From positions 253,306-317,305 of the forward strand of contig LDXR01000002.1 of the NCBI GenBank assembly GCA_001443495.1: a stretch of 64,000 nucleotides of DNA. Reading direction: 5' to 3'. The position numbers and the translations under genes were made by a program. This document shows, in pieces, positions 1-64,000 of the stretch. Under the pieces are notes generated by a model. That model worked only from the letters and a program-made list of their open reading frames with translations. It searched no databases and had not been told where the DNA came from. Numbering within the stretch: the stretch's first letter is position 1; every line of letters begins with the position of its first letter. The DNA comes from a candidate division NC10 bacterium CSP1-5 (GTDB lineage: Bacteria; Methylomirabilota; Methylomirabilia; Methylomirabilales; CSP1-5).

Positions 1-254
1 ACGGTCACGTCACCGGACTGACGGTTGGGCACGTAGACCCGGGGCAACGCGCCGGCAATGGCGGGGCTCAGCTTATCAGCCTGCGTCTCGCTGTACAGGT
101 TGTCCGCATCCACCACCGGCGGCATCCCCGGCACCGTATCGATGGTGCGCGCTCGCTGTTGCGCCGTGGCGGCACCGGGCCAGGCGGACACAGCAAGCAC
201 GAGTCCGATTCCGAGACCTGCGCCCATGAGGGCACGAGGTCGAGCACGGTTCAT
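1..254 (-). CDS. Secreted YVTN-type beta-propeller protein, N-terminal part only
   Basis: The gene runs off the left edge, so only about 84 N-terminal residues are visible. Read from the ATG at 254, it starts MNRARPRALMGAGLGIGLVL and continues with a typical signal peptide ending near ATAQQ. Further on the sequence reads PRVYVPNRQSGDVTV, the first-blade pattern of YncE/YVTN beta-propeller proteins. Such proteins are exported and often sit beside redox or surface proteins, but the partner and substrate cannot be told from this fragment. The ORF track lists only other-frame ORFs here because the reading frame is open at the window edge. Signal peptide and blade motif are seen; the family call is inferred from them. 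Confidence 0.6.
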   Translation of the reverse strand, partial: MNRARPRALMGAGLGIGLVLAVSAWPGAATAQQRARTIDTVPGMPPVVDADNLYSETQADKLSPAIAGALPRVYVPNRQSGDVT

Positions 255-468
255 CCGTCTGCCCCGCTAGTGTGGCTACCCCCCCCAACGCCCGCTAAGA
301 CTCGCCAAAATTCCGACGGTTGTCAAGCCCGCCTTCACCCGACCCACCACCGGTGGGTGCCCGACTGCCCTGGATGCGCACTCTTTCTTATTGACAATCG
401 CTCTGCGACTTGATAGGAACGATCCCCGGCAACCCGCGAGAATCAACACAATCACAAGGGGGTAAACG

Positions 469-927
469 ATGGTGAAAAAGCGTGGCTTTCTTACTTTCGT
501 GCTGTCTGTCATGGTCGTGGCCGGCATTGCGACGCTCGTCGCCGCCCAAGCCCAATATGGCACCGCGGCCGAGGCCAAGGGCATGCTCGAGAAGGCGGTG
601 GGCGCGATCAAGGCGGACAAAGCCAAGGCCCTCGGAATGTTTGCCAAGGGCGAAGGGGGGTTCAAGGACCGGGATCTGTATCCCTTCTGCGGCGGTCCCG
701 ACGGCAATTTCACCGCCCATCCGACGCTCACCGGCAAGAGCCTCAAGGAACTGAAGGACAAGGCCGGTAAGGGGCTCGGCGCGGAAATGTACAAGGTTGC
801 CACGGAGGGCCAGATCAGCGAGGTCAGCTACATGTGGCCTCGGCCGGGCCAAACCGACCCGGTCCAGAAGGTCAGCTACGTGACCAAGGTCGGTGACCAG
901 GTCTGCGCGGTCGGCTATTACAAGTAA
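469..927 (+). CDS. Secreted Cache-domain protein
   Basis: This 152-residue protein has an N-terminal signal peptide (hydrophobic residues 6-25, then AQAQYG). The rest resembles a single Cache domain: helices with AKGMLEKAVGAIKADKAKAL, the conserved FKDRDLYPFC segment, a GNFTAHP turn and a C-terminal strand VCAVGYYK. Stand-alone secreted Cache domains are small-molecule binding proteins of the periplasm; the ligand here is unknown. A purine-rich ribosome binding site (AAGGGGG) precedes the ATG. It is a single gene facing the next one tail to tail. The fold assignment rests on pattern recognition only. Confidence 0.7.
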   Translation: MVKKRGFLTFVLSVMVVAGIATLVAAQAQYGTAAEAKGMLEKAVGAIKADKAKALGMFAKGEGGFKDRDLYPFCGGPDGNFTAHPTLTGKSLKELKDKAGKGLGAEMYKVATEGQISEVSYMWPRPGQTDPVQKVSYVTKVGDQVCAVGYYK

Positions 928-993
928 TCCCCTCCCGGGCCGACGGCGGACGACGCCGTCTATCGGGGTGGGAGAGTAGGACGTTGCCGGGAC

Positions 994-1026
994 AAAAAAA
1001 GCCCCGGGTCGGATGACCCGGGGCTT
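994..1026 (-). terminator. Intrinsic terminator between convergent genes
   Basis: A 10-bp perfect GC-rich stem (GCCCCGGGTC / GACCCGGGGC, loop GGAT) has a run of seven A on its left, which reads as a T-tract on the minus strand. It lies just past the stop of the minus-strand gene at 1058 and so fits best as its terminator, and it may also stop plus-strand transcription. Confidence 0.75.
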
Positions 1027-1057
1027 CTGCTTTGACGGCCTTTGCTCGAAATCGACG

Positions 1058-1729
1058 TTATCTATGGCTCCGCGGAGTAGGCGCGGGCCGACCCTGGCCG
1101 GCGTCGTGCCGCATCTCGCCCCTGTCCTGCCGGATCTCCCGACGGTCCCCGCGGATCTCGCGCCGGTCGTCCCGGATTTCCCTCCGGTCCTCCCGGAGCT
1201 CCCCACGGTCCTCTCTGATCTCCTCGCGAGAAGCCCCTTCGCGAATGTCTTCGCGCAGTTCCCGTCTGTCCTCGCGCAGCTCGCCACGGTCCTCGCGCAA
1301 CTCCCGACGGTCCTGTCGTAGCTCCCGCCGGTCTTGCCGGAGCTCTTTTCGATCCCTGGCGATCTCCCTGGCCTCGTCGCGAAGCCGCGGGTGCTCTGCG
1401 AGGAACTTGGCCGCGCCTGGGTGGTTCAGCATGAAGTGGGCGGCCCGGGGATGCTTGGCGAGTTTCTCCGCCAGTCCCGGGTGCTTTTCCAGAAACTGTT
1501 CGAGCCGGGGATGCTTGGCGACCCATTCGGCGAACCGCGCATCCTTCGCCACGTTGTCCGGGGTGATGTCTGCTTCACTGAACCTGCCGGGCTCCGCGGG
1601 GGTTGCGGGCTGTGTCCCGCTCGGGGTTGACCGCGGGGGTCCCTGCTGCGCCCGCGCCGCTGTCACGCCCCAGGCCGCGTGTCCTCCAACCACGAGAGCC
1701 ATGGCTATGAAAAACATGAACTGTCGCAT
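1058..1729 (-). CDS. Secreted repeat protein with HP-motif and RRELRED heptads
   Basis: A 223-residue protein with a signal peptide (MRQFMFFIAMALVVGGHAAW, cleavage near ARAQQ). Residues about 60-120 contain a repeated pattern of about 12 residues built around HP (KHPRLEQF, KHPGLAEK, KHPRAAHF, NHPGAAKF, EHPRLRDE). The C-terminal half is a run of 7-residue units of the type RRELRED, almost all Arg, Glu, Asp and Leu, predicted as one long charged helix. A strong AAAGGAGG site lies upstream of the ATG at 1729. No enzymatic motif is present. The function is unknown; an extended periplasmic or surface helix is the simplest reading. The terminator at 994-1026 closes the unit. Confidence 0.7.
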   Translation of the reverse strand: MRQFMFFIAMALVVGGHAAWGVTAARAQQGPPRSTPSGTQPATPAEPGRFSEADITPDNVAKDARFAEWVAKHPRLEQFLEKHPGLAEKLAKHPRAAHFMLNHPGAAKFLAEHPRLRDEAREIARDRKELRQDRRELRQDRRELREDRGELREDRRELREDIREGASREEIREDRGELREDRREIRDDRREIRGDRREIRQDRGEMRHDAGQGRPAPTPRSHR

Positions 1730-1848
1730 TTCTCGGTTTCCTCCTTTGATGTCCTCGCCGTGATGACCATCATCCGACGGTTCATCTTTTTAGACGGCGG
1801 GCCTCACCAAACGTTAAACGGCATGTCAATGTCAACCGAACCGTGTGG

Positions 1849-4008
1849 TTACGTCGTGGTCTCACCTCCGTCTCCGTCTTCAGCCACCGGGAGGGTAACG
1901 GTGAACGTGCTGCCTTTCCCCTCACCTTCCGATTCGATGCAGATTCGCCCCCCATGCATCTCGACGAGGCGCCTGGTGATGACAAGACCCAAACCCGTTC
2001 CTTCGCACTGCGCTCCGTGCGACGCCTCGAGCCTCGTGAAGGGCTGGAACAGCTTTGGCTGATCCTCGGGCCGGATCCCTATGCCCGTGTCCGTTACGGC
2101 GATTTCGACGAAATCGCCGTGGTGTTCATGGTGGGTCCCTTTCTGACCCTGAACCGTCCGGGTGGAGACCGTGACGCGCCCGCCGGGCGGCGTGAATTTC
2201 ACCGCGTTGGACAACAGGTTGGTGAGGATCTGCCTGACCCGGGAGGGATCGGCGTACAGGGAGGGAAGCGATTCGCCAGGCACAGACTCGACGACGAGAT
2301 TCTTCTTACCGGCCTGGTCCCTGATCATCGCGACGGCCTCGGCGATGAGTTCGCCGATCCGTACCGGCTTCCGGTGGAGCTCGACCCGCCCCACCTCGAC
2401 CTTGGAGAGGTCGAGCAGATCATCGATGATCTGGAGAAGGTGGTGGCCGGCCTTGTGGATGTTCTGCACGTGCCGCGCCTGCTTCTCCGTCAGGGGGCCA
2501 AAGTGCTGGTCCCGCAAGACCTCGGAAAAACCGATGATGGTGTTCAAGGGGGTCCGAAGTTCGTGGCTCACATTCGCTAGAAAGGTCGACTTATGGCGGG
2601 AGGCGTCCTCGGCCTCCACCAGGGCCTCTTGGAGGCGGGCATTGGCGGCCTCCACTTCCCTGGTCCGCTCTTCCACTGTGCGCTCCAAGCCCTCGGCGTG
2701 GGACTTCACCTGGGTATAGAGGCGGGCGTTCTCGATGGCGGTCGCGGCATGGGCGCCGATGGCCGAGAGGAGGTTGAGGTCGTCTTGGTCGAACGGGCGG
2801 TCGGTCGGGCCGTTCAGCACCTGGATGACTCCAATCATCTTTTCACGGATCTTGAGCGGGACGCAGAGCGCGGACTTGGTGGTGAACCCGGTGTGATAGT
2901 CGACCCCCTGATAGAACCGGCTGTCCTGTCGCACATCCGGGACGATGAGCGAACACCCGTGCTGGAAGACCCAGCCGGCGATTCCCTTTCCCACCTTCAA
3001 GCGCCGGCCCTTGAGCGCCTCCCCGTGCTCGCCCGATCCGATGCGAAAGACCAATTCGTCCCTCTCGTCATCCTTCAGCAAGAGCGAGCTGGCCTCCACA
3101 CCCATCACGGTCTGGATGCGCTCCATGATGAGGCGCAGAAGCTCGTCAACATCCAGGGTCGCCGTGAGGAGCGCGGAGACGTCATTGAGGGCCGCGAGCT
3201 CCCGAATCCGCAGGAACAGCGGAGTGACATCACGGATCACCAGGAGCTGGCCTGTGGCCCATCCATCGCCGAGAAGATTGGTGATGGTGAGTTGGAGCGT
3301 CCGGTCCCGATACGCATAGACGAGCCGCTCCGTGGCCAACCCCTCCTGGCGGGCCAGGGCCTTCAGGGCGAGGAGTAAGGGATCGGTGTCCCGACCATCC
3401 AGGATGGTCGGGAGCGCCACCCCCACCAGGTTCCGCTCCTGCCATTGAAAGAGCGCGGCGCCTGCCGGATTGGCGTAAAGGATGCGATGGGAGGAGTCCA
3501 GGAAGAGGATCCCTTCACCGAGATTTTGGAAGAGGGCATTGAAGTGGGCGGTGTGGGCGAGCAGCTCGGTAACGATCCTGCGGGGCTGGATCTCTCCGAC
3601 ACCCCGGATCTGCTCGGCCCAGACAGGAGAAGCGGTTCCATCCTCGAACGCCCGGAGGATCGGAAATAGGTCCTGAAGGATCGCATCGATGTTGCGCTTG
3701 GCGATGTAGGCGTCGGCCCTGACGTAGCGAAGCCATTGCGCAGACTCAGGGGCCGTCCCGGTGAGCACGATGATCGGGATGGACCGGGATTTGGGGTCCT
3801 CCTTGAGTTGTTGGCAGACCTCGATCCCGTCCACCTTCGGCATGACGAGATCCAGGACGAGGAAGTCGGGCGCCTCTCTGCGGACTTGATCGAGGGCCTC
3901 CATCCCATCGAATGCGGCTAAGACCTGATAGCCCCGCTCTTCGAGGGCTTCGTGCAGGAGCCCAACTAGGAGGCGGTCGTCATCGGCCACCAGAACCTTT
4001 CGCGGCAC
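1849..4008 (-). CDS. Hybrid sensor kinase: receiver-PAS-GAF-histidine kinase
   Basis: 719 residues. The order is receiver domain (about 1-120, acidic patch ADDD, phospho-acceptor Asp53 in VLDLVMP), PAS-like domain (about 145-260), GAF domain (about 280-430), a coiled-coil linker, a HisKA dimerisation domain with His482 in FLANVSHELRTPLN, and a HATPase_c domain with the N-box ILTNLLSNAVKF, DTGIGI and GTGLGL motifs. There is no transmembrane segment, so it is probably a soluble kinase that receives phosphate or protein signals at its N-terminal receiver and small-molecule signals through PAS/GAF. No response regulator gene is adjacent, so its output partner is elsewhere. All catalytic residues appear intact. 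Confidence 0.93.
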   Translation of the reverse strand: MPRKVLVADDDRLLVGLLHEALEERGYQVLAAFDGMEALDQVRREAPDFLVLDLVMPKVDGIEVCQQLKEDPKSRSIPIIVLTGTAPESAQWLRYVRADAYIAKRNIDAILQDLFPILRAFEDGTASPVWAEQIRGVGEIQPRRIVTELLAHTAHFNALFQNLGEGILFLDSSHRILYANPAGAALFQWQERNLVGVALPTILDGRDTDPLLLALKALARQEGLATERLVYAYRDRTLQLTITNLLGDGWATGQLLVIRDVTPLFLRIRELAALNDVSALLTATLDVDELLRLIMERIQTVMGVEASSLLLKDDERDELVFRIGSGEHGEALKGRRLKVGKGIAGWVFQHGCSLIVPDVRQDSRFYQGVDYHTGFTTKSALCVPLKIREKMIGVIQVLNGPTDRPFDQDDLNLLSAIGAHAATAIENARLYTQVKSHAEGLERTVEERTREVEAANARLQEALVEAEDASRHKSTFLANVSHELRTPLNTIIGFSEVLRDQHFGPLTEKQARHVQNIHKAGHHLLQIIDDLLDLSKVEVGRVELHRKPVRIGELIAEAVAMIRDQAGKKNLVVESVPGESLPSLYADPSRVRQILTNLLSNAVKFTPPGGRVTVSTRTVQGQKGTHHEHHGDFVEIAVTDTGIGIRPEDQPKLFQPFTRLEASHGAQCEGTGLGLVITRRLVEMHGGRICIESEGEGKGSTFTVTLPVAEDGDGGETTT

Positions 4009-4199
4009 TACCGCACCCTCCCGGGCGCCAAAGGTCTAGGGCCCCCCGGCGTCGGCAGCCAATGCACTCTTGCGCAAAGAGAGCATAATGGCTGCGTGTA
4101 TGTGGTGTAGTCAGGGATTATTTGCAAGGCGCGTGCCGGGGCGCACGAAGCGGAGGCTGGCCGACGCAGCGCTCGCCCAAGAGCGTGAGAAATGGTATC

Positions 4200-4733
4200 T
4201 TAAGGGCCTCGATCCCGGAGGTAGAGCCGGCGAAGCTCGGCGAAGAACGCGAGCGCCTCCCGGGTGCGGTAATCGGGATAGGTCCAGGGAAGGGGTTGGT
4301 ACGCCCCTTGCTCGTATTTCAGATGAAGATCCCCAAAGATCCCCTGGTCCAGATAGATCCGGTGGGCGTAGTCCTTGGTGCTGGCCAGGACGATCTTCGC
4401 CGGGGTAAGATAGCCTGGGTCGACGTTGATCCGGCGCCGCAGAGTCCTCTTGCCGGCAAGGCTGAACTGCCCCTCGATCTGATTGGTCCGATGCTTGGCC
4501 TCCGGAAGTATATTCTGTGCGATCAGGGCCTCGGCGGCCACGAAGCGCCGATAGAGTCCGGATCCCATTTCCGTCTCGTAATACTCGGTGAAGGAGAAGG
4601 GGAAGACCTCGCTCTTCAGGTCGAGGGGACCGAAGGCTGCACTCAGGGACGATTCGACCGCTGCGAGAAGGCCTTCCGGTGCAAGGATGGCGAAGAAGAG
4701 CTTGGCGTTTCGTGCCCCCGGAACTTCTTTCAC
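4200..4733 (-). CDS. DUF4416 family protein
   Basis: The conserved pattern of DUF4416 is visible: a start around AKLFFAIL, then FPFSFTEYYETEMG, TNQIEG, NVDPGYLTPAKIVLAST, KDYAHRIYL and a C-terminal WTYPDYRT. The open frame reaches 4844, but conserved sequence begins only after residue 38. The GTG at 4733, preceded by a GGGGGATAGGGG purine run, gives about 177 residues, the usual family size. The biochemical function of the family is not known. It is divergent from the amidase operon, with under 150 bases between the starts. Confidence 0.75.
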   Translation of the reverse strand: MKEVPGARNAKLFFAILAPEGLLAAVESSLSAAFGPLDLKSEVFPFSFTEYYETEMGSGLYRRFVAAEALIAQNILPEAKHRTNQIEGQFSLAGKRTLRRRINVDPGYLTPAKIVLASTKDYAHRIYLDQGIFGDLHLKYEQGAYQPLPWTYPDYRTREALAFFAELRRLYLRDRGP

Positions 4734-4805
4734 TCCCCTATCCCCCGTGATGCTCGACCGCGAACAATATATCCTGAATTGTTCCCTCGACCAACTTTTA
4801 GTTTC

Positions 4806-4834
4806 TTGACAGGCTCTTACATGTATGTTATTCA
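4806..4834 (+). promoter_or_regulatory. Putative sigma-70 promoter of the amidase-rdgB operon
   Basis: TTGACA at 4806-4811 is followed after 17 bases by TATTCA. The spacing is ideal and the -35 box perfect, but the -10 box is weak. It lies about 40 bases ahead of the amidase start. A second TTGACA occurs just downstream at 4838, without a clear -10. Confidence 0.45.
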
Positions 4835-4875
4835 TGCTTGACATGAAGGTTTGCCTCCGAGGGGGACGAGACCGG

Positions 4876-6423
4876 ATGCGTAAGCTATCGGTGATCCTCG
4901 TAGGGATGATGGCGTCCCTCCTCCTCGCCCATCTCGCGTGGCCGGGGGAGATCGAGGTCCTCTACGAAGGGCAATGGAAAATTCTGAAGACCGAACTGGT
5001 GAGCGGTCGGGAGTACGTGCCCCTTGCCCAAGTGGCAAAAATCACCGGAGGAGGGGTTCTAAGAGATGGATTGCGGGTGAACGGTGTCACCTTCCGCTTG
5101 GTGGAAGGCGAGCCGGGGGTCGTCGTCGGGGATACGACCTTTCTTCTCACGGCCCCTCCGGTGAAGCAGCGGGGGGCCTTCTGGGTTCCTGTCGAGTTTC
5201 TCGTCCGGGCGCTCGAGGCCCGGTACGGCGAAGGACGGGTCTTCTGGAATAGATCCGGCCGCGTCGTCTGGCTGGGAAAGGAGCAGTATAACCTTCGCCT
5301 GCTGCGACACCACGCCTATCCCGACTATACCCGATTGGTGATTGAGGCGCTGACACCACTCAATTTCCGCCTGCAGGAGGAGGGTAAGGCTCAGCTCAGC
5401 CTCCGGATCGAGGGCGGCATCCTGTCTCCCATGCTCTCCGAGGCCGTTCGGATCAACGATGGGGTCGTCGAGATGGTGGAGCCGACGCAAGGGCAGGGGG
5501 AGGCGATCTTTCGTATTCAGCGGGATGCCTTCGGGGGCCTGACCCGGACCTTTACCCTCAATAACCCTGAACGGATTGTCGTCGATCTCTACCGGGTCAA
5601 AACAGCCGCCCAGCCCCCGCCCGAGACTCCGCCTGCCCAGCCGTCGTCCCGCGCCCCGTCGGCAGCCCCCGCCACCCCCCAGGTGACGGGTCTCAGGACC
5701 ATCGCCATCGATCCCGGTCACGGCGGGCGGGATACGGGAGCCATCGGACCCAAGGGTCTGCAGGAGAAGGACGTCGTCTTAGACATTGGGCTGAAACTCC
5801 GTCGTCTGATTCAAGAGCGGTTGGGGATCCGGGTGGTCATGACCCGGACGGAGGATGTCTTTGTCCCGCTCGAAGAGCGGACCGCCATTGCCAACCGGGC
5901 CAAGGCCGATTTCTTCATCAGCGTCCATGTCAACGCCGCTCATCGCACCAGGGCTCAGGGGTTCGAGACGTACTTTTTGAGCCGAGAGCCCTCGGACAGC
6001 GCTGCCAGGGCCTCTGCCATCCGGGAGAACCTGTCGGTGAATCTCGGGGGACTCAGGCCGAAAGAGGAAGACGCCCTAAGAGCCATTCTCTGGGACATGG
6101 CCAACACCCTCTATCTGAAGGAGTCTAGCGAGCTGGCGCAGATCCTCCTCGACGAGCTCGACAAGATTCTCCAGGTCGACAACAGAGGGGTGAAGTCGGC
6201 CCCCTTCTTCGTCCTGATGGGGGCCGCCATGCCAGCAGTCCTCTTGGAGGTGGCCTTCATCTCCAACCCGCAGGAGGAAAAGAACCTCCAAGCCGAAGGG
6301 TACAAGGACCGGGTCGCTGAGGCTCTCTATGCGGGGATCGTCCGCTTCAAGGATCGCTACGAGCGACGTCTGGGGCTCGTCCCTTCTGCACCCGGTCGAT
6401 CGGTCCCGACGGCCAAGAGGTAG
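4876..6423 (+). CDS. N-acetylmuramoyl-L-alanine amidase, AMIN + Amidase_3
   Basis: The enzyme cleaves the amide bond between MurNAc and the stem peptide of peptidoglycan, in the periplasm. A signal peptide (MRKLSVILVGMMASLLLAHL) is followed by a copper-amine-oxidase-N-like or stalk domain, an AMIN-like domain (residues about 155-240), a Pro/Ala-rich linker and the zinc-dependent Amidase_3 domain. Visible zinc and catalytic motifs are IDPGHGGRDTGAIG, the following LQEKDV glutamate, SVHVNAA and the late glutamate in LLEVAFISNP. The ATG at 4876 was chosen over the ORF-track start at 4825 because it places the signal peptide at the N-terminus behind a GAGGGGG site. It is the first gene of a tight operon with the GerMN protein, rph and rdgB. 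Confidence 0.9.
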   Translation: MRKLSVILVGMMASLLLAHLAWPGEIEVLYEGQWKILKTELVSGREYVPLAQVAKITGGGVLRDGLRVNGVTFRLVEGEPGVVVGDTTFLLTAPPVKQRGAFWVPVEFLVRALEARYGEGRVFWNRSGRVVWLGKEQYNLRLLRHHAYPDYTRLVIEALTPLNFRLQEEGKAQLSLRIEGGILSPMLSEAVRINDGVVEMVEPTQGQGEAIFRIQRDAFGGLTRTFTLNNPERIVVDLYRVKTAAQPPPETPPAQPSSRAPSAAPATPQVTGLRTIAIDPGHGGRDTGAIGPKGLQEKDVVLDIGLKLRRLIQERLGIRVVMTRTEDVFVPLEERTAIANRAKADFFISVHVNAAHRTRAQGFETYFLSREPSDSAARASAIRENLSVNLGGLRPKEEDALRAILWDMANTLYLKESSELAQILLDELDKILQVDNRGVKSAPFFVLMGAAMPAVLLEVAFISNPQEEKNLQAEGYKDRVAEALYAGIVRFKDRYERRLGLVPSAPGRSVPTAKR

Positions 6424-6429
6424 AGGGAA

Positions 6430-7011
6430 ATGGCGCCCCTCCCGGATCGGAGGCTTCTCCTGGGCCTGCTTTTCCTGGTCGTTGTGGTGGGGGCTCTCGG
6501 CTTTCTCCTGGGTCGAGTCCTCGCCCCGCGGGCTCCGGAACCCCGGGACTCTCCCGTTCAGGACGGAGGCGCGGTCGATGTCACCACTCGGCGCATCCGC
6601 CTGTTCTTCGCCGTCCCCAATGCGGACAGGCTTCAGGAAGAAGAGCGGACGATCCCCCGGGCCGCCTCGTTAGTGGAGGAGGCAAAGCGGGCCGTGGCCG
6701 AACTCATCAAGGGGCCCCAGACCGACCTCAACCCGACGATCCCGTCCGGCGTCGGGCTCCTGCAGCTCTATTTTGACGGCCGCGGGACCGCATACGTGGA
6801 CTTCACGCGCGATCTCCAGACAAAACATCCGGGGGGGACCGGCGGTGAGCTCTTGACCATTTACTCTATCGTGGATACGCTCACCGCCAACTTTGGGGAA
6901 ATCCAGCAGGTCAAGCTCCTCGTGGAGGGGTCCGAAATCCTGACGCTGGCCGGGCACATCGACACCCGGCGTCCCTTCAGGCCCCGCTACTCCTTTGAGA
7001 GGGTGCGATAG
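6430..7011 (+). CDS. GerMN domain protein, membrane anchored
   Basis: 193 residues with one N-terminal membrane segment (LLLGLLFLVVVVGALGFLLG) and a GerMN domain after it. Typical features are RIRLFFAVPNADRLQEE, ELIKGPQ, LQLYFDGRGTAYVDFTRDL and the C-terminal AGHIDTRRPF. GerMN domains occur in spore germination proteins and also in non-sporulating bacteria next to cell-wall amidases, as here. An envelope role in support of the upstream amidase is inferred from position. The gene starts 6 bases after the amidase stop and its own stop touches the ATG of rph. Confidence 0.85.
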   Translation: MAPLPDRRLLLGLLFLVVVVGALGFLLGRVLAPRAPEPRDSPVQDGGAVDVTTRRIRLFFAVPNADRLQEEERTIPRAASLVEEAKRAVAELIKGPQTDLNPTIPSGVGLLQLYFDGRGTAYVDFTRDLQTKHPGGTGGELLTIYSIVDTLTANFGEIQQVKLLVEGSEILTLAGHIDTRRPFRPRYSFERVR

Positions 7012-7764
7012 ATGCGGGCGGGCGGCCGTAAAGATGAGGAGATACGTCCGGTCACGATCACCCGGGGCTATCTCAAGTACGCCGAGGGGTCGGCCTTGAT
7101 CGAAGTCGGGGAGACCAGGATCCTGTGCGCCGCCTCGGTGGAGGAGCGCGTTCCCCAGTTTCTCAAGGACTCGGGTCAGGGGTGGATTACCGCCGAATAC
7201 GGATTGCTCCCCCGCTCCACGACCACGCGCACTCCCCGGGAGGTCGCGGCGGGGCGCGTGAGCGGCCGCACCTCCGAGATCCAACGGCTCGTCGGCCGAT
7301 CGCTCAGAGGTGTGACGGATCTGAGGCGGCTGGGGGAGCGCACGATCGTCATCGACTGCGATGTGATCCAGGCCGATGGCGGGACGCGGACCGCTGCGGT
7401 CACCGCCGGCTTTGTGGCCTTGGCGGATAGCGTGGCTCTGCTCCGGGACCAGGGCAAGATCAAGGAGGACCCCCTGCTGGATTCTGTCGCAGCCATCAGC
7501 GTGGGCATCGTGGAGGGGCGCGTCCTCTTGGATCTCTGCTACGCCGAGGACGCCATCGCCGAAGTGGACATGAACGTAGTGATGACCGGAGCGGGGAGAT
7601 TCGTCGAGGTTCAGGGCACGGCGGAGGAATCCCCCTTCAGTAAGGAGCAGCTCGACACCATGTTGGCCGTGGCGGCCCAGGGAGTACGACAGCTGGTTCG
7701 ACTGCAGCAACGATTGCTCGCGGAGCGGCTCCAGACGGCCAAATTGGCCCTTGACAAGAGCTAA
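7012..7764 (+). CDS. rph: Ribonuclease PH
   Basis: RNase PH is a phosphate-dependent 3'-5' exonuclease that trims tRNA 3' ends. At 250 residues it has the family length and motifs: [18 protein letters not shown] near the start, the conserved [13 protein letters not shown] and [15 protein letters not shown] blocks, and [14 protein letters not shown]. The start codon follows directly on the TAG of the GerMN gene. The operon continues into rdgB, a common pairing in bacteria, and the tRNA cluster starts less than 1 kb downstream. Confidence 0.96.
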
Positions 7765-7777
7765 CCCCGCGTCTACC

Positions 7778-8383
7778 ATGAAAATTGTCCTGGCGACGCG
7801 GAATCCTCACAAGCTCCGGGAGATTACCGCGATCCTCGGCGACGTTGGGGTAGAATGGATTCCGTATTCTACCCTTGCAGATGCACCGGTCCTGAAGGAG
7901 GAAGGCTCGAGCCTCCGGGAGAACGCTGCCGCGAAGGCCGAAGACGGAGTGGCCTTCACGGGCTGTGTTGCCCTCGCTGAGGACTCCGCCCTGGAGGTGG
8001 ATGCTCTCGGTGGGGCCCCGGGGGTTCATTCTTCTCGTTTCCTAGGGGAGGGGGCGACCGACGACGATCGGATCCAGGGGATCCTCAAGCAGCTTCGGAC
8101 CTACCCCTGGCACGGACGGACCGCCCGTTTTCGTTGTGTGGTCGCCGTGGCCCAACCGGGGAGACCGACCGAGTTTGCCGAAGGGGTCTGTGAAGGGTAT
8201 ATCGCGTGGGAGCCGAGGGGGACGGCCGGGTTCGGTTACGACCCCATTTTTTACGTCCCCGAATATGGTCAGACGTTGGCCGAGATCGGGCCGGCATTGA
8301 AAAACCGAATCAGTCATCGCGCCAAAGCCCTGGAGGCGTGTCGGGAGATCTTGATGCGGCTCAGGGACAGGGGGCGATCGTGA
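7778..8383 (+). CDS. rdgB: RdgB/HAM1 non-canonical purine NTP pyrophosphatase
   Basis: The protein hydrolyses XTP, ITP and dITP to monophosphates and so keeps deaminated purines out of nucleic acids. The N-terminal MKIVLATRNPHKLREI is the family signature, followed by ALAEDSALEVDALGGAPGVHSSRF and the late GYDPIFYVPEYGQTLAE motif. The track starts the ORF at a TTG (7751) inside rph; the ATG at 7778 fits the family N-terminus better, although neither start has a clear ribosome binding site. The frame gives 201 residues. Confidence 0.94.
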   Translation: MKIVLATRNPHKLREITAILGDVGVEWIPYSTLADAPVLKEEGSSLRENAAAKAEDGVAFTGCVALAEDSALEVDALGGAPGVHSSRFLGEGATDDDRIQGILKQLRTYPWHGRTARFRCVVAVAQPGRPTEFAEGVCEGYIAWEPRGTAGFGYDPIFYVPEYGQTLAEIGPALKNRISHRAKALEACREILMRLRDRGRS

Positions 8384-8397
8384 GGGGGGCGTCGTCT

Positions 8398-8450
8398 CGG
8401 GGGATGGCGCAGCTTGGGTGCGCATCCCGCACTGATGCGGGAGGGTCGTC
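8398..8450 (+). pseudogene. Decayed tRNA-Pro-like copy
   Basis: The stretch reads like the 5' two thirds of the tRNA-Pro gene 100 bases downstream. A D-arm TGGCGCAGCTTGGGTGCGCA matches TGGCGCAGCCTGGTAGCGCA, an anticodon-type stem TCCCGC/GCGGGA follows, and then GGGTCG. The anticodon loop has the wrong size and no TTCAAAT T-loop follows, so it cannot be a working tRNA. Confidence 0.5.
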
Positions 8451-8473
8451 CCGCAACATCCGCAACTGGATTT

Positions 8474-8487
8474 TTGGTCGGGGTGAG
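8474..8487. repeat. Inverted copy of the tRNA-Pro 3' end
   Basis: TTGGTCGGGGTGAG is the exact reverse complement of the last 14 bases around the tRNA-Pro CCA end (8566-8579). Within it, CGGGGTG is also the tRNA's own 5' acceptor strand. In a precursor RNA this segment could pair with the tRNA 3' end. Confidence 0.8.
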
Positions 8488-8501
8488 GGCAAGCACTGGA
8501 T

Positions 8502-8578
8502 CGGGGTGTGGCGCAGCCTGGTAGCGCACCTGCCTTGGGCGCAGGGGGTCGGAGGTTCAAATCCTCTCACCCCGACCA
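8502..8578 (+). tRNA. tRNA-Pro (anticodon TGG)
   Basis: The 77-base cloverleaf is complete: acceptor CGGGGTG/CACCCCG, D-arm GCGCAGCCTGGTAGCGC, anticodon loop CTTGGGC, T-loop TTCAAAT, and an encoded CCA end. It is the first tRNA of the cluster. Confidence 0.97.
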
Positions 8579-8676
8579 ACTATACGAATTATGATGTTGC
8601 GGGATCGCCCCGACCAATCGTTGAGAGGACGTTGCGCGATCATCCCGACCACGGGACGTGTCGGGTGGAATTTCTT

Positions 8677-8754
8677 GCGCCTGTAGCTCAGCCCGGACAG
8701 AGCAACGGCCTCCGGAGCCGTGTGTCAGAGGTTCAAATCCTCTCAGGCGCGCCA
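8677..8754 (+). tRNA. tRNA-Arg (anticodon CCG)
   Basis: Acceptor GCGCCTG/CAGGCGC, anticodon loop CTCCGGA and T-arm AGAGG-TTCAAAT-CCTCT are all present, and CCA is encoded. Its acceptor and T-arm are identical to those of the tRNA-Arg (TCT) further down, which suggests duplication within the cluster. Confidence 0.96.
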
Positions 8755-8770
8755 CACCGCCAGAGGCGGC

Positions 8771-8853
8771 GTTCATAGTTCAAAGTTCATGGTTCAGGGT
8801 GTAGTGGCGTAACGGAGTTTGGCTATGAACGATGAGCCAATAACCATGAACCG
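8771..8853. repeat. Heptad repeat array, GTTCATG family, inverted arms
   Basis: The left arm holds tandem 7-base units (GTTCATA GTTCAAA GTTCATG GTTCAGG). About 30 bases later the right arm holds the complementary type (CTATGAAC ... CCATGAACC). Together they can fold into a long imperfect hairpin. It lies between tRNA-Arg (CCG) and tRNA-His. Confidence 0.75.
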
Positions 8854-8866
8854 AATACGAGCGGTG

Positions 8867-8942
8867 GTGAGCGTAGCTCAACGGTTAGAGCACTGGACTG
8901 TGGCTCCAGGGGTTGAGGGTTCGAATCCCTCCGTTCACCCCA
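8867..8942 (+). tRNA. tRNA-His (anticodon GTG)
   Basis: Acceptor GTGAGCG/CGTTCAC, anticodon loop CTGTGGC and T-loop TTCGAAT are complete, with encoded CCA. A G at 8866 and discriminator C at 8939 supply the extra G-1:C73 pair that marks histidine tRNAs. Confidence 0.96.
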
Positions 8943-8952
8943 GAGAAAATAG

Positions 8953-9008
8953 TACTGAGGACTGAGTGCTGAGGGATCTATGCACTTTTGACTCAGTCCT
9001 CATCACTC
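8953..9008. repeat. Heptad repeat array, ACTGAGG family, inverted arms
   Basis: The left arm reads TACTGAG GACTGAG TGCTGAG and the right arm GACTCAG TCCTCAT CACTC. This is the same layout as the GTTCATG arrays but a different 7-base word. It fills the spacer between tRNA-His and tRNA-Arg (TCG). Confidence 0.65.
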
Positions 9009-9021
9009 GTAGGTCGCTAGT

Positions 9022-9098
<77 letters not shown>

Positions 9099-9119
9099 TA
9101 GCCGCTGAAGGCGAACGGG

Positions 9120-9195
<76 letters not shown>

Positions 9196-9213
9196 TGCCG
9201 CCCGACGGACGGC

Positions 9214-9313
9214 GTTCACGGTTCAGAGTTCATAGTTCATGGTTGATGGTATATGGTGATGGAATCTTGGTGAATTTTCCGACTATGAACCATGAATCAT
9301 TAACCGTGAACCG
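9214..9313. repeat. Heptad repeat array, GTTCATG family, inverted arms
   Basis: The left arm is GTTCACG GTTCAGA GTTCATA GTTCATG GTTGATG. The right arm is CTATGAACCATGAATCATTAACCGTGAACC. It occupies the spacer between tRNA-Arg (TCT) and tRNA-Lys. Confidence 0.75.
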
Positions 9314-9317
9314 AAGG

Positions 9318-9394
<77 letters not shown>

Positions 9395-9399
9395 TCATT

Positions 9400-9449
9400 G
9401 GTTCAGGGTTGTCTGAAACTCTGAACCATGAACTATGAACTATGAACCC
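9400..9449. repeat. Short heptad repeat array, GTTCATG family
   Basis: A short left arm GTTCAGGGTT faces a longer right arm CTGAACCATGAACTATGAACTATGAACC. It sits between tRNA-Lys and tRNA-Leu. Confidence 0.7.
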
Positions 9450-9454
9450 AGAGG

Positions 9455-9539
9455 GCGAGAGTGGCGGAATAGGCAGACGCGCGGGACTTAGGATCCCGTG
9501 GGTAAAACCGTGGGGGTTCGACTCCCCCCTCTCGCACCA
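9455..9539 (+). tRNA. tRNA-Leu (anticodon TAG)
   Basis: An 85-base class II tRNA with acceptor GCGAGAG/CTCTCGC, anticodon loop CTTAGGA, a long variable arm and T-loop TTCGACT. CCA is encoded. Only 12 bases separate it from the tig start codon, so tig may share its transcript. Confidence 0.96.
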
Positions 9540-9551
9540 AGAGATGCGGCG

Positions 9552-10841
9552 ATGAAGATCAGTGTCGAAGAACTCGCCGGGTGCAAGCGCGCCCTCACCG
9601 TAGAGGTCTCGCCTGAGGCGGTCCGCCCCGCGGTGGAAGGGGCGTATCGCAAGCTGGGTCAGCGGGTCGCCCTCCCGGGCTTTCGGCGGGGGAAGATACC
9701 TCGGGAGATCCTCGAGCGTCGGTTCCGAGATGAGATTCGGGAAGAGGTGCTCCAGGAGATGATCCCGACGACCTACCGGCAGGCGCTCCAGCAGTCCCAC
9801 CTGGACCCGGTTGGGCTTCCCACGGTCGAGGAGGTTGACTTCCAGCTCGGGGAGCCCCTGCGGTACCGGGCCGTCGTGGAGGTCAAGCCTCCGCTCGAGG
9901 TCAGGGACTACAAGGGGGTTACCATCTCTCGAAAGAAAATGGAAGTGACCGATCAGGAGGTGGAGGAACACCTCAAGCTCCTCCAGGAACGAGTAGCAGA
10001 ATATGTCCCCATGGAGGGCTGGCCGGCCCTCAGAGAGGATCGGCTCATCGTTGACGCGCAGGGGTTCGTGGATGGAAAACCGAGGAAGGACCTTCGGGTG
10101 GAGGATTTCACCCTGGAGCTCGGGGCGGGCCAGTTGCTCCCGGGTGTGGACGAGCGTCTCGTCGGCGCCCTGAAGGGGGAGCTCCGGGATGCCCCGGTGG
10201 CCTTTCCCCCCGATGATCCACGGAAAGACCTCCGGGGGAAGGAGGTTCTCTTTCGGTTCACGGTGAAGGAGGTCAAGAAGAAAAGGGTCCCGCCCCTGGA
10301 TGACGCCTTTGCGAAAGCCGTGGGCGAGTGCGGGACGTTACGGGAGCTCCGGGAGAAGGTCCGTCAGGATGTTCTCACGCGGAAGGAGCACGCTGAGGAA
10401 CAGCGCCTCAAGTGGGAGGTGGTGGAGAAGATCGCAGCCGCCCATCCCGTTGAGGTCCCCGAAGGCATGGTGCGCCGAGAAATGGAGGGGATGCTTCGCG
10501 ACTTTTCCGCCTCGCGGGGCGGTCGCCCGGAACGCCTGGAGGGAGAGGTCTCGTTCCGTTTGAAGCTGGAGGAGGCGGCCCGGAAGCGGGCCAGGCACAT
10601 CCTGGTTCTCGACGCCATCGCGCGGCAGGAAGGGATTGCGGCCACCCCCGACGAGGTGGAGGCTGAGGTGGAGCAATTGGCGTCTGTGCTCCACCAAAAG
10701 CCGGATGAACTCAGGGCCCACCTGCGCCGCGAGGGTCGCATGGAGGCGGTCGCGGCCAACGTTGGCGAGCGGAAAACCGTGGAGTTTCTCTTCGCGCAGG
10801 CGAGGATTCTGGACAATTACGACCTCATTACCATCCCGTAG
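9552..10841 (+). CDS. tig: Trigger factor
   Basis: This ribosome-associated chaperone and peptidyl-prolyl isomerase binds nascent chains at the exit tunnel. The ATG at 9552 gives 429 residues and the start [19 protein letters not shown]; the ORF-track start at 9498 lies inside tRNA-Leu and is wrong. The N-terminal ribosome-binding signature [16 protein letters not shown] is present, followed by the PPIase region (about 160-240) and the helical C-terminal chaperone domain. The order tig-clpP-clpX is the classic conserved one. Confidence 0.96.
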
Positions 10842-10849
10842 GGGAGGAC

Positions 10850-10870
10850 CCCCGGCACAGGCTGCCGGGG
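10850..10870 (+). other. Hairpin between tig and clpP
   Basis: CCCCGGCA and TGCCGGGG form an 8-bp GC stem with a 5-base loop, directly ahead of the purine-rich clpP ribosome binding site. There is no T-tract, so it is more likely an mRNA processing or stability element than a terminator. Confidence 0.5.
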
Positions 10871-10890
10871 CAAGGGGAGGGGGATTGCCC

Positions 10891-11520
10891 ATGTATCTCG
10901 TGCCCATGGTGGTGGAACAGACGAGCCGCGGGGAGCGGGCGTACGATATCTTCTCCCGTCTCCTGAAGGATCGGATCATCTTCCTCGGGCAGCCCATCGA
11001 TGACGTCGATGCCAATCTGATCATCGCTCAGATGATCTTCCTGGAGGCCGAGGACCCGGAGAAGGATATCCACATGTACATCAACTGTCCGGGTGGCTCG
11101 GTGACGGCGGGCCTTGCCATCTACGATACGATGCAGTACATCAAGCCGGACGTGGAGACCATCTGCATGGGGCAGGCCAGCAGCATGGGGGCACTGCTGC
11201 TCGCGGCGGGCAAGAAGGGGAAGCGCTACTCCCTGCCTCACGCCCGGATCATGATCCACCAGCCATTGGGGGGCGTCCATGGCCAGGCCACCGATATCGA
11301 CATCCAGGCCCGAGAGATCCTCCGGGTCCGGGATGAGGTGAACCGGATCCTCGTTGCCCATACGGGCCAATCCCTCGAGAAGATCCAGAAGGATACGGAC
11401 CGGGACTTCTTCATGACCGCCGAGCAGGCCAGGGAGTACGGTATCCTCGATGAGGTGATCGTCTCGCGGGACGGGGCGAAGCTCCACTCAGAGATGTTGG
11501 CGCGGGCGTCAAGGCAATAG
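10891..11520 (+). CDS. clpP: ATP-dependent Clp protease proteolytic subunit
   Basis: The tetradecameric serine protease works with ClpX or ClpA. The ATG at 10891 gives 209 residues, the family length, whereas the track ORF begins far inside tig in another frame. The catalytic triad can be read as Ser98 in GQASSMGA, His123 in MIHQPLGG and Asp172 in [27 protein letters not shown] is a typical N-terminus. It lies between tig and clpX, 10 bases before clpX. Confidence 0.97.
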
Positions 11521-11530
11521 GAGGGAAGAG

Positions 11531-12781
11531 ATGGCCAAGCCGGTCAAGCATGGCGGAAAACTCCAGTGCTCCTTCTGCGGCAAGAGCCAGGAGGATGTCC
11601 GCAAGCTGATTGCCGGACCGACCGTCTACATCTGTGATGAATGCATCGAACTGTGCAACGACATCATCTCCGAGGAGCTGGAGGAGGAACGAGGGAGGGA
11701 CCTCGGGGATATTCCCAAACCGGCGGAGATCAAGGCCATCTTGGACCAATACGTCATCGGGCAGGAGCGCGCCAAGCGGATCCTGTCGGTGGCGGTCTAC
11801 AACCATTACAAACGGATCAACGCCAAGCCCCGGTGCGACGAGGCCGAGCTGGCCAAGTCCAATATCCTGCTCATCGGCCCGACCGGATCGGGGAAGACGT
11901 TGCTCGCGCAGACCTTTGCCAAGATCCTGGATGTGCCCTTCACCATCGCCGATGCCACGACCCTCACGGAGGCGGGATACGTGGGGGAGGATGTGGAGAA
12001 TATCATTCTCCGCCTGCTCCAGATGGCCGACTATGACATCGAACGCGCAGAGCGGGGGATCGTCTATATCGATGAGATCGACAAGATCGCCCGCAAATCT
12101 GAGAACCCATCTATCACCCGTGATGTCTCCGGCGAGGGGGTCCAGCAGGCGCTGCTCAAGATCCTGGAGGGGACGGTGGCCAACGTGCCCCCCCAGGGGG
12201 GACGCAAACACCCCCAGCAGGAGTACCTCCAGGTCGATACCACGAACATCCTCTTCATATGCGGCGGTGCCTTCATCGGGCTGGAGAAGATGGTCGAGGC
12301 CCGGATGGGCAGCAAGGCGATGGGCTTCGGGGCCGCGATCCAGGGGCGGCGCGACAGAAAGATCGGAGAAACTCTCGCCGAGGTCCAGCCGGAGGACCTC
12401 CTGAAGTTCGGCCTGATCCCTGAGCTGATCGGGCGTCTCCCGGTGGTGGCCCCGCTCCACGAGCTCGACGAAGCGGCCCTGATTCGCATCCTGGTGGAGC
12501 CGAAGAACGCCCTGCTGAAGCAGTACCAGCGGTTTTTTGGATTTGAGGGGGTGAAGCTGACCTTTACCGATGAGGCCGTGCGGGCCGTGGCACATGCCGC
12601 AGTGCGCCGAGCCACGGGGGCCCGAGGCCTTCGATCGATCCTCGAGGATATCATGCTAGATATCATGTACGAGATCCCCTCTCAGACCGGCGTAGCGGAA
12701 GTGATCATCGGGCGAGAGGTGATCTTGGAGCGGAATCGTCCCATCCTCCTGTACCACAAGAAGAAGGCCGAATCGGCGTAA
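11531..12781 (+). CDS. clpX: ATP-dependent Clp protease ATP-binding subunit ClpX
   Basis: ClpX is the hexameric AAA+ unfoldase that feeds substrates to ClpP. The N-terminal zinc-binding domain shows CSFC and CDEC (Cys13, Cys16, Cys35, Cys38). Walker A is GPTGSGKT (116-123), Walker B is IVYIDEIDK, and the pore-proximal GYVGEDVE and the IGF-type loop region [10 protein letters not shown] are present. The length of 416 residues is normal. It is the last gene of the tig-clpP-clpX unit; a new promoter-like sequence lies after it. Confidence 0.97.
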
Positions 12782-12826
12782 CCAGTCCTGGCGCGCGTCG
12801 CGTTCGGTTTATTTCGCCCTTTTTCC

Positions 12827-12855
12827 TTGACACCCCTCGGCGTGTCCAGTAGCTT
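12827..12855 (+). promoter_or_regulatory. Putative promoter of bamD
   Basis: TTGACA at 12827-12832 is followed after 17 bases by TAGCTT. The -35 is perfect and the -10 is weak. It lies in the only sizeable gap between clpX and bamD. Confidence 0.4.
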
Positions 12856-12893
12856 TGGCTGGATTGCGTCACCCCCTTGCGTGGAGGCATGGT

Positions 12894-13790
12894 GTGATCG
12901 CGCGCCTGCGAACTCGGACAGCTCTCTTCATTTTGCTGGTCCCGTCGCTCCTCCTGGGCGCCTGTGCCAGCAAGCGTGACGCGCAGACTGGAGCCTTGAA
13001 CGAGGAGGCCCTCTTCTGGCGGGCCAATCTCGAGTTTATGCGGGGGCGGTACGAGGAGGCCCGGGAGATGCTCCGCCTCTTCGTTACCCAGTTTCCTGAC
13101 AGCCCCGTCGTTCCCGAGGTTCGCCTCGGGATCGCCCGGACCTATTTCGAAGAGGAGCATTACGAACAGGCCCGGGTGGAGTATGAGCGATTCCTGAGCC
13201 TCCATCCTCGCCACGAGCGCATGGATGAGGCGCAGTACTTCGTCGGCCTGAGCTATTTCCACCAACTCGAGCGGGTGGATCGGGATCAGACCGCCGCCCG
13301 GCGTTCGGTCGCTGCTCTTCGTAGGCTCCTGACCGAGGTCCCCGACACCGCGTACAGAGAGGACGCCGAGGCGAAGATCTCGGTCGCCCGCCGCCGTATG
13401 GCAGCGCAGGAAATCGACGTGGGCCTCTTCTACCTGAAGCGGGACAAGTTCAAAGGAGCTGCGAGCCGGTTCCAGTGGGTCATCGACCGTTACAATGACA
13501 CCGGTCTCGAGCCCAAGGCCTTCTTCTACCTCGGGGAGGCCTACGCCCGGATGGAGGAGAAAGAGAAGGCCCAGGAGGCATACCGCCAGCTCCTGGAGAA
13601 ATACCCCGACTCTCTCTGGGCGGTAGAGGCCGGAGACCGTCTTGGGGTCAAGGTGGTTCTCCAGTCGCGACCGGGCGAGGACCACAGGAATTCCGAGGAG
13701 GTACCGGGGGGGATTTGGGACCTCTTCAAGGAATCGTGGGAAGATCTCAAGACCACCTTCAAACATTCGCTCAAGCCCCGCCCGGAGTAG
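12894..13790 (+). CDS. bamD: Outer membrane assembly lipoprotein BamD-like
   Basis: BamD is the essential lipoprotein of the BAM complex that inserts beta-barrel proteins into the outer membrane. The GTG at 12894, with GGAGG six bases upstream, yields a lipoprotein signal (LLVPSLLLGACAS, lipobox LGAC). TPR-type repeats follow: FWRANLEFMRGRYEEAREML, VRLGIARTYFEEEHYEQARVEY, AQYFVGLSYFHQ and FFYLGEAYARMEEKEKAQEAY. The length of 298 residues fits the YfiO/BamD family. The C-terminal extension of about 40 residues is not typical. A TPR protein gene follows within 11 bases. Confidence 0.82.
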   Translation: MIARLRTRTALFILLVPSLLLGACASKRDAQTGALNEEALFWRANLEFMRGRYEEAREMLRLFVTQFPDSPVVPEVRLGIARTYFEEEHYEQARVEYERFLSLHPRHERMDEAQYFVGLSYFHQLERVDRDQTAARRSVAALRRLLTEVPDTAYREDAEAKISVARRRMAAQEIDVGLFYLKRDKFKGAASRFQWVIDRYNDTGLEPKAFFYLGEAYARMEEKEKAQEAYRQLLEKYPDSLWAVEAGDRLGVKVVLQSRPGEDHRNSEEVPGGIWDLFKESWEDLKTTFKHSLKPRPE

Positions 13791-13800
13791 CCCCCGATCC

Positions 13801-14517
13801 ATGGACGCTCGTCAGTTGAAGCAGCAGATCCAGCAGGCGACGGCCCTCTTCCAGGGGGGGCGGTACGACGAGGCGGAAGTATTACTCCTGGAAATTGTCA
13901 AGCACACACCCCTCTATGCCAATATCTACAACATGCTCGGGTTCATCTATTCCCAACGGAACTCCCCGGACCAGGCCGTGGAAGTCTTTCGCCAAGCCCT
14001 AACCATCAACCCCCGTTACACGGAGGCACGGCTCAATCTCGCCATCACGCTGGCCGACATGGGGGCATACAGCGAGGCCCTCCGGGAGTACGGCCTCGCC
14101 AGGGAGGGAGAGGAGACCAAGGCCTCGAGCCTCCCCACGCATGCGCAGGCACGCCTGGCCAATGCTCATGCCGAGCTGGCCAAGGCCTATCAGGAGCTCG
14201 GTCTCTATCCCCAGGCGGTCCAGGAGTACGAGAAAGCCATCGGCCTGGCGCCCCTTTTTCCCGATCTCCATTGCAAGCTAGCCCGCTGCTACATGGAGGC
14301 GGGTGATGGCGATCAGGCACAGACGGCTCTGAAGCACGCTTTGGAGCTGCATCCGACCTATGCCGACGCCCTCGTCCAGCTCGGGCTCCTCCACTATCAA
14401 CGACGCGAGACATCGCAGGCCGTTTCCACGTGGGAGAAGGCCTTGACCTCTGATCCGGCCAATGTGTTGGCCCAGATCTACCTCCGCATGGCCCGGGAGG
14501 GAGGCACGGGCAACTGA
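13801..14517 (+). CDS. Tetratricopeptide repeat protein
   Basis: 238 residues without a signal peptide, made of about six TPR units (for example YDEAEVLLLEIVKHTPLYANIY, PDQAVEVFRQALTINPRYTEA and YPQAVQEYEKAIGLAPLFPD). TPR arrays are protein-binding scaffolds; the partner is unknown. The start at 13801 is 11 bases after the bamD stop, and rsmA starts 12 bases after its own stop, so the three genes are probably co-transcribed. Confidence 0.85.
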   Translation: MDARQLKQQIQQATALFQGGRYDEAEVLLLEIVKHTPLYANIYNMLGFIYSQRNSPDQAVEVFRQALTINPRYTEARLNLAITLADMGAYSEALREYGLAREGEETKASSLPTHAQARLANAHAELAKAYQELGLYPQAVQEYEKAIGLAPLFPDLHCKLARCYMEAGDGDQAQTALKHALELHPTYADALVQLGLLHYQRRETSQAVSTWEKALTSDPANVLAQIYLRMAREGGTGN

Positions 14518-14528
14518 ACGGGCTGGCC

Positions 14529-15392
14529 ATGGCCTCGATCCTGAATGAGACGCGTCAGCTGCTGCTCACCCACGGCCTTCGTCCCAAGAAGCGCTTAGGA
14601 CAAAGCTTTCTGGTCGACCCAGTCGTTCTGCGAAGAATCCTGGACGGGGGGGAGCTTCAGGCAAGGGATCGGATCTTGGAGATCGGGGCCGGGGTTGGAA
14701 CGCTGACTCACGCCCTGGCCGAGCGCTGTGACCGGGTCATCGCGGTCGAGATCGATCCAGGGCTCTTTCAGATCCTGGAGGACCTCTTCCAAGGCCAAGC
14801 GCACGTGACGCTCGTCCGGGGAGATGCCCGGCACCTCGACCTCAGCTCTCTCGTGGGGGAGGGGCCCTGGAAGGTCATCGCGAATCTCCCCTATGCCATT
14901 GTGACACCGCTCATTACGCGGCTGCTTGAGGCCAGCCATCGCTTTTCCCTGCTCCTCCTGATGGTGCAGCAGGAGGTGGCCGAGCGGTTGATGGCTTCTC
15001 CGGGCACGAAGGCATACGGGTCCCTTTCGGTGCTGGCCCAGTACTACACCGATGTCCGGACCGTCGTCCGCGTGCCCCGAACAGCCTTCTATCCGAGACC
15101 TCAGGTTGACTCCGCCGTGGTCAAGTTTACGGTCCTGCCACGCCCTCGGGTCGCCCCCGCGGACCCCCCTCTTTTTTTCCGCCTGGTGCGCGCCGCCTTT
15201 GCCCACCGGCGCAAGACGCTGATGAATGCCCTGAGGCAAACGCGGTGGGATTCGTTGGATCGGCAGGAGATCGCAGCGGCACTCGAGCGAGCGAGCATTG
15301 ATCCGTCGCGACGAGGGGAGACGTTGAGCGTAGGGGAGTTTCAACGACTCGCTGATGAGATGTTTTCCGCGATCAAGGGATCGGCGGCCTAA
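14529..15392 (+). CDS. rsmA: 16S rRNA dimethyladenosine transferase
   Basis: RsmA (KsgA) dimethylates two adjacent adenines in the 3' helix of 16S rRNA (A1518/A1519 in E. coli). The protein has the start PKKRLGQSFLVD, the SAM-binding motif LEIGAGVGTLT (about 49-59), the catalytic-loop motif NLPY (119-122) and the C-terminal AFAHRRKTLMNAL. All key residues are intact, and 287 residues is a normal length. A repeat array begins 5 bases after the stop. Confidence 0.96.
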   Translation: MASILNETRQLLLTHGLRPKKRLGQSFLVDPVVLRRILDGGELQARDRILEIGAGVGTLTHALAERCDRVIAVEIDPGLFQILEDLFQGQAHVTLVRGDARHLDLSSLVGEGPWKVIANLPYAIVTPLITRLLEASHRFSLLLLMVQQEVAERLMASPGTKAYGSLSVLAQYYTDVRTVVRVPRTAFYPRPQVDSAVVKFTVLPRPRVAPADPPLFFRLVRAAFAHRRKTLMNALRQTRWDSLDRQEIAAALERASIDPSRRGETLSVGEFQRLADEMFSAIKGSAA

Positions 15393-15396
15393 GATT

Positions 15397-15480
15397 CAGC
15401 AGTCAGCGGTCCGCTGTCCGCAGTCGGCACGGAGCCCTGAGCTTTTGAAGCTGATAGCTGACAGCCGATAGCTGAGGGCT
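15397..15480. repeat. Heptad repeat array, CAGCAGT family, inverted arms
   Basis: The left arm reads CAGCAGT CAGCGGT CCGCTGT CCGCAGT CGGC. The right arm reads AGCTGAT AGCTGAC AGCCGAT AGCTGAG GGCT. A period of seven is clear in both arms. It fills nearly the whole space between rsmA and the next gene. Confidence 0.7.
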
Positions 15481-15495
15481 GGGACGGGAGTGGGG

Positions 15496-16653
15496 ATGTT
15501 TCATACGGCGCGGGAAGACGATATCAAGGCCGGACGAATCACCGATGTCTACTTCTTGCGGACGCTCGAGATCCTTGACCGTGAAAAGATCGATGCGGTC
15601 GTTGAGGCGGAGGTGACCCTCAAGGCCTTCCCCGAATCATGGACGTGGGGCATTTTGGCCGGGATCGAGGAGGTGGCGGGGCTGCTCACCGGGCTGCCGG
15701 TCGACGTGGATGCCTTCCGCGAGGGATCGTCCTTTCGGGTGGGAGAACCGATCCTGACGGTCAGGGGTCCGTATCGGGAGTGGGGACACTACGAAACGGC
15801 GATCTTAGGTCTCCTCTGTCAGGCCTCCGGGATCGCCACGAAGGCCGCCCGGTGTAAACGCGCAGCAGACGGACGGACCGTGATCAGCTTCGGGGCGCGG
15901 CGGATGCATCCTGTCCTCGCACCCATGATCGAGCGGAACGCCTTCATCGGGGGATGTGACGGCGTGGCGGTGGTGAAATCGGCTGAGCTCATCAAGGAGG
16001 AGCCGGTCGGCACGATGCCGCATACCCTGGTCCTCATCTTGGGGGATACGGTGAAAGCGGCCAAGGCCTTTGATGCGAGCATCGACCCCCGGGTGAAGAG
16101 GGTGGTGCTCATCGACACCCTGAGCGATGAAAAGTTCGAGGCGCTCCGCGTAGCGGAGGCCCTCGGCGAGCGTTTGTTCGCCGTCCGGCTTGACACGCCT
16201 TCTTCCCGCCGGGGCGATATGCTGGAGATTCTGAGGGAGGTGCGTTGGGAGTTGAACTACCGGGGATTCTCCTGGGTGAAGCTCTTCATCTCCGGCGGCC
16301 TGGATGAAGCTGAGATCCAGCGGCTTAACCCGTTGGCCGATGCGTACGGGGTCGGCACCGCCATCTCGAACGCACCGGTGATGAACTTCGCGCTCGATCT
16401 GGTGGAGATCGATGGGCGACCCATCGCCAAGCGAGGCAAGCGATCCGGGCGAAAGGCGGCCTACCGGTGTCGCGGTTGCCGCCTTCGGTGGGTGCTCCCG
16501 GCGGACGCCTCTCCCCCGGCCTGCCCGTGCGGCGACTCCGTGGAATCGCTGCTCATGCCCCTCCTCCGCAATGGTTGCATCGTCCGAAAGCTGCCGACTA
16601 CGCAGGAGATCCGCTCCCGCGTCCTCGAGGAACTTGATTATCTTGCCCTGTGA
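15496..16653 (+). CDS. Nicotinate phosphoribosyltransferase with C-terminal zinc ribbon
   Basis: The enzyme joins nicotinate to PRPP to give NaMN, the salvage entry into NAD. The 385-residue protein resembles the archaeal-type branch: TDVYFLRTLEIL at the start, then ISFGARRMHP, the GGCDGVAVVKSAEL block and a LFISGGLDEAEI phosphate-binding loop region. After about residue 330 the sequence turns basic and has two Cys pairs (YRCRGCRLRW and PACPCGDS), a probable added zinc ribbon. The ATG at 15496 is preferred over the GTG two codons earlier. NAD-salvage neighbours are absent, so the gene seems to stand alone. Confidence 0.85.
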   Translation: MFHTAREDDIKAGRITDVYFLRTLEILDREKIDAVVEAEVTLKAFPESWTWGILAGIEEVAGLLTGLPVDVDAFREGSSFRVGEPILTVRGPYREWGHYETAILGLLCQASGIATKAARCKRAADGRTVISFGARRMHPVLAPMIERNAFIGGCDGVAVVKSAELIKEEPVGTMPHTLVLILGDTVKAAKAFDASIDPRVKRVVLIDTLSDEKFEALRVAEALGERLFAVRLDTPSSRRGDMLEILREVRWELNYRGFSWVKLFISGGLDEAEIQRLNPLADAYGVGTAISNAPVMNFALDLVEIDGRPIAKRGKRSGRKAAYRCRGCRLRWVLPADASPPACPCGDSVESLLMPLLRNGCIVRKLPTTQEIRSRVLEELDYLAL

Positions 16654-16679
16654 TGTCTTGGGGATGCCGCACTTTCCCC

Positions 16680-16707
16680 TTGACAAGCGGCAGACCACGA
16701 CTAACCT
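16680..16707 (+). promoter_or_regulatory. Putative promoter of the DUF374 gene
   Basis: TTGACA at 16680-16685 and TAACCT at 16702-16707 are spaced by 16 bases, upstream of the GTG start at 16756. Confidence 0.4.
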
Positions 16708-16755
16708 GAGCCCGTGCGGTTGACGTAGGGCACCTGTGCGGATGGAAAGTAAGCA

Positions 16756-17433
16756 GTGAAACTGCGTAACCCGCATCTGATCAAATTGGCGGGATGGCTG
16801 GGGGCAGCTGCGCTGCGCGCCTGGAGCAGCACGCTTCGCTGCCTTACCGACACACAGGGCCAGCACACCGACCCGTGGGACCCCGCGCTGCAGGAGCGGT
16901 ACATCTATGCGCTATGGCACGAAAATCTGTTGTTCACCGCGACGCTGCGGTCCGAGGCTGATGTCATCGCACTGATCAGCCGACACGCGGATGGAGAACT
17001 CCTGGCTCAGGTCTGTCGTTGGTTCGGCCTCCGCACGGTTCGCGGCTCGTCGGGACGTGGCGGGGTGGACGCGGTGGAGGAACTGCTTCGACTGCAGAAG
17101 GGCTTCCACCTCCTCGTAGCGCCCGACGGCCCCCTGGGGCCTAGACGGCAGGTCAAACGAGGACTCGTCTATCTTGCGTCCTGGACGGGGATGCCGATTG
17201 TTCCGCTAGGGGTCGGATTCCAACGAGCCTGGCGGCTCAACAGCTGGGACCGCATGGCGCTGCCTAAACCGTTGAGCACCATCACCTGTATCGCCGGGCC
17301 GCTCATCCGCGTGCCTTCGGTTATCAACAAGGCGGACTCGGACCACTACCGCCGGCTCGTCGAACAGAACATGGCGATCGCCACGTCAGCAGCGGAAGCC
17401 TGGGCTGCGGGGGAAAAGCCCGCCATCACATGA
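16756..17433 (+). CDS. DUF374 lysophospholipid acyltransferase-like protein
   Basis: A 225-residue protein of the DUF374 family, relatives of lysophospholipid and lipid A acyltransferases that act at the inner membrane. The probable acyltransferase HX4-type motif appears as LWHENLLF, and the substrate-binding block as LVAPDGPLGPRRQVKRGLVYLA, which is the DUF374 hallmark. The N-terminus is amphipathic rather than a clear signal. The GTG start has only a weak ribosome binding site. The next gene is separated by about 115 bases and need not be related. Confidence 0.75.
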   Translation: MKLRNPHLIKLAGWLGAAALRAWSSTLRCLTDTQGQHTDPWDPALQERYIYALWHENLLFTATLRSEADVIALISRHADGELLAQVCRWFGLRTVRGSSGRGGVDAVEELLRLQKGFHLLVAPDGPLGPRRQVKRGLVYLASWTGMPIVPLGVGFQRAWRLNSWDRMALPKPLSTITCIAGPLIRVPSVINKADSDHYRRLVEQNMAIATSAAEAWAAGEKPAIT

Positions 17434-17548
17434 CCGGCCTTTTTGAAGTCTTGACACGGTCCAGGACCGCAAGTGGCACGGTTAAAGAGTCAGGCCTTTG
17501 CAGTGTGGTCCCGAATCCTGAAACGAAGGTGTATCTTGAACGGAGCCT

Positions 17549-18217
17549 ATGCCCCGGAAGCACGCAAGATCGATTTCAACCGCCCCGAGTAGAGAGCATT
17601 TTCGGCCCAAGGAGTGGGCCATCATCCAGAAGTACCGGACGCCGCGGCAGGTGCAGCAGTTTCTCCGGGCCCTACCCTATAATTGGGAAAGGGACGGAGA
17701 GACCCTGCGGACGTTTCGCAGCGTAGTCCGGCACTGGCAGGCGCATTGCCTCGAGGCAGCCGTGACGGCGGCGACCATCCTCGAGCAGCATGGCTACCCA
17801 CCGCTGCTTCTCGACTTTCAGTCACAGGACAACCTCGACCACGTCGTCTTCCTCTTTCGCCACCGGGAACGCTACGGCACCGTGGCGCGTTCGCGTGACG
17901 CCGGGCTGCACGGGCGCAAACCCGTGTATCGGTCGCTCAGGCAACTCGTGATGAGCTATGTGGATCCCTACGTGGATGGCTCCGGGCGCATCATCGGATA
18001 CGGAGTGCTCGACCTGCGGACGTTCCGTCGACCCAACTGGCGACTCTCCTCGAGAAACGTCTGGGCGGTGGAACGGGTTTTGATCAAGATGCCCCACAAG
18101 AAGCTGAAGACATCCGACCGTCGATACCGAGCAGTACTCCGGCGATACCGGACCTTTCGGAAGAACTACCCCGACAGGCCCGCCACGTTCTACGCAAACC
18201 GGCACGAGTGGCTGTAG
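17549..18217 (+). CDS. Unknown conserved-looking protein, possible papain/transglutaminase fold
   Basis: 222 residues, no signal peptide. The protein has a basic N-terminus, a WERDGETLRTF segment, then HCLEAAVTAATILEQHGYPPLLLDF and DNLDHVVFLFRHRERYGTVA, followed by VYRSLRQLVMSYVDPYVD. The Cys in a helix start, the His after a strand and the nearby Asp residues resemble a Cys-His-Asp arrangement of papain- or transglutaminase-like folds, but the order and spacing cannot prove it. The C-terminal 60 residues are strongly basic. I do not recognise a named family. Confidence 0.6.
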   Translation: MPRKHARSISTAPSREHFRPKEWAIIQKYRTPRQVQQFLRALPYNWERDGETLRTFRSVVRHWQAHCLEAAVTAATILEQHGYPPLLLDFQSQDNLDHVVFLFRHRERYGTVARSRDAGLHGRKPVYRSLRQLVMSYVDPYVDGSGRIIGYGVLDLRTFRRPNWRLSSRNVWAVERVLIKMPHKKLKTSDRRYRAVLRRYRTFRKNYPDRPATFYANRHEWL

Positions 18218-18444
18218 CGGGCACACCCTCCTTCGCCGCCAGGCAGAAGCTCTGAAAATTCTTTCTTGGTGGCCCCCTCGCAGATAGACGTGGATCATAG
18301 CAGAAATCGGACAGGGGATTGCCGAGGACAGGTGTATACTGGGACACTTACCTGTGCTTTGGGGGACGGAGGGAGACGAGCGGGGGTGTCCGTAGACTTG
18401 TGAGTCCGAAGATTCCAAGAACACAGAAGAGGGGTCACCTCATC

Positions 18445-19503
18445 ATGGCCGAAGGCCCGACCGTGCGGGCGCTGGGAGAGTTCGGCCTGCTGAGGAGACT
18501 TCGAGCGAAGAGCCCGCCCCTTCCCCCTGAGGTCCTGGTCGGGATGGGGGATGATGCGGCCATCATGCAGCCATCACCCGGCCTCGCGTTAGTGGCCACG
18601 GTAGATGTCCTGGTGGAGGGAAAGGACTTCCGCTGGGAATGGTGCCCTGCGGAGGCCGTGGGACACAAGGGGCTCACCGTCAGCTTGAGCGATGTCGGGG
18701 CCATGGGGGCGATTCCGAAGTACGCTCTCGTCGCCTTGGGCCTTCCCGCGAGGACACCCGTAAAGCGCGTGGATGGTATCTACCGGGGGATCTGGGGGGC
18801 AGCAGAGGCAGCAGGGGTAGCAGTCGTAGGGGGGGATCTCTCGGAAGCTTCTCGTCTCATCCTCGGCGTGACCGTCATAGGAGAGGGGGAGGCACATCAT
18901 CTCGTTCGCCGCTCCGGGGCAAAGGTTGGAGAGACCATCTGGGTCACCGGTCCTCTCGGGAGGGCCGCAGCGGGACTATGCGCCTTGAAGGCAGGGTACC
19001 GGGTTGAGCGTTCAGCAGTGAAGGGCAGGCGGGGGACGCGCATCCCGCCAAAGGCCCGGAAGGCTCTCCGGGGGACGATGCAGGCCCAGCTCTATCCCAT
19101 GGCACGTTATCGAGAGGGGAGGGTCCTGGCCGAGACCGGGATCGCCACGGCCATGATCGATCTCAGCGATGGGCTCGCCTCGGATCTGACGCGGCTAGTG
19201 GAGGAGAGTGGGGTGGGGGCTCGGATCCTTGCTGACCGAATTCCCGTGGATCGGTCCACGCGGCAGGTGGCAGAGCTTGTTGGGCTGGATTCCGTGAGGC
19301 TGGCGCTGGGCGGGGGTGAGGACTTTGAACTCCTCTTCACAAGCGGCGCCTCTTCCACGACGGTCGAGGAGGCCCTGGTCCGCAAAGGCTTCGCCCGGCC
19401 CCATGCCGTCGGCGAGATGCGTGCCGCCGACGAGGGGCTCACCCTCGTCGGCCCTCGGGGAAAGGAGCAGCCGCTTGGAAAGGGGTTTGAACATTTTCGT
19501 TAG
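18445..19503 (+). CDS. thiL: Thiamine-monophosphate kinase
   Basis: ThiL phosphorylates thiamine monophosphate to the active cofactor thiamine diphosphate. The ATG at 18445, behind GAGGGG, gives 352 residues starting MAEGPTVRALGEFGLL, the standard family N-terminus; the track start is 42 codons too early. Motifs seen are VGMGDDAAIM, DVLVEGKDFRW, GGDLSEASRL and AMIDLSDGLASDL. The stop overlaps, tail to tail, the stop of the minus-strand gene at 19500. Confidence 0.94.
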   Translation: MAEGPTVRALGEFGLLRRLRAKSPPLPPEVLVGMGDDAAIMQPSPGLALVATVDVLVEGKDFRWEWCPAEAVGHKGLTVSLSDVGAMGAIPKYALVALGLPARTPVKRVDGIYRGIWGAAEAAGVAVVGGDLSEASRLILGVTVIGEGEAHHLVRRSGAKVGETIWVTGPLGRAAAGLCALKAGYRVERSAVKGRRGTRIPPKARKALRGTMQAQLYPMARYREGRVLAETGIATAMIDLSDGLASDLTRLVEESGVGARILADRIPVDRSTRQVAELVGLDSVRLALGGGEDFELLFTSGASSTTVEEALVRKGFARPHAVGEMRAADEGLTLVGPRGKEQPLGKGFEHFR

Positions 19504-20759
19504 GCCTGTCTTCCATCCTCCCCCTGGCGATCCATCAGTCGGATCCTCACCTTGACAATGCTTCGCTTATCCGACGCCGCGACGACGAAGCGCATCCCCC
19601 CATACTGGACCTCCTCCCCGGTGTCGGGGATCTTCTGAAAGAGGTGGAGGAGGAACCCGCCCAGGGTTTCGTATTCCCCTTCGGGGAGCTGGATCCCGAG
19701 TTCGTCGCTGAGCCGCTCCACTTCGAGTCGCGCATCGACGAGGTAGGAGCCGTCGGGAAGGCGTTTCAGGGGAAGCGGCTCCTCGTCGTATTCATCCTCG
19801 ATCTCGCCCACGATCTCCTCCAGGAGATCCTCGATCGTCACGATCCCCACCACCCCTCCGTACTCATCCACTACGACAGCCATGTGGAACCGTCCCCGCC
19901 GCATCTCTTGGAACAGATCGGCGACGAGTTTGGTCTCCGGAACATAGACCGCCGGGCGGATGAGCGGCGCGAGAGGTGTTTCGGGGCCGGCCGAGAGGAG
20001 GTCGAAGGCGTGGACGATGCCGACGATCTGGTCGATGCGCTCCTCGAACACGGGGATGCGAGAGAACTGGTGCTCACTCACCACCGCCACGGCCTCGGCT
20101 ACCGTCGCGGAAGCGGGGACTGCCACCACCTCAATGAGAGGGATCATGACCTCCTGAACAGTGGTCTCGCCAAAGTCAATGATCTTGTGGATCATCCGCC
20201 GCTCACCCGTATCGAGGTCGGCCTGATGTCTGTCTTCCTGGACCAGGAATTTCAGCTCCTCGCGGGTGATGTAGGGGTCGCGCTCGGACGGGGCAATCTT
20301 GAAGGGGGTCAGGAGCGACGCCGAGGCGCGGTGGACAACAGCGGTAAGCGGGGCGAAGAGGTGCAGGCAGAAGTAAAGCGGCGTCGCTAAGAGGGGCGCC
20401 AGGCGATCGGCATGCTGCCGGAAGTAGGCCCTAGGGACCATCTCACCGAAGAGGAGGACGAGGGGGGTGAGGAGTAGCGTCGCGTAGTACTGGCGGCCCT
20501 CCCCAAGGAGAAAGAGACAGAGCAGGGTGGCGGCCGTCGCACTGATTACGACACACAGGTTGGTCCCGACCAAGGTCGTGGCCAGGAGTCGGTCGGGTCG
20601 CTGGAGCAGCCGCTCCGCCACCCGGGCCCCCTTCACGCCCTCCCCCGCCAGGTGGCGAATCTTGGTTCGATCGCACGAGATCAGGGCCATCTCCGAGCCA
20701 GAGAAGAAGGCCTCCAGGAGGACGAGGCACCCGATGAGGATGAAAAGGAAGGGGATCAT
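19500..20759 (-). CDS. CNNM/CorC-type transporter, DUF21-CBS-CorC
   Basis: 419 residues: an N-terminal DUF21 membrane domain with four hydrophobic segments (first [28 protein letters not shown]), two CBS domains ([12 protein letters not shown] ... and the second around [21 protein letters not shown]) and a C-terminal CorC/HlyC domain ([15 protein letters not shown]). The family includes magnesium or cobalt efflux transporters, often still called hemolysins. Its start overlaps the stop of the upstream paralogue by four bases (ATGA), so the two are translationally coupled and may form a heteromer. Confidence 0.9.
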
Positions 20760-21781
20760 CCCGTGTGCTCCTGTTGCGGGGGCTGGTCAAACTCGTCGGC
20801 GATCTCCCCGACAAGCTCTTCCAGGAGATCCTCCAGGGTCACGAGCCCGGCGGTGGCGCCGTATTCGTTGACCACAATCGCCAGATGCCGGCCACGCCGT
20901 TGGAACTCTTTGAGGAGCGTGTCGACGGGGGTGGTCTCCGGGATGAAGAAGGGGGGGTGGAGCAGGGAACTCAAGGTGGGCGGGGGTGATCCCCCTACCT
21001 TGAACCGGAGAAGATCTTTGGCATTCAATATGCCCACAATCCGGTCGATGGTATCTTGATAGATCGGGATCCGGGAGAAGGCGGCCTTTGTGACGGCAGC
21101 GACCGCCTCACCAAAGGAGAGGCTTATGTCGAGGCAGAACATGTCGCTGCGGAGAGTCATCACCTGGCGGACCGGCACCTCGGCGAATGCCAGCACGCGC
21201 TCGATCATCTTGTGCTCGGTGGACTCCACGACCCCTTCCTGGCGTCCGACATCCAGGATCACCTTGAAGTCTTCTTCCGAGACTCCTGACGGACTCAGTG
21301 CGGCCGAAACCCCGAGGACCCTCAGGCAGATGTCGACCACCCTCTTGAGGACCGCCTGGAGCGGGGTGATGAGGAGCGAAAAGAGTTCAAGGGGCCGCGA
21401 GATGAGATACAAGACCCGTTCCGCATGAGTAACCGCCAGCATCTTCGGGATGAGTTCCCCGAAGACAAGGATCAGGGGGAGCATGAGCAGAGGTGCAAGC
21501 CACGCCTTTTGCGCGCCCCAGACGTGAAGGACGAGCGCCGTCGCGGTGACAGAGGCGGTGATGTTGACCAGGTTGTTACCGATGAGAATGGTGACGATGG
21601 TCCGGGTCGGACGTTCGAGGAGCTTCAGGGCCCGACCTCCCCGCCGAGGTTCCGTCTGGGCCAGACGCTGCAGCCGCAAACGGCTGAGCGAGAAGAGGGC
21701 GGTCTCCGAGGCCGAGAAAAAGGCAGACAGGGAGAAGAGGAGGAGTAACCCGATCAGATAGGATAGCGTTGTTTCGTCCAA
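20756..21781 (-). CDS. CNNM/CorC-type transporter, DUF21-CBS, shorter paralogue
   Basis: 341 residues with the same DUF21 start (LLFSLSAFFSASETALFSLSRLRLQRLA) and CBS pair (VMTLRSDMFCLDISL ... VVNEYGATAGLVTLEDLLEE). It stops soon after the second CBS domain and lacks the C-terminal CorC domain that its neighbour has. It is the first gene of a two-gene unit. The divergent MCP gene starts about 180 bases away. The transported ion cannot be told from the sequence. Confidence 0.88.
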   Translation of the reverse strand: MDETTLSYLIGLLLLFSLSAFFSASETALFSLSRLRLQRLAQTEPRRGGRALKLLERPTRTIVTILIGNNLVNITASVTATALVLHVWGAQKAWLAPLLMLPLILVFGELIPKMLAVTHAERVLYLISRPLELFSLLITPLQAVLKRVVDICLRVLGVSAALSPSGVSEEDFKVILDVGRQEGVVESTEHKMIERVLAFAEVPVRQVMTLRSDMFCLDISLSFGEAVAAVTKAAFSRIPIYQDTIDRIVGILNAKDLLRFKVGGSPPPTLSSLLHPPFFIPETTPVDTLLKEFQRRGRHLAIVVNEYGATAGLVTLEDLLEELVGEIADEFDQPPQQEHTG

Positions 21782-21959
21782 AGATCCGATCTGCTCACTA
21801 CCCGATGACCCCTTGAGCCTTGGGTCGGCATGGGGCCAGGCTGCTGGTACATAATTTGCAGACTAAAACCGATGAATCCATCGGGGTTGCAATCCAGTGT
21901 CAGCTATGATATCAGTTCGTGGGGGCGTTGTAAAGACCAGGCCAGCGGAGGCAAAGGTC

Positions 21960-23174
21960 ATGCGCATCGGGAATAAAATTCTCCTGGGCTTTCTGGCCGT
22001 GATCTTGGCCATCACCCTCATGGCCACTCAGGATTACCTGACCATCTTTACCAGCCTGTTAGTGGGCGGGGTGGCCTCCAGGATTCTCAGCCGGATGATC
22101 GCGCACAGGATGGAGGAGCTGGTGGGGGCCACGCGGGTCATCAGCCAGGGGGACCTGACCAAGACGGTCGCCGTGGACTCCCGGGACGAGCTGGGCCAGC
22201 TGGCCGACGCCTTTAATCGCATGATCGTCAGTCTCCAGGAGGTGGTCCGCGAGACGAAAGGGATGACGGACAAGGTCAGCCAGTCGACGATGGCCCTGAG
22301 TGACACAGCCGCGGCCACGAACCAGGTCACCGAGGAGCTCGCCACGCGGGTGCACCAGATTGCCAAGGGGGCGGAGAGGCAGGTGGTGCTGGTCGGCGAT
22401 GGATCCCGGGTGGTGCATGATCTGGCCCACTCCGCCAACGAGATTGCCGCCCGGTCGCGCTCTGCGGCTCAGGCGGTGGCCGAGGCCGGGGACACGGCCG
22501 AGTCGGGAGGGAAATCCGCTCAGGAGGCTGTGAGGAAGATGGGAGAGGTCTTCAGCCTCTTGGAGCGACTGGCCGCGGGGGTCAAAGGCTTCGGGGCGAA
22601 AACGCAACAGATTGGAAGCATCGTCGATCTCATCACCCGGATCGCCCACCAGACTCATCTCCTGGCCCTCAACGCCACCATCGAGGCAGCCCGGGCCGGC
22701 GAACACGGACGGGGCTTTGCGGTGGTCGCGGATGAGGTCCGGAAGTTGGCTGGCGATGCGGGGTCCTCGGCAGAGCAGATCGCCAAGCTGGCGCAGGAGA
22801 TTCGCGAGGAGAGCGCCCAGGTCCTGACCTCGATGGAGATGGCGGGGAAGGGGATCGAGTCGGGGCGGCAGGTCCTCCAGTTCACCGAGAAGTCGTTGCA
22901 CGAGATCGTGCGTACGGTGGTCCAACAGGTCAAGCGCGTGCAGGAGATCTCTCCTCTCACCGACCAACAGACCCTGGGAGCCAGGGCGTTAGTGAAGACG
23001 ATCGATGAGATTGCCGAGGTCGCTCGAGAGCATGCCCGCTCTACCCAGGAGGCCTCGGCGGCGACCCAGCTGCAGATCGCCTCGGTAGAGCAGATGGCCT
23101 TTGGCGCTCAGGAGCTCAGCAACATCGCGGACAAGCTGCGCGAAAGAGTCTCTCGGTTCAAGGTCAATGCATGA
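21960..23174 (+). CDS. Methyl-accepting chemotaxis protein without a periplasmic sensor domain
   Basis: 404 residues from the ATG at 21960 (GGAGG upstream); the track start is 21 codons earlier. The N-terminus has two close hydrophobic segments ([16 protein letters not shown] and [18 protein letters not shown]) with only a few residues between, so almost nothing faces the periplasm. A HAMP domain follows (about 50-105, [16 protein letters not shown]), then the MCP signalling domain with the hairpin tip [21 protein letters not shown] signal from inside the membrane or cytoplasm is likely. It overlaps the CheW gene by 8 bases. Confidence 0.92.
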
Positions 23175-23643
23175 GCGGGTAGAGAGCCTCGCCGCTTCAG
23201 AAGGACGCCTCTTCGTTCTCCTCCAGGTGCGGGGGGAACCGTTTGCCCTTCCATCAGCGCAGGTGCGAGCTGTCAGCCCGGTGGGCCGGATCACGCGAAT
23301 CCCCCATGCCCCTCGGGAGGTCGGGGGTGTAACGAACTGGCGCGGAAAGGTTCTGACCCTCTACGATCTGGGAGAAGCCCTGGGACTGCCGGGAAAGTCT
23401 GGTCTCGCTCCCTATACCGTAGTGCTCGCCCCGGAAAAGGAGGATTTCGACGTGGGGGTTATGGCTGAACAGGTCCGGGAGGTTCGCGCGATCCCCGACG
23501 AGGCCCTGGAGCCCCTCTCCTCAGCCAGGGGCCTCTGCCACGGGATCATCGACCTGGAAGGCCTCCCCGTGATGGTCCTCGATCCGAAGACCCTCCTCGA
23601 TCGTCTGGCGATGGCAGTCCTGTCCGCCTCGTCCCCTCGATAA
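23167..23643 (+). CDS. CheW-like coupling protein
   Basis: 158 residues made of one CheW domain: [23 protein letters not shown], then [21 protein letters not shown] and [15 protein letters not shown]. CheW links chemoreceptors to the CheA kinase. The ATG lies inside the MCP gene's last codons. The CheA gene starts 13 bases downstream. Confidence 0.9.
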
Positions 23644-23656
23644 CGGGGTCTCGCCG

Positions 23657-25177
23657 GTGGATCTCAGCAAGTACCTGCCAATCTTCCTGAACGACTCCCG
23701 AGAGCATTTGCAGCGGATGGATGAATTTTTGCTCCGGTTGGAGCGGCATCCTGAAGACGCGCAGGCGATCGACGCTCTCTTTCGGTCTGCGCATTCCGTC
23801 AAGGGGATGGCGAGTACGATGGGCTTTGAGGAGCTGTCCAAGATCGCCCATTCCCTTGAAAGCTTCCTCGATCCCTATCGCAGGGGCGTTCAGCGGCTCG
23901 ACCGCCAGGCCATCGACCTCGTGCTCCAAGGGGTGGACCTCCTCCGCAAATCGGTCGAGCAAGCAAGCGCCAGTCAGGGCCCCGGGGAATCGGCGGGGAA
24001 GAGCGGAGAGGGGGGCGGGTCGTCACCGTCGTCCCCTCCGCCTCCCGTGCAGGGGGGGGCGACCCGGCGCGAGGGAATGTTGCGGGTGGCTCCAGAACTC
24101 TTGGATGATCTGATTGACCTCACGAGCGAGCTCCTCATCGCCCAGGAAGATCTGGGGAACGAAGAACGGGTCTTCAAATTCCAGGCGCTTATTCAGGCCG
24201 TGGGCCATCAGGCCATGCAGCTCAGGATGGTTCCGCTGCAGACGGTCGCTGATCGGTTCCCTCGGATGGCCCGCGATATGGCCAGGCAGGGAGGTAAGGA
24301 ACTGGTCTTTGAGATCCAAGGCAGGGATGTGGAGATGGATCGGGCGCTGTTAGAAAGCCTGGCCGACCCGCTGATGCACCTGCTCCGAAACGCGGTGGAT
24401 CACGGGATAGAACGGCCGGAGGAGCGCGTCCGCGCCGGAAAGCCGGCCGAGGGGAAGGTGCATCTCGAAGCCTCGAGGCGAAAGGATGGGGTCATCATCC
24501 AGGTGGCTGATGATGGCCGGGGGATCGACCCTGGCACGATCCGTCAGGCCGCTGTGACTCTGGGACTCCTCTCGGAGGACAAGGCGCAGACGTTGTCGGA
24601 GCCCGACCTCTTTCGGCTGCTCACCCTGCCGGGCTTCACCACCAGAGCGGAGGTCTCAGAGATCTCCGGGCGAGGCGTCGGGTTGGATGTGGTGCAATCC
24701 ATGGTCCAGTCGCTCCAGGGAAGCGTGTTGATAGAGTCCGTGCTTGGGCAGGGGACCACCGTCACCCTGAAGCTTCCCTTGACGCTGCTCCGCCTCCCGG
24801 TCCTCTTGCTCGAGGTGGGTGATGAGACCTACGCCATTCCCGTCACCCAGGTGCGGGCGACCCTGGACTGTCCTCCCGGAAGGATCAGGCCGACGGACGG
24901 GCGAGAAATCTTGTTCCGCGGGGAGGACGAGATCCCCGTGTTCCGTCTGCGGCGCCTCCTGGACCTTCCCGAATCCGCCGCGAGCCCTTTCGTCGTCCTG
25001 GTGGACTCCAAAGGGAAGGATGTCGGGCTGATGGTGGACAAGATCCTGGAGTATCGCGAGGTGGTGGTAAAATCGTTCCGGTCTCCGCTGAGGGGCTTGA
25101 AGGGACTCGGCGGGATGACCATCCTCGGGGATGGCGTCGTGGTCCCGATCTTAGATCTCGAGACGCTCTTGCCCTAG
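23657..25177 (+). CDS. CheA-type histidine kinase lacking a P2 domain
   Basis: 506 residues from a GTG start. Order: P1/Hpt domain with the phospho-acceptor His46 in FRSAHSVKGMAS, a Gly/Pro/Ser-rich linker (about 105-135), a P3 dimerisation region (LLDDLIDLTSELLIAQEDL), the P4 ATPase domain (HLLRNAVDHGIERPEER, DDGRGIDP, GRGVGLDVV) and a P5 CheW-like domain (LLLEVGDETYAIPVTQVRA). The linker is too short for a P2 domain that would bind CheY. The cluster has no CheY, CheR or CheB in the window, so output goes to an unlinked regulator, or the system serves a function other than flagellar taxis. Confidence 0.93.
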   Translation: MDLSKYLPIFLNDSREHLQRMDEFLLRLERHPEDAQAIDALFRSAHSVKGMASTMGFEELSKIAHSLESFLDPYRRGVQRLDRQAIDLVLQGVDLLRKSVEQASASQGPGESAGKSGEGGGSSPSSPPPPVQGGATRREGMLRVAPELLDDLIDLTSELLIAQEDLGNEERVFKFQALIQAVGHQAMQLRMVPLQTVADRFPRMARDMARQGGKELVFEIQGRDVEMDRALLESLADPLMHLLRNAVDHGIERPEERVRAGKPAEGKVHLEASRRKDGVIIQVADDGRGIDPGTIRQAAVTLGLLSEDKAQTLSEPDLFRLLTLPGFTTRAEVSEISGRGVGLDVVQSMVQSLQGSVLIESVLGQGTTVTLKLPLTLLRLPVLLLEVGDETYAIPVTQVRATLDCPPGRIRPTDGREILFRGEDEIPVFRLRRLLDLPESAASPFVVLVDSKGKDVGLMVDKILEYREVVVKSFRSPLRGLKGLGGMTILGDGVVVPILDLETLLP

Positions 25178-25204
25178 GGAGACACGGCGGTGGTATGATC
25201 TACC

Positions 25205-25594
25205 TCAGGGTCCTCCGGCCTCGCGGCCCCCGCGTGCCCCGAGGGCTTGGATGAGGACCTTGAGTGCTTGCTCAGCGGGTGGATTGACAGCGAGGAATTC
25301 CATTATGCTCTCGAAGTGCGGGTCCTCGTCTCGTCCACTGCTGATCACCCGACTGTTCGCCACTCGACACCGAATGGTTGACAGCTCCCCCTTTGTCTCC
25401 AGCTGGAGAAAGCACGGACTCTGCGTCTCAAGCATACCCTGGTGCTCTACGAGTGCTTCCCTCAGGGTTACATCCAGCACCTCTGCCATCTGGAGGGTCA
25501 TGATGCCCTCCGTCATGCCGGCAATGCGAAGGCGCCGAGGGTTCTGTCTTTGCCGGGCGGGACGCGTATAGCGCTTGCCCAGTGCTCGCCTCAT
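25205..25594 (-). CDS. PilZ-like domain protein, divergent copy
   Basis: 129 residues with the layout of a single PilZ domain: RRLRIAG near the start, VLDVTLREALVE in the middle and FESIMEFLAV near the end. PilZ domains bind cyclic di-GMP through RxxxR and [D/N]xSxxG. Here the first motif has Pro where the first Arg should be and the last Gly of the second is Glu, so binding is doubtful. A close paralogue of the same length, with the same GGxEAGGP tail, lies at 27097-27486. It runs tail to tail with the CheA gene. Confidence 0.65.
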   Translation of the reverse strand: MRRALGKRYTRPARQRQNPRRLRIAGMTEGIMTLQMAEVLDVTLREALVEHQGMLETQSPCFLQLETKGELSTIRCRVANSRVISSGRDEDPHFESIMEFLAVNPPAEQALKVLIQALGARGGREAGGP

Positions 25595-25771
25595 AATCTC
25601 AAGGGCTCCCCTCTCCTCGCCGGGTGGAATGGCTCAGCGGCCCCAAAAAGGCAAGCAGAAATCGTGCCAGCGAGATGCCGCTTTCGTCAGCGTCCGATCA
25701 ACCTGTAATTTCAAGACGTTACTTGCCCCTGGTGATGGGTACATTCTCTTCCAGAACTCTGTGAGGCTCTC

Positions 25772-26230
25772 TTAGCGAGGTCCAGTTGGCCGTCTCACTG
25801 GGGTGGCTTCGGGTGAGGCGATGACGCGCAGGCGGACTGGAATCACGCCGGGCCCGAGTGCGCCGAGAGCCCGGGCAGCGGCATACGAGACGTCCAGGAT
25901 GCGGCGGCTTCTAAAGGGGCCGCGGTCATTGATCCGCACCTTCACGCTTCGCCCGTTGGCCGGGTTCTCTACGAGCACCCACGTGCCGAAGGGTAGGGTC
26001 CGGTGGGCGGCGGTCATCTGGTGCATGTCAAAGATCTCCCCGCTAGCGGTGCGTCGTCCGTGGTACGGATGGCCGTACCACGACGCCTCGCCCGTCTCCT
26101 CGTGGCCGACGAATACAGGATGAGGTGCCGGAGCCACGGTCGGAGGTGCAGGCCGCGGCGAGGCACACGCAGCCAGGAGGAGGCCCAGCGTCGCCGTTTG
26201 TGCAACCCACACGATTCTCCGGATCTTCAT
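25772..26230 (-). CDS. rlpA: RlpA-like septal ring lytic transglycosylase lipoprotein
   Basis: RlpA cleaves denuded glycan strands in peptidoglycan and acts at the septum. The N-terminus is a lipoprotein signal (TLGLLLAACASP, lipobox LAAC). The double-psi beta-barrel domain carries GEASWYGHPYHGRRTASGEIF, MTAAHRTLPFGTWVLVEN and VKVRINDRGPF, with the expected His and Asp catalytic residues. A C-terminal SPOR domain, present in many relatives, is missing. The start at 26230 was chosen to place the signal at the N-terminus; no good ribosome binding site is present for any candidate. Confidence 0.9.
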   Translation of the reverse strand: MKIRRIVWVAQTATLGLLLAACASPRPAPPTVAPAPHPVFVGHEETGEASWYGHPYHGRRTASGEIFDMHQMTAAHRTLPFGTWVLVENPANGRSVKVRINDRGPFRSRRILDVSYAAARALGALGPGVIPVRLRVIASPEATPVRRPTGPR

Positions 26231-26447
26231 CCACGTCATAGACGAGGGAGCTAGCAACTTTAGTGCCACGAACGCCGCTCCTTCGGGGGCCGCTGCTGGT
26301 GTGGCCTGGACGCGAATGAGAGGGGCTCCTGCAGGCCGGGGGGAAGACCTTGAAAGAAGTCGATAAGCCTACATGGTCATTGACTGGGCCTCCGTTATTG
26401 CCTAAGCTCACCCCAGGGGAGAAGAACTAACGGACAAGGGAGGTACC

Positions 26448-26498
26448 ATGAAAACGTATTGCCAAGAGGTAGTACGGAATCTGCTGAAGACGAACTAA
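26448..26498 (+). CDS. Possible 16-codon small ORF
   Basis: In the 404-base gap between rlpA and the His-rich protein gene, AGGGAGGT precedes an ATG that opens MKTYCQEVVRNLLKTN and then a stop. The ribosome binding site is better than those of many real genes here. It could be a leader peptide, a small protein or the relic of a lost gene. The rest of the gap shows no other coding sequence. Confidence 0.25.
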   Translation: MKTYCQEVVRNLLKTN

Positions 26499-26634
26499 TT
26501 CCTTGGCGAGAGCAAGGCGAGGTAGGCGTGAAATAAAATTGGGGGAGGGGTCGTCTAAGGGGGTGACATTGGGGATAAACCGGGCCTGGCGGATGGCCGC
26601 TCGGGCCCTGGGTGGGTAAAGGAGGGGAACGAAC

Positions 26635-27012
26635 ATGAGACGCCTCGCAGTCGGCCTCGTCATCGGGAGCCTCGTGCTGGGCGGGATGGCCCTGCCGGCC
26701 GAGGCAGGACACGGGCATCGCGGCCACCACGGGCATGGCCACCACGGGCATGGGCATGGTCACTTCGCGGGGGGCTTCCTGGCTGGTGCGGCCACCTTCT
26801 TGGTCCTGGACGCTCTCCTCACGCCTCGGGTGGTTTATGGTCACCCGGTGGTCTATGCTCCGCCGGTCGTCTATCAGCCGGTCTATCGGGCCCCGGTCTG
26901 CCAGGACATGTGGGTCCAAGAGCGCTGGGAGCTCCGACCCCAGCAGCAGAACGGCTTTACCACGTACTATCAGGTCTTGGTGCCGGGGTACTGGCAGCGC
27001 CACTGCTACTGA
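26635..27012 (+). CDS. Secreted His/Gly-rich small protein
   Basis: 125 residues with a signal peptide (RRLAVGLVIGSLVLGGMALPAEA). A run rich in His and Gly follows (GHGHRGHHGHGHHGHGHGHF), then a hydrophobic stretch and repeated VVY-P units (HPVVYAPPVVYQPVYRAPV). The C-terminus ends in QVLVPGYWQRHCY. The His-rich segment could bind metal ions such as Ni or Cu; the nearby Lar genes make a nickel cofactor, but a link is speculation. A strong terminator follows at 27031. Confidence 0.75.
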   Translation: MRRLAVGLVIGSLVLGGMALPAEAGHGHRGHHGHGHHGHGHGHFAGGFLAGAATFLVLDALLTPRVVYGHPVVYAPPVVYQPVYRAPVCQDMWVQERWELRPQQQNGFTTYYQVLVPGYWQRHCY

Positions 27013-27030
27013 CACTCGCCTGGTCCAACC

Positions 27031-27060
27031 AGAAGGCCACCTCTTTCGAGGTGGCCTTCT
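27031..27060 (+). terminator. Intrinsic terminator after the His-rich protein gene
   Basis: A perfect 12-bp stem (GAAGGCCACCTC / GAGGTGGCCTTC, loop TTTC) is followed by the pyrimidine run TCTCTCTTTCC. It lies 19 bases after the stop codon. Confidence 0.85.
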
Positions 27061-27096
27061 CTCTTTCCAATCACGAGCCAACCCATCCGGAAGAAT

Positions 27097-27486
27097 TCAC
27101 GGCCCTCCGGCCTCGACCCCCCCGTTGGCCCCGATGGATTGGACGATGTTCCTCAGGGCTCGCTCAGCCGCTGGGCTGACGTCGAGGAACTCCACCATCG
27201 TCTCATAATACGGGCCTCCGTCTGATCGGACGGAGCTCACCCGACTGTGCACCACGCGACAACGGATGGTGGACAGGTCCCCGTTCGTCCCCAGTTGAAG
27301 AAGGCAGAGGCTCTGCGGCGGGAACGTATCCTGCTGCTCTACGAGCACTCCCCGCTGCGTCACATCCAGCACCTCCGCCACCTGGAGGGTTGGGATTCCC
27401 TCCACAGTCCCACAAATGCGAAGACGCGGACGCTTCTCGGTGAGCAAGTTGTTCTGCAAGGATGAGGTCACGTGTGTTGCTGGCAC
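27097..27486 (-). CDS. PilZ-like domain protein, consensus-like copy
   Basis: 129 residues, paralogue of the protein at 25205-25594. It keeps RPRLR (RxxxR) and DVTQRG (DxTxxG, close to the [D/N]xSxxG consensus), so cyclic di-GMP binding is plausible. Shared blocks with the other copy are AEVLDVT, STIRCRVV and SRV, and the tail GGVEAGGP. It faces the terminator of the His-rich protein gene. A cyclic di-GMP effector role is inferred from the family; no target gene is evident. Confidence 0.7.
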   Translation of the reverse strand: MPATHVTSSLQNNLLTEKRPRLRICGTVEGIPTLQVAEVLDVTQRGVLVEQQDTFPPQSLCLLQLGTNGDLSTIRCRVVHSRVSSVRSDGGPYYETMVEFLDVSPAAERALRNIVQSIGANGGVEAGGP

Positions 27487-27534
27487 TTAAGGGCGCCGGC
27501 GCCTTCCCCGTGTGCCCCGAAATGCGGGGAGAAG

Positions 27535-28755
27535 TTATCTTCCCTCGGTCCCTCTGTCAATGAAAAAATCGTGACGAGATAATTGCAACATGGCGCGGGC
27601 TGCCTCGACGGCTGCCGTCATGATCTCAGCCGGTGGGAGCCTGCTCATGTCGGCCAGCCGTCGGCAATCCTCGTATTCGGGGGCCAGGTGGATCGGGCGG
27701 CCTTGAAGTCGGCCCACCTTGACGCGCACCTGGCCAAAGGGGGTCTCCACCGTCAGCACCTCCCGCGGAAGCGTCTGCCGCTGCGTTCTGCGGAATCGGA
27801 CACCGAAGGTGCTGCTGTAGCTCAAGAGGATCGGTCCGATGCCCTCCTCAAGGCCGGCCGGAACGATCGCCGAGATGACCGTGGCGGGTCGGGACTTCTT
27901 CATGATGATCGGGGTCAGGAACACATCGAGGGCTCCCGCTGCAAAGAGCGCCTCCATGAGTGGTTCGAAGAGCTGGGGGTTCATATCATCAATGTTCGCC
28001 TCGACGACCGTCACCTCATCCCTGTCGAGGTCTTCGATCCTTTCACCGACGATCAGCCGGAGCAAGTTCGGCCGGCGAGCGAGGTCCAGGCTGCCTGCCC
28101 CGTAGCCGACCTGACTGATCCGCAGCGGAGGGAGGGGCCCGAACCCCTTCGCTAGGGTCGAGACAATAGCCGCCCCCGTTGGTGTGGTCAGCTCTGCCTC
28201 GACCGGGCTCCCATAGACCGGAACGCCTCGAAGAAGATGGGCGGTCCCCGGCGCCGGTACCGGGAGATCGCCGTGGGCCGTCTGGGTCCTCCCTCCGCCC
28301 AGGTTCAGCGCCGAGGCATGGATCTCCCGAATTGCGAGCACGTTCAGCCCAATAATGGCCCCCGCCACATCGACAATCGTGTCCACGGCCCCGATTTCAT
28401 GGAAGTGAATCCGCTCCATCGGAAGGCCGTGGACAGCCGCCTCGGCTTCTCCCAGGCGCTCGAAAATCCGGCGGACCGGTGCCAGAGCCGTCTCAGGGAG
28501 GTCGCTCCTTTCGAGGAGGGCGAGAATGTCGGAGAGATGGCGGTGGGGGGGCGGGTCTGGAGGCGTGATGACCTGGACCCGCGTCCCGATCAGGGCGCCG
28601 CGCCTGACCTTCTCGGCCTTGAGATCCACACCGGGAAGCTTGAGCCGTGCAATCTCAGACCGGAGCACATCCAGGGAGAGCCCGGCATCTACCAGTGCCC
28701 CCAGAATCATGTCGCCGCTGCAGCCGCTAAAGCAGTCGAAGTAGGCGATCTTCAT
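27535..28755 (-). CDS. larC: Nickel insertion protein LarC
   Basis: LarC (formerly DUF111) is the CTP-dependent cyclometallase that inserts nickel into the pincer cofactor of lactate racemase and related enzymes. The start MKIAYFDCFSGCSGDMILGALVDAG is the family signature. The HFHEIGAVDTIVDVAG block, the GYGAGSLDLARRPNLLR segment and the late VEANIDDMNPQLFEPLMEAL region are present. It is read as one frame of 406 residues, unlike some LarC genes that need a programmed frameshift. It lies in the order larE-larB-larC on the minus strand. Confidence 0.95.
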   Translation of the reverse strand: MKIAYFDCFSGCSGDMILGALVDAGLSLDVLRSEIARLKLPGVDLKAEKVRRGALIGTRVQVITPPDPPPHRHLSDILALLERSDLPETALAPVRRIFERLGEAEAAVHGLPMERIHFHEIGAVDTIVDVAGAIIGLNVLAIREIHASALNLGGGRTQTAHGDLPVPAPGTAHLLRGVPVYGSPVEAELTTPTGAAIVSTLAKGFGPLPPLRISQVGYGAGSLDLARRPNLLRLIVGERIEDLDRDEVTVVEANIDDMNPQLFEPLMEALFAAGALDVFLTPIIMKKSRPATVISAIVPAGLEEGIGPILLSYSSTFGVRFRRTQRQTLPREVLTVETPFGQVRVKVGRLQGRPIHLAPEYEDCRRLADMSRLPPAEIMTAAVEAARAMLQLSRHDFFIDRGTEGR

Positions 28756-28769
28756 GGCTAACCGCTTGA

Positions 28770-28825
28770 AAGCTAGGACGCTGGGACGCTAGAACGCTGG
28801 AATTCTGGCTTTCCAGCATTCTAGC
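28770..28825. repeat. Short-period repeat array, ACGCTGG/AGCTAGG family
   Basis: Units AGCTAGG, ACGCTGG, GACGCTAG, AACGCTGG and AATTCTGG follow each other with a period of 7-8. The array ends in CTTTCCAGCATTCTAGC, which can pair back. It fills the gap between larB and larC. Confidence 0.65.
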
Positions 28826-29579
28826 CGTGTTCGCCGAGGAGGTTGATCCGGTGGGCGAGCACGCCGGCACCAAAGCCGTTGTCGATGCCTACCACCGCCG
28901 TGCCGGAGGCGCAGGAATTCAGCATGGTGAGAAGCGCCGACATGCCACCGAAGCTCGCCCCGTAGCCGATGCTCGTCGGAACGGCGATCAGTGGTTTAGC
29001 CGTGAGCCCCCCCACCACGCTGGGGAGGACGCCATCCATTCCCGCCACCACGACGAGGACCCGGGCCGCGTGGAGCTCGGCCCATTTGTTGAGAATCCGG
29101 TGCAGTCCCGCAACCCCGACATCATACTGTCTGTCAACCCGGCTTCCTAAGAAATCGGCGGTCACCGCCGCCTCCTCGGCGACCGGGATGTCGGCGGTCC
29201 CGGCGCTCATCACCAGGACGGTCCCTGTGGTCGATGGCGTCCGCCCTCGGTGGACCACGACGGTGCGCCCCAACACGTTGTACTCAGCGGACCGATCGAC
29301 CTTCGCAATGGCGCCATACACCTCTTCGCTGGCCCGCGTGGCCAGGAGGCTGCCGTGCTGACGGAGTAACCGCTCGGCGATCGCCGTGATCTGTTCGATC
29401 GTCTTGCCGGGACAGAAGAGGACTTCAGGAAAGCCCTGGCGCAGGCTCCGGTGGCTGTCCAGGGTCGCGAAGCCCAGCTCCTCGAACGGTAGGACCTTCA
29501 GCCGATCAAGGGCCTCGTCGGTCGAGAGCTTCCCTGTTTTCACGGCCTCCAGGACGGCTTTGAGGCGGGTTGCATCCAT
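28821..29579 (-). CDS. larB: Pyridinium-3,5-biscarboxylic acid mononucleotide synthase LarB
   Basis: LarB carboxylates and hydrolyses nicotinate adenine dinucleotide in the first step of nickel-pincer cofactor synthesis. The C-terminal half shows the PurE-like (AIR carboxylase) fold pattern: GTVLVMSAGTADIPVAEEAA, DVGVAGLHRIL, VVVAGMDGVLPSVVGGL and VPTSIGYGASFGGMSALLTMLNSCA. The ATG at 29579 with AGGAG upstream gives 252 residues; the track start adds 57 codons with no match to the family. The larC start is about 65 bases downstream, across a repeat array. Confidence 0.95.
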   Translation of the reverse strand: MDATRLKAVLEAVKTGKLSTDEALDRLKVLPFEELGFATLDSHRSLRQGFPEVLFCPGKTIEQITAIAERLLRQHGSLLATRASEEVYGAIAKVDRSAEYNVLGRTVVVHRGRTPSTTGTVLVMSAGTADIPVAEEAAVTADFLGSRVDRQYDVGVAGLHRILNKWAELHAARVLVVVAGMDGVLPSVVGGLTAKPLIAVPTSIGYGASFGGMSALLTMLNSCASGTAVVGIDNGFGAGVLAHRINLLGEHG

Positions 29580-29733
29580 TGGCAGCTCCTGTTTGATCCG
29601 CGAGAAGGGTAACATACACGATAATGTACTGCAATTCCTGTCCTGATAGGGGTTTGTACGGCCCAGGGGTGTGAGGCACGACGAAGGAGCATGGGAAAGT
29701 GTTGAGTGGGGTATCACCAATTCCAAAGAGGCG

Positions 29734-29775
29734 TTAGGCTGACGAAGCATCCGAGGGCGATTTGTCGATCTTCAT
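29734..29775 (-). CDS. Possible 13-codon ORF overlapping the larE stop
   Basis: The end of larE contains AAGGAGGAAGCACC followed by ATG, which overlaps the larE stop codon (ATGA). The frame reads MKIDKSPSDASSA and then stops. The perfect ribosome binding site and coupled start look like those of a real gene, but the frame ends after 13 codons. It may be the remnant of a deleted gene. Confidence 0.25.
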   Translation of the reverse strand: MKIDKSPSDASSA

Positions 29776-30647
29776 GGTGCTTCCTCCTTTCCTTCTCCAT
29801 CGTCGCGCCAGTGCCGCGCATCGTGCGTCGTGCGGGTAGTCCGTACGGCTTCGTTCAAGGATCCGGTTCGGTATCCCTGCAAGTCAACGGCAACATGGAC
29901 AAAGCCGGCTTCCCGGAAGCGTCGAACGATCTCCTCACGCACCGCCGGAGCCACCAGTCGCGGCAGCTCCTCGGGTGCGACCTCGATCCGCGCAATCGCC
30001 TCGTGATAGCGAACCCGATAGATCCGGAAACCCAACTCCCGCAGCACGCGCTCACACCGCGCCACCTGGGTCAGGCGGGCAGGGGTGATTTCGATCCCGT
30101 AGGGGAACCGGCTCGACAGGCAGGCGAGGGCAGGCTTGTCCCAGACCGGGAGATCGATCCAACGGGCCGCCTCGCGGATGTCGGCCTTGGTGAACCCGAG
30201 CTCGTCCAGCGGCGAGCGCACGCCGTATTCGCGCGCCGCCTTGCGCCCGGGACGGTGGTCACCGCGATCATCGACGTTGAAGCCATCAAGGATATGGGGG
30301 ATCCCGAGGCAGCGGGCTTGCTCAATGGCCGTGCTATACAGTTCGGCCTTACAGAAATAACAACGGTTCACCGGGTTCCCGGCGTAGCGGGGATCATCAA
30401 GCTCATGCGTTTCGACCAGCAGGTGGCGCCCCCCCAACTGCTCGGCCAATCGCTGCGCGGCTATTTTCTCATCGGGAGCCAGGCTGGCCGAAACCGCGGT
30501 CAGCGCGACCACCCCCTCGCGCAACGTGGCGACCGCCTCGGCGAGCAGGAAGCTTGAGTCCACCCCTCCCGAGAAACAGACGACGACCCGGCCCATTTCC
30601 CGAAGGAGGTTCCGCAGCTGGGTGACCTTGGCGTCCAAAGTAGGCAT
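29772..30647 (-). CDS. larE: ATP-dependent sacrificial sulfur transferase LarE
   Basis: LarE adds sulfur to the pincer precursor. The PP-loop SGGVDS sits at 26-31. Cys176 in ALACLSSRFPYG corresponds in motif and position to the sulfur-donating Cys176 of the Lactobacillus enzyme. Two more cysteines occur in NRCYFCK (Cys96, Cys99); homologues with extra cysteines may use an Fe-S cluster instead of sacrificing the residue, so the mechanism here is open. With larB and larC it forms a complete cofactor pathway, but larA is not in the window. Confidence 0.95.
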   Translation of the reverse strand: MPTLDAKVTQLRNLLREMGRVVVCFSGGVDSSFLLAEAVATLREGVVALTAVSASLAPDEKIAAQRLAEQLGGRHLLVETHELDDPRYAGNPVNRCYFCKAELYSTAIEQARCLGIPHILDGFNVDDRGDHRPGRKAAREYGVRSPLDELGFTKADIREAARWIDLPVWDKPALACLSSRFPYGIEITPARLTQVARCERVLRELGFRIYRVRYHEAIARIEVAPEELPRLVAPAVREEIVRRFREAGFVHVAVDLQGYRTGSLNEAVRTTRTTHDARHWRDDGEGKEEAP

Positions 30648-30911
30648 TAGAGAACTCTGCTGGGATGAGGTCGCGGCGATTCCGCTGTCAAGACGTCACA
30701 GGTTTTCCGGGGGGCTTCACGGTGCGTGGCCAAGACGTGGTTCTCTTATAGCTCAATGCGCATGCTCTCTGTCAAGCCCAAACTTGGATTGCACCGGCCC
30801 GCCTTGTCCCCTTTTGAGGTGTCCGTCAAATTAGGGCTAGTGCCGTCTGTCCCTTGTTTCCCTGGGGGACGTCTTGTGGCATACTGGGGCATCTGATCTC
30901 TGGAGGGCTCC

Positions 30912-32111
30912 GTGGGAACACGACCAGAACGAGAGCGTCTTTCCCGGCGCGTGAAAGAGCTGGCGCGCGAGGTTGGTTTTGATCTGGTCGGCCTCTCGCC
31001 GGTTATCCCGCCCCCTCACAGTGAGTCGTTCGCCGAGTGGCTGAGGCGGGGCTTTGGGGGCGAGATGGCCTATCTCGAGCGCGGCGCGACGGCACGCCTG
31101 CACCCAGGGGGTTTTCTCCCGTGGGCGAAGTCGATCGTGTCGGTGGCACTCAACTACTACGTTCCCTTGCACCGAGAGGATGCGCCCCAGGATGGGCTCC
31201 GCGGTTGGATCTCGCGCTATGCCTGGGGAGATGACTACCACGAGATCATGGAGGATTATCTGGGAAAGCTCCTAGCGAGGATACGAGCCGAGGTCGGGGA
31301 GTTCGTCGAAGGACGGGCGTACGTAGATACCGGCCCGGTTCTCGAACGGGAGTTTAGCTCGCTGGCCGGGGTCGGTTGGATCGGGAAGAACACCACCATC
31401 ATTCATCCCCGCCGAGGCTCCTGGTTCTTTCTCGGCGAGCTGTTCCTCAGCCTCGATCTCGAGAGCGACCGGCCGATCCGCGATCGTTGCGGGGGGTGTG
31501 ACCTGTGCATCCGGGCCTGCCCGACGGGCGCACTGGTTGGACCCTATCTCCTGGACTCCCGGCGCTGCATTTCGTATCTCACCATTGAGCTGAAGGGGAG
31601 CATCCCTCGCGAGATGCGCCCGTTAGTCGGGGATCATATCTTCGGCTGTGATATCTGTCAGGACGTCTGCCCGTACAACGCAAAGGCCAGGCCCAGTTCC
31701 GAAGAGCGTTTCTGGCCGCGCGAAGGGCAGTACGCCCCCGACCTCATCCCGCTGCTGGCTTTGTCCGAGGAGGAGTTTCGGCGCCGGTTCAAGGGGAGCG
31801 CCATTCGCCGGGCCAAGCGGCGGGGGCTGCTCAGAAACGTCGCGGTGGCGCTCGGCAACGCAGGGCGGGCCGAAGCGGTCCCGGCCCTGACGCAGGCCCT
31901 TCGACACGATCCGGAGCCGCTGGTCCGAGGTCACGCCGCGTGGGCGTTAGGGCGGATCGGGGGGGGTGCGGCTCGCGAGGGACTCGAACAGGCGTCTACT
32001 CAGGAGACCGACCCTGATGTTCGGGAGGAGATCGGCCTCGCCCTGCACGAAATCAGCGGTCAGCAATCAGCGGTCAGCAGTCCGCTGCGTGCCGGAGAGC
32101 TGGAACGCTAG
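30912..32111 (+). CDS. queG: Epoxyqueuosine reductase
   Basis: QueG is the cobalamin- and Fe-S-dependent enzyme that reduces epoxyqueuosine to queuosine in tRNA. Family blocks seen are VDTGPVLEREFSSLAGVGWIGKNT, then two 4Fe-4S cysteine clusters (CGGCDLCIRACPTGAL and FGCDICQDVCPYN). A C-terminal HEAT-like repeat region follows (ALTQALRHDPEPLVRGHAAWALGRIG). GTG start with GGAGGG upstream. The last roughly 19 residues (after LALHE) are encoded by the intergenic repeat CAGCGGTCAGCA, so the native C-terminus appears to have been extended or replaced. Confidence 0.95.
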   Translation: MGTRPERERLSRRVKELAREVGFDLVGLSPVIPPPHSESFAEWLRRGFGGEMAYLERGATARLHPGGFLPWAKSIVSVALNYYVPLHREDAPQDGLRGWISRYAWGDDYHEIMEDYLGKLLARIRAEVGEFVEGRAYVDTGPVLEREFSSLAGVGWIGKNTTIIHPRRGSWFFLGELFLSLDLESDRPIRDRCGGCDLCIRACPTGALVGPYLLDSRRCISYLTIELKGSIPREMRPLVGDHIFGCDICQDVCPYNAKARPSSEERFWPREGQYAPDLIPLLALSEEEFRRRFKGSAIRRAKRRGLLRNVAVALGNAGRAEAVPALTQALRHDPEPLVRGHAAWALGRIGGGAAREGLEQASTQETDPDVREEIGLALHEISGQQSAVSSPLRAGELER

Positions 32112-32117
32112 AATGCT
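32052..32117. repeat. Repeat array overlapping the 3' end of queG
   Basis: ATCAGCGGTCAGCAATCAGCGGTCAGCAGTCCGCTG belongs to the CAGCAGT family seen at 15397. It is followed by CTGGAACGCTAGAATGCT of the ACGCTGG family. The queG stop codon TAG lies inside the second part. Confidence 0.7.
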
Positions 32118-32143
32118 CGGAGGCTTCAACTAGGCAGTTCCCT

Positions 32144-32202
32144 TAACCCAAGAAACCCAAGAAACGCAAGAAACCCAATGAACCCAACACTGAACACCCA
32201 AG
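32144..32202. repeat. Nine-base tandem repeat, CCCAAGAAA
   Basis: Units AACCCAAGA-type follow each other: CCCAAGAAA CCCAAGAAA CGCAAGAAA CCCAATGAA CCCAACACT. The array ends right at the start codon of the aminotransferase gene and leaves no room for a normal ribosome binding site. Confidence 0.75.
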
Positions 32203-32203
32203 C

Positions 32204-33400
32204 ATGAGCGATCTGTACGCCGATTTTCGACGGTATCTCTGTCCCACATCGGCTGAACCGCTCGGGCTCATCATCGAGAGGGCGGAGGGCTGCTTCCTGC
32301 GGACTCGCGACGGGAAGAGCATCCTCGACTTCGTCTCGGGCATTGGGGTGAGCAGTGTGGGCCACGGCGGTCCGGAGGTGTTGCGGGCGATCAGCACCCA
32401 GGTCGAGCGGCATCTCCACGTGATGGTCTATGGCGAGATGGTCCAAGAGGCGCAGGTCGCGTTGGCCAAGCGCCTTGCCGAGATCGCTCCGGGCGATCTC
32501 TCGATGACGTTTTTCTGTAACAGTGGGGCGGAGGCGATCGAAGGGGCAATCAAGCTCTGCCGCAAGGCGACAGGCCGGACGCGCGTGGTCGCCTTCGCCG
32601 GGGGATACCACGGGGATACCCTTGGGGCCCTGTCGATCTCGGGCGAGGCCCGCTACCAGAAACCGTTCGAGCCGCTCCTGCCCGACGTGCATTTGCTTCC
32701 CTTCGACGCCTGCGACGCCTTGGATGGCATCGACGAACGGGTGGCGGGGGTCGTGGTGGAGCCGATCCAGGGAGAGGCCGGGGTGCGCGTCCCGGGCCCC
32801 GACTTTCTGCCCACGCTGAGGGCCCGCTGCCGCGAAGTTGGGGCATTGTTGATCCTGGATGAGGTTCAGACCGGAATTGGCCGCACCGGACGGTGGTTTG
32901 CGTGCGAGCACTGGGAAGTGGTTCCAGACTGCCTGGTGCTCGCCAAGGCGGTGGGGGGTGGGATGCCCTTGGGTGCTTTCATTGCGCGTCCAGCGCTGAT
33001 GCGCACCCTCTGGGCCGATCCGCCTTTTGCCCACGTGACGACCTTTGGCGGCCACCCCGTCTCGTGTGCCGCGGGGCTTGCCGCCCTCCGCACCATCGAT
33101 CAACAGGGACTTCTCAAAAACGCCGAGACCATGGGCAATCACCTCAGAAGCGCCATGTCCCGCCTTCACGGGGTGAAAGAGGTCCGAGGGATCGGCCTCC
33201 TTCTGGGCCTCGTCCTCGAGGAGCCGTCTCTGACGCCGCCTGTCCTTCGCCTGGCGTTAGAGCGTGGCTTGCTGGTGGGGGACTTTCTCTACGCCGACGG
33301 GGTCATCCGCATCGCACCGCCCCTGGTGGTGTCGCGGGAACTCTGCGATCGGGCGGTCGAGGTTTTGGGGGAGAGCCTCCGCATCGCGCGACAAAGATGA
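32204..33400 (+). CDS. Class III PLP-dependent aminotransferase
   Basis: 398 residues of the acetylornithine/GABA/omega-aminotransferase family. PLP-binding features are SGAEAIEGAIKL, AGGYHGDTLGAL, VVVEPIQGEAG, LILDEVQTGIGRTG and the Schiff-base lysine in VLAKAVGGGMPLG. Substrate cannot be assigned. The gene lies just ahead of LuxE- and LuxC-like genes, whose combined product would be an aldehyde. An aldehyde-amine transamination in the same pathway is therefore an attractive inference. The start codon lacks a Shine-Dalgarno sequence because a CCCAAGAAA repeat abuts it. Confidence 0.88.
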   Translation: MSDLYADFRRYLCPTSAEPLGLIIERAEGCFLRTRDGKSILDFVSGIGVSSVGHGGPEVLRAISTQVERHLHVMVYGEMVQEAQVALAKRLAEIAPGDLSMTFFCNSGAEAIEGAIKLCRKATGRTRVVAFAGGYHGDTLGALSISGEARYQKPFEPLLPDVHLLPFDACDALDGIDERVAGVVVEPIQGEAGVRVPGPDFLPTLRARCREVGALLILDEVQTGIGRTGRWFACEHWEVVPDCLVLAKAVGGGMPLGAFIARPALMRTLWADPPFAHVTTFGGHPVSCAAGLAALRTIDQQGLLKNAETMGNHLRSAMSRLHGVKEVRGIGLLLGLVLEEPSLTPPVLRLALERGLLVGDFLYADGVIRIAPPLVVSRELCDRAVEVLGESLRIARQR

Positions 33401-33486
33401 TGACGGCTCGACTGAGCTCGCCGAAGTCCGATGACCGATCAAGGAGGTTCGAGGACTGAGTACCTGAACTTGGGAGGGACGACGGA

Positions 33487-34563
33487 TTGCGAGAGCCTCT
33501 CGTTGAGCGCGTGCTGAGGTTCATTCGAGGGACGACCGACGAGACCTTTGAGGGACTAGCCCTGGAGGTTTTCGGTTTTCAGTACCAGAGGAATCCGGCC
33601 TATCGACGCTTCTGTGGTCAGCGAGGAGTCACGCCGGATACCATAGTCCGTTGGGACGATATTCCTCCAGTCCCCACGGCAGCCTTCAAGTTTCTGGACC
33701 TGACCTGCGCCCCGCCCGAACACGTCTTCCTGACCAGCGGGACGAGTCAGGGTGGAGAGCGGCGAGGGCAACACGGATTCCCCTGGCTCGAGCTTTACGA
33801 TACCTCCCTCCTGAAGAATTTCACTGCCCATCTCCTTCCTGATGGACTGCGGCCTCGGATGCTCATCCTGGCGCCGCCTCCAGACCTTCACCCCGCCTCC
33901 TCCCTGTCCCATATGCTCGAGGGAGTGCGGAAAGCGCACGGAGGCGAAGGGAGCGTATATTTTGTCGGCGAGACGGGGATGAATCTCGCCGGGCTGCTGG
34001 ACAGCTTGCGCGAGGTCGAGTCGCAGCAAGATGCAATCTGCCTTCTCGGTACCTCGTTCGCCTTCGTCCATTTCCTCGACGTGTGTCTTCTGGAGGGATG
34101 GACGTTTCAGCTCCCTGAGGGGAGTCGTCTGATGGATACCGGAGGCTTCAAGGGGCGATCCCGCGAGCTCTCGCGAGAGGAGCTGTTGCGCCTCTATGGA
34201 AAGACTCTTGGGATTCCCGAGGCGCTGTGCATTAACGAGTACGGCATGACCGAGATGGGTTCCCAATTTTACGACAATACCCTGAGGGATCGGTTTCTGG
34301 GGCGCTCGCGCGTTCGGTTCAAAGAGGTCCCTCCCTGGGTGCGGACGCGTATCCTCGATCCCACGACGCTTGAGGAGATCCCGGAAGGCCAGGTGGGGCT
34401 CCTCACCCACTACGACCTGGCCAACTGCGGATCGGTGCTGGCGATCGAAACCGAAGATCTGGGCTACAGGGTCGCAGAGGGGTTCGAGGTGGTTGGCCGA
34501 GCGCCCGGGGCCGAGGCGCGGGGTTGCTCTTTGACCGTCGAGGAGCTTGAAAGAAGGCGATGA
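33487..34563 (+). CDS. LuxE-like acyl-protein synthetase
   Basis: LuxE-type enzymes activate a fatty or other acid as acyl-AMP and pass it to a cysteine for reduction by LuxC. The 358-residue protein shows WDDIPPVPTAAFK, the adenylate-forming P-loop-like VFLTSGTSQGGERRGQHGF, DTGGFKGRSRELSREEL and the INEYGMTEMGSQFYD block. A TTG start at 33487 with GGGAGGG upstream is chosen by the track and fits. It overlaps the next gene by four bases (ATGA). No luciferase genes (luxAB) were found in the window. Confidence 0.88.
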   Translation: MREPLVERVLRFIRGTTDETFEGLALEVFGFQYQRNPAYRRFCGQRGVTPDTIVRWDDIPPVPTAAFKFLDLTCAPPEHVFLTSGTSQGGERRGQHGFPWLELYDTSLLKNFTAHLLPDGLRPRMLILAPPPDLHPASSLSHMLEGVRKAHGGEGSVYFVGETGMNLAGLLDSLREVESQQDAICLLGTSFAFVHFLDVCLLEGWTFQLPEGSRLMDTGGFKGRSRELSREELLRLYGKTLGIPEALCINEYGMTEMGSQFYDNTLRDRFLGRSRVRFKEVPPWVRTRILDPTTLEEIPEGQVGLLTHYDLANCGSVLAIETEDLGYRVAEGFEVVGRAPGAEARGCSLTVEELERRR

Positions 34564-35933
34564 AGGTCGCTGCCTATCATCTCCCGTCACAGGTCTCGGG
34601 ATGTGAAGTCGAGACCCGCGCGCTTGGTACGGTGACGCTGGAAGTCCCGCGGATCACGCCGACGCTCCTCACCGAAGTGATCGGACATCTGCAGAGGGCC
34701 CGGGAGCGCCTCCGGAAGCGAAAGGGGCAAGAGATCGCCGAGATCCTCGCGGAGGTTTTTCGCCGGTGGCAAGATCGCACCGACCCCTTTCGTCAGGACG
34801 CCGAGGCGGCGCTGCCTGCGACCACCCGATTTTCGCCCGGCATGGTGGCCCACGGCCTGGATCTCTTGTGCGAGGGATACACGGCGGATGCCTTTGACGA
34901 GCTCCTCCAGGGGATCGGGGACGAAGAGGCCTTGGAGGGGTTTGTCCATCTCGGATCCCAACTGAGCCGTGCGTACGGCCCCGCCCTGATCACCCATGTG
35001 CTGGCGGGAAACATCCCCGGGATAGGACTTCCGGGTCTCATCGCCGCCACCCTCCTCGGATCGGCCAGTCTGATCAAGACCGCCTCGGCGGAGCCGCTCT
35101 TTCCCGCGCTGTGGGCGGCTTCGGTCGCTCGGGAGGACCCGGAGATCGGCGAGTGCCTGGCCGTCCTGTGGTGGAGTGGCGGCCGGGCAGATCTGGAAGC
35201 CGTGGCCTTTGATCGCGCCGAGGTGGTCATCGCCTATGGCAGCGAGCAGACGATCCACGAACTTCAGGGGCGCATCCGATGTCGATTCCTGGACCACGGG
35301 CACCGCGTGAGTTTCGGTCTGATTGGCCGGGAGGCTCTGGCGAGGGCAGAGGGGGTGGCGGATCGGGCCGCCTACGATGCCTCCCTCTTCGACCAACAGG
35401 GATGCCTCTCACCGCATCTCTTTTACGTGGAGGAAGGGGGAAGGATGAGCCCGAGGGAGTTTGCCGAGCTGATGGGGGCGGCCATGGCGAGGTGGGCAGA
35501 GCAACTTCCGCCGGGACTGCTCACCGTAGAGGAGGCAGCCACCGTCCGGAGGTTTCGGGCCGGCTATGAAGCCCAGGAGCTGGCCGGAAAAGAGGTCGCC
35601 CTCTTCACGAGTCCGCGGGGGCTCGACTGGACCCTCATCTACGACGCCGATCCGACGTTTATCCCTTCTTGTCTCCACCGAACCGTTTTGATCAAGCCGG
35701 TGGCGGACCTCTTGGAGGTAGGGGGTCTGCTGCGACCGTGGCGGCCGTATCTTCAGGCTGCAGGTGTGGCGGTGATCCCGGAGCGGATCGGGATGCTCGC
35801 GGGTACGTTAGGCCATGCCGGGGTGAACCGGATATGTCCCATTGGCAGGATGCAGGCGCCTCCGCTCACCTGGCACCAAGAGGGACGGCCCCTCTTCCGG
35901 GATCTCTTGCGGTGGACGGATCTCGAAGTGTAG
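34560..35933 (+). CDS. LuxC-like acyl-CoA/acyl-protein reductase
   Basis: 457 residues of the LuxC family, which reduces an activated acyl group to an aldehyde with NADPH. The nucleotide-binding region shows HVLAGNIPGIGLPGLIAATLLGSASLIKTAS, and the catalytic cysteine sits in SLFDQQGCLSPHLFYVEEGG. It overlaps the LuxE-like gene by four bases, so the two are translated as a pair. The late region includes VGGLLRPWRPYLQAAGVAVIPER. The acyl chain length and purpose are unknown. Similar luxE-luxC pairs without luciferase exist in other bacteria. Confidence 0.9.
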   Translation: MKVAAYHLPSQVSGCEVETRALGTVTLEVPRITPTLLTEVIGHLQRARERLRKRKGQEIAEILAEVFRRWQDRTDPFRQDAEAALPATTRFSPGMVAHGLDLLCEGYTADAFDELLQGIGDEEALEGFVHLGSQLSRAYGPALITHVLAGNIPGIGLPGLIAATLLGSASLIKTASAEPLFPALWAASVAREDPEIGECLAVLWWSGGRADLEAVAFDRAEVVIAYGSEQTIHELQGRIRCRFLDHGHRVSFGLIGREALARAEGVADRAAYDASLFDQQGCLSPHLFYVEEGGRMSPREFAELMGAAMARWAEQLPPGLLTVEEAATVRRFRAGYEAQELAGKEVALFTSPRGLDWTLIYDADPTFIPSCLHRTVLIKPVADLLEVGGLLRPWRPYLQAAGVAVIPERIGMLAGTLGHAGVNRICPIGRMQAPPLTWHQEGRPLFRDLLRWTDLEV

Positions 35934-35940
35934 GGGGGAG

Positions 35941-36204
35941 ATGGCGGGATTCTGGGATCGGTTTCTCTCAGGCCTCAGACATGTGCTGAAAGCCCCAGCG
36001 GTACCGCCGCGGCGAAGCCCCTGGGTCCTGGTCGCTCATGTGTCCCCCGGTCCTGGCCTGCAATGCCATTTCTGTGGTCGGGAGGGGGCACAGGGCGAAG
36101 GAGAAGAGGGCCGATCGGGACTGGTCCAGGCCCGACACAACCCTCGTCTGCAACACGTTGTCTGCGGCGATTGCCTGAGGTGGAACAGGATTACCCCCAC
36201 CTAA
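35941..36204 (+). CDS. Small zinc-ribbon-like protein, probably frameshifted
   Basis: The ATG at 35941, with AGGGGGAG upstream and 7 bases after the luxC-like stop, opens MAGFWDRFLSGLRHVLKAP. CHFCGREG and VVCGDCLR form two Cys pairs typical of a small zinc ribbon. The frame ends soon after, at 36204, with a tail LRWNRITPT that does not look natural. In the adjacent frame the sequence VEQDYPHLTTHKEDVAPEELQKRVQVIFARKK runs on to 36278 and looks like a true continuation. A single-base indel near 36178 would join them. It may be the fourth member of the aminotransferase-LuxE-LuxC unit. Confidence 0.55.
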   Translation: MAGFWDRFLSGLRHVLKAPAVPPRRSPWVLVAHVSPGPGLQCHFCGREGAQGEGEEGRSGLVQARHNPRLQHVVCGDCLRWNRITPT

Positions 36205-36325
36205 CCACGCATAAAGAAGACGTCGCGCCGGAGGAATTGCAGAAACGCGTGCAGGTGATCTTCGCGAGGAAAAAGTAAGTCTGTGAGGCCTCTTTACGTT
36301 ACCGGTCCTCAGGAAGGAGGAAGGG

Positions 36326-37504
36326 ATGAGCGGGGTACGGGTACTGGTTGGCACAAGGAAGGGCGCGTTCGTCCTGACGTCGGACGGCAAGCGCCAGCGG
36401 TGGGATGTCAGCGGCCCCCACTTTGCGGGCTGGGAGATCTACCACCTCAAGGGCTCGCCCGTCGACCCGAACCGGCTATATGCGTCGCAGACCAGCGGCT
36501 GGTTCGGGCAGGTGATCCAGCGCTCCAACGACGGCGGCAAAACGTGGGATGCGCCCGGAGGCGGGGTGACGATCTCGCCAGGCGGCATGCCTGCTGGCGA
36601 GAGCAACAAATTCGTCTACGACACTTCTCCGGGAACCGGCAAACCCCTCACGACGCATCAGTGGTATGACGGCACACAGCACCCCTGGGAGTTCAAGCGC
36701 GTCTGGCATCTCGAACCGTCGCTGACCGATCCGGATACCGTTTACGCCGGGGTGGAAGACGCGGCCCTGTTCCGCACGACCGACGGCGGCCGGACGTGGC
36801 AGGAGCTCGCCGGGCTGCGCGGCCACGGCTCGGGGCCCCGGTGGCAGCCGGGCGCCGGCGGGATGTGCCTGCACACGATCCTGCTGGATCCGAGCCATCC
36901 CGAGCGGATCTTCATCGCCGTCTCGGCCGCGGGCGCCTTCCGGACCGACGACGCCGGGAAGACGTGGCGGCCGATAAACCGTGGCCTGCACTCGGAATAC
37001 ATCCCCGACCCGAATGCCGAGGTCGGCCACTGCGTGCACCGCATCGCGATGCACCGGTCGCGCCCGAGCGTGCTTTTCATGCAGAAGCACTGGGACGTCG
37101 TGCGCAGCGACGACGCCGGCGAGTCGTGGCAGGAGGTCAGCGGAAACCTGCCGACCGACTTCGGGTTCCCGATCGACGTGCACGCGCACGAGCCGGAAAC
37201 CATCTACGTCGTCCCCATCAAGAGCGACTCGGAGCATTATCCGCCCGAGGGTAAGCTGCGCGTCTACCGCAGCCGCACGGGCGGACACGAGTGGGAAGCT
37301 CTCACGAAAGGGCTGCCGCAGAGCGACTGCTACGTGAACGTGCTGCGGGACGCGATGGCCGTTGACTCGCTTGATTCGTGCGGCGTGTACTTCGGCACCA
37401 CCGGCGGCCAGGTGTACGCATCGGCCGACAGCGGCGACACATGGGCGCCCATCGTCCGGGATCTTCCGGCCGTCCTGTCCGTCGAGGTCCAGACAGTGCC
37501 ATGA
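36326..37504 (+). CDS. BNR/Asp-box beta-propeller protein (sialidase-like fold)
   Basis: 392 residues without a signal peptide, so probably cytoplasmic. Repeated Asp-box motifs are seen ([49 protein letters not shown]), giving a six- or seven-bladed propeller. Annotated relatives are often called exo-alpha-sialidase or glycosyl hydrolase, but the catalytic arginine triad was not identified. The stop overlaps the start of the ThiS-like gene by four bases. Glycine is mostly GGC and arginine mostly CGC here, while flanking genes use more GGG and CGG, a hint of transfer. Confidence 0.8.
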
Positions 37505-37797
37505 TCCGCGTTGCGCTCCCGCAACATCTGCGGACGCTGGCGCAGGTCGACGGAGAGGTGCAGCTCCAGGTGGACGGCCCGGTGACGCAGCGCTCGGTGC
37601 TCGACGCGCTCGAAGCCCGCTATCCGGTGCTGCGCGGGACGATCCGCGACCACGTGACGCAGCAGCGCCGGCCGTTCTTGCGGTTTTTCGCCTGCGAGCA
37701 GGATCTGTCCCATGAGCCGCCGGATGCGCTCCTGCCCGAGGCGGTCGCGATGGGGAATGAGCCGTTTCTGGTCGTGGGGGCCATCGCCGGGGGCTAG
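37501..37797 (+). CDS. ThiS/MoaD-like ubiquitin-fold protein ending in Gly-Gly
   Basis: 98 residues. The N-terminal strand [26 protein letters not shown] and [18 protein letters not shown] fit the beta-grasp fold of MoaD. The C-terminus is VGAIAGG, and the terminal Gly-Gly is the hallmark of sulfur carriers that are adenylated and thiocarboxylated. A lid-like [13 protein letters not shown] tail matches this. It is translationally coupled to the BNR-propeller gene (ATGA overlap). No MoeB/ThiF activating enzyme, MoaE or ThiG gene is in the window, so its acceptor is unknown. Confidence 0.8.
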
Positions 37798-37872
37798 CGT
37801 TCACCGGAGCGGTGCGCATTCGCCACCACGATAAGGTTCCATAGTGGAACAGAATCACCTTGGCCTGAGAAA

Positions 37873-37998
37873 TCACCGCGGCTCTATCGGATAGCCTGCC
37901 TGTCGCCAGGCCTCAAGCCCTCCCCGCAGCGCTGCCACCGCGTGAAAGCCGCTCGCCTTGGCCGCGGCCGCCACCCGGGCGGCCGTTTTCTCCTCGGG
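37873..37998 (-). pseudogene. C-terminal remnant of a rhodanese-domain gene
   Basis: On the minus strand the frame ends EEKTAARVAAAAKASGFHAV followed by ALRGGLEAWRQAGYPIEPR and a stop, which is the typical end of a rhodanese (sulfurtransferase) domain with its LxGGxxAWxxAG motif. Upstream in the same frame a TGA lies only about 40 codons away, and the active-site cysteine loop is missing. The remaining bases of this 342-base gap show nothing else apart from the possible otsA promoter. Confidence 0.75.
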
Positions 37999-38051
37999 TC
38001 AGGTTCACTCTCTATCCGCCGCCTCATCCCTTACGCCTGATCGCAAAATAG

Positions 38052-38081
38052 TTGACACCCCATAGGGACGCAAGGGTACAC
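38052..38081 (+). promoter_or_regulatory. Possible promoter of the trehalose operon
   Basis: TTGACA at 38052-38057 is followed by TACACT after a long 19-base spacer. It lies about 60 bases before the GTG start of the OtsA fusion. The -35 is perfect but the spacing is not ideal. Confidence 0.35.
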
Positions 38082-38139
38082 TACACCTTCCCGAGGGACG
38101 AGTCACTCATTTGTCACCTATCGTTCGTGAGGGGAGCCT

Positions 38140-40398
38140 GTGCGAATCACGTTTCGGATTGTCCTCTCAATCATTGTCGTCGTCAGCGCCATTGCCTTTC
38201 TGCTCACTCTTTGGCAGGTACAGCAGGAGAAGGAAGGGTTGAGGCGGGATCTCGATCGCCGCACCTCACTCCTCGCCGAGAGCCTCCGGGAGACGATTGA
38301 GCCTTTGGTGGGGCAGCCTCAGACCGCACGCATTCAGCAAATTGTCGAAAAGTTCGGCAACCGGGAGAAACTGGCTGGAGTCGCTGTGTACGATGCCAAG
38401 GACCATCTCATCGCCATCACACCGGCGCTGGCTCCTCAGCTCCCGACGATACCCTCGTTGATCCCTGAAGCCATGAATGCAGATCGCGGCACGGGAGGTT
38501 TTGTCCACATTGGGAACACGAGGATGTACCTCTATGCCCTTTCCTTCCACCGCGAAGCTGTTGTCACCGGCGCCGTGGTCATCTTCTACGATGCGACGTA
38601 CCTCCAGGATCATCTCTCCCGCATCTGGAAAAACAACTTCGTCGGGTTTCTGGTCCAGGCGCTCTTGATCTCCCTCACCACGCTCTTTGTTGTCCGTTGG
38701 AGCATTGTCGGGTCAATCGCCAAGATGGCGGAGTGGATGAAGAGGCTCCGCACCGATACGACCGCCGAACCACTTCACTTCCCTGATGGGGATATGTTTG
38801 AGCCGTTGACAAAAGAGGTCGCCCAGATGGCAAGAAGCGTCCTGGCGGCGCGGGCGTCCGCCGAGGAGGAAGCAAGGCTGAGACAGGCTGCAGAGTCTCT
38901 CTGGACTCCAGCACGGCTCAAAGAGCATGTGCGGACCCTCCTGTCCGAGAAATCTCTCTTTGTTATCTCGAACCGCGAGCCGTACATTCATGTCAGGAAA
39001 GGCACGCAGATCGAGTGTGTGGTTCCTCCAAGCGGTTTGGTGACGGCTTTAGAGCCAATTCTGAAGGTGTGCGGGGGCGTGTGGATTGCCCACGGCAGCG
39101 GCGATGCAGACCGCGAGGTCGCAGATCAGCAGGACAAGCTTCGGGTGCCCACCGAGGATCCTCAATATGTCCTGAAAAGGGTCTGGCTCACCAAGGGAGA
39201 AGAGAAGGGATACTACTACGGATTTTCGAATGAAGGTCTCTGGCCCCTCTGTCATATCGCCCATACCCGACCGATCTTCCGTATCGATGATTGGGAGTAT
39301 TATCAAATTGTGAACACGAAATTCGCAGAAGCCACTCTAGCAGAGCTCGAGGGCATCGATGAACCCGTCGTCCTGGTCCAGGATTATCACTTTGCGCTCC
39401 TTCCCAGATTGATCAAAGAAAGACGTCCGGATGCCAGGGTCGGCCTCTTCTGGCACATCCCGTGGCCCAATCCCGAGTCCTTTAGCATCTGCCCGTGGCA
39501 ACGAGAGCTTGTTCATGGAATGCTGGGGGCAGACCTCATCGGTTTTCACATCCAGTTCCATTGCAACAACTTCCTGGATACCGTCGATCGGACACTGGAA
39601 TCCCGCATCGTCTGGGAACACTTCGCGGTCAGGCGAGGACGGCAGACCACGTATGTGAAACCATTTCCGATCAGCATCGCATTCCCTGACCATGGTGAGG
39701 CACAGTTGATGAAGCCACCGGCAACGATCAGCAAGGGAAGTCTCCTCGGAGGCCTCGGCGTTAAAGCCAGATTTCTGGGGGTCGGTGTGGACCGTCTCGA
39801 CTACACCAAAGGGATCTTGGAACGTTTGAGGGCCGTTGAGCGCTTCTTGGAAAAATACCCCACCTACCTCAATGAATTCACCTTTGTCGAGCTCGGCGCA
39901 CCAAGTCGGACATCCATCAAACACTACCACGACTTGATCGCCGAGGTGGAGGCTGAGTGTGACAGAATCAACTGGCGCTTTCAAACCGAGGAGTGGAAGC
40001 CAATCATTCTCTTGAAAAAACATCATAGCCATGAAGAAATCGCACCTTTCTACGAAGCCGCCGATGTCTGCCTCGTGACATCTTTACACGACGGGATGAA
40101 CCTCGTGGCGAAAGAATACGTTGCCGCACGGGAGGATGAGCAGGGGGTGCTGATCCTCAGTAGATTTACGGGAGCTTCACGAGAGTTGCGAGACGCCCTG
40201 ATTGTCAATCCGTACAACATTGAGCAGATGGCAGAGGCGATTCGCTCGGCCGTGGAAATGGATGCCGAAGAGCAGCAGGCTCGGATGCGCAAGATGCGGC
40301 ATGTCCTCAAAGAGCAAAACGTCTATCGCTGGGCTGCGAACTTGATTACAGAACTTGCCCAAATACGTATCGAAAAAGGTTCTATCGCCAAGTCGTAG
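38140..40398 (+). CDS. otsA: Membrane sensor-linked trehalose-6-phosphate synthase
   Basis: 752 residues. The C-terminal part (about 265-745) is a GT20 trehalose-6-phosphate synthase: SNREPYIHVRKG, FWHIPWPNPE, GVDRLDYTKGILERL and LHDGMNLVAKEYVAAR are intact substrate- and UDP-glucose-binding motifs. In front of it lies a transmembrane segment (8-25), an extracytoplasmic Cache-like domain (about 30-165), a second transmembrane segment (about 168-188) and a HAMP-like linker (about 190-245). That is the layout of a receptor, here joined to a metabolic enzyme instead of a kinase. GTG start with GGGGAG upstream. It is followed by otsB 15 bases later. Confidence 0.92.
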   Translation: MRITFRIVLSIIVVVSAIAFLLTLWQVQQEKEGLRRDLDRRTSLLAESLRETIEPLVGQPQTARIQQIVEKFGNREKLAGVAVYDAKDHLIAITPALAPQLPTIPSLIPEAMNADRGTGGFVHIGNTRMYLYALSFHREAVVTGAVVIFYDATYLQDHLSRIWKNNFVGFLVQALLISLTTLFVVRWSIVGSIAKMAEWMKRLRTDTTAEPLHFPDGDMFEPLTKEVAQMARSVLAARASAEEEARLRQAAESLWTPARLKEHVRTLLSEKSLFVISNREPYIHVRKGTQIECVVPPSGLVTALEPILKVCGGVWIAHGSGDADREVADQQDKLRVPTEDPQYVLKRVWLTKGEEKGYYYGFSNEGLWPLCHIAHTRPIFRIDDWEYYQIVNTKFAEATLAELEGIDEPVVLVQDYHFALLPRLIKERRPDARVGLFWHIPWPNPESFSICPWQRELVHGMLGADLIGFHIQFHCNNFLDTVDRTLESRIVWEHFAVRRGRQTTYVKPFPISIAFPDHGEAQLMKPPATISKGSLLGGLGVKARFLGVGVDRLDYTKGILERLRAVERFLEKYPTYLNEFTFVELGAPSRTSIKHYHDLIAEVEAECDRINWRFQTEEWKPIILLKKHHSHEEIAPFYEAADVCLVTSLHDGMNLVAKEYVAAREDEQGVLILSRFTGASRELRDALIVNPYNIEQMAEAIRSAVEMDAEEQQARMRKMRHVLKEQNVYRWAANLITELAQIRIEKGSIAKS

Positions 40399-40413
40399 GC
40401 ATGACAAGGGTGT

Positions 40414-41208
40414 ATGCACTATCTGTGGAGCCGATGGCCTCAGATACAGAAGCAAATTCGCTCACGGAAAAACCTGCTTTTCCTCCTTGACTACGACGGT
40501 ACGCTCACCCTCATTGCCCCAACACCCCGACAAGCCAGGCTCAGCCCTCAGACGAAGCTGGTGCTGCGAAGGCTTTCACGGAAATCCAACGTTACCCTCG
40601 CTGTCATCAGCGGCCGAGCGCTGGCTGATCTGAAGAGGATGGTTGGATTGAGACATCTCGCCTATGCAGGGAATCACGGTTTGGAGTTGTGGTGGCACAA
40701 TAAACGACGGACAGTGAAGATTCCAAGGGCCTTGAAAGAGGCCCTCTCCGAAGTCACACGGATTCTCAGCAAAGTCGGTCGTGAGTTCGACGGGGTGATT
40801 ACGGAAAACAAAGGCCTCTCGTTGAGTCTCCATTACCGCTTGGTAAAGGCAAACGGGCTTACCCACCTGAAAAAAGAATTCTGGAATCATGTCATGCCTT
40901 TTGTCCGTTCCGGCACAATTCGTGTGGTGAAAGGGAAAAGGGTCTTTGAGGTTCGTCCCAATGTGCCGTGGACCAAAGGTCACGCTGCCCTCTGGTTCAT
41001 GAAAAAGCTCGCCAGCCCATCGTGTCTGCCCATCTACATTGGAGATGACCAGACAGATGAGGATGCGTTTAGCGTGTTGAAGAGAGGGATTACCATTCGA
41101 GTGGGTGAGCATCATAGATCCGAAGCAAAATACTATGTCCGACGTGTAGGGGAAGTCGTCCGATTTCTGGAATGGGTGGCAGATGAGCATGCGCGCCGTG
41201 ATCACTGA
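40414..41208 (+). CDS. otsB: Trehalose-6-phosphate phosphatase
   Basis: OtsB removes the phosphate of trehalose-6-phosphate to release trehalose. The HAD-superfamily signature FLLDYDGTLTLIAPTP carries the nucleophilic Asp and acid/base Asp (DYD). VISGRALADLKRM and the late IYIGDDQTDEDAF motif complete the active site. Its 264 residues and position directly after otsA make the two-step OtsAB pathway complete. Its base composition looks a little more A/T-rich than the flanking genes, as does that of otsA. Confidence 0.95.
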   Translation: MHYLWSRWPQIQKQIRSRKNLLFLLDYDGTLTLIAPTPRQARLSPQTKLVLRRLSRKSNVTLAVISGRALADLKRMVGLRHLAYAGNHGLELWWHNKRRTVKIPRALKEALSEVTRILSKVGREFDGVITENKGLSLSLHYRLVKANGLTHLKKEFWNHVMPFVRSGTIRVVKGKRVFEVRPNVPWTKGHAALWFMKKLASPSCLPIYIGDDQTDEDAFSVLKRGITIRVGEHHRSEAKYYVRRVGEVVRFLEWVADEHARRDH

Positions 41209-41268
41209 GGATGAATGGGCGCTGTCCTGGGATGAACTGTGGCCCCGCCCGGGGTGTGGTGCCGACGT

Positions 41269-43047
41269 CTACAAAGGCTGGCCGTCGTGCTGCAGATGCC
41301 AGAGCCGGGCGTAGAGGCCCCCCCGGCGCAAGAGCTCCTGGTGAGTCCCCTCTTCCGCCAACGCTCCTTGGTGAAGGAGCAGGATCCGGTCCGCCTCTGC
41401 CGCGCTCTGCAGCCGATGGGCAATGACGAGAACAGTTTTGCCTGCGGCCAGATCTCGGAGCCGGCGCGCGAACGTCGCCTCGGCGGCCGGATCGACGCTC
41501 GAGGTCGCCTCGTCGAGGATCAGGATGTCGGGGGCGTACGCGAGGGCGCGGGCGAGCCCGATGAGCTGACGCTCTCCCATCGACAGGGAAGCGCCGCGCT
41601 CGGTGAGACGAGTCTCGAGCCCGGCCGGGAGGCGCTCGACCACCGGCGAGGCGCCCGCAAGCTCGAGAGATCGCGTGACCGTTTCGTGGTCCACCCCGTC
41701 ACCCACCCGAAGGTTCACCCCAAGGCTCTCCGAGAAGAGGAAAGGGTCCTGGGGGATCAGGCCGATCCGTCGCCGGAGCGCGATCAGGTCGAGCTCCCGG
41801 ATATCTTGTCCGTCGGCCAGGATGGCGCCGCGCTGGATCTCGTAGAGGCGGGTGAGCAGTTGCACCACGGTGCTCTTCCCCGCGCCGGTGGCGCCGACGA
41901 GGGCCACCCGCTCGCCCGGCTGAATCGCGAAGGAGAGCCCCTTGAGGACGTACTCGCCGGGCCGATAGGCAAACCAGACGTCCCGGAACTCGATCGCCCC
42001 CCGGAGCGCACTCACCCGATGCCCGTTGCCGTCCGGCTCGGGCGTCTCGTCCAGGAGCTCGAAGATCCGCTCGGACGAGGCCATCGCTGACTGCATGATG
42101 TAGTACTTTTCACTGAGGTCCTTAATGGGGGTGAAGAACCGCTGGAGATATTCGAGGAAAGCGACGAGGACACCCAGGGTGATGCCCTCGCGCACGACCT
42201 GCCCGCCGCCGTACCAGACGATGAGTCCGAGCCCGACGGCGGCGATCACCTCGACCGCCGGATAGAAGAGGGCATAGTAGAGAAGAGATTGGAGCGTGGC
42301 CTCGCGGTGCTCGGCGTTCAATCGGGCAAAGCGGGTGGCCATGGCCCCTTCTTTCCCGAAGGCCTGGATTACCCCCATCCCGTTCAGGCTCTCCTGGAGG
42401 AAGGCATTCAACCGGCTGAGCTTCTGCCGGATGAGGCGGTAGGCCCCCCGCGCCTTTTCCTGGAAGAGAACGACGACGGCGATCAGCACGGGGAGAGTGG
42501 CGAAGGTAATCAGGGAGAGTTTCAGGTCGAGGTAGAGCATCGCCACCACGATCGCCCCCGCGGTGAGGAGGTCGCCTACGGCGCTGACGAGACCGCTGGT
42601 GAACAGCTCTTTCACGTTCTCAACGTCCGAGGTCACCCGCGTGAAGATCCGGCCCGCCGGATTTCTATCGAAGTAGCGGAGGGAGAGGCGGTTCAGGTGG
42701 CGAAAGATCTCGAGCCTCAGATCGGCCACGATCCGCTCCCCGGTCCATTGGGTGAGGAAGAGCAGCCCGTACCGGACCGCGCCGTCGAGGGCCACGATAC
42801 CTAGATACAGCAGAGCGAGACCCCACAGCCCCTGCAGCTCACCCGGGACGATGTAGTTGTCGATGGCGACCTTGAGAAGGTAGGGGCGGATGGCCTCAAT
42901 CCCTGAGGCGAGGATGAGCAGGGTGCCCGAGCCGGCGAGAACCGCTCGATAGGGAATCAGATACTTCGAGAGACGCTTCATCATCCGGGCGTCGTAGGCC
43001 CGTCCGACGATCGTCTCCTCTTCTTGTTGGTCCGCCAATGCCACCAT
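41269..43047 (-). CDS. ABC exporter half-transporter, canonical Walker B
   Basis: 592 residues with an N-terminal six-helix type IV (MsbA-like) membrane domain and a C-terminal ATPase. Walker A is GATGAGKST, Walker B ends ILILDEATSSVD with the catalytic Glu, but the signature is LSMGERQLIGL rather than LSGGQ. It follows another half-transporter, and the two are complementary in their defects: together they fit an asymmetric heterodimer of the TM287/288 or LmrCD kind. It is the last gene of a minus-strand unit headed by an outer-membrane protein gene. The substrate is unknown. Confidence 0.9.
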   Translation of the reverse strand: MVALADQQEEETIVGRAYDARMMKRLSKYLIPYRAVLAGSGTLLILASGIEAIRPYLLKVAIDNYIVPGELQGLWGLALLYLGIVALDGAVRYGLLFLTQWTGERIVADLRLEIFRHLNRLSLRYFDRNPAGRIFTRVTSDVENVKELFTSGLVSAVGDLLTAGAIVVAMLYLDLKLSLITFATLPVLIAVVVLFQEKARGAYRLIRQKLSRLNAFLQESLNGMGVIQAFGKEGAMATRFARLNAEHREATLQSLLYYALFYPAVEVIAAVGLGLIVWYGGGQVVREGITLGVLVAFLEYLQRFFTPIKDLSEKYYIMQSAMASSERIFELLDETPEPDGNGHRVSALRGAIEFRDVWFAYRPGEYVLKGLSFAIQPGERVALVGATGAGKSTVVQLLTRLYEIQRGAILADGQDIRELDLIALRRRIGLIPQDPFLFSESLGVNLRVGDGVDHETVTRSLELAGASPVVERLPAGLETRLTERGASLSMGERQLIGLARALAYAPDILILDEATSSVDPAAEATFARRLRDLAAGKTVLVIAHRLQSAAEADRILLLHQGALAEEGTHQELLRRGGLYARLWHLQHDGQPL

Positions 43048-43068
43048 TCTACTCTCTACCGATTAGGC

Positions 43069-43141
43069 AGTTCACGGTTCACCGTTCACGGTATCTTGAG
43101 TTCCGGACCTTTTCCGGCTGTCAACTGTGCACCGTGAACTG
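43069..43141. repeat. Heptad repeat array, GTTCATG family, overlapping a gene end
   Basis: GTTCACG GTTCACC GTTCACG lies on the left and CACCGTGAACTG on the right. The stop codon and about the last 20 codons of the upstream ABC transporter gene (C-terminal SVHGAQLTAGKGPELKIP) are encoded by this array. Confidence 0.7.
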
Positions 43142-44870
43142 ATTCGAGTTCCTCTCGACGATGATACCGATCCCATAGATGGCTGTAGAGGCCTCCGCGA
43201 TTCAGCAGCTCGCCGTGAGGGCCATGCTCGACGAGACGGCCCCGGTCGAGGACGAGAATGAGGTCGGCTCGCTCGATGCTCGTGAGCCGATGGGTGCTGA
43301 CGAGAATCGTCCGGCCCGCGAAATGGGTGCGGAGCCGGTCCAGGATCAGCTTCTCGGTCTCGGCGTCCACACTGGACAGTGCGTCGTCGAGGATCAGGAT
43401 CCGGGGGTCCCGCGCAACGGCCCGCGCGATGGTCACCCGCTGCCGCTGTCCCCCTGACAGCGTGATTCCCCGCTCTCCCACCACAGTCTCGAGGCCATTG
43501 GGGAGAGCCCTCACCTCGTCTTCGAGGCAGGCAAGAAACAGGGCGTGGTGAATCGAGGCCTCCTCGGGGTCTTCGAGGCCGAGGGCGACGTTGTTCCGCA
43601 GGGTGTCCGAGAGAAGAAAGGCCTCTTGGGGGACATAGCCGATGCTCTGCCTCAGGACCGATACGGGAAGCCGTGTGAGGTCGATCCCGTCCAAGAAGAG
43701 CTGCCCCTCGGGGATCTTCCTGAGGCGGGTGAGGAGGCCGAGGAAGGTACTCTTGCCGCCGCCGCTCGGGCCGACGAATCCCACGAAGGCCCCGTCAGGG
43801 ATCGAGAAAGAGAGGCGAGACAGGGCCGACGGACCGCTCCCGTCTCCGTATCGAAAGGTGAGGTTTTTCGCTTCAATGCCGCCATGGATGGTGCTGGGAC
43901 GGATCGGCTGCGGATGCTCCCGGACCGCCGGCTCTTCGGCGAGCGTCTCGGTGATCCGGTCGAAGGCGACCTTTCCCCGCTGCCATAGGCTCAGGATCCA
44001 GGCGGCCGCGATCGTGGGCCACATCAACATGGCGAGGTAAGCGTTGAAGGCCACCAACTCGCCGAGCGTCATCTGGCCAGACGCGACCTGCTGGCCGCCG
44101 ATGCCGAGCGCCAGCACCACGCCGATACCACCGGCGAGCCCGGTCAGGGGATAGTAGATACCTTCAAGCCGCACTACGCGCATCTCCTCGGCCAGGTACT
44201 GTTCTCCCTTGTCGCTGAAGGCGGCCACCATGGCCTTCCCTAACGTATAGGTCTTGATGACGCGCATGCCGGCGACTGCCTCTTGCACTTGGCCGCAGAG
44301 CTCCTGGTAGCGGGCCTGAGCCCGGTGGAGTCCCGTCTCCATCCGGTGACGGAGCATGCTGAGGGCCCAGAGGAGCACGGGAAAGGGGGTCAGGGCGTAC
44401 AGCGTCAGCCATGGGTTGAGACGGGCCATCAACGCTACAGCAGAGATCCCCAGGATGACGGTGGCAGAGAGGTGCAGCGGTCCCGCGCCCAAGAGCGACC
44501 GCAGCGCGCTCATGTCCTGGGTGGCCCGGGCCATGAGATCTCCGGAGGGGACCCGATCGTAGAAGCCGCCGTCCAGGTCGAGCCACTGACGGTAGAGCCG
44601 ATTGCGCAGGTCGTACTCAATCTGACGGGAGATCCCCACGATCGTTCTCCGGGCGAGAAAGCGGAAGCCACCCTGAAGCAGCGTGAAGAGGAGGAGGGCA
44701 CCGGCGAGGAAGAGCAGGGTCGAGCCCGCCGGCTGCTCCTGCAGCCGATCGATGGCTTCTTTCAGGATCCAGGGGATGGTCAGACCAAAGGCGCTTGAGC
44801 AGAGGCCGGCGACGAGGCCGAGCAAGAGGAGTGTCCGGTAGGGGCGATATAGGGCCAGGATTGCTCTCAT
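43086..44870 (-). CDS. ABC exporter half-transporter, degenerate Walker B
   Basis: 594 residues from the ATG at 44870; the track start GTG at 44897 adds nine residues and neither has a strong ribosome binding site. Six-helix membrane domain, then an ATPase with Walker A GPSGGGKST and a perfect LSGGQRQRVTIARAV signature. The Walker B region reads ILILDDALSSVD, with Asp in place of the catalytic Glu. That loss plus the altered signature of the partner would put both defects in the same ATP site. The last 20 residues come from a repeat array. Confidence 0.9.
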   Translation of the reverse strand: MRAILALYRPYRTLLLLGLVAGLCSSAFGLTIPWILKEAIDRLQEQPAGSTLLFLAGALLLFTLLQGGFRFLARRTIVGISRQIEYDLRNRLYRQWLDLDGGFYDRVPSGDLMARATQDMSALRSLLGAGPLHLSATVILGISAVALMARLNPWLTLYALTPFPVLLWALSMLRHRMETGLHRAQARYQELCGQVQEAVAGMRVIKTYTLGKAMVAAFSDKGEQYLAEEMRVVRLEGIYYPLTGLAGGIGVVLALGIGGQQVASGQMTLGELVAFNAYLAMLMWPTIAAAWILSLWQRGKVAFDRITETLAEEPAVREHPQPIRPSTIHGGIEAKNLTFRYGDGSGPSALSRLSFSIPDGAFVGFVGPSGGGKSTFLGLLTRLRKIPEGQLFLDGIDLTRLPVSVLRQSIGYVPQEAFLLSDTLRNNVALGLEDPEEASIHHALFLACLEDEVRALPNGLETVVGERGITLSGGQRQRVTIARAVARDPRILILDDALSSVDAETEKLILDRLRTHFAGRTILVSTHRLTSIERADLILVLDRGRLVEHGPHGELLNRGGLYSHLWDRYHRREELESVHGAQLTAGKGPELKIP

Positions 44871-44928
44871 GAACTTTCTTTGTAGCAGAGGCGGCACAAG
44901 CAGTCAATGTGGGGGCGGCCTCGGTCGC

Positions 44929-45705
44929 TCAAAACAGGGCGATCTCCACGCCCAGCCTCACAGTGACATCCGGGCTGTCCCTGGTCAGTCCGAACCCCAC
45001 GGCTGTGTACACCTCGATTCCCTCGGTAATCGCGAGCACCGTGCCGGCCCGGAGCACGAGGACGTCACCCCTCTGTTGCGCGCTCAGCTCGCTCACGACC
45101 TCTCCCACGAGCGACCATGCATCTGTGATCTCATATTCGAAGGAGCCCGTGACCACCCAGAAATCGAGGTCCCTATCGCGCGTGACGAATGTATACCCGC
45201 CATTCAGCGTCAGGATGAGGGGACCAAAGGTCTTGCTGACGATGGCGAGGGGCTGCACGTCAACGCCTTTCTCTCCAAGTTCGCGATTTTCGTCGCCTGT
45301 GGGCAGTCTTAAGACAACAGCGCCCATGAAGGCTGGCCGGCGTTCAGTCTCATCGAGGAGCCGGTACTTGGTCGTGAGCTCCACATCGCCCACCCCCCCG
45401 CGTGTGCTATCGTCCTCCGGATCGAGAAGGACGAACGGCGCATCCACGTCCACCTCGAGCCCCGGCAGGACGCCAATGTTCAGCGTGGTGGTGAGAGACG
45501 ATACTTTCTCGTCTGGGCTCTTCTCGTAGTCGCCCTGCAGCTCTAGCTCGACCTGCCCGGGGTCCAAAGTCTTGGTGTCCTCGGTGTCGAGCGGGCCGGC
45601 ATCGACAGCCGCAGCCCCGAGCCCCAGGAATAAGAGGATGGCTCCACACCACAACCGACAGCGGTTCAGACCGCGCCAAGCCAATGGCGTAGTGACCCGT
45701 GTCAT
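44929..45705 (-). CDS. Outer-membrane beta-barrel protein, MetA-pathway-like
   Basis: 258 residues with a signal peptide (LLFLGLGAAAVDA). The mature part is made of alternating amphipathic strands (VELELQGDYEK, SSLTTTLNIGVLPGLEVDVDAPF, GDVELTTKYRLLDE, LTLNGGYTFVTRD) and ends in VRLGVEIALF, with the terminal Phe needed for BAM recognition. It resembles the transporter family named for phenol meta-pathway degradation (Phenol_MetA_deg). An AAGGAGGG site precedes the ATG. It shares a transcription unit with the two ABC half-transporters downstream. Confidence 0.75.
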   Translation of the reverse strand: MTRVTTPLAWRGLNRCRLWCGAILLFLGLGAAAVDAGPLDTEDTKTLDPGQVELELQGDYEKSPDEKVSSLTTTLNIGVLPGLEVDVDAPFVLLDPEDDSTRGGVGDVELTTKYRLLDETERRPAFMGAVVLRLPTGDENRELGEKGVDVQPLAIVSKTFGPLILTLNGGYTFVTRDRDLDFWVVTGSFEYEITDAWSLVGEVVSELSAQQRGDVLVLRAGTVLAITEGIEVYTAVGFGLTRDSPDVTVRLGVEIALF

Positions 45706-45745
45706 AGACCCTCCTTCATCAGGCGAACAAGTCCAACGATGATCA

Positions 45746-45787
45746 TATCGGCGCGCCGATAATCTTGGATCAGGGCCTTTCTGTCAA
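45746..45787 (-). promoter_or_regulatory. Promoter with overlapping 16-bp palindrome, exporter operon
   Basis: On the minus strand TTGACA (45787-45782) is followed after 17 bases by GATTAT (45764-45759). The perfect palindrome TATCGGCGCGCCGATA (45746-45761) covers the end of the -10 box and the start site. A dimeric repressor bound there would block transcription of the outer-membrane protein and ABC genes. No regulator gene is adjacent. Confidence 0.55.
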
Positions 45788-45936
45788 GGCGGTTGTCGCC
45801 TCCTCTGCCCGATCCTCCGTCCCGCGGCCGCTGCCACCGTCGGGCTGTGGGCGAAGCCCAGGTGTTCGGCGTTCCCGCTTGTACGGGAGACCGGCAATAA
45901 GAGCACCCGAACGCCATTTCGAGGAATATTTTGGGC

Positions 45937-45966
45937 TTGACAGCGGATATGCCCATGGCCTTATAA
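45937..45966 (+). promoter_or_regulatory. Putative promoter of a structured RNA
   Basis: TTGACA at 45937-45942 and TTATAA at 45961-45966 are spaced by 18 bases. No ORF starts soon after; instead, a sequence rich in pairing segments and ending in a strong terminator follows. Start of transcription would be near 45973. Confidence 0.5.
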
Positions 45967-45972
45967 GTAAGG

Positions 45973-46168
45973 TACTCGTGGGGACCCTTTGGTTGTTGCG
46001 TGGGTGGCCATTGTGAGGCGGGGAGCGGTTAGCTTCCCGCAGGCAGTAGCAGTATGGACCCGGGGTAGGCATAGTAATTCTTAGCCCACCTGCGGCACAA
46101 TCGAAGGCGCACCAAACATTCAGACGCCCGCTCGGGCGGAGCATGACCCGAGCGGGCGTTTTTGTTTT
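45973..46168 (+). ncRNA. Putative structured small RNA, copy 1, with terminator
   Basis: About 190 bases between the promoter and a perfect 13-bp terminator stem (ACGCCCGCTCGGG / CCCGAGCGGGCGT, 46124-46159) followed by TTTTTGTTTT. Possible helices are ATTGTG with CACAAT, TTTGGT..GCG with CGCACCAAA, CCGCAGG with CCTGCGG, and a local hairpin GCGGGGAGC-GGTTA-GCTTCCCGC that would compete with the third. The last 138 bases are repeated at 47010. Size and long-range pairing recall 6S RNA, but no diagnostic sequence was recognised. It could also be a leader controlling the lipoprotein gene 14 bases downstream. Confidence 0.45.
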
Positions 46169-46181
46169 AGGAGGGTAAGCG

Positions 46182-46841
46182 ATGGCAGCAAAGTATCGTA
46201 TTCTAATGATGATCCTAGGTATGATGGCTCTCTTCGGCTGTGCCTCCCATGAGATTAAGGCGCTGACTCCTCACCCGATCGAAGCCTATCAAATCCGACA
46301 GGCTGTTGCTGGGGTGACGATTGCAGCCGATCCTTACAACACTAAAGAAAAGGTTCAGCAGGCATTTACCCTCGACCTGAGCGAAGAGGGGTTTTGCCCG
46401 ATCCTGCTGGTTATGGACAATCGGTCAAACGACAATATCCTGCTCGTGAAGGATGACATTGAGCTGGTGGATAGTCGAGGCAATGTACTCAAACCCACCC
46501 CTGCAAATGTGATGATCGAGAAATTTGAGAAAAATAAGATGGCCTACGCCCTATTGGGCTTCGGGATCTTCTCGTATATGTCAGCCGAGGAAGCAAACAA
46601 GAAAATGCTGAGCGACTGGAGCGGTAAGGAGTTGCCGGCGGATAAGATCCTGATTCCAAATCGAAAGGCCCATGGGGTAGTCTATTTTAAGGTGGGAGAG
46701 AGACTCACCACGTTGCCGAACTCGACCCTGCATATTCCGCTCCGTAACATGCGGACGCAGGAGATGCACTCCGTAAAGCTCCGCATAGCAGAAGGAGTTT
46801 CGGTGCCCGATGTCGAACGCGCACCGTCTGCCCCGAAGTAG
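46182..46841 (+). CDS. Lipoprotein of unknown function
   Basis: 219 residues with a lipoprotein signal (ILMMILGMMALFGCAS, lipobox LFGC). The mature part contains QAFTLDLSEEGFCPILLVMDN, an immunoglobulin-like stretch with LLVKDDIELVDSRGNVLKP, a short hydrophobic segment ALLGFGIFSYMSAEEANKKM and a C-terminal strand set (AHGVVYFKVGERLTTLPNSTLHIPL). AGGAGGG precedes the ATG. The gene is flanked on both sides by copies of the same RNA element, and its start follows that element's terminator by only a few bases. I do not recognise a named family. Confidence 0.7.
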   Translation: MAAKYRILMMILGMMALFGCASHEIKALTPHPIEAYQIRQAVAGVTIAADPYNTKEKVQQAFTLDLSEEGFCPILLVMDNRSNDNILLVKDDIELVDSRGNVLKPTPANVMIEKFEKNKMAYALLGFGIFSYMSAEEANKKMLSDWSGKELPADKILIPNRKAHGVVYFKVGERLTTLPNSTLHIPLRNMRTQEMHSVKLRIAEGVSVPDVERAPSAPK

Positions 46842-47009
46842 CCAGCTGGGCAGGGAAGCGCGTAGCGGGATTTGTTTGGGTCTTCCCTTTACCCTCAGCG
46901 GGTGGGGATTACCCGGGGGTAAAGAAAGATAAAGAAGACGACCGATCGTAAGCCTCGATGGAACCACAGTAAAGGCTTGCCTTGATACAGTATGGAGAGC
47001 GGGCGTCAA

Positions 47010-47149
47010 TTAGTGCCTCCCAAGGAGATAGAAAGGTGGACCCGGGGCAGGCATTGTAGTTCTTAGCCCACCTCCGGCAACAATCGATGGCGCACCAAGC
47101 GCTCAGACGCCCTCTCGGGCGGGGCATGGGCCGAGCGGGCGTTCTTGAT
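47010..47149 (+). ncRNA. Putative structured RNA element, copy 2, weaker terminator
   Basis: The block is about 85% identical by eye to 46029-46168, including TGGACCCGGGG, TTCTTAGCCCACCT and GGCGCACCAA. A stem AGGTGG/CCACCT closes the middle part. The terminator stem (ACGCCCTCTCGG / CCGAGCGGGCGT) has one mismatch and the T-tract is broken (GTTCTTGATT), so this copy terminates less well or is decaying. No clear promoter was seen. The rest of the 574-base gap holds nothing recognised. Confidence 0.4.
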
Positions 47150-47415
47150 TGCCCTAACCTCAGGATGAAGGCTTTGGTTATTGGACTTTTGAGGGGATTT
47201 CCGGTAGCCTCCATTCGGTAGGAGCTTCCCTGCATTTCCACATTCCGCTTATCCCCTGGTAGGGGTCTTCGAGGAGACATAAGCGAGCAGCCTGCAACCC
47301 GAGAAATTAGGGAGGCATCCGAATATTGGCAGGCTTTACAGACTCTACTGATGCCTTTAGAATGATGCCGGTTATAGCTCCCGAATGACCAGCATCACGG
47401 GGGAAGGAGGCGAGG

Positions 47416-48051
47416 ATGGCTGAGGAAAAGGCGCAGGTGCCGTTCGGCGAGATGATCGCCCTGTGGCAGAAGATGATGTGGGAAGGATTTGAGATGATGC
47501 TCAAAGGCCCCGCATTCGCCACCGGTTTAGGGAAGGCCTTCGCGGGCTCGACGGTTCTCCAAGAGCAGCTCCAGCAGAACATCCAGGCTGGCCTGAAGGC
47601 GATGAACCTGCCTACCGCCGAGGATCTCCACCGGATCGCCGAAGGGATTACCACGATGCGGGTCCAGATCGAAGCCATGAGAGGCTACCTGGAAGGGGTG
47701 GAGAGGGTCGTCACGCTTCAGGAAAAGTGGCGGAGGAGCGTAGACGAGACGATCCAACGGCTCTTCGCCAGGCAGGAGGAAGGGCAGAAGAGTTTTCAGG
47801 CATGGACGAAAGAGGTGGAGAATCGCCTCAGTGACCTCCAGCGGTTCTGGGAGGAGGGGACAAGGCGCTGGACCGAGGGCCTGACAGAAGCAGTTGCCCT
47901 GGGGCAAATCAGCCACCGTTCCCTCGAAGAACTGGGTAAAGCCGTCTCGGACATCTCCGAGTCGGTTTTCCGACAAGGGCCGGCTACACCGGAAGCAAAA
48001 GAGAACCCCAGACCTTCCCAGAGACAGGTGAAAGGCCCACCTGAGAAGTAA
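47416..48051 (+). CDS. Phasin-like coiled-coil protein
   Basis: 211 residues, helical throughout, without signal or membrane segment. The N-terminal pattern MIALWQKMMWEGFEMMLKGPAFATGLGKAFAG and the LKAMNLPTAEDLHRIAEGITTMRVQIEAMRGYLEGVE block are typical of phasins and PhaE-like subunits that coat or assist polyhydroxyalkanoate synthases. The C-terminus is charged and Pro-rich. No PHA synthase is in the window. AAGGAGG lies upstream of the ATG. The call is by pattern only. Confidence 0.6.
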   Translation: MAEEKAQVPFGEMIALWQKMMWEGFEMMLKGPAFATGLGKAFAGSTVLQEQLQQNIQAGLKAMNLPTAEDLHRIAEGITTMRVQIEAMRGYLEGVERVVTLQEKWRRSVDETIQRLFARQEEGQKSFQAWTKEVENRLSDLQRFWEEGTRRWTEGLTEAVALGQISHRSLEELGKAVSDISESVFRQGPATPEAKENPRPSQRQVKGPPEK

Positions 48052-48169
48052 TCTCCCCACGGTGTTCAACCTCATTGCGGTGACGCATTGACTTCCGTGC
48101 TTTTTTCCCGCAGTATCCTCGCGGAATCGTGAAAAGAGAGACCGGGATGGGTGAAGGGGGGATGGGGCG

Positions 48170-48496
48170 ATGGCAAAAGGCCAGAGGCAGCAACCGCAGC
48201 TTGTCAGACACTTTCAGCAACGATTTCCGGAGGTGTGGAAGGCGTATGTGAAGCTCCGTGACGCCTGCGACGATCAGGGACCCTTGACTGCTCGGGAACG
48301 GGAGTTGATCAAGGTAGGGATCTCGGCCGCCTTGAGACGGGAAGGAGGACTCATCGCCCATATTGACCGGGCAAGGGATGTCGGGGCCAGTCTCGAAGAG
48401 ATCTATCAGGCGATCCTGGTGGCCACGGGGCTCATCGGGCTTCCCAACACCTTAGCCGCCTTCGGCATCGCCCGAGACCGCCTCGAAAGGGCGTAA
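48170..48496 (+). CDS. Carboxymuconolactone decarboxylase (CMD) family protein
   Basis: 108 residues with the all-helical CMD/AhpD fold pattern: FPEVWKAYVKLRDACDD, LTARERELIKVGISAALRREGGLIAHIDRARDVGASLEEIYQAILVAT. The redox CxxC seen in AhpD is absent (RREGGLIAHID), although the following His is kept. It is therefore not expected to work as an alkylhydroperoxidase. A short repeat array separates it from recO. Confidence 0.8.
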   Translation: MAKGQRQQPQLVRHFQQRFPEVWKAYVKLRDACDDQGPLTARERELIKVGISAALRREGGLIAHIDRARDVGASLEEIYQAILVATGLIGLPNTLAAFGIARDRLERA

Positions 48497-48502
48497 CTAC
48501 AA

Positions 48503-48533
48503 GACAGTACAGAAGGTACAGAGAGTACAGAGG
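48503..48533. repeat. Nine-base tandem repeat, AGTACAGAG family
   Basis: ACAGTACAG AAGGTACAG AGAGTACAG AGG is a short direct repeat in the gap ahead of recO. No inverted partner is close, except for a single AAGTACAGT at 48560. Confidence 0.55.
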
Positions 48534-48581
48534 GCGGGAGATTGTGGGGAGCGGAGACTTCAAGTACAGTAGAGTCTCGAG

Positions 48582-49355
48582 ATGGGACTGAAATCGAGCG
48601 AGGCCGTCGTTATCGGGGGACACAATCTCGGGGAGGCCGACCGGATCGTCGTCTTTTACACCCGAAGCTACGGCAAGGTCAGGGCGGTAGCCGCCGGCGC
48701 GAGACGAATTCGGAGTCGGTTCGGTGGAAGCCTTGAGCTTTTTACGCATGGCTGCCTGGTCTATTTCGAGCGATCACAGAGCGATCTGCACCGCCTGAAC
48801 GAATTTGCCATCCGCCAACCCTTCCATGCGCTCCGCAGCTCCCTGGAGCTCCTCGCGGCCGCCTCGGAGGTGGCCGAACTCGCCGGAGTCGCCGGGGTGG
48901 AGGGGGAGGGAAGCGACGAGCTTTTTGCCCTGATCGTCGGAACGCTGGGGGGGCTCAATACCGGGAAGGAGTTCTCCCTTCTCCTTCGGGCCTTCGAGAT
49001 TCGACTCCTCAAGATCCTCGGCTATCTCCCTGAACTCTACAGATGTGTCAAGTGTCGAGGAACGCTCCCCGAGGGACATCAGAGCTTCGGGCTCAATGAA
49101 GGCGGTCTCCTCTGTCCCGCCTGTCGGGCGGAGGCCTTAGAGAGTATGGCTGTGTCACCAGCGGCGCGTCAGTTTCTTCGCATAGCCCTGGGGGAAATGG
49201 CCTCGGACCGTTTCAGCCCGGACGCCAAGCTGTCGGACGAGCTTCGGTCACTCCTGCAGACCTTCCTGGAGTTCAAGCTGGGGCGAAGGATCCGCTCAGC
49301 CCGCTTCCTTGCAGGTATTTCGGGCTTTTTCCTTGACACCTCATCCCCGTCTTGA
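48582..49355 (+). CDS. recO: DNA repair protein RecO
   Basis: RecO anneals single strands and loads RecA with RecFR. The 257-residue protein has the N-terminal OB-fold (SSEAVVIGGHNLGEADRIVVFYTRSYGKVRAVAAGARR), the helical middle and the zinc-binding part CVKCRGTLPEG ... LLCPACRAEAL. The pattern and length are those of the family. The end of the coding sequence contains a probable promoter for glyQ. Confidence 0.92.
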   Translation: MGLKSSEAVVIGGHNLGEADRIVVFYTRSYGKVRAVAAGARRIRSRFGGSLELFTHGCLVYFERSQSDLHRLNEFAIRQPFHALRSSLELLAAASEVAELAGVAGVEGEGSDELFALIVGTLGGLNTGKEFSLLLRAFEIRLLKILGYLPELYRCVKCRGTLPEGHQSFGLNEGGLLCPACRAEALESMAVSPAARQFLRIALGEMASDRFSPDAKLSDELRSLLQTFLEFKLGRRIRSARFLAGISGFFLDTSSPS

Positions 49356-49362
49356 GTAAGCT
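49333..49362 (+). promoter_or_regulatory. Putative promoter of glyQS
   Basis: TTGACA at 49333-49338 lies inside the last codons of recO and is followed after 18 bases by TAAGCT. Transcription would start near 49370, about 45 bases ahead of glyQ. Confidence 0.4.
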
Positions 49363-49414
49363 CAATCCCGCACTTTTCCGGTGAATTGACGCCTATTTGG
49401 AGGGATTTGGGGGG

Positions 49415-50302
49415 ATGAGGATATACTATCAGGACGTCGTCATTGGACTGGAGGAATTCTTTGCCAGGAAGGGTTGCGTCATCCAGGAGCCGTACGATAT
49501 CGAGGTGGGGGCAGGGACCAGCAACCCGGCCACCTTCCTCCGGGTGCTGGGCCCCGAGCCATGGAATGTCGCCTATGTGGAGCCCTCCAGGCGTCCCACC
49601 GATGGCCGGTATGGAGAAAACCCCAACCGGCTTCAGCACTACTACCAGTTTCAGGTGATCCTCAAACCCTCCCCCGACGACATCCAGGAGATCTATCTCG
49701 ACAGCCTCCGGTATCTGGGCATCGATCCCCTCAAGCACGACATCCGGTTCGTGGAGGATGACTGGGAGTCCCCCACCCTCGGGGCGTGGGGGCTGGGATG
49801 GGAGGTCTGGCTGGACGGGATGGAGATCACGCAGTTCACCTACTTCCAGCAGGCGGGAGGGGTGGACCTCAAACCGGTCTCCGGCGAGCTGACCTACGGC
49901 ATCGAGCGGATCGCTATGTACCTGCAGGGCGTCGAGAACGTCTTCGACCTGAAGTGGGTCAAGGGCGTGACCTACGGCGATGTCCACCACAAGGGAGAGG
50001 TGGAGTGGTCGATCCACAACTTCGACGAGGCGGACATCCAGCTCCAGTACAAGCTGTTTGATCTCTACGAGGCGGAGTCGCTGCGACTCATCGAAAAGGG
50101 GCTCGTCCTCCCCGCCTACGATTTCTGCCTGAAGTGTTCTCACACGTTTAACATCCTGGATGCCCGGGGGGCGATCAGTGTGACCGAGCGCCAGGCCCTC
50201 ATCGGACGCGTCCGGAATATGGCCCGCCGCGTTGCCGAGGCCTATCTCAGGCAACGCGAGGAGATGGGGTATCCGCTGCTGAAGAAGGGCGGGCAGAAGT
50301 AG
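49415..50302 (+). CDS. glyQ: Glycyl-tRNA synthetase alpha subunit
   Basis: GlyQ is the catalytic subunit of the bacterial alpha2beta2 glycyl-tRNA synthetase. The start [28 protein letters not shown] and the block [34 protein letters not shown] are almost invariant family sequences; [17 protein letters not shown] and the TYGDVHH segment are also present. The ATG at 49415 is preferred to the TTG at 49397. The beta subunit gene follows after a heptad repeat hairpin. Confidence 0.97.
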
Positions 50303-50390
50303 TTCAGGGTTCACGGTTCATGGTTCACGGCAAGAGGCTCGATGGCGTTTTTCGGGTCTACCACGAACCCTGAACCATCAGCCATGAACG
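50302..50390. repeat. Heptad repeat array, GTTCATG family, between glyQ and glyS
   Basis: The left arm is GTTCAGG GTTCACG GTTCATG GTTCACG. The right arm is CCACGAA CCCTGAA CCATCAG CCATGAA. They begin with the final bases of the glyQ stop codon and end 10 bases before the glyS ATG. Confidence 0.8.
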
Positions 50391-50399
50391 GAGATACGG

Positions 50400-52481
50400 A
50401 TGGCGACGGCAAAGGAGCTGCTGTTCGAGATCGGGACCGAGGAGATCCCCTCGGTCTATATGCCGGACGCCCTCCGGGACCTGGGCGGCGTGACAGAGCG
50501 CGTCCTACGGGAGGCCCGGCTCGGCTTCAAGCGGATGCGAACGCTCGGAACTCCGCGGCGCCTGACCCTGTGTGTGGAGGACCTGGCGGATAAGCAGACG
50601 GACGAGGTGCGCGAGGTGATCGGGCCACCCAAGGGAGTGGCGTTCGACAAGGCCGGGAGGCCGACCGCCGCCGCGCTCGGGTTTGCCCGGGCCCAGGGCA
50701 TTGCCATGGAGAAGTTGAAGATCAAGGTCACCGATCGGGGAGAGTACGTGGTGGCGGTCAAAAAGACCGAAGGGGCGAAGACGGTCCAGGTCCTCCCGTC
50801 GCTCTTGCCCAGGATCGTCACCTCGCTCGCCTTCCCGAAGAGCATGCGCTGGGGTGATCGGAGCATGCGGTTCGTCCGGCCCATCCGGTGGCTTCTCGCC
50901 ATCTACGGCGGCAAGGCGGTGGCGTTCGAGATCGAAGGGATCAGGAGCGGTGCACGGACGTATGGACATCGGTTCCTGGCCCCGAAACCGATCGTGGTGC
51001 GCGGCTTCAAGGACTATCTGGCCAAGCTGGAAAGGGCGTTCGTCGTCGTGGACCAGGAGAAGCGACGAGAGCAGGTGAGACGCCTCGTCGAGCAAGCCGC
51101 CCGACAGGTGGGCGGTCAGGCCGTGATCGAGCCGGACCTCTTGGAACAGGTGATCCACCTGGTGGAGTATCCGAACCTGGTGCGGGGTGCGTTTCCAGAG
51201 CATTACCTCAGTCTGCCAAAGGAGCTGATCATCACCCCGATGCGGAAGCACCAGCGGTACTTCCCGGTGGTGGACAAACAAGGGAGACTCCTCCCGTACT
51301 TCGTCGCGATCTCCAACATGAAGGTCAAAGACATGGATGTGATCCGCCTGGGGAATGAACGGGTCCTGCGGGCCCGATTGGCGGATGCGGATTTCTATTT
51401 CAAAGAAGACCAGAAGAAGCTCCCGCTGGAAAAGCTGGTCCCCCGCCTGGGCCAGATCCTCTTCCAGGAGCGGCTCGGGACCGTGCTCGACAAGAGCCGA
51501 CGGATGGCGGAGCTCGCCGCCTTCATGGCCAAGGCGGTGGATCCGGGCCTTGAGGGGGCCGTGCGCCGAGCCTCCACCCTGTGCAAGGCGGACTTCGCGA
51601 GCGGCATGATCCGGGAGTTTACGGAACTGCAGGGCGTGATGGGCCGATACTACGCGGCAATGAGCGGGGAGAAGCCGGAGGTGGCAGCCGCCATCGAGGA
51701 ACACTACCTGCCGAGATATGCGGGGGATGCCCTTCCGAAGTCGAAGGGCGGTGCCCTGGTCGGGATCGCCGATCGGATGGACAGTATCGCCGGCTGCTTC
51801 GGGATCGGGATGATCCCGACCGGTTCTGAGGACCCCTACGCCTTGCGCCGGGCGGCCCTCGGGCTCATCCTGATCCTGGCAGGACAGGAGCTCTCTGTCT
51901 CCCTCTCGGCCCTGACGCAGAAGGCCCTGGAACTGCTCAAGGACCGCATCACCCGGCCGCAGGCGGACGCCTTGAGCGACATCCAGGGATTTCTCCGGGG
52001 CCGGTCTGAGGGGATCATGATCGATCGGGGCATTCCGGCCGATGTGGCCGCTGCGGTGCTTCAGACCGGTTTTGACGATATCCCCCGGGCCTTCCGGCGC
52101 GCCCAGGCCTTGGCCAAGGCCAAGCAGGACCCTGGCTTTGCCTCGATGATGGTGGCCTTCAAGCGGGTCGCCAATATCCTTCCCCCCGACTTTGCCGCCA
52201 GGGTCGAGGAACCCCGGTTGCGGGAAGAGGCGGAAAAGGCGCTGTGGCGTGAGGTCAAGGCCCTGCAGGGAGAAGTGGCTCGCCTGACGGACCGGGGGGA
52301 GTACGAAGCCGCGCTCAAGCGAATTGCCACGCTTCGGCCGGTCGTGGATCGGTTCTTCACTGATGTCTTGGTGATGGCTAAAGACGCCTCGATCAGGGAG
52401 AATCGCCTGGCCCTCCTGGCCGAGACGGCCAGCCTTTTCAGTCGGATCGCGGACTTTCGCCAGATCGCTGCTTCCACCTAG
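50400..52481 (+). CDS. glyS: Glycyl-tRNA synthetase beta subunit
   Basis: 693 residues. The start KELLFEIGTEEIPSVYMPDAL is the family signature, and KSMRWGDRSMRFVRPIRWLLAIYGG, YGHRFLAPKP and TPMRKHQRYFPVVDKQGRLLPYFVAISN follow. The late region has GGALVGIADRMDSIAGCFGIGMIPTGSEDPYALRRAALG, the HD-like segment. The subunit binds tRNA-Gly. The ribosome binding site is poor (GAGATACGG) because the repeat array lies directly upstream. Confidence 0.97.
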   Translation: MATAKELLFEIGTEEIPSVYMPDALRDLGGVTERVLREARLGFKRMRTLGTPRRLTLCVEDLADKQTDEVREVIGPPKGVAFDKAGRPTAAALGFARAQGIAMEKLKIKVTDRGEYVVAVKKTEGAKTVQVLPSLLPRIVTSLAFPKSMRWGDRSMRFVRPIRWLLAIYGGKAVAFEIEGIRSGARTYGHRFLAPKPIVVRGFKDYLAKLERAFVVVDQEKRREQVRRLVEQAARQVGGQAVIEPDLLEQVIHLVEYPNLVRGAFPEHYLSLPKELIITPMRKHQRYFPVVDKQGRLLPYFVAISNMKVKDMDVIRLGNERVLRARLADADFYFKEDQKKLPLEKLVPRLGQILFQERLGTVLDKSRRMAELAAFMAKAVDPGLEGAVRRASTLCKADFASGMIREFTELQGVMGRYYAAMSGEKPEVAAAIEEHYLPRYAGDALPKSKGGALVGIADRMDSIAGCFGIGMIPTGSEDPYALRRAALGLILILAGQELSVSLSALTQKALELLKDRITRPQADALSDIQGFLRGRSEGIMIDRGIPADVAAAVLQTGFDDIPRAFRRAQALAKAKQDPGFASMMVAFKRVANILPPDFAARVEEPRLREEAEKALWREVKALQGEVARLTDRGEYEAALKRIATLRPVVDRFFTDVLVMAKDASIRENRLALLAETASLFSRIADFRQIAAST

Positions 52482-52633
52482 GGGGGAGCGCTTGACCCCC
52501 AAACGGGCGGGGTTCAGCGCAAGGGGGGGGTGGCAAGTTCCTTGCAAGGTGTCTCGAGGAAGGGATTGTGGAAAAAGTGCCAGATCACGAGGCTCGGGAA
52601 GCATAGGGTAACATAAGGTAAAAGGAGAGAAAA

Positions 52634-52927
52634 ATGGCCAAGCGGTTCCTGACACTCCTCATCATAGCCAGTCTACTGGGCGGGACTTCGGGGCTGGCAG
52701 CGGCGGGGCAACGCGATTTCGAGACGCGGGGCACCATCGACTACCTGCCGCGGGTCGTCGTGTTCGCGATCCATCCCGTGGGGGTCCTGCTGAACACCTT
52801 TATTCTTAGGCCGATCGGCTACGTTGCCTGCTCTGTCCCGGAGCTGACCGGCTGCGGGCCGGACGAGCAGCGCGCCCTGGGCATGGAGGGGACGTATCAA
52901 GACATCCCATCGGAGCCGACCCAGTAA
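52634..52927 (+). CDS. Small secreted protein of unknown function
   Basis: 97 residues with a signal peptide (FLTLLIIASLLGGTSGLAAAG). The mature part holds YLPRVVVFAIHPVGVLLNTFILRPIGYVACSVPELTGCGPDEQ, with two hydrophobic stretches and two Cys residues, and an acidic tail. AAAGGAGAG precedes the ATG. It is alone, with a 150-base gap after glyS. I do not recognise a family, though similar small proteins with a PIGYVAC-type core may exist elsewhere. Confidence 0.65.
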   Translation: MAKRFLTLLIIASLLGGTSGLAAAGQRDFETRGTIDYLPRVVVFAIHPVGVLLNTFILRPIGYVACSVPELTGCGPDEQRALGMEGTYQDIPSEPTQ

Positions 52928-53215
52928 GGGGGTAGGCTGATCCGACCCGCACGACTGGCTCGACGGCCAGCGTGCCTGGCGGTCGGTTACCCTTTCGCTC
53001 GTCCCGTGCGACCAGGGATCGGGACCAGATCGTGTGGCCTTTGACGGGCCGACGCCCGATCCTCACACACCCTGCTCCGCGTTGGCCGAGGCGCCAGCCC
53101 GGAAGAGTCGCGTGACGCCCAGCGGCGGATGGTGGCCCCCGCATCACCCGACACGACCTCCTGTCTGGGTGAGAGGCATCTTCCGCAACCCGCAAATCCC
53201 CTGTCACAGAAAGGC
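52928..53215. other. Intergenic region without a recognisable gene
   Basis: This is most of a 356-base gap. ORFs present (for example 53034-53219) have no start signals and no protein-like composition. Nothing was recognised besides the thrC promoter at its right end. Confidence 0.5.
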
Positions 53216-53244
53216 TTGACACACTGAGGGGGTGGGGATAATAT
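53216..53244 (+). promoter_or_regulatory. Strong sigma-70-like promoter of the threonine synthase gene
   Basis: TTGACA at 53216-53221, a 17-base spacer and TAATAT at 53239-53244 form a near-consensus promoter. Transcription would start near 53251, about 33 bases before the ATG. Confidence 0.7.
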
Positions 53245-53283
53245 CGCCCCCCAAGTCATGCCATTCCCGCAGCTGAAAGACTC

Positions 53284-55137
53284 ATGAAGAGCCAGGCCAG
53301 AAAATCGGGTTCCCGCTTCTACGAGCTCTACTGCATCGCCTGCGGCAGACGGGTTCGCGAGGAGGAGTCGACCACCCGCTGCCCGAGCTGCCGAAGCCCC
53401 CTGGACGTTCGGTTCGACTACGACTACATCCACTCCCGGCTCAACCGGTACTCCCTCAGAAATTCCCCCATCAAGGCGATGAAGTATCTCGATTTCTATC
53501 CCATCGAGAACCTGAATCTGGTGGTATCGCTGGATGAAGGGGGGACGCCGCTCTACCGCTGCCGGAGGCTGGGAGAGACAACCGGCTTTTCTCGCCTCTA
53601 CATCAAGAACGAGGGCGCCAATCCGACGGGGGTCTTCAAGGACCGCGGGAGCATGGTGGAGCTCTCGAAGGCCAAGGAGCACGGCGCGAAGGCGATCTGT
53701 GTGGCGTCCACCGGGAACATGGCCGCCTCCGTCGCCGCGTATGCCTCCATCGCTATGTTGCCCTGCTATGTGCTGGTGCCCGAGGGAACCGCCATCGGGA
53801 AGATGGCGCAGGCCTTGAGCTATGGGGCGCGGCTTCTCCAGATCCGGGGGACGTACAATGACGCCTTTCGTCTCACCGAGGAGATGAGTGAGCGGTACCA
53901 TTTCTACCTGGCCGGGGACTACGCCTTTCGCGTCGAAGGACAGAAGTCCCAGGCCTTCGAGATCATCGAGCAGCTTGACTGGCAGGTCCCGGCGGTCGTG
54001 ATTGTTCCCATGGGTTTTGGGACCAACATCGCCGCCCTCTGGAAGGGGTTCAAGGAGTTTTACGACATGGGGCTGACCGACCGCCTCCCTCGCCTGATCG
54101 GGGTTCAGCCCGAAGGCTGCAGCCCCATCGTCGCCGCGTTCAACCAGGGGCAGGAGAAGATTACGCCGGTGGAGCGGCCCGACACCATCTGCTCCGCGGT
54201 GGCGGCGGGGGACCCCCTGGATGGGCCCAAGGCGTTGCGCGCCATCCGGGAGTCGGGGGGGTGTGCGCTCAGCATGAGCGACGGAGAGATCCTCGAAGCC
54301 CAACAGTTGCTGGCCCGGCTCGAATCGATCTTCGTCGAGCCGGCGGGTGCCCTCCCCATCGCCGCTTTGCAGCCCTTGCTCGCGACCGCACGGGTACAGG
54401 CGGACGAAGTGGTCGTCTGTCTTGCTACCGGCAACGGCCTCAAGGACCCCCGGTCGGCGCTCAGGGTCCTCCCGTCGCCGGCAGCCATTGAGCCCTCCAT
54501 TCAGGAGGTGGACAAGTTCCTCAAGCTCAAGCTCTACGAGATCCGGGCCGCCGGGGCCAAGAACGGCGACCGGAACCTCTTTACCGAGGTCCCCTCGAAA
54601 GGGGCGCTGTCCGAGCTGGTCAACACGGAGTTCGGCATCCGCCTCACCCCCGACTACGCCCAGCGGGCCCTGGGCCTCGTGGAGGATTTCGTCAACAAGG
54701 GAAAGCCGGTCACCAAGGCGGATCTCCAGTACATCCTGGAGACCACGCTCAAGCGTGCATCCGGCGAGGGGGTCCTCAAGGTGGAGGACTTCCAGGTCAC
54801 GACGACGCTCCACGGTCAGGCTCAGGCCAAGGTCTGGGTGAGCTTCGATGGGGAGCGGCTCGAATCGAGCGGAGCGGGGGTCGGGCCGGTCGATGCGGTG
54901 ATCAGCGCCCTCAAGGCAGCGGCCAGCAGCCGGGGGCGGATCTTCTTCGAGTTGATCGATTACCAGGTGGCGATCAACGCCCCAGGGACCGATGCCTCGG
55001 TGGAAACGACGCTGGTCCTGAAGGACGCCAAGGGGAACCGGATCGTTGCCACTGGGACCTCTCCCGATATCATCGTGGCCTCAGTCCAGGCCTTCGTGGA
55101 CGGCTACAACCTCCTGTGGGCCCGCCAGCAATCCTAG
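53284..55137 (+). CDS. thrC: Threonine synthase fused to a LeuA-type regulatory domain
   Basis: 617 residues. An N-terminal zinc-ribbon-like segment (YCIACGRRVREEE ... CPSCRSPLDV) is followed by a PLP-dependent threonine synthase: NEGANPTGVFKDRGSMVEL with the Schiff-base lysine, VASTGNMAASVAAYAS and VPMGFGTNIAALWKGF. From about residue 500 the sequence VTTTLHGQAQAKVWVSFDGERLESSGAGVGPVDAVISAL matches the LeuA_dimer regulatory domain of isopropylmalate and citramalate synthases, which binds leucine or isoleucine. Feedback control of threonine synthesis by a branched-chain amino acid is inferred. Residues 430-500 do not match any family I recognise. Confidence 0.9.
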   Translation: MKSQARKSGSRFYELYCIACGRRVREEESTTRCPSCRSPLDVRFDYDYIHSRLNRYSLRNSPIKAMKYLDFYPIENLNLVVSLDEGGTPLYRCRRLGETTGFSRLYIKNEGANPTGVFKDRGSMVELSKAKEHGAKAICVASTGNMAASVAAYASIAMLPCYVLVPEGTAIGKMAQALSYGARLLQIRGTYNDAFRLTEEMSERYHFYLAGDYAFRVEGQKSQAFEIIEQLDWQVPAVVIVPMGFGTNIAALWKGFKEFYDMGLTDRLPRLIGVQPEGCSPIVAAFNQGQEKITPVERPDTICSAVAAGDPLDGPKALRAIRESGGCALSMSDGEILEAQQLLARLESIFVEPAGALPIAALQPLLATARVQADEVVVCLATGNGLKDPRSALRVLPSPAAIEPSIQEVDKFLKLKLYEIRAAGAKNGDRNLFTEVPSKGALSELVNTEFGIRLTPDYAQRALGLVEDFVNKGKPVTKADLQYILETTLKRASGEGVLKVEDFQVTTTLHGQAQAKVWVSFDGERLESSGAGVGPVDAVISALKAAASSRGRIFFELIDYQVAINAPGTDASVETTLVLKDAKGNRIVATGTSPDIIVASVQAFVDGYNLLWARQQS

Positions 55138-55148
55138 ATAGTACCATC

Positions 55149-55172
55149 GAGCAATGGAGCAATGGAGCGGTG
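55149..55172. repeat. Eight-base tandem repeat, GAGCAATG
   Basis: GAGCAATG GAGCAATG GAGCGGTG lies in the 67-base gap between the convergent threonine synthase and PutA genes. Confidence 0.55.
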
Positions 55173-55204
55173 GGACTCGTGGTCGCGGAGCCCTGCTCAA
55201 GGCG

Positions 55205-58200
55205 TCAAGCCCGGTCCCCCTCGGGGGGAGCAAAGCCGCGGCGGAGCGTGTTCTCGGTGATGGTCCTGGGTTCCATAAACTGCAGGAGATAGTCGGGCCC
55301 CCCGGCCTTTGAGCCGATCCCTGACATCTTGAACCCCCCAAAGGGCTGCCGGCCCACGATCGCCCCCGTGATCTTTCGGTTGATGTACAGGTTCCCCACC
55401 TGGAAGGCCGCCTTGGCCCGCTCGATGTGGGCGGGGCTCCGGGAGTAGAGGCCTCCGGTCAACGCGTACTCGGTCTCGTTGGCGATCTCGAGGGCCTCCT
55501 CGAATTCGGCGGCCCGGAACACCGCCAGGACAGGGCCAAAGATCTCTTCCCGGGCGATGGTCGCAGCACGGGGGACATCGGCAAAGACCGTCGGTCCCAC
55601 ATAGCAGCCGGTCTTCAGGTGTGAGACGTCGGTGTCCAGGACAAGCCTTGATTCTCTCCGGCCCTGTTCGACGTAGCGGAGGACCTTGCGGTAGGCCTCC
55701 TCGTCAATCAACGGGCCGACGACCGTTCCCGGATCCTCGGGTGGGCCGACCTTGAGGCTGGCGGCCGCCTGCACGAGGCGCGTGAGGAAGGCGTCGTGTG
55801 CCGATCCCACCACGATGACCCGTGAGCAGGCCGAGCACTTCTGGCCGGCGTAGCCGAAGGCCGAGGCCACGACGCCACGGACGGCCTCATCGAGGTCGGC
55901 GTCCTCATCGACGATAATGGCGTTCTTGCCCCCCATCTCGGCGATCACCCGTTTCGGACCCCGCTGATCCTTTCTCGTCTGAGCGGCCAGCTCATAGATC
56001 CGGAGCCCCACCCCCCGTGAGCCTGTAAACGCAACCAGATCAACGAGGGAACTCGTGACCAGGTATTCCCCCACCTCTTCCCCCAGACCCGGCAGATAAT
56101 TTACCACCCCGGCGGGGAACCCGGCTTCTTGGAAGATCGTCATGAGATGCCACGCCATGACGGGGGACTGTTCGGCCGGTTTCATGATGGCCGCATTGCC
56201 GGTGACGAGCGCGGCGGAGGTCATGCCGGTCAGGATGGCCAATGGGAAGTTCCAGGGCGCGATGATCACGGCGACGCCCCGAGGCTGGTACAGGTATTCG
56301 TTCACCTCCCCCGGCGCTTCTCCCAAGCGCTGCACCTTTCCGAGCCGCAACATCTCGCGCCCGTAATATTCGAGGTAGTCAATCGACTCGGCCACGTCGG
56401 CGTCCGCCTCTCGCCAGGGCTTCCCCACCTCGGTGACCTCCCACGCCGCCAGCTCGACCCTTCTCCGTCGCATGAGCGCCGCGGCCTGAAATAAGAGATC
56501 GGCCCGGGTTCGGGGCGATGTGGAGGCCCATCCGCGAAATGCCATCCTGGCAGCGTCCAGGGCTTGCTCCGCGGTGTGGAGATCGGCGAGGGCCGTCCGC
56601 CCGACGATCTCCTCGGGACGCGCGGGGTTCCGTGAGACTAGGTCTCGGGTGGTCCGGACTTCTTCGCCGCCGATGATCAACGGGTGGAAGTGGTCGAACT
56701 GGCTCCGGACAGCGCTGAGGGCCTCGGGCATGCCTCTGCGATGTTCCTCGTGAGTGAAGTCGAGCTCCGGCTCGTTGCGGAACGGGGTCGGCTCGGCGTG
56801 TGTCACCCCGATGGGTGCCGCGGGCACCTCGCCTGATACCGGGACCGGCCCGGGCGGTTTCAGTAAGTCCTCTGGAGACCAGTACTCGGCGAAGCTGTGT
56901 CTTAGGAAGGATTCATTGGAGGTGTTCTCGAGGAGCCGCCGGATGAGATATCCCATCCCCGGAATCAGCTCTCCGAGGGGAGTGTACACGCGAACCCGCT
57001 GCTCCAGGCGAACCAGGGCGTCTTTGATCGGGTCCCCCATGCCGTACAGCATCTGGAACTCCAGGGACTCCCCGGGTACCTTCAGGCGCCGGGCCCAGGC
57101 CAGGGCAGCCGCGATGGAACGGATGTTGTGGCTTCCGATCGCGGGACGGAGCAGCTCGCAGTGCTCGAGGAGAACGCGGGTGAGCTTCTCGAAGTTGAGG
57201 TCCGTTTGCCACTTCTCCATGAAGACCGGCACCGCCCATCCCTGTTGCCGGGCGATGACCACCTCGTAATCCCAGTAGGCCCCCTTGACGAGGCGAACGC
57301 CGATCGAGGCGCGGCGCCGCTCGACCCATGTCAGGAGATCGTGAAGATCCTGCTCCGCGTCCTTGAGATACGCCTGGAGTACGACCCCGACGTCCTCGTG
57401 GCCCCGAAACTCCTCTTCGTCCAAGAGTGCCTTGACAGTTCTGAGGGTGAGGTCTTTGAACTCGTAGTGCTCCATATCGACGGTCACAAAGGCCTCCACC
57501 TCTCGCGCCCGCCGCAGGATGGATCGAAGACGAGCCTTGACAGCCTCGACGCTCCCCTCTTGATCGAGGGGGTTCAACTGAGAGTAGAGGGAGCTGAGCT
57601 TGAGCGAGACATTCACGGAGGGGAGTGGCCCCCGGTGGTCCCGGTCGAGAAGGGGTGAGGGCTCCCACTGTCTCGCGTGAGGGGTGAGCGCGTCCAGAAT
57701 GGTGAACACTCGCCGCTGGTACGCCTCTGCCTCCTCCTCGCTGACCGTGGCCTCGCCCAGCAGATCGAGGGTGAAGCCCATCTGCCGGCGCCTGAGGGCC
57801 TGGACGACCCGAAGGGCCTCCTCGATGGTGGCGCCGGCGATGAATCGCCGCGCCAGGCGGCGGGCGGCGTGACGGACCGCGAGGGCCAATGCCCGGGCTG
57901 CCAGGTCCCGGCGCGAGGCGACCCGGAGGCCCCAGCGAATGAGCCCCGGAAGGGCCTTCTCGTGGGGGGCGAGATACTCCGAGAGATGGTGGACGACCTG
58001 CTCGCTCGTCGTCAAGGTGGGCAGGACGTCGATGAAGCGGAACAGACCGACTTTCAAGGACTCATCCCGCATGGCCCATGTGAGGAGTCGCTCGTCCCAT
58101 CCGTCTCGAGACAGGATCGAGGGGGACGTGTCCTGTAGGTGCGCAAAGATCTGCCGGCCGATCTCTTGGGTATCCCGCTCGACCTGCTGCCGGACCTTCT

Positions 58201-58213
58201 CGGGGACTTCCAT
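55205..58213 (-). CDS. putA: Bifunctional proline dehydrogenase / P5C dehydrogenase
   Basis: The protein oxidises proline to glutamate in two steps, first in an FAD-dependent barrel and then in an NAD-dependent aldehyde dehydrogenase. 1002 residues from the ATG at 58213, with AGGGAG upstream; the track start is 34 codons early. The ProDH part (about 75-440) contains FVTVDMEHYEFKDLTLR, RLVKGAYWDYEV and EFQMLYGMGDPIKDAL. The P5CDH part (about 490-990) has NFPLAILTGMTSAALVTGN, AEMGGKNAIIVDEDAD with the general-base Glu and GYAGQKCSACSRVIV with the catalytic Cys. It has no N-terminal DNA-binding domain, so it is not a self-repressing PutA. Confidence 0.95.
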   Translation of the reverse strand: MEVPEKVRQQVERDTQEIGRQIFAHLQDTSPSILSRDGWDERLLTWAMRDESLKVGLFRFIDVLPTLTTSEQVVHHLSEYLAPHEKALPGLIRWGLRVASRRDLAARALALAVRHAARRLARRFIAGATIEEALRVVQALRRRQMGFTLDLLGEATVSEEEAEAYQRRVFTILDALTPHARQWEPSPLLDRDHRGPLPSVNVSLKLSSLYSQLNPLDQEGSVEAVKARLRSILRRAREVEAFVTVDMEHYEFKDLTLRTVKALLDEEEFRGHEDVGVVLQAYLKDAEQDLHDLLTWVERRRASIGVRLVKGAYWDYEVVIARQQGWAVPVFMEKWQTDLNFEKLTRVLLEHCELLRPAIGSHNIRSIAAALAWARRLKVPGESLEFQMLYGMGDPIKDALVRLEQRVRVYTPLGELIPGMGYLIRRLLENTSNESFLRHSFAEYWSPEDLLKPPGPVPVSGEVPAAPIGVTHAEPTPFRNEPELDFTHEEHRRGMPEALSAVRSQFDHFHPLIIGGEEVRTTRDLVSRNPARPEEIVGRTALADLHTAEQALDAARMAFRGWASTSPRTRADLLFQAAALMRRRRVELAAWEVTEVGKPWREADADVAESIDYLEYYGREMLRLGKVQRLGEAPGEVNEYLYQPRGVAVIIAPWNFPLAILTGMTSAALVTGNAAIMKPAEQSPVMAWHLMTIFQEAGFPAGVVNYLPGLGEEVGEYLVTSSLVDLVAFTGSRGVGLRIYELAAQTRKDQRGPKRVIAEMGGKNAIIVDEDADLDEAVRGVVASAFGYAGQKCSACSRVIVVGSAHDAFLTRLVQAAASLKVGPPEDPGTVVGPLIDEEAYRKVLRYVEQGRRESRLVLDTDVSHLKTGCYVGPTVFADVPRAATIAREEIFGPVLAVFRAAEFEEALEIANETEYALTGGLYSRSPAHIERAKAAFQVGNLYINRKITGAIVGRQPFGGFKMSGIGSKAGGPDYLLQFMEPRTITENTLRRGFAPPEGDRA

Positions 58214-58428
58214 CCCTGGCTCCCTGAAGGGGTTGCTGCTCACTACGATTATAGGCGGAGACGGGTGCGGTTCCAAACCGTGCTCATGCCTCTGCCTCGT
58301 CCCGTCTGGCTGCAATGTTTGTTCCCCTGCTGCGTCGAGGACGAATACCGAGCGGGCGCCGTTCCTCCCGCGGGGTGGCTGTGCTACAGTGAAACGGACG
58401 TCATCACAGATGAGACAAGGAGGAGGCG

Positions 58429-59340
58429 GTGAAGATTGCGGTGATGGGGGCCGGGGCCGTGGGGGGGTACTTCGGGGCGCTCCTTCACAGGGGAGGGCTC
58501 GATGTGACCTTGATCGCGCGCGGTCGGCACCTGGAGGCCATCAAGGCGCACGGGCTTCGGATCAAAAGCACCCAGGGGGATCTGACTGTGCCGGCTAAAG
58601 CCGTCGGTGACCCGAGGGCGGTTGGCCCGGTGGATCTGATCCTCTTCTGCGTAAAGTCCTATGACACGGAATCGGCCGCGCGTCAGTGTCTGCCGATCGT
58701 TCAAGAAAGCACCGCCATCCTGTGCCTGCAGAACGGGGTCGACAACGAAGAGAAGATCGCGATGGTCGCCGGAGGCGAGAAGGTCCTCGGGGGAGTCGCC
58801 TACATCGGGGCCGGTGTCTCCGAGCCCGGGGTGGTCGTGCATACGGCTGAAGGCCGGATCGTCTTTGGAGAGATGCGCGGAGGAGTCAGCGAACGGGTGC
58901 GGCGCCTGGAGCAGATCTTTCGTGACGCCGGGTTCCCCGCAGAGGTCTCCTCCAACATCCAGGCGATCTTGTGGGGAAAGCTCTGCTGGAACGCCGCCTT
59001 TAACGCGTTAAACACACTCGTGGGGGGTGATGTCCGCGTTCTGGTGGAGCGGCCGGAGACTCGAACATTGGCCAGGCAGGCCATGGAGGAGGTTCGGGCC
59101 GTCGCCAACGCGAACAATGTCCCCCTCTCCGCAGACCTCGCCGAGCGACTTCTCACATGGACCGACACTGCGGCCGGGGCCATGAAGACCTCAACCCGGC
59201 AAGACCTGGAGGCGGGGAAGCGACTGGAGGTCGAGGCTTTAAACGGGGCAGTGGTCCGAAAAGGAGAAGCGGCAGGCGTTCCCACCCCCTTCAACTTTGC
59301 CCTCTATGCTCTCCTCAAGGCCATCGATCCGGGCGCCTGA
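58429..59340 (+). CDS. panE: Ketopantoate reductase (ApbA/PanE) family protein
   Basis: 303 residues with the N-terminal NADPH-binding GAGAVGGYFGALL, the AILCLQNGVDNEEKI block and the C-terminal domain with WGKLCWNAAFNALNTLVGG, including the conserved catalytic lysine. The likely reaction is reduction of 2-dehydropantoate to pantoate for coenzyme A. Paralogous members act on other 2-oxo acids. GTG start with AAGGAGGAGG upstream. Divergent from putA. Confidence 0.88.
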   Translation: MKIAVMGAGAVGGYFGALLHRGGLDVTLIARGRHLEAIKAHGLRIKSTQGDLTVPAKAVGDPRAVGPVDLILFCVKSYDTESAARQCLPIVQESTAILCLQNGVDNEEKIAMVAGGEKVLGGVAYIGAGVSEPGVVVHTAEGRIVFGEMRGGVSERVRRLEQIFRDAGFPAEVSSNIQAILWGKLCWNAAFNALNTLVGGDVRVLVERPETRTLARQAMEEVRAVANANNVPLSADLAERLLTWTDTAAGAMKTSTRQDLEAGKRLEVEALNGAVVRKGEAAGVPTPFNFALYALLKAIDPGA

Positions 59341-59407
59341 TACACGATCCCCCCATAGGTGGAAATAGGCCTTTTGGGCTGCCACGGGGGTTTCCTCTTT
59401 GAAGGCG

Positions 59408-59439
59408 AACGCCCGGGGAGCTTGTGCCACCCGGGCGTT
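59408..59439. terminator. Hairpin between convergent panE and yjbQ
   Basis: AACGCCCGGG and CCCGGGCGTT form a perfect 10-bp stem with a 12-base loop. No T-tract follows on either strand, but the position between two convergent gene ends fits a bidirectional terminator. Confidence 0.5.
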
Positions 59440-59471
59440 GTCCTTGAATGAATCAATGAGGTGGTTACGGG

Positions 59472-59867
59472 CTAGCCCGCTCGGACCTTGACCCAGACCT
59501 CCCGAGTCCGAGGCCCATCAAACTCGCAGAGGAAGACCGACTGCCACGTTCCGAGGCAGAGCTTTCCCTTGTCGATCAGGACCGTCGCAGCGTTCCCCAC
59601 TAGTATCGCCTTCAGGTGGGCGTCCATGTTCCCATCGTTGTGCTCGTATTGGGCATCCCGAGGGAAGAGACGACGCAGGTGAGCCATGATATCCCGCCCG
59701 ACTGCCGAATCATCCCCTTCTTGCACAGCCACAGCTGCGGTCGTATGCGGGATATAGACATAACAGATCCCGTCGCCCATCCCTGACCCGTCCACCACCT
59801 TCTGCACCTCCGAGGTGATGTCGCAAAGCTCCTCTCGCTTCTGGGTCTTCACGGTGAGCTTCATCAT
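59472..59867 (-). CDS. YjbQ/UPF0047 family protein
   Basis: 131 residues. Family blocks are ICYVYIPHTTAAVAVQEGDDSAVGRDIMAHLRRLFP, YEHNDGNMDAHLKAILVG and GTWQSVFLCEFDGPRTREVWV. Members have a weak thiamine-phosphate synthase activity when overproduced; the true role is unclear. ATGATG at 59867 is taken as the start because the family N-terminus KLTVKTQKRE begins right there. The start overlaps the stop of a truncated phosphoesterase gene by four bases. Confidence 0.9.
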   Translation of the reverse strand: MMKLTVKTQKREELCDITSEVQKVVDGSGMGDGICYVYIPHTTAAVAVQEGDDSAVGRDIMAHLRRLFPRDAQYEHNDGNMDAHLKAILVGNAATVLIDKGKLCLGTWQSVFLCEFDGPRTREVWVKVRAG

Positions 59868-60079
59868 AGCTCGATCAACTCCACCCCGAGGTTTGCAAGG
59901 TCCACCACGGCCGCCGTCGCCCAGTCGCACTGAAGGCGCTCGAGGGGGGCCAGCGCGAACGGCGCAATAAAATCTCCTCCGTGGATGACGAAATCGACAC
60001 GCCGACGATTGAAGACTTCGACGGCACGATCTATGCGAGGCAAGTGATCGTGCGAATCTGCCATGAGGCCGATCTGCAT
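59864..60079 (-). pseudogene. Truncated YfcE/MJ0936-type metallophosphoesterase
   Basis: The ATG at 60079, with GAGG upstream, opens MQIGLMADSHDHLPRIDRAV followed by VDFVIHGGDFIAPFALAPLE: the first two metal-binding motifs (D-x-H, GGD) of small phosphodiesterases. The protein then jumps to CDWATAAVVDLANLGVELIEL and stops after 71 residues. Full-length relatives have about 150-170 residues with further GNND and GH-x-H motifs, all absent here. An internal deletion that fused the start to a later part is the likely history. The frame is still coupled to yjbQ. Confidence 0.7.
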
Positions 60080-60142
60080 GGGCGCCTCAGTAAGCGACAT
60101 GGATACCACACATTACCTTGCAGAGTCAAGGGACCGCCGATC

Positions 60143-60241
60143 TGTTCAGTTCAGAGTTCACGGTTCATGGTTCATGGCAAGATTGGGACTCTACCAGCAT
60201 GTGAATCCCAAACCATCAACCCTGAACTATGAACCCTGAAC
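60143..60241. repeat. Heptad repeat array, GTTCATG family, inverted arms
   Basis: The left arm is GTTCAGTTCAGA GTTCACG GTTCATG GTTCATG. The right arm is CAAACCATCAACCCTGAACTATGAACCCTGAAC. It separates the phosphoesterase remnant from the end of the Nth-like gene. Confidence 0.8.
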
Positions 60242-60245
60242 GCGC

Positions 60246-60914
60246 CTACCGGCGGGGGAGGGGGATGCCATGGCGCTCGAGGTCCTGACGGAGCGGGCAG
60301 GTGTCGCAGCGCGGTGTGGACCGGCAGTACACTTTCCCGACTGCCACGAGCAGGGCATGGTATTCGTTGTAAAGCTGTGCATCCTGGGGGAGGTGGTTCA
60401 TGAAGAGCGCCTGCACATCGTGATAAGTAGCCTCGGGAGAAATCAGGCGATGGCGCGCAAGGATTCGCTTAGTGTATGCGTCGACGACAAAGATCGGCAT
60501 GTCGCCTGCATAGAGCAGGATGGAGTCCGCCGTTTCCGGGCCGATCCCGGAGACCTCCAGCAGGGCGTTACGGAGCCGCGCCGGTTCATCGCGGAACATA
60601 CGGTGCAGGCTCCCCCCGTATCGCTTGCGGAGAAAAGCGAGGAAGTTCTGGAGTCGGCGGGCCTTCACGGTGAAGGTCCCTGCGGGGCGGATCAGCGTGG
60701 CCAACCGGTGTCTTGAGAGGGCTGACATGGCCGAGGCGGTGAGCGCTCGGGCCCCGCGGAGCTGTCGGATCGCTTTCTCGACGTTGCCCCAATTGGTATT
60801 CTGGGTGAGGATGGCCCCGACGATGACCTCGAATCGGCTTCGCCCAGGCCACCAGCCCTGGGGGCCGAGTCGTCCGTAGAGCCGGCGATAGATGCTCAGG
60901 AGTCGGCGCCGCAT
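60246..60914 (-). CDS. Endonuclease III-like HhH-GPD DNA glycosylase
   Basis: 222 residues from the ATG at 60914 (GGAGG upstream). Base-excision repair glycosylase of the Nth/MagIII group: FEVIVGAILTQNTNWGNVEKAI at the start, the helix-hairpin-helix GIGPETADSILLYA and the catalytic Asp in FVVDAYTKRI. The Lys that makes Nth a lyase is replaced by Glu (GPETA). The C-terminal cluster has three Cys (YCRSTPRCDTCPL) rather than four. It is therefore probably a monofunctional glycosylase; the substrate base is unknown. Confidence 0.85.
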   Translation of the reverse strand: MRRRLLSIYRRLYGRLGPQGWWPGRSRFEVIVGAILTQNTNWGNVEKAIRQLRGARALTASAMSALSRHRLATLIRPAGTFTVKARRLQNFLAFLRKRYGGSLHRMFRDEPARLRNALLEVSGIGPETADSILLYAGDMPIFVVDAYTKRILARHRLISPEATYHDVQALFMNHLPQDAQLYNEYHALLVAVGKVYCRSTPRCDTCPLRQDLERHGIPLPRR

Positions 60915-61066
60915 GGAAGCCTCCTGCCGTGGTCCGCTATGAGAGGGGGTGTAGCGTGGAGGTAGCATCCTGCTCCATCTTCTTGTATAATAACCTGATT
61001 ATTCGGGCAAGGTCGCCCGTTGGAAACATTGATGAGGCGGGGAGGCTCTCCTGGGGGTTGCGGCGC

Positions 61067-61489
61067 GTGCCGAGGATTTTGGCCATTGATCTTGGCGAGG
61101 TTCGCATGGGCCTGGCGGTGAGTGACGATCTCATGATCACCGCCCAGCCTCTGCCGACTTGGCGCCGCATGGGCCGGCGGTCAGATTTTGCCCATCTCGG
61201 GGACCTCGTCGAAAAATGGGGAGTCCACCAGGTCGTCGTCGGGTATCCCAGGCACCTCGGGGGTGAGGTTGGGGAGCAGGCCGCCGGGGCGCAGAAGTTT
61301 GCCGAAGAGCTGGGGAATACCCTGGGACTTCCGGTAGCCCTCTGGGATGAACGGTACAGTACGGTCGCCGCAGAGCGGACGCTGATCGAGGCGGGGGTCC
61401 GGCGAAAGCGGCGCCAAGAGATGAGGGACAGCGTGGCAGCTCTGTTGATCCTGCAGGCGTATCTCGACCGCCGGCAGAGGGATGGATAG
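61067..61489 (+). CDS. ruvX: RuvX/YqgF Holliday junction resolvase-like protein
   Basis: 140 residues from the GTG at 61067. The RNase H-like fold is shown by ILAIDLGEVRMGLAVSD, VVVGYPRHLGGEVGEQA, LWDERYSTVAAERTL and the late RDSVAALLILQAYLD with the last acidic residue. The family processes pre-16S rRNA and/or junction DNA. The track ORF starts 46 codons earlier in unrelated sequence. A TTG at 61058 is another possible start. Overlaps mltG by 8 bases. Confidence 0.9.
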   Translation: MPRILAIDLGEVRMGLAVSDDLMITAQPLPTWRRMGRRSDFAHLGDLVEKWGVHQVVVGYPRHLGGEVGEQAAGAQKFAEELGNTLGLPVALWDERYSTVAAERTLIEAGVRRKRRQEMRDSVAALLILQAYLDRRQRDG

Positions 61490-62495
61490 GGTGGCGGTCC
61501 GGGGGCACCGATTTGCTGTGTGGAGCGCGGGCCTGTGCCTAGTGCTCATGACCGCCTTTGGCGTGCGGCTGTACCTGGCGCTTCATCCCACAATGAGCCC
61601 TCGGTTTCGTGATGCAGGGCCTCGGGTGGTCTTCATCAAGCCCAACACCGGGGTCACTACCATCGCCGACCTGCTGAAGGAGCAAGGGATCATCCAAGAC
61701 CGCCTCCTCTTCGTCCTCGCGAGCGTGCTCCGGGGTTCCTATGATCGATTGAAGGCCGGGGAGTATCAGTTCGCCCCCTCGATGGGACTCGTGGACGTCA
61801 TCCGGATTCTCGAGGAGGGGAAGGTCCTTGTGCACAAGGTCATCGTTCCAGAAGGGTCCACCGCCTGGCAGATTGCAGGGCTCCTCGACGAGGAGGGGCT
61901 TGTAGATCGGGAGCGGTTCCTGAGACTGGTCATGGATCGTTCGGTGGCCCGTCAATACGTGCCTGAGGCAGACACGTTGGAAGGGTTCCTCTTCCCTGAC
62001 ACCTACCATTTGATTAAAGGCCTGACGGAGGAGGAGATCATTGACAAGTTGGTCCAGCGGTTCTTAAGGACGTTCAGCGGCGAGGACGAATTCCGGGCCC
62101 GCAAGCTCGGAATGAATCGCTACAGGATCGTGACGCTCGCCTCCATTATTGAGAAAGAAGCGGTGGTAGATCAGGAAAAGCCCATCATCGCCGGGGTCTT
62201 TTACAACCGCCTGCGGCGGGGGATGCGACTGCAGGCCGATCCCACCGTCCTCTATGGCAAGCGCAACGGGGGCCGGATTACCCGCCGCGACCTCCAGGCA
62301 AAGCACCCCTATAACACGTACGTGCAGAACGGACTCCCCCCAGGGCCCATCGCCAGCCCCGGAGAAGCAGCCCTGAAGGCGGCGCTGTACCCGGCCCGGG
62401 TGAGCTATCTCTACTTCGTCTCCAAGAATGATGGGACCCATCAGTTCTCCCGGACCCTGGAGGAACACCAGCAGGCTGTTCGCAAGTACCAGTAG
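61482..62495 (+). CDS. mltG: Endolytic murein transglycosylase MltG
   Basis: MltG cleaves nascent glycan strands near the inner membrane and sets their length. 337 residues with one N-terminal membrane anchor (FAVWSAGLCLVLMTAFGVRLYLAL), a LysM-like part (FIKPNTGVTTIADLLKEQGII ... LKAGEYQFAPSMG) and the YceG catalytic domain: TLEGFLFPDTYHL, LASIIEKEAVVDQEKPIIAGVFYNRL with the catalytic Glu, MRLQADPTVLYG and NTYVQNGLPPGPIASPG. The ruvX-mltG pair is common in bacteria. Confidence 0.95.
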   Translation: MDRVAVRGHRFAVWSAGLCLVLMTAFGVRLYLALHPTMSPRFRDAGPRVVFIKPNTGVTTIADLLKEQGIIQDRLLFVLASVLRGSYDRLKAGEYQFAPSMGLVDVIRILEEGKVLVHKVIVPEGSTAWQIAGLLDEEGLVDRERFLRLVMDRSVARQYVPEADTLEGFLFPDTYHLIKGLTEEEIIDKLVQRFLRTFSGEDEFRARKLGMNRYRIVTLASIIEKEAVVDQEKPIIAGVFYNRLRRGMRLQADPTVLYGKRNGGRITRRDLQAKHPYNTYVQNGLPPGPIASPGEAALKAALYPARVSYLYFVSKNDGTHQFSRTLEEHQQAVRKYQ

Positions 62496-62538
62496 AGGAA
62501 CATGGTGTCGAAGAAGCACAGCATCTGAGGAGGAAAGG

Positions 62539-63300
62539 ATGAGGATGGTTCGGGTCTTCCTGCGGACGGCTCCAATGGCCCTGCTCCTCGTGGCCTGTGT
62601 CACCACACCTCCGCCTGAACAACCGCCGGCATCGGCGGCCACCTACTATGAGCTGGGGAGGGCGTATTTCGAGGGGGGCAATTTTCGCCTAGCCATCCCG
62701 GAGTTTTCCAAGGCGGTGGAGCTCAAGCCTTCCGATCCCATCTATCGGTCTGACCTGGGCATGGCGTTCATGTTTAACCGAAACCTCGACGAGGCGATCA
62801 AGCAGTTCGAAGAAGCGATCACGCTTGACAAACGATATACGCCGGCCAAGAACAATCTGGCCAGTGCCTATATGCTGAAAGGCGATCTGGAAAAGGCGCG
62901 AATCCTCCTCACGGAGGTGCTCAACGATCCCTTGTATCCTACACCCCATTTTGCCTATTTCAATCTGGCCAAAATCTATGAGCGCCAGGGAAAGATCGAT
63001 CAGGCGGTTGAGCATTATAAGTTTGCCCTGGACGTTCAACGCGACTATGCGGACGCCCACAACAACTTGGGATTCCTGTATCTGCAGCAGGGTAAGACGG
63101 ACCTCGCCATTTCGGCGTTTGGCGAGGCGACCCGCTTGAGCCCCAAGGTGCCGGTCTATCACCGAAACCTGGGGATTGCGTACACTGAGGCCGGCAGGCG
63201 TCGCGAGGCCCGCAAGGCGTTTGAGAGGGTGCTCGAGCTGGAATCCACTGGGCCCTCGGCGGAGTATGCCCGAAAGGCCCTGGACGAGCTGAAGCGATGA
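62539..63300 (+). CDS. TPR lipoprotein, PilF/PilW-like
   Basis: 253 residues from the ATG at 62539, with GAGGAGGAAAGG upstream. Lipoprotein signal (TAPMALLLVACVTT, lipobox LVAC) and six TPR units (YYELGRAYFEGGNFRLAIPEFSKAVELKPSD, LASAYMLKGDLEKARILL, LGFLYLQQGKTDLAISAFGEATRLSP). The layout resembles PilF/PilW, the pilotin for type IV pilus secretins, but no pilus gene is nearby. Its stop overlaps the rlmN start by four bases. Confidence 0.8.
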   Translation: MRMVRVFLRTAPMALLLVACVTTPPPEQPPASAATYYELGRAYFEGGNFRLAIPEFSKAVELKPSDPIYRSDLGMAFMFNRNLDEAIKQFEEAITLDKRYTPAKNNLASAYMLKGDLEKARILLTEVLNDPLYPTPHFAYFNLAKIYERQGKIDQAVEHYKFALDVQRDYADAHNNLGFLYLQQGKTDLAISAFGEATRLSPKVPVYHRNLGIAYTEAGRRREARKAFERVLELESTGPSAEYARKALDELKR

Positions 63301-64000
63301 CGGCGGTTTCCGTGAGAATGCCAGCGGTTCAGGTTCCAGATCTGCGCGACTTCACGCTGCCGGAGCTTGTTGAGTGGATCGCAGGTCTTGGCGAGCCCCG
63401 CTATCGAGCTGGGCAGATATTTCGCTGGCTGTGGAAGCGGCAGGTTGACCGGTTTGAAGCAATGACAGACCTGCCGGCCAGGTGCCGCCAGCTTCTGGAG
63501 GCGCAGGCGTGCGTCAGCAGGGTTGCCGCTGTCGCGGTTCAGTCATCGAGGGACGGCACCCGCAAGCTTTTGCTCGGGCTTTCCGATGGAGAGCGCATCG
63601 AAGCAGTCCTGATTCCGGAGGGCTCGCGTCTGACCGCCTGTATCTCCAGCCAGGCGGGGTGCGCCATGGGGTGTGGCTTTTGCCTCACCGCCACCATGAA
63701 TCTCCATCGAAACCTGCGCCCGGCGGAGATTGCCGGCCAGCTGGTGGCGCTCCAGAGCGCCCTTGGCCCCGGGGAGCGGGTCACCCACATCGTGTTTATG
63801 GGGATGGGGGAGCCCCTGGCGAATTATGCCGCGACCGAAAAGGCCTTGCGGATCCTCATCGCTAAGGAGGGGCTTGCCTTTTCTCCCCGGCGGATCACCG
63901 TCTCGACCGTCGGTGTGATTCCAGGGATTCGTCGCTTGGCCCGAGCCGGCCTCGGAGTGAACCTGGCGGTCTCTCTGGTGGCGACCACGGATGAGGTGCG
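63297..64000 (+). CDS. rlmN: 23S rRNA (adenine2503-C2) methyltransferase RlmN, truncated by window end
   Basis: A radical-SAM enzyme that methylates A2503 of 23S rRNA and also A37 of some tRNAs. The start MTAVSVRMPAVQVPDLRDFT is followed by FRWLWKRQVDRFEAMTDLP and the radical-SAM cluster CAMGCGFCLTATM (three Cys). GMGEPLANY and RRITVSTVGVIPGI also follow. About 234 codons are visible and the C-terminal third is missing. ATGA overlap with the TPR lipoprotein gene. Confidence 0.95.
   Translation, partial: MTAVSVRMPAVQVPDLRDFTLPELVEWIAGLGEPRYRAGQIFRWLWKRQVDRFEAMTDLPARCRQLLEAQACVSRVAAVAVQSSRDGTRKLLLGLSDGERIEAVLIPEGSRLTACISSQAGCAMGCGFCLTATMNLHRNLRPAEIAGQLVALQSALGPGERVTHIVFMGMGEPLANYAATEKALRILIAKEGLAFSPRRITVSTVGVIPGIRRLARAGLGVNLAVSLVATTDEV

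Follow-up and report, generated by a model that had tools for sequence, protein, structure and literature searches.

The 617-residue protein described here, encoded in a 64,000-nucleotide stretch of a candidate division NC10 genome (the window), joins a zinc ribbon and a threonine-synthase (ThrC)-fold PLP domain to a LeuA-type linker and a LeuA_dimer allosteric domain, and we consider it probable that this fusion is an isoleucine-feedback-inhibited threonine ammonia-lyase (threonine deaminase) evolved from the threonine-synthase fold. We infer the deaminase reaction, the isoleucine effector, inhibition rather than activation and dimerization through the LeuA_dimer domain, the conversion of threonine to 2-oxobutyrate being suggested by the genome context and the active site. 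With somewhat less assurance, we favor the view that the fusion is a third, hitherto undescribed gatekeeper of isoleucine synthesis, which takes the place of IlvA as well as CimA in Methylomirabilis and two other small phyla. "Threonine synthase", the function assigned by the first-pass annotation, is probably wrong. Both domains are already known, and what is new is their combination with a predicted role at the entry to isoleucine; indeed, no published description of a PALP-LeuA_dimer protein was found in a literature search that covered few subscription papers.

Architecture and conservation of the fusion

The features of the fusion gene are collected in Table 1. The catalytic half is recognized by Pfam as PALP (residues 81-383, E 3e-72), retains the FKDRG lysine (PLP lysine K119, 53638-53640) and scores above the curated cut-offs of TIGR00260 (thrC, 248.6 bits, cut-off 167.1) and NF006050 (305.3, cut-off 303). 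The IlvA profile TIGR01127 gives about 101 bits, below its cut-off of 379, and the Pfam search finds no ACT-like domain. Likewise, domain and curated-profile searches find no CimA-type HMGL-like catalytic barrel (TIGR00977 criterion). At the N terminus, the zinc-ribbon cysteines C17, C20, C33 and C36 are invariant across six aligned homologues of families f1 and f3. The first-pass annotation had read about 110 C-terminal residues as a LeuA_dimer domain, an identity which the PF08502 match (91.1 bits, E 6.9e-26, gathering cut-off 24.9) and the fold comparison given below both bear out; its size was underestimated, as the domain spans about 135 residues and follows a three-helix linker of the LeuA type. 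Since the alignment to LeuA profiles starts near residue 439, this linker seems to have been acquired together with the domain.

Table 1. Positions in the window of the fusion gene and its features
Feature	Position	Strand	Basis
Fusion gene, 617 aa (zinc ribbon + ThrC-fold PLP domain + LeuA-type linker + LeuA_dimer)	53284..55137	+	open reading frame of 617 residues, no internal stops
N-terminal zinc ribbon, residues 13-40	53320..53403	+	weak sub-cut-off Pfam zinc-ribbon hits
Threonine-synthase-fold PLP domain, residues 67-399	53482..54480	+	Pfam and curated profiles
Substrate-site changes relative to ThrC: V117 (S59), M146 (T88), G211-D212-Y213-A214 (NSxNP), F245 (N188)	53632..54018	+	
LeuA/CimA-type helical linker, about residues 439-491, three helices	54598..54756	+	LeuA profile alignment, AF2 helices
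LeuA_dimer allosteric domain, residues 476-610	54709..55113	+	PF08502, fold match to LiCMS and MtLeuA
Predicted isoleucine pocket: V536, D537, L557, Y560, I564, V573, P594, D595, I596	54889..55071	+	alignment to LiCMS 3f6g, LeuA, CimA

Whole-protein searches found the fusion in 31 of the 35 genomes of its own order of Methylomirabilota (NC10) and in none of the 60 remaining genomes of the phylum. Twenty-nine of these 31 fusions are full length (the present copy included), one is split across contigs and one is cut by a contig edge. Outside the phylum, four full-length fusions occur in two very small phyla (genomes G167 and G388 for one, G191 and G389 for the other), and a 385-genome sample centered on G191 held no further example. 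Full-length copies from other genomes are 55-95% identical to the present one, and both domains exceed the Pfam cut-offs in the three other-genome fusions tested. The existence of 33 full-length copies in 33 genomes rules out an assembly or frameshift artifact. No ilv gene neighbors the fusion in eight loci, and Rfam returned no T-box, riboswitch or leader upstream of it in seven. One locus of family f5 (L076, genome G019) has a 416-residue ThrC-like gene (1312-2559) directly upstream of the fusion gene (2651-4522).

Catalytic site and effector pocket

The catalytic domains were aligned to the ThrC of T. thermophilus, whose sequence was verified as 1uim and whose residue numbers are followed for ThrC positions; the full-length AF2 model, built from an alignment with only six close homologues, had a catalytic domain of low confidence (pLDDT 46) and was set aside for this purpose. 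All 11 aligned fusions retain K61, S84, T85, N87 and T317, and R160 is retained as well. The same 11 replace S59, T88, N154, S155, N157 and N188. All six residues are shared by the five solved ThrCs, those of B. subtilis and Arabidopsis included, and several of them presumably contact the phosphate of the substrate in the analogue complex of T. thermophilus. These changes turn S59 into V or A, T88 into M and N188 into F, Y, C or A, and the ThrC segment N154-S155-x-N157-P158 is replaced by G-D-Y-(gap)-A. In the phylogenetic tree, the fusions group in a single clade (98/99), to which an unfused relative in genome G250 is sister (99/98), and the whole group is separate from both the canonical ThrC and the IlvA clades. 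This relative (L052, G250:C104:8731-9885) is the closest unfused one of the fusion PLP domain (47% identity) and bears the same M88/GDYAFR signature; its genome also encodes an E. coli-type ThrC and has no IlvA, and L052 may represent the same enzyme in unregulated form.

Other features of the catalytic domain count against a deaminase: as judged from the alignment, the PLP-site residues are ThrC-like rather than IlvA-like, R160 is kept, and the curated profiles still designate a threonine synthase. On the other hand, threonine deaminase activity is reported for the ThrC of T. thermophilus, B. subtilis and Microcystis (PMC12172450), and such reports make ThrC a plausible starting point for a deaminase. 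These precedents and the ThrC-like PLP site would equally suit a bifunctional ThrC/deaminase similar to that of Microcystis, in which isoleucine would act on the deaminase reaction. We regard such an enzyme as unlikely, given that several ThrC-invariant substrate-site positions are changed together and that a dedicated ThrC is present in the genome.

As for the C-terminal region, the AlphaFold model of residues 426-617 (pLDDT 82) displays a repeated three-strand-one-helix pattern and is matched by Foldseek to MtLeuA with leucine (3fig, E 5e-11) and to Leptospira LiCMS with isoleucine (3f6h, TM 0.78 on target, rmsd 3.0). In 13 out of 13 fusions, L451, Y/F454, I458, V468, P493 and D494 (LiCMS numbering, as for the other pocket positions) are identical or nearly identical to isoleucine-bound LiCMS (3f6g), and the departures from LiCMS lie at Y430 (V) and Q495 (I/V). 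The corresponding residues are A458, G468 and T493 in all six LeuA proteins, and CimA has I458 and A468. With I458, V468 and P493 as in LiCMS, where we take these positions to set effector selectivity, the fusion pocket predicts isoleucine as the ligand, one of the two (leucine or isoleucine) first proposed for the domain. A mere cross-hit to LeuA or CimA was rejected, since both fold and pocket are intact. In the LeuA_dimer tree, the fusions, LeuA and CimA make up three separate clades of unresolved branching order, a topology that leaves a simple capture of the domain from the organism's own LeuA unsupported.

Threonine supply and isoleucine entry across genomes

The genome carrying the present copy (2.77 Mb, 99.7% complete) encodes a homoserine dehydrogenase (hom) followed by a canonical ThrC of 351 residues (TIGR00260, 330 bits), and with this ThrC next to hom, the genome does not need the fusion for threonine. 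A search for ilv genes in parts of contigs C1, C2, C3, C9 and C13 yielded an ilvB-ilvH-ilvC cluster on C9, recognized from motifs and sequence rather than by profile search; since these three genes are present, 2-oxobutyrate is the missing input. Indeed, this genome gave no TIGR01127 match for IlvA at 1e-50 and no CimA was found in it; it does have a LeuA, which together with the fusion makes up its entire set of LeuA_dimer carriers. The related genome G024, a single contig of 2,752,854 bases, likewise has neither IlvA nor CimA, with LeuA and the fusion as its sole LeuA_dimer carriers, and it encodes six PALP proteins, namely two CysK, TrpB, ThrC, another ThrC-like protein and the fusion. Four more ThrC-like PLP proteins are encoded in the fusion's own genome (L013, L014, L015 and L016, on contigs C21, C19, C9 and C20); proteins of the L015 type also occur in G024, G167, G191 and G308, near cysteine synthase genes in the first two.

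Across the phylum, CimA is found in none of the 35 members of the order versus 52 of the 60 other members, and ACT-type IlvA in three of 35 versus 44 of 60. Within the phylum, all 31 fusion genomes lack CimA and 28 lack ACT-type IlvA. The fusion and CimA never co-occur there (Fisher p 1.5e-15, a value that ignores shared ancestry and corresponds effectively to one contrast); in general, Fisher p-values overstate independence here, as clade members share ancestry and about three contrasts exist in all. The other contrasts come from the two small phyla. In the first, G167 and G388 combine the fusion with an absence of both CimA and IlvA, and the fusion-free sister G308 has a CimA (841 bits). In the second, neither CimA nor full-length IlvA accompanies the fusion in G191 and G389, and a full-length IlvA-like protein is encoded by their sisters G329 and G390, which lack the fusion. 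Short Ser/Thr-dehydratase-like proteins, which might deaminate threonine, are also present in G191 and G389.

Two sets of exceptions weigh against the deaminase, as do these short proteins and the lack of ilv neighbors noted above. Three genomes of families f3 and f4 (G014, G015 and G018) have the fusion together with ACT-type IlvA; two of them reach no more than 70% completeness and one shows 9% contamination, so that contamination cannot be distinguished from a transitional state. Furthermore, two members of the order that are 93-96% complete (G003 and G017) have neither fusion nor CimA, only a short Ser/Thr-dehydratase-like protein.

The first-pass annotation had placed feedback control on the threonine branch. 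This reading is only partly supported: the sensor is of the branched-chain type, whereas control of threonine synthesis is less likely given the canonical ThrC beside hom and the loss of ThrC-invariant residues. With a separate ThrC, these lost residues and the absence of CimA, and usually of IlvA, control is likelier to fall on the use of threonine, through its deamination towards isoleucine, than on its synthesis. The same facts bear on a genuine second threonine synthase, the last step of threonine synthesis then being throttled by isoleucine. That reading draws on the curated-profile scores, the zinc-ribbon ThrC-like architecture and the retained R160, and we hold it to be improbable, as canonical hom-thrC genes already exist, the fusion lacks residues that never vary among the solved ThrCs, and 28 fusion genomes would be left with no recognized source of 2-oxobutyrate. 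Another substrate, such as serine or a further hydroxy or phosphorylated amino acid, handled in a side pathway under branched-chain control and without connection to 2-oxobutyrate, would accord with the diversity of ThrC-fold paralogues (cysteate synthase and others), four of which accompany the fusion in its own genome, and is again improbable, since the isoleucine-type pocket, together with the lack of CimA in those genomes, points to the entry step of isoleucine.

Proposed role and comparison with known systems

For the isoleucine-inhibited deaminase that we favor, the following scheme can be proposed. The separate canonical ThrC of the hom-thrC route would supply threonine to the fusion, whose PLP domain would dehydrate and deaminate it to 2-oxobutyrate, itself converted to isoleucine through IlvBH and IlvC. 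Isoleucine would then bind at the dimer interface of the C-terminal LeuA_dimer and switch off the PLP domain, a loop equal to that closed by IlvA with its ACT-like domain and by CimA with LeuA_dimer. The LeuA_dimer itself may have been captured from a source of the citramalate/isopropylmalate-synthase type.

If this scheme is true, the fusion represents a third type of wiring for the entry to isoleucine and fills the isoleucine pathway gap of the methane-oxidizing NC10 bacterium Methylomirabilis. It would also mean that an unrelated PLP enzyme can receive the LeuA_dimer sensor with the metabolic logic preserved, a natural case of allosteric domain transplantation useful to enzyme engineering, and that annotations as "threonine synthase" can conceal a threonine-consuming enzyme.

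With ThrC (T. thermophilus 1uim, B. subtilis 6cgq), the fusion shares the fold, the PLP lysine and the cofactor residues, and its identity to the canonical ThrC of its own genome is about 43%; unlike ThrC, it has lost six ThrC-invariant substrate-site residues and gained a zinc ribbon and an allosteric domain. Microcystis ThrC is, as predicted for the fusion, a ThrC-family protein that deaminates threonine, with reported in vitro sensitivity to isoleucine, but it keeps its ThrC activity, and the available part of the source describes no LeuA_dimer fusion for it (PMC12172450). CimA, including Leptospira LiCMS, has in common with the fusion the LeuA-type linker, the LeuA_dimer, the isoleucine-type pocket residues and, as predicted, a metabolic role at the committed entry to isoleucine. 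They differ in that the fusion has no HMGL-like TIM barrel and its LeuA_dimer forms a clade beside, not inside, the sampled CimA and LeuA clades. Finally, IlvA (TIGR01127, TIGR01124; PALP plus ACT-like domain) catalyzes the reaction that is predicted for the fusion, at the predicted pathway position and under the predicted isoleucine feedback. In both, a regulatory domain lies C-terminal to a catalytic domain of PLP fold-type II; the regulatory domain of the fusion is a LeuA_dimer instead of an ACT-like domain, and its catalytic domain stems, according to the tree, from the ThrC branch rather than the IlvA branch.
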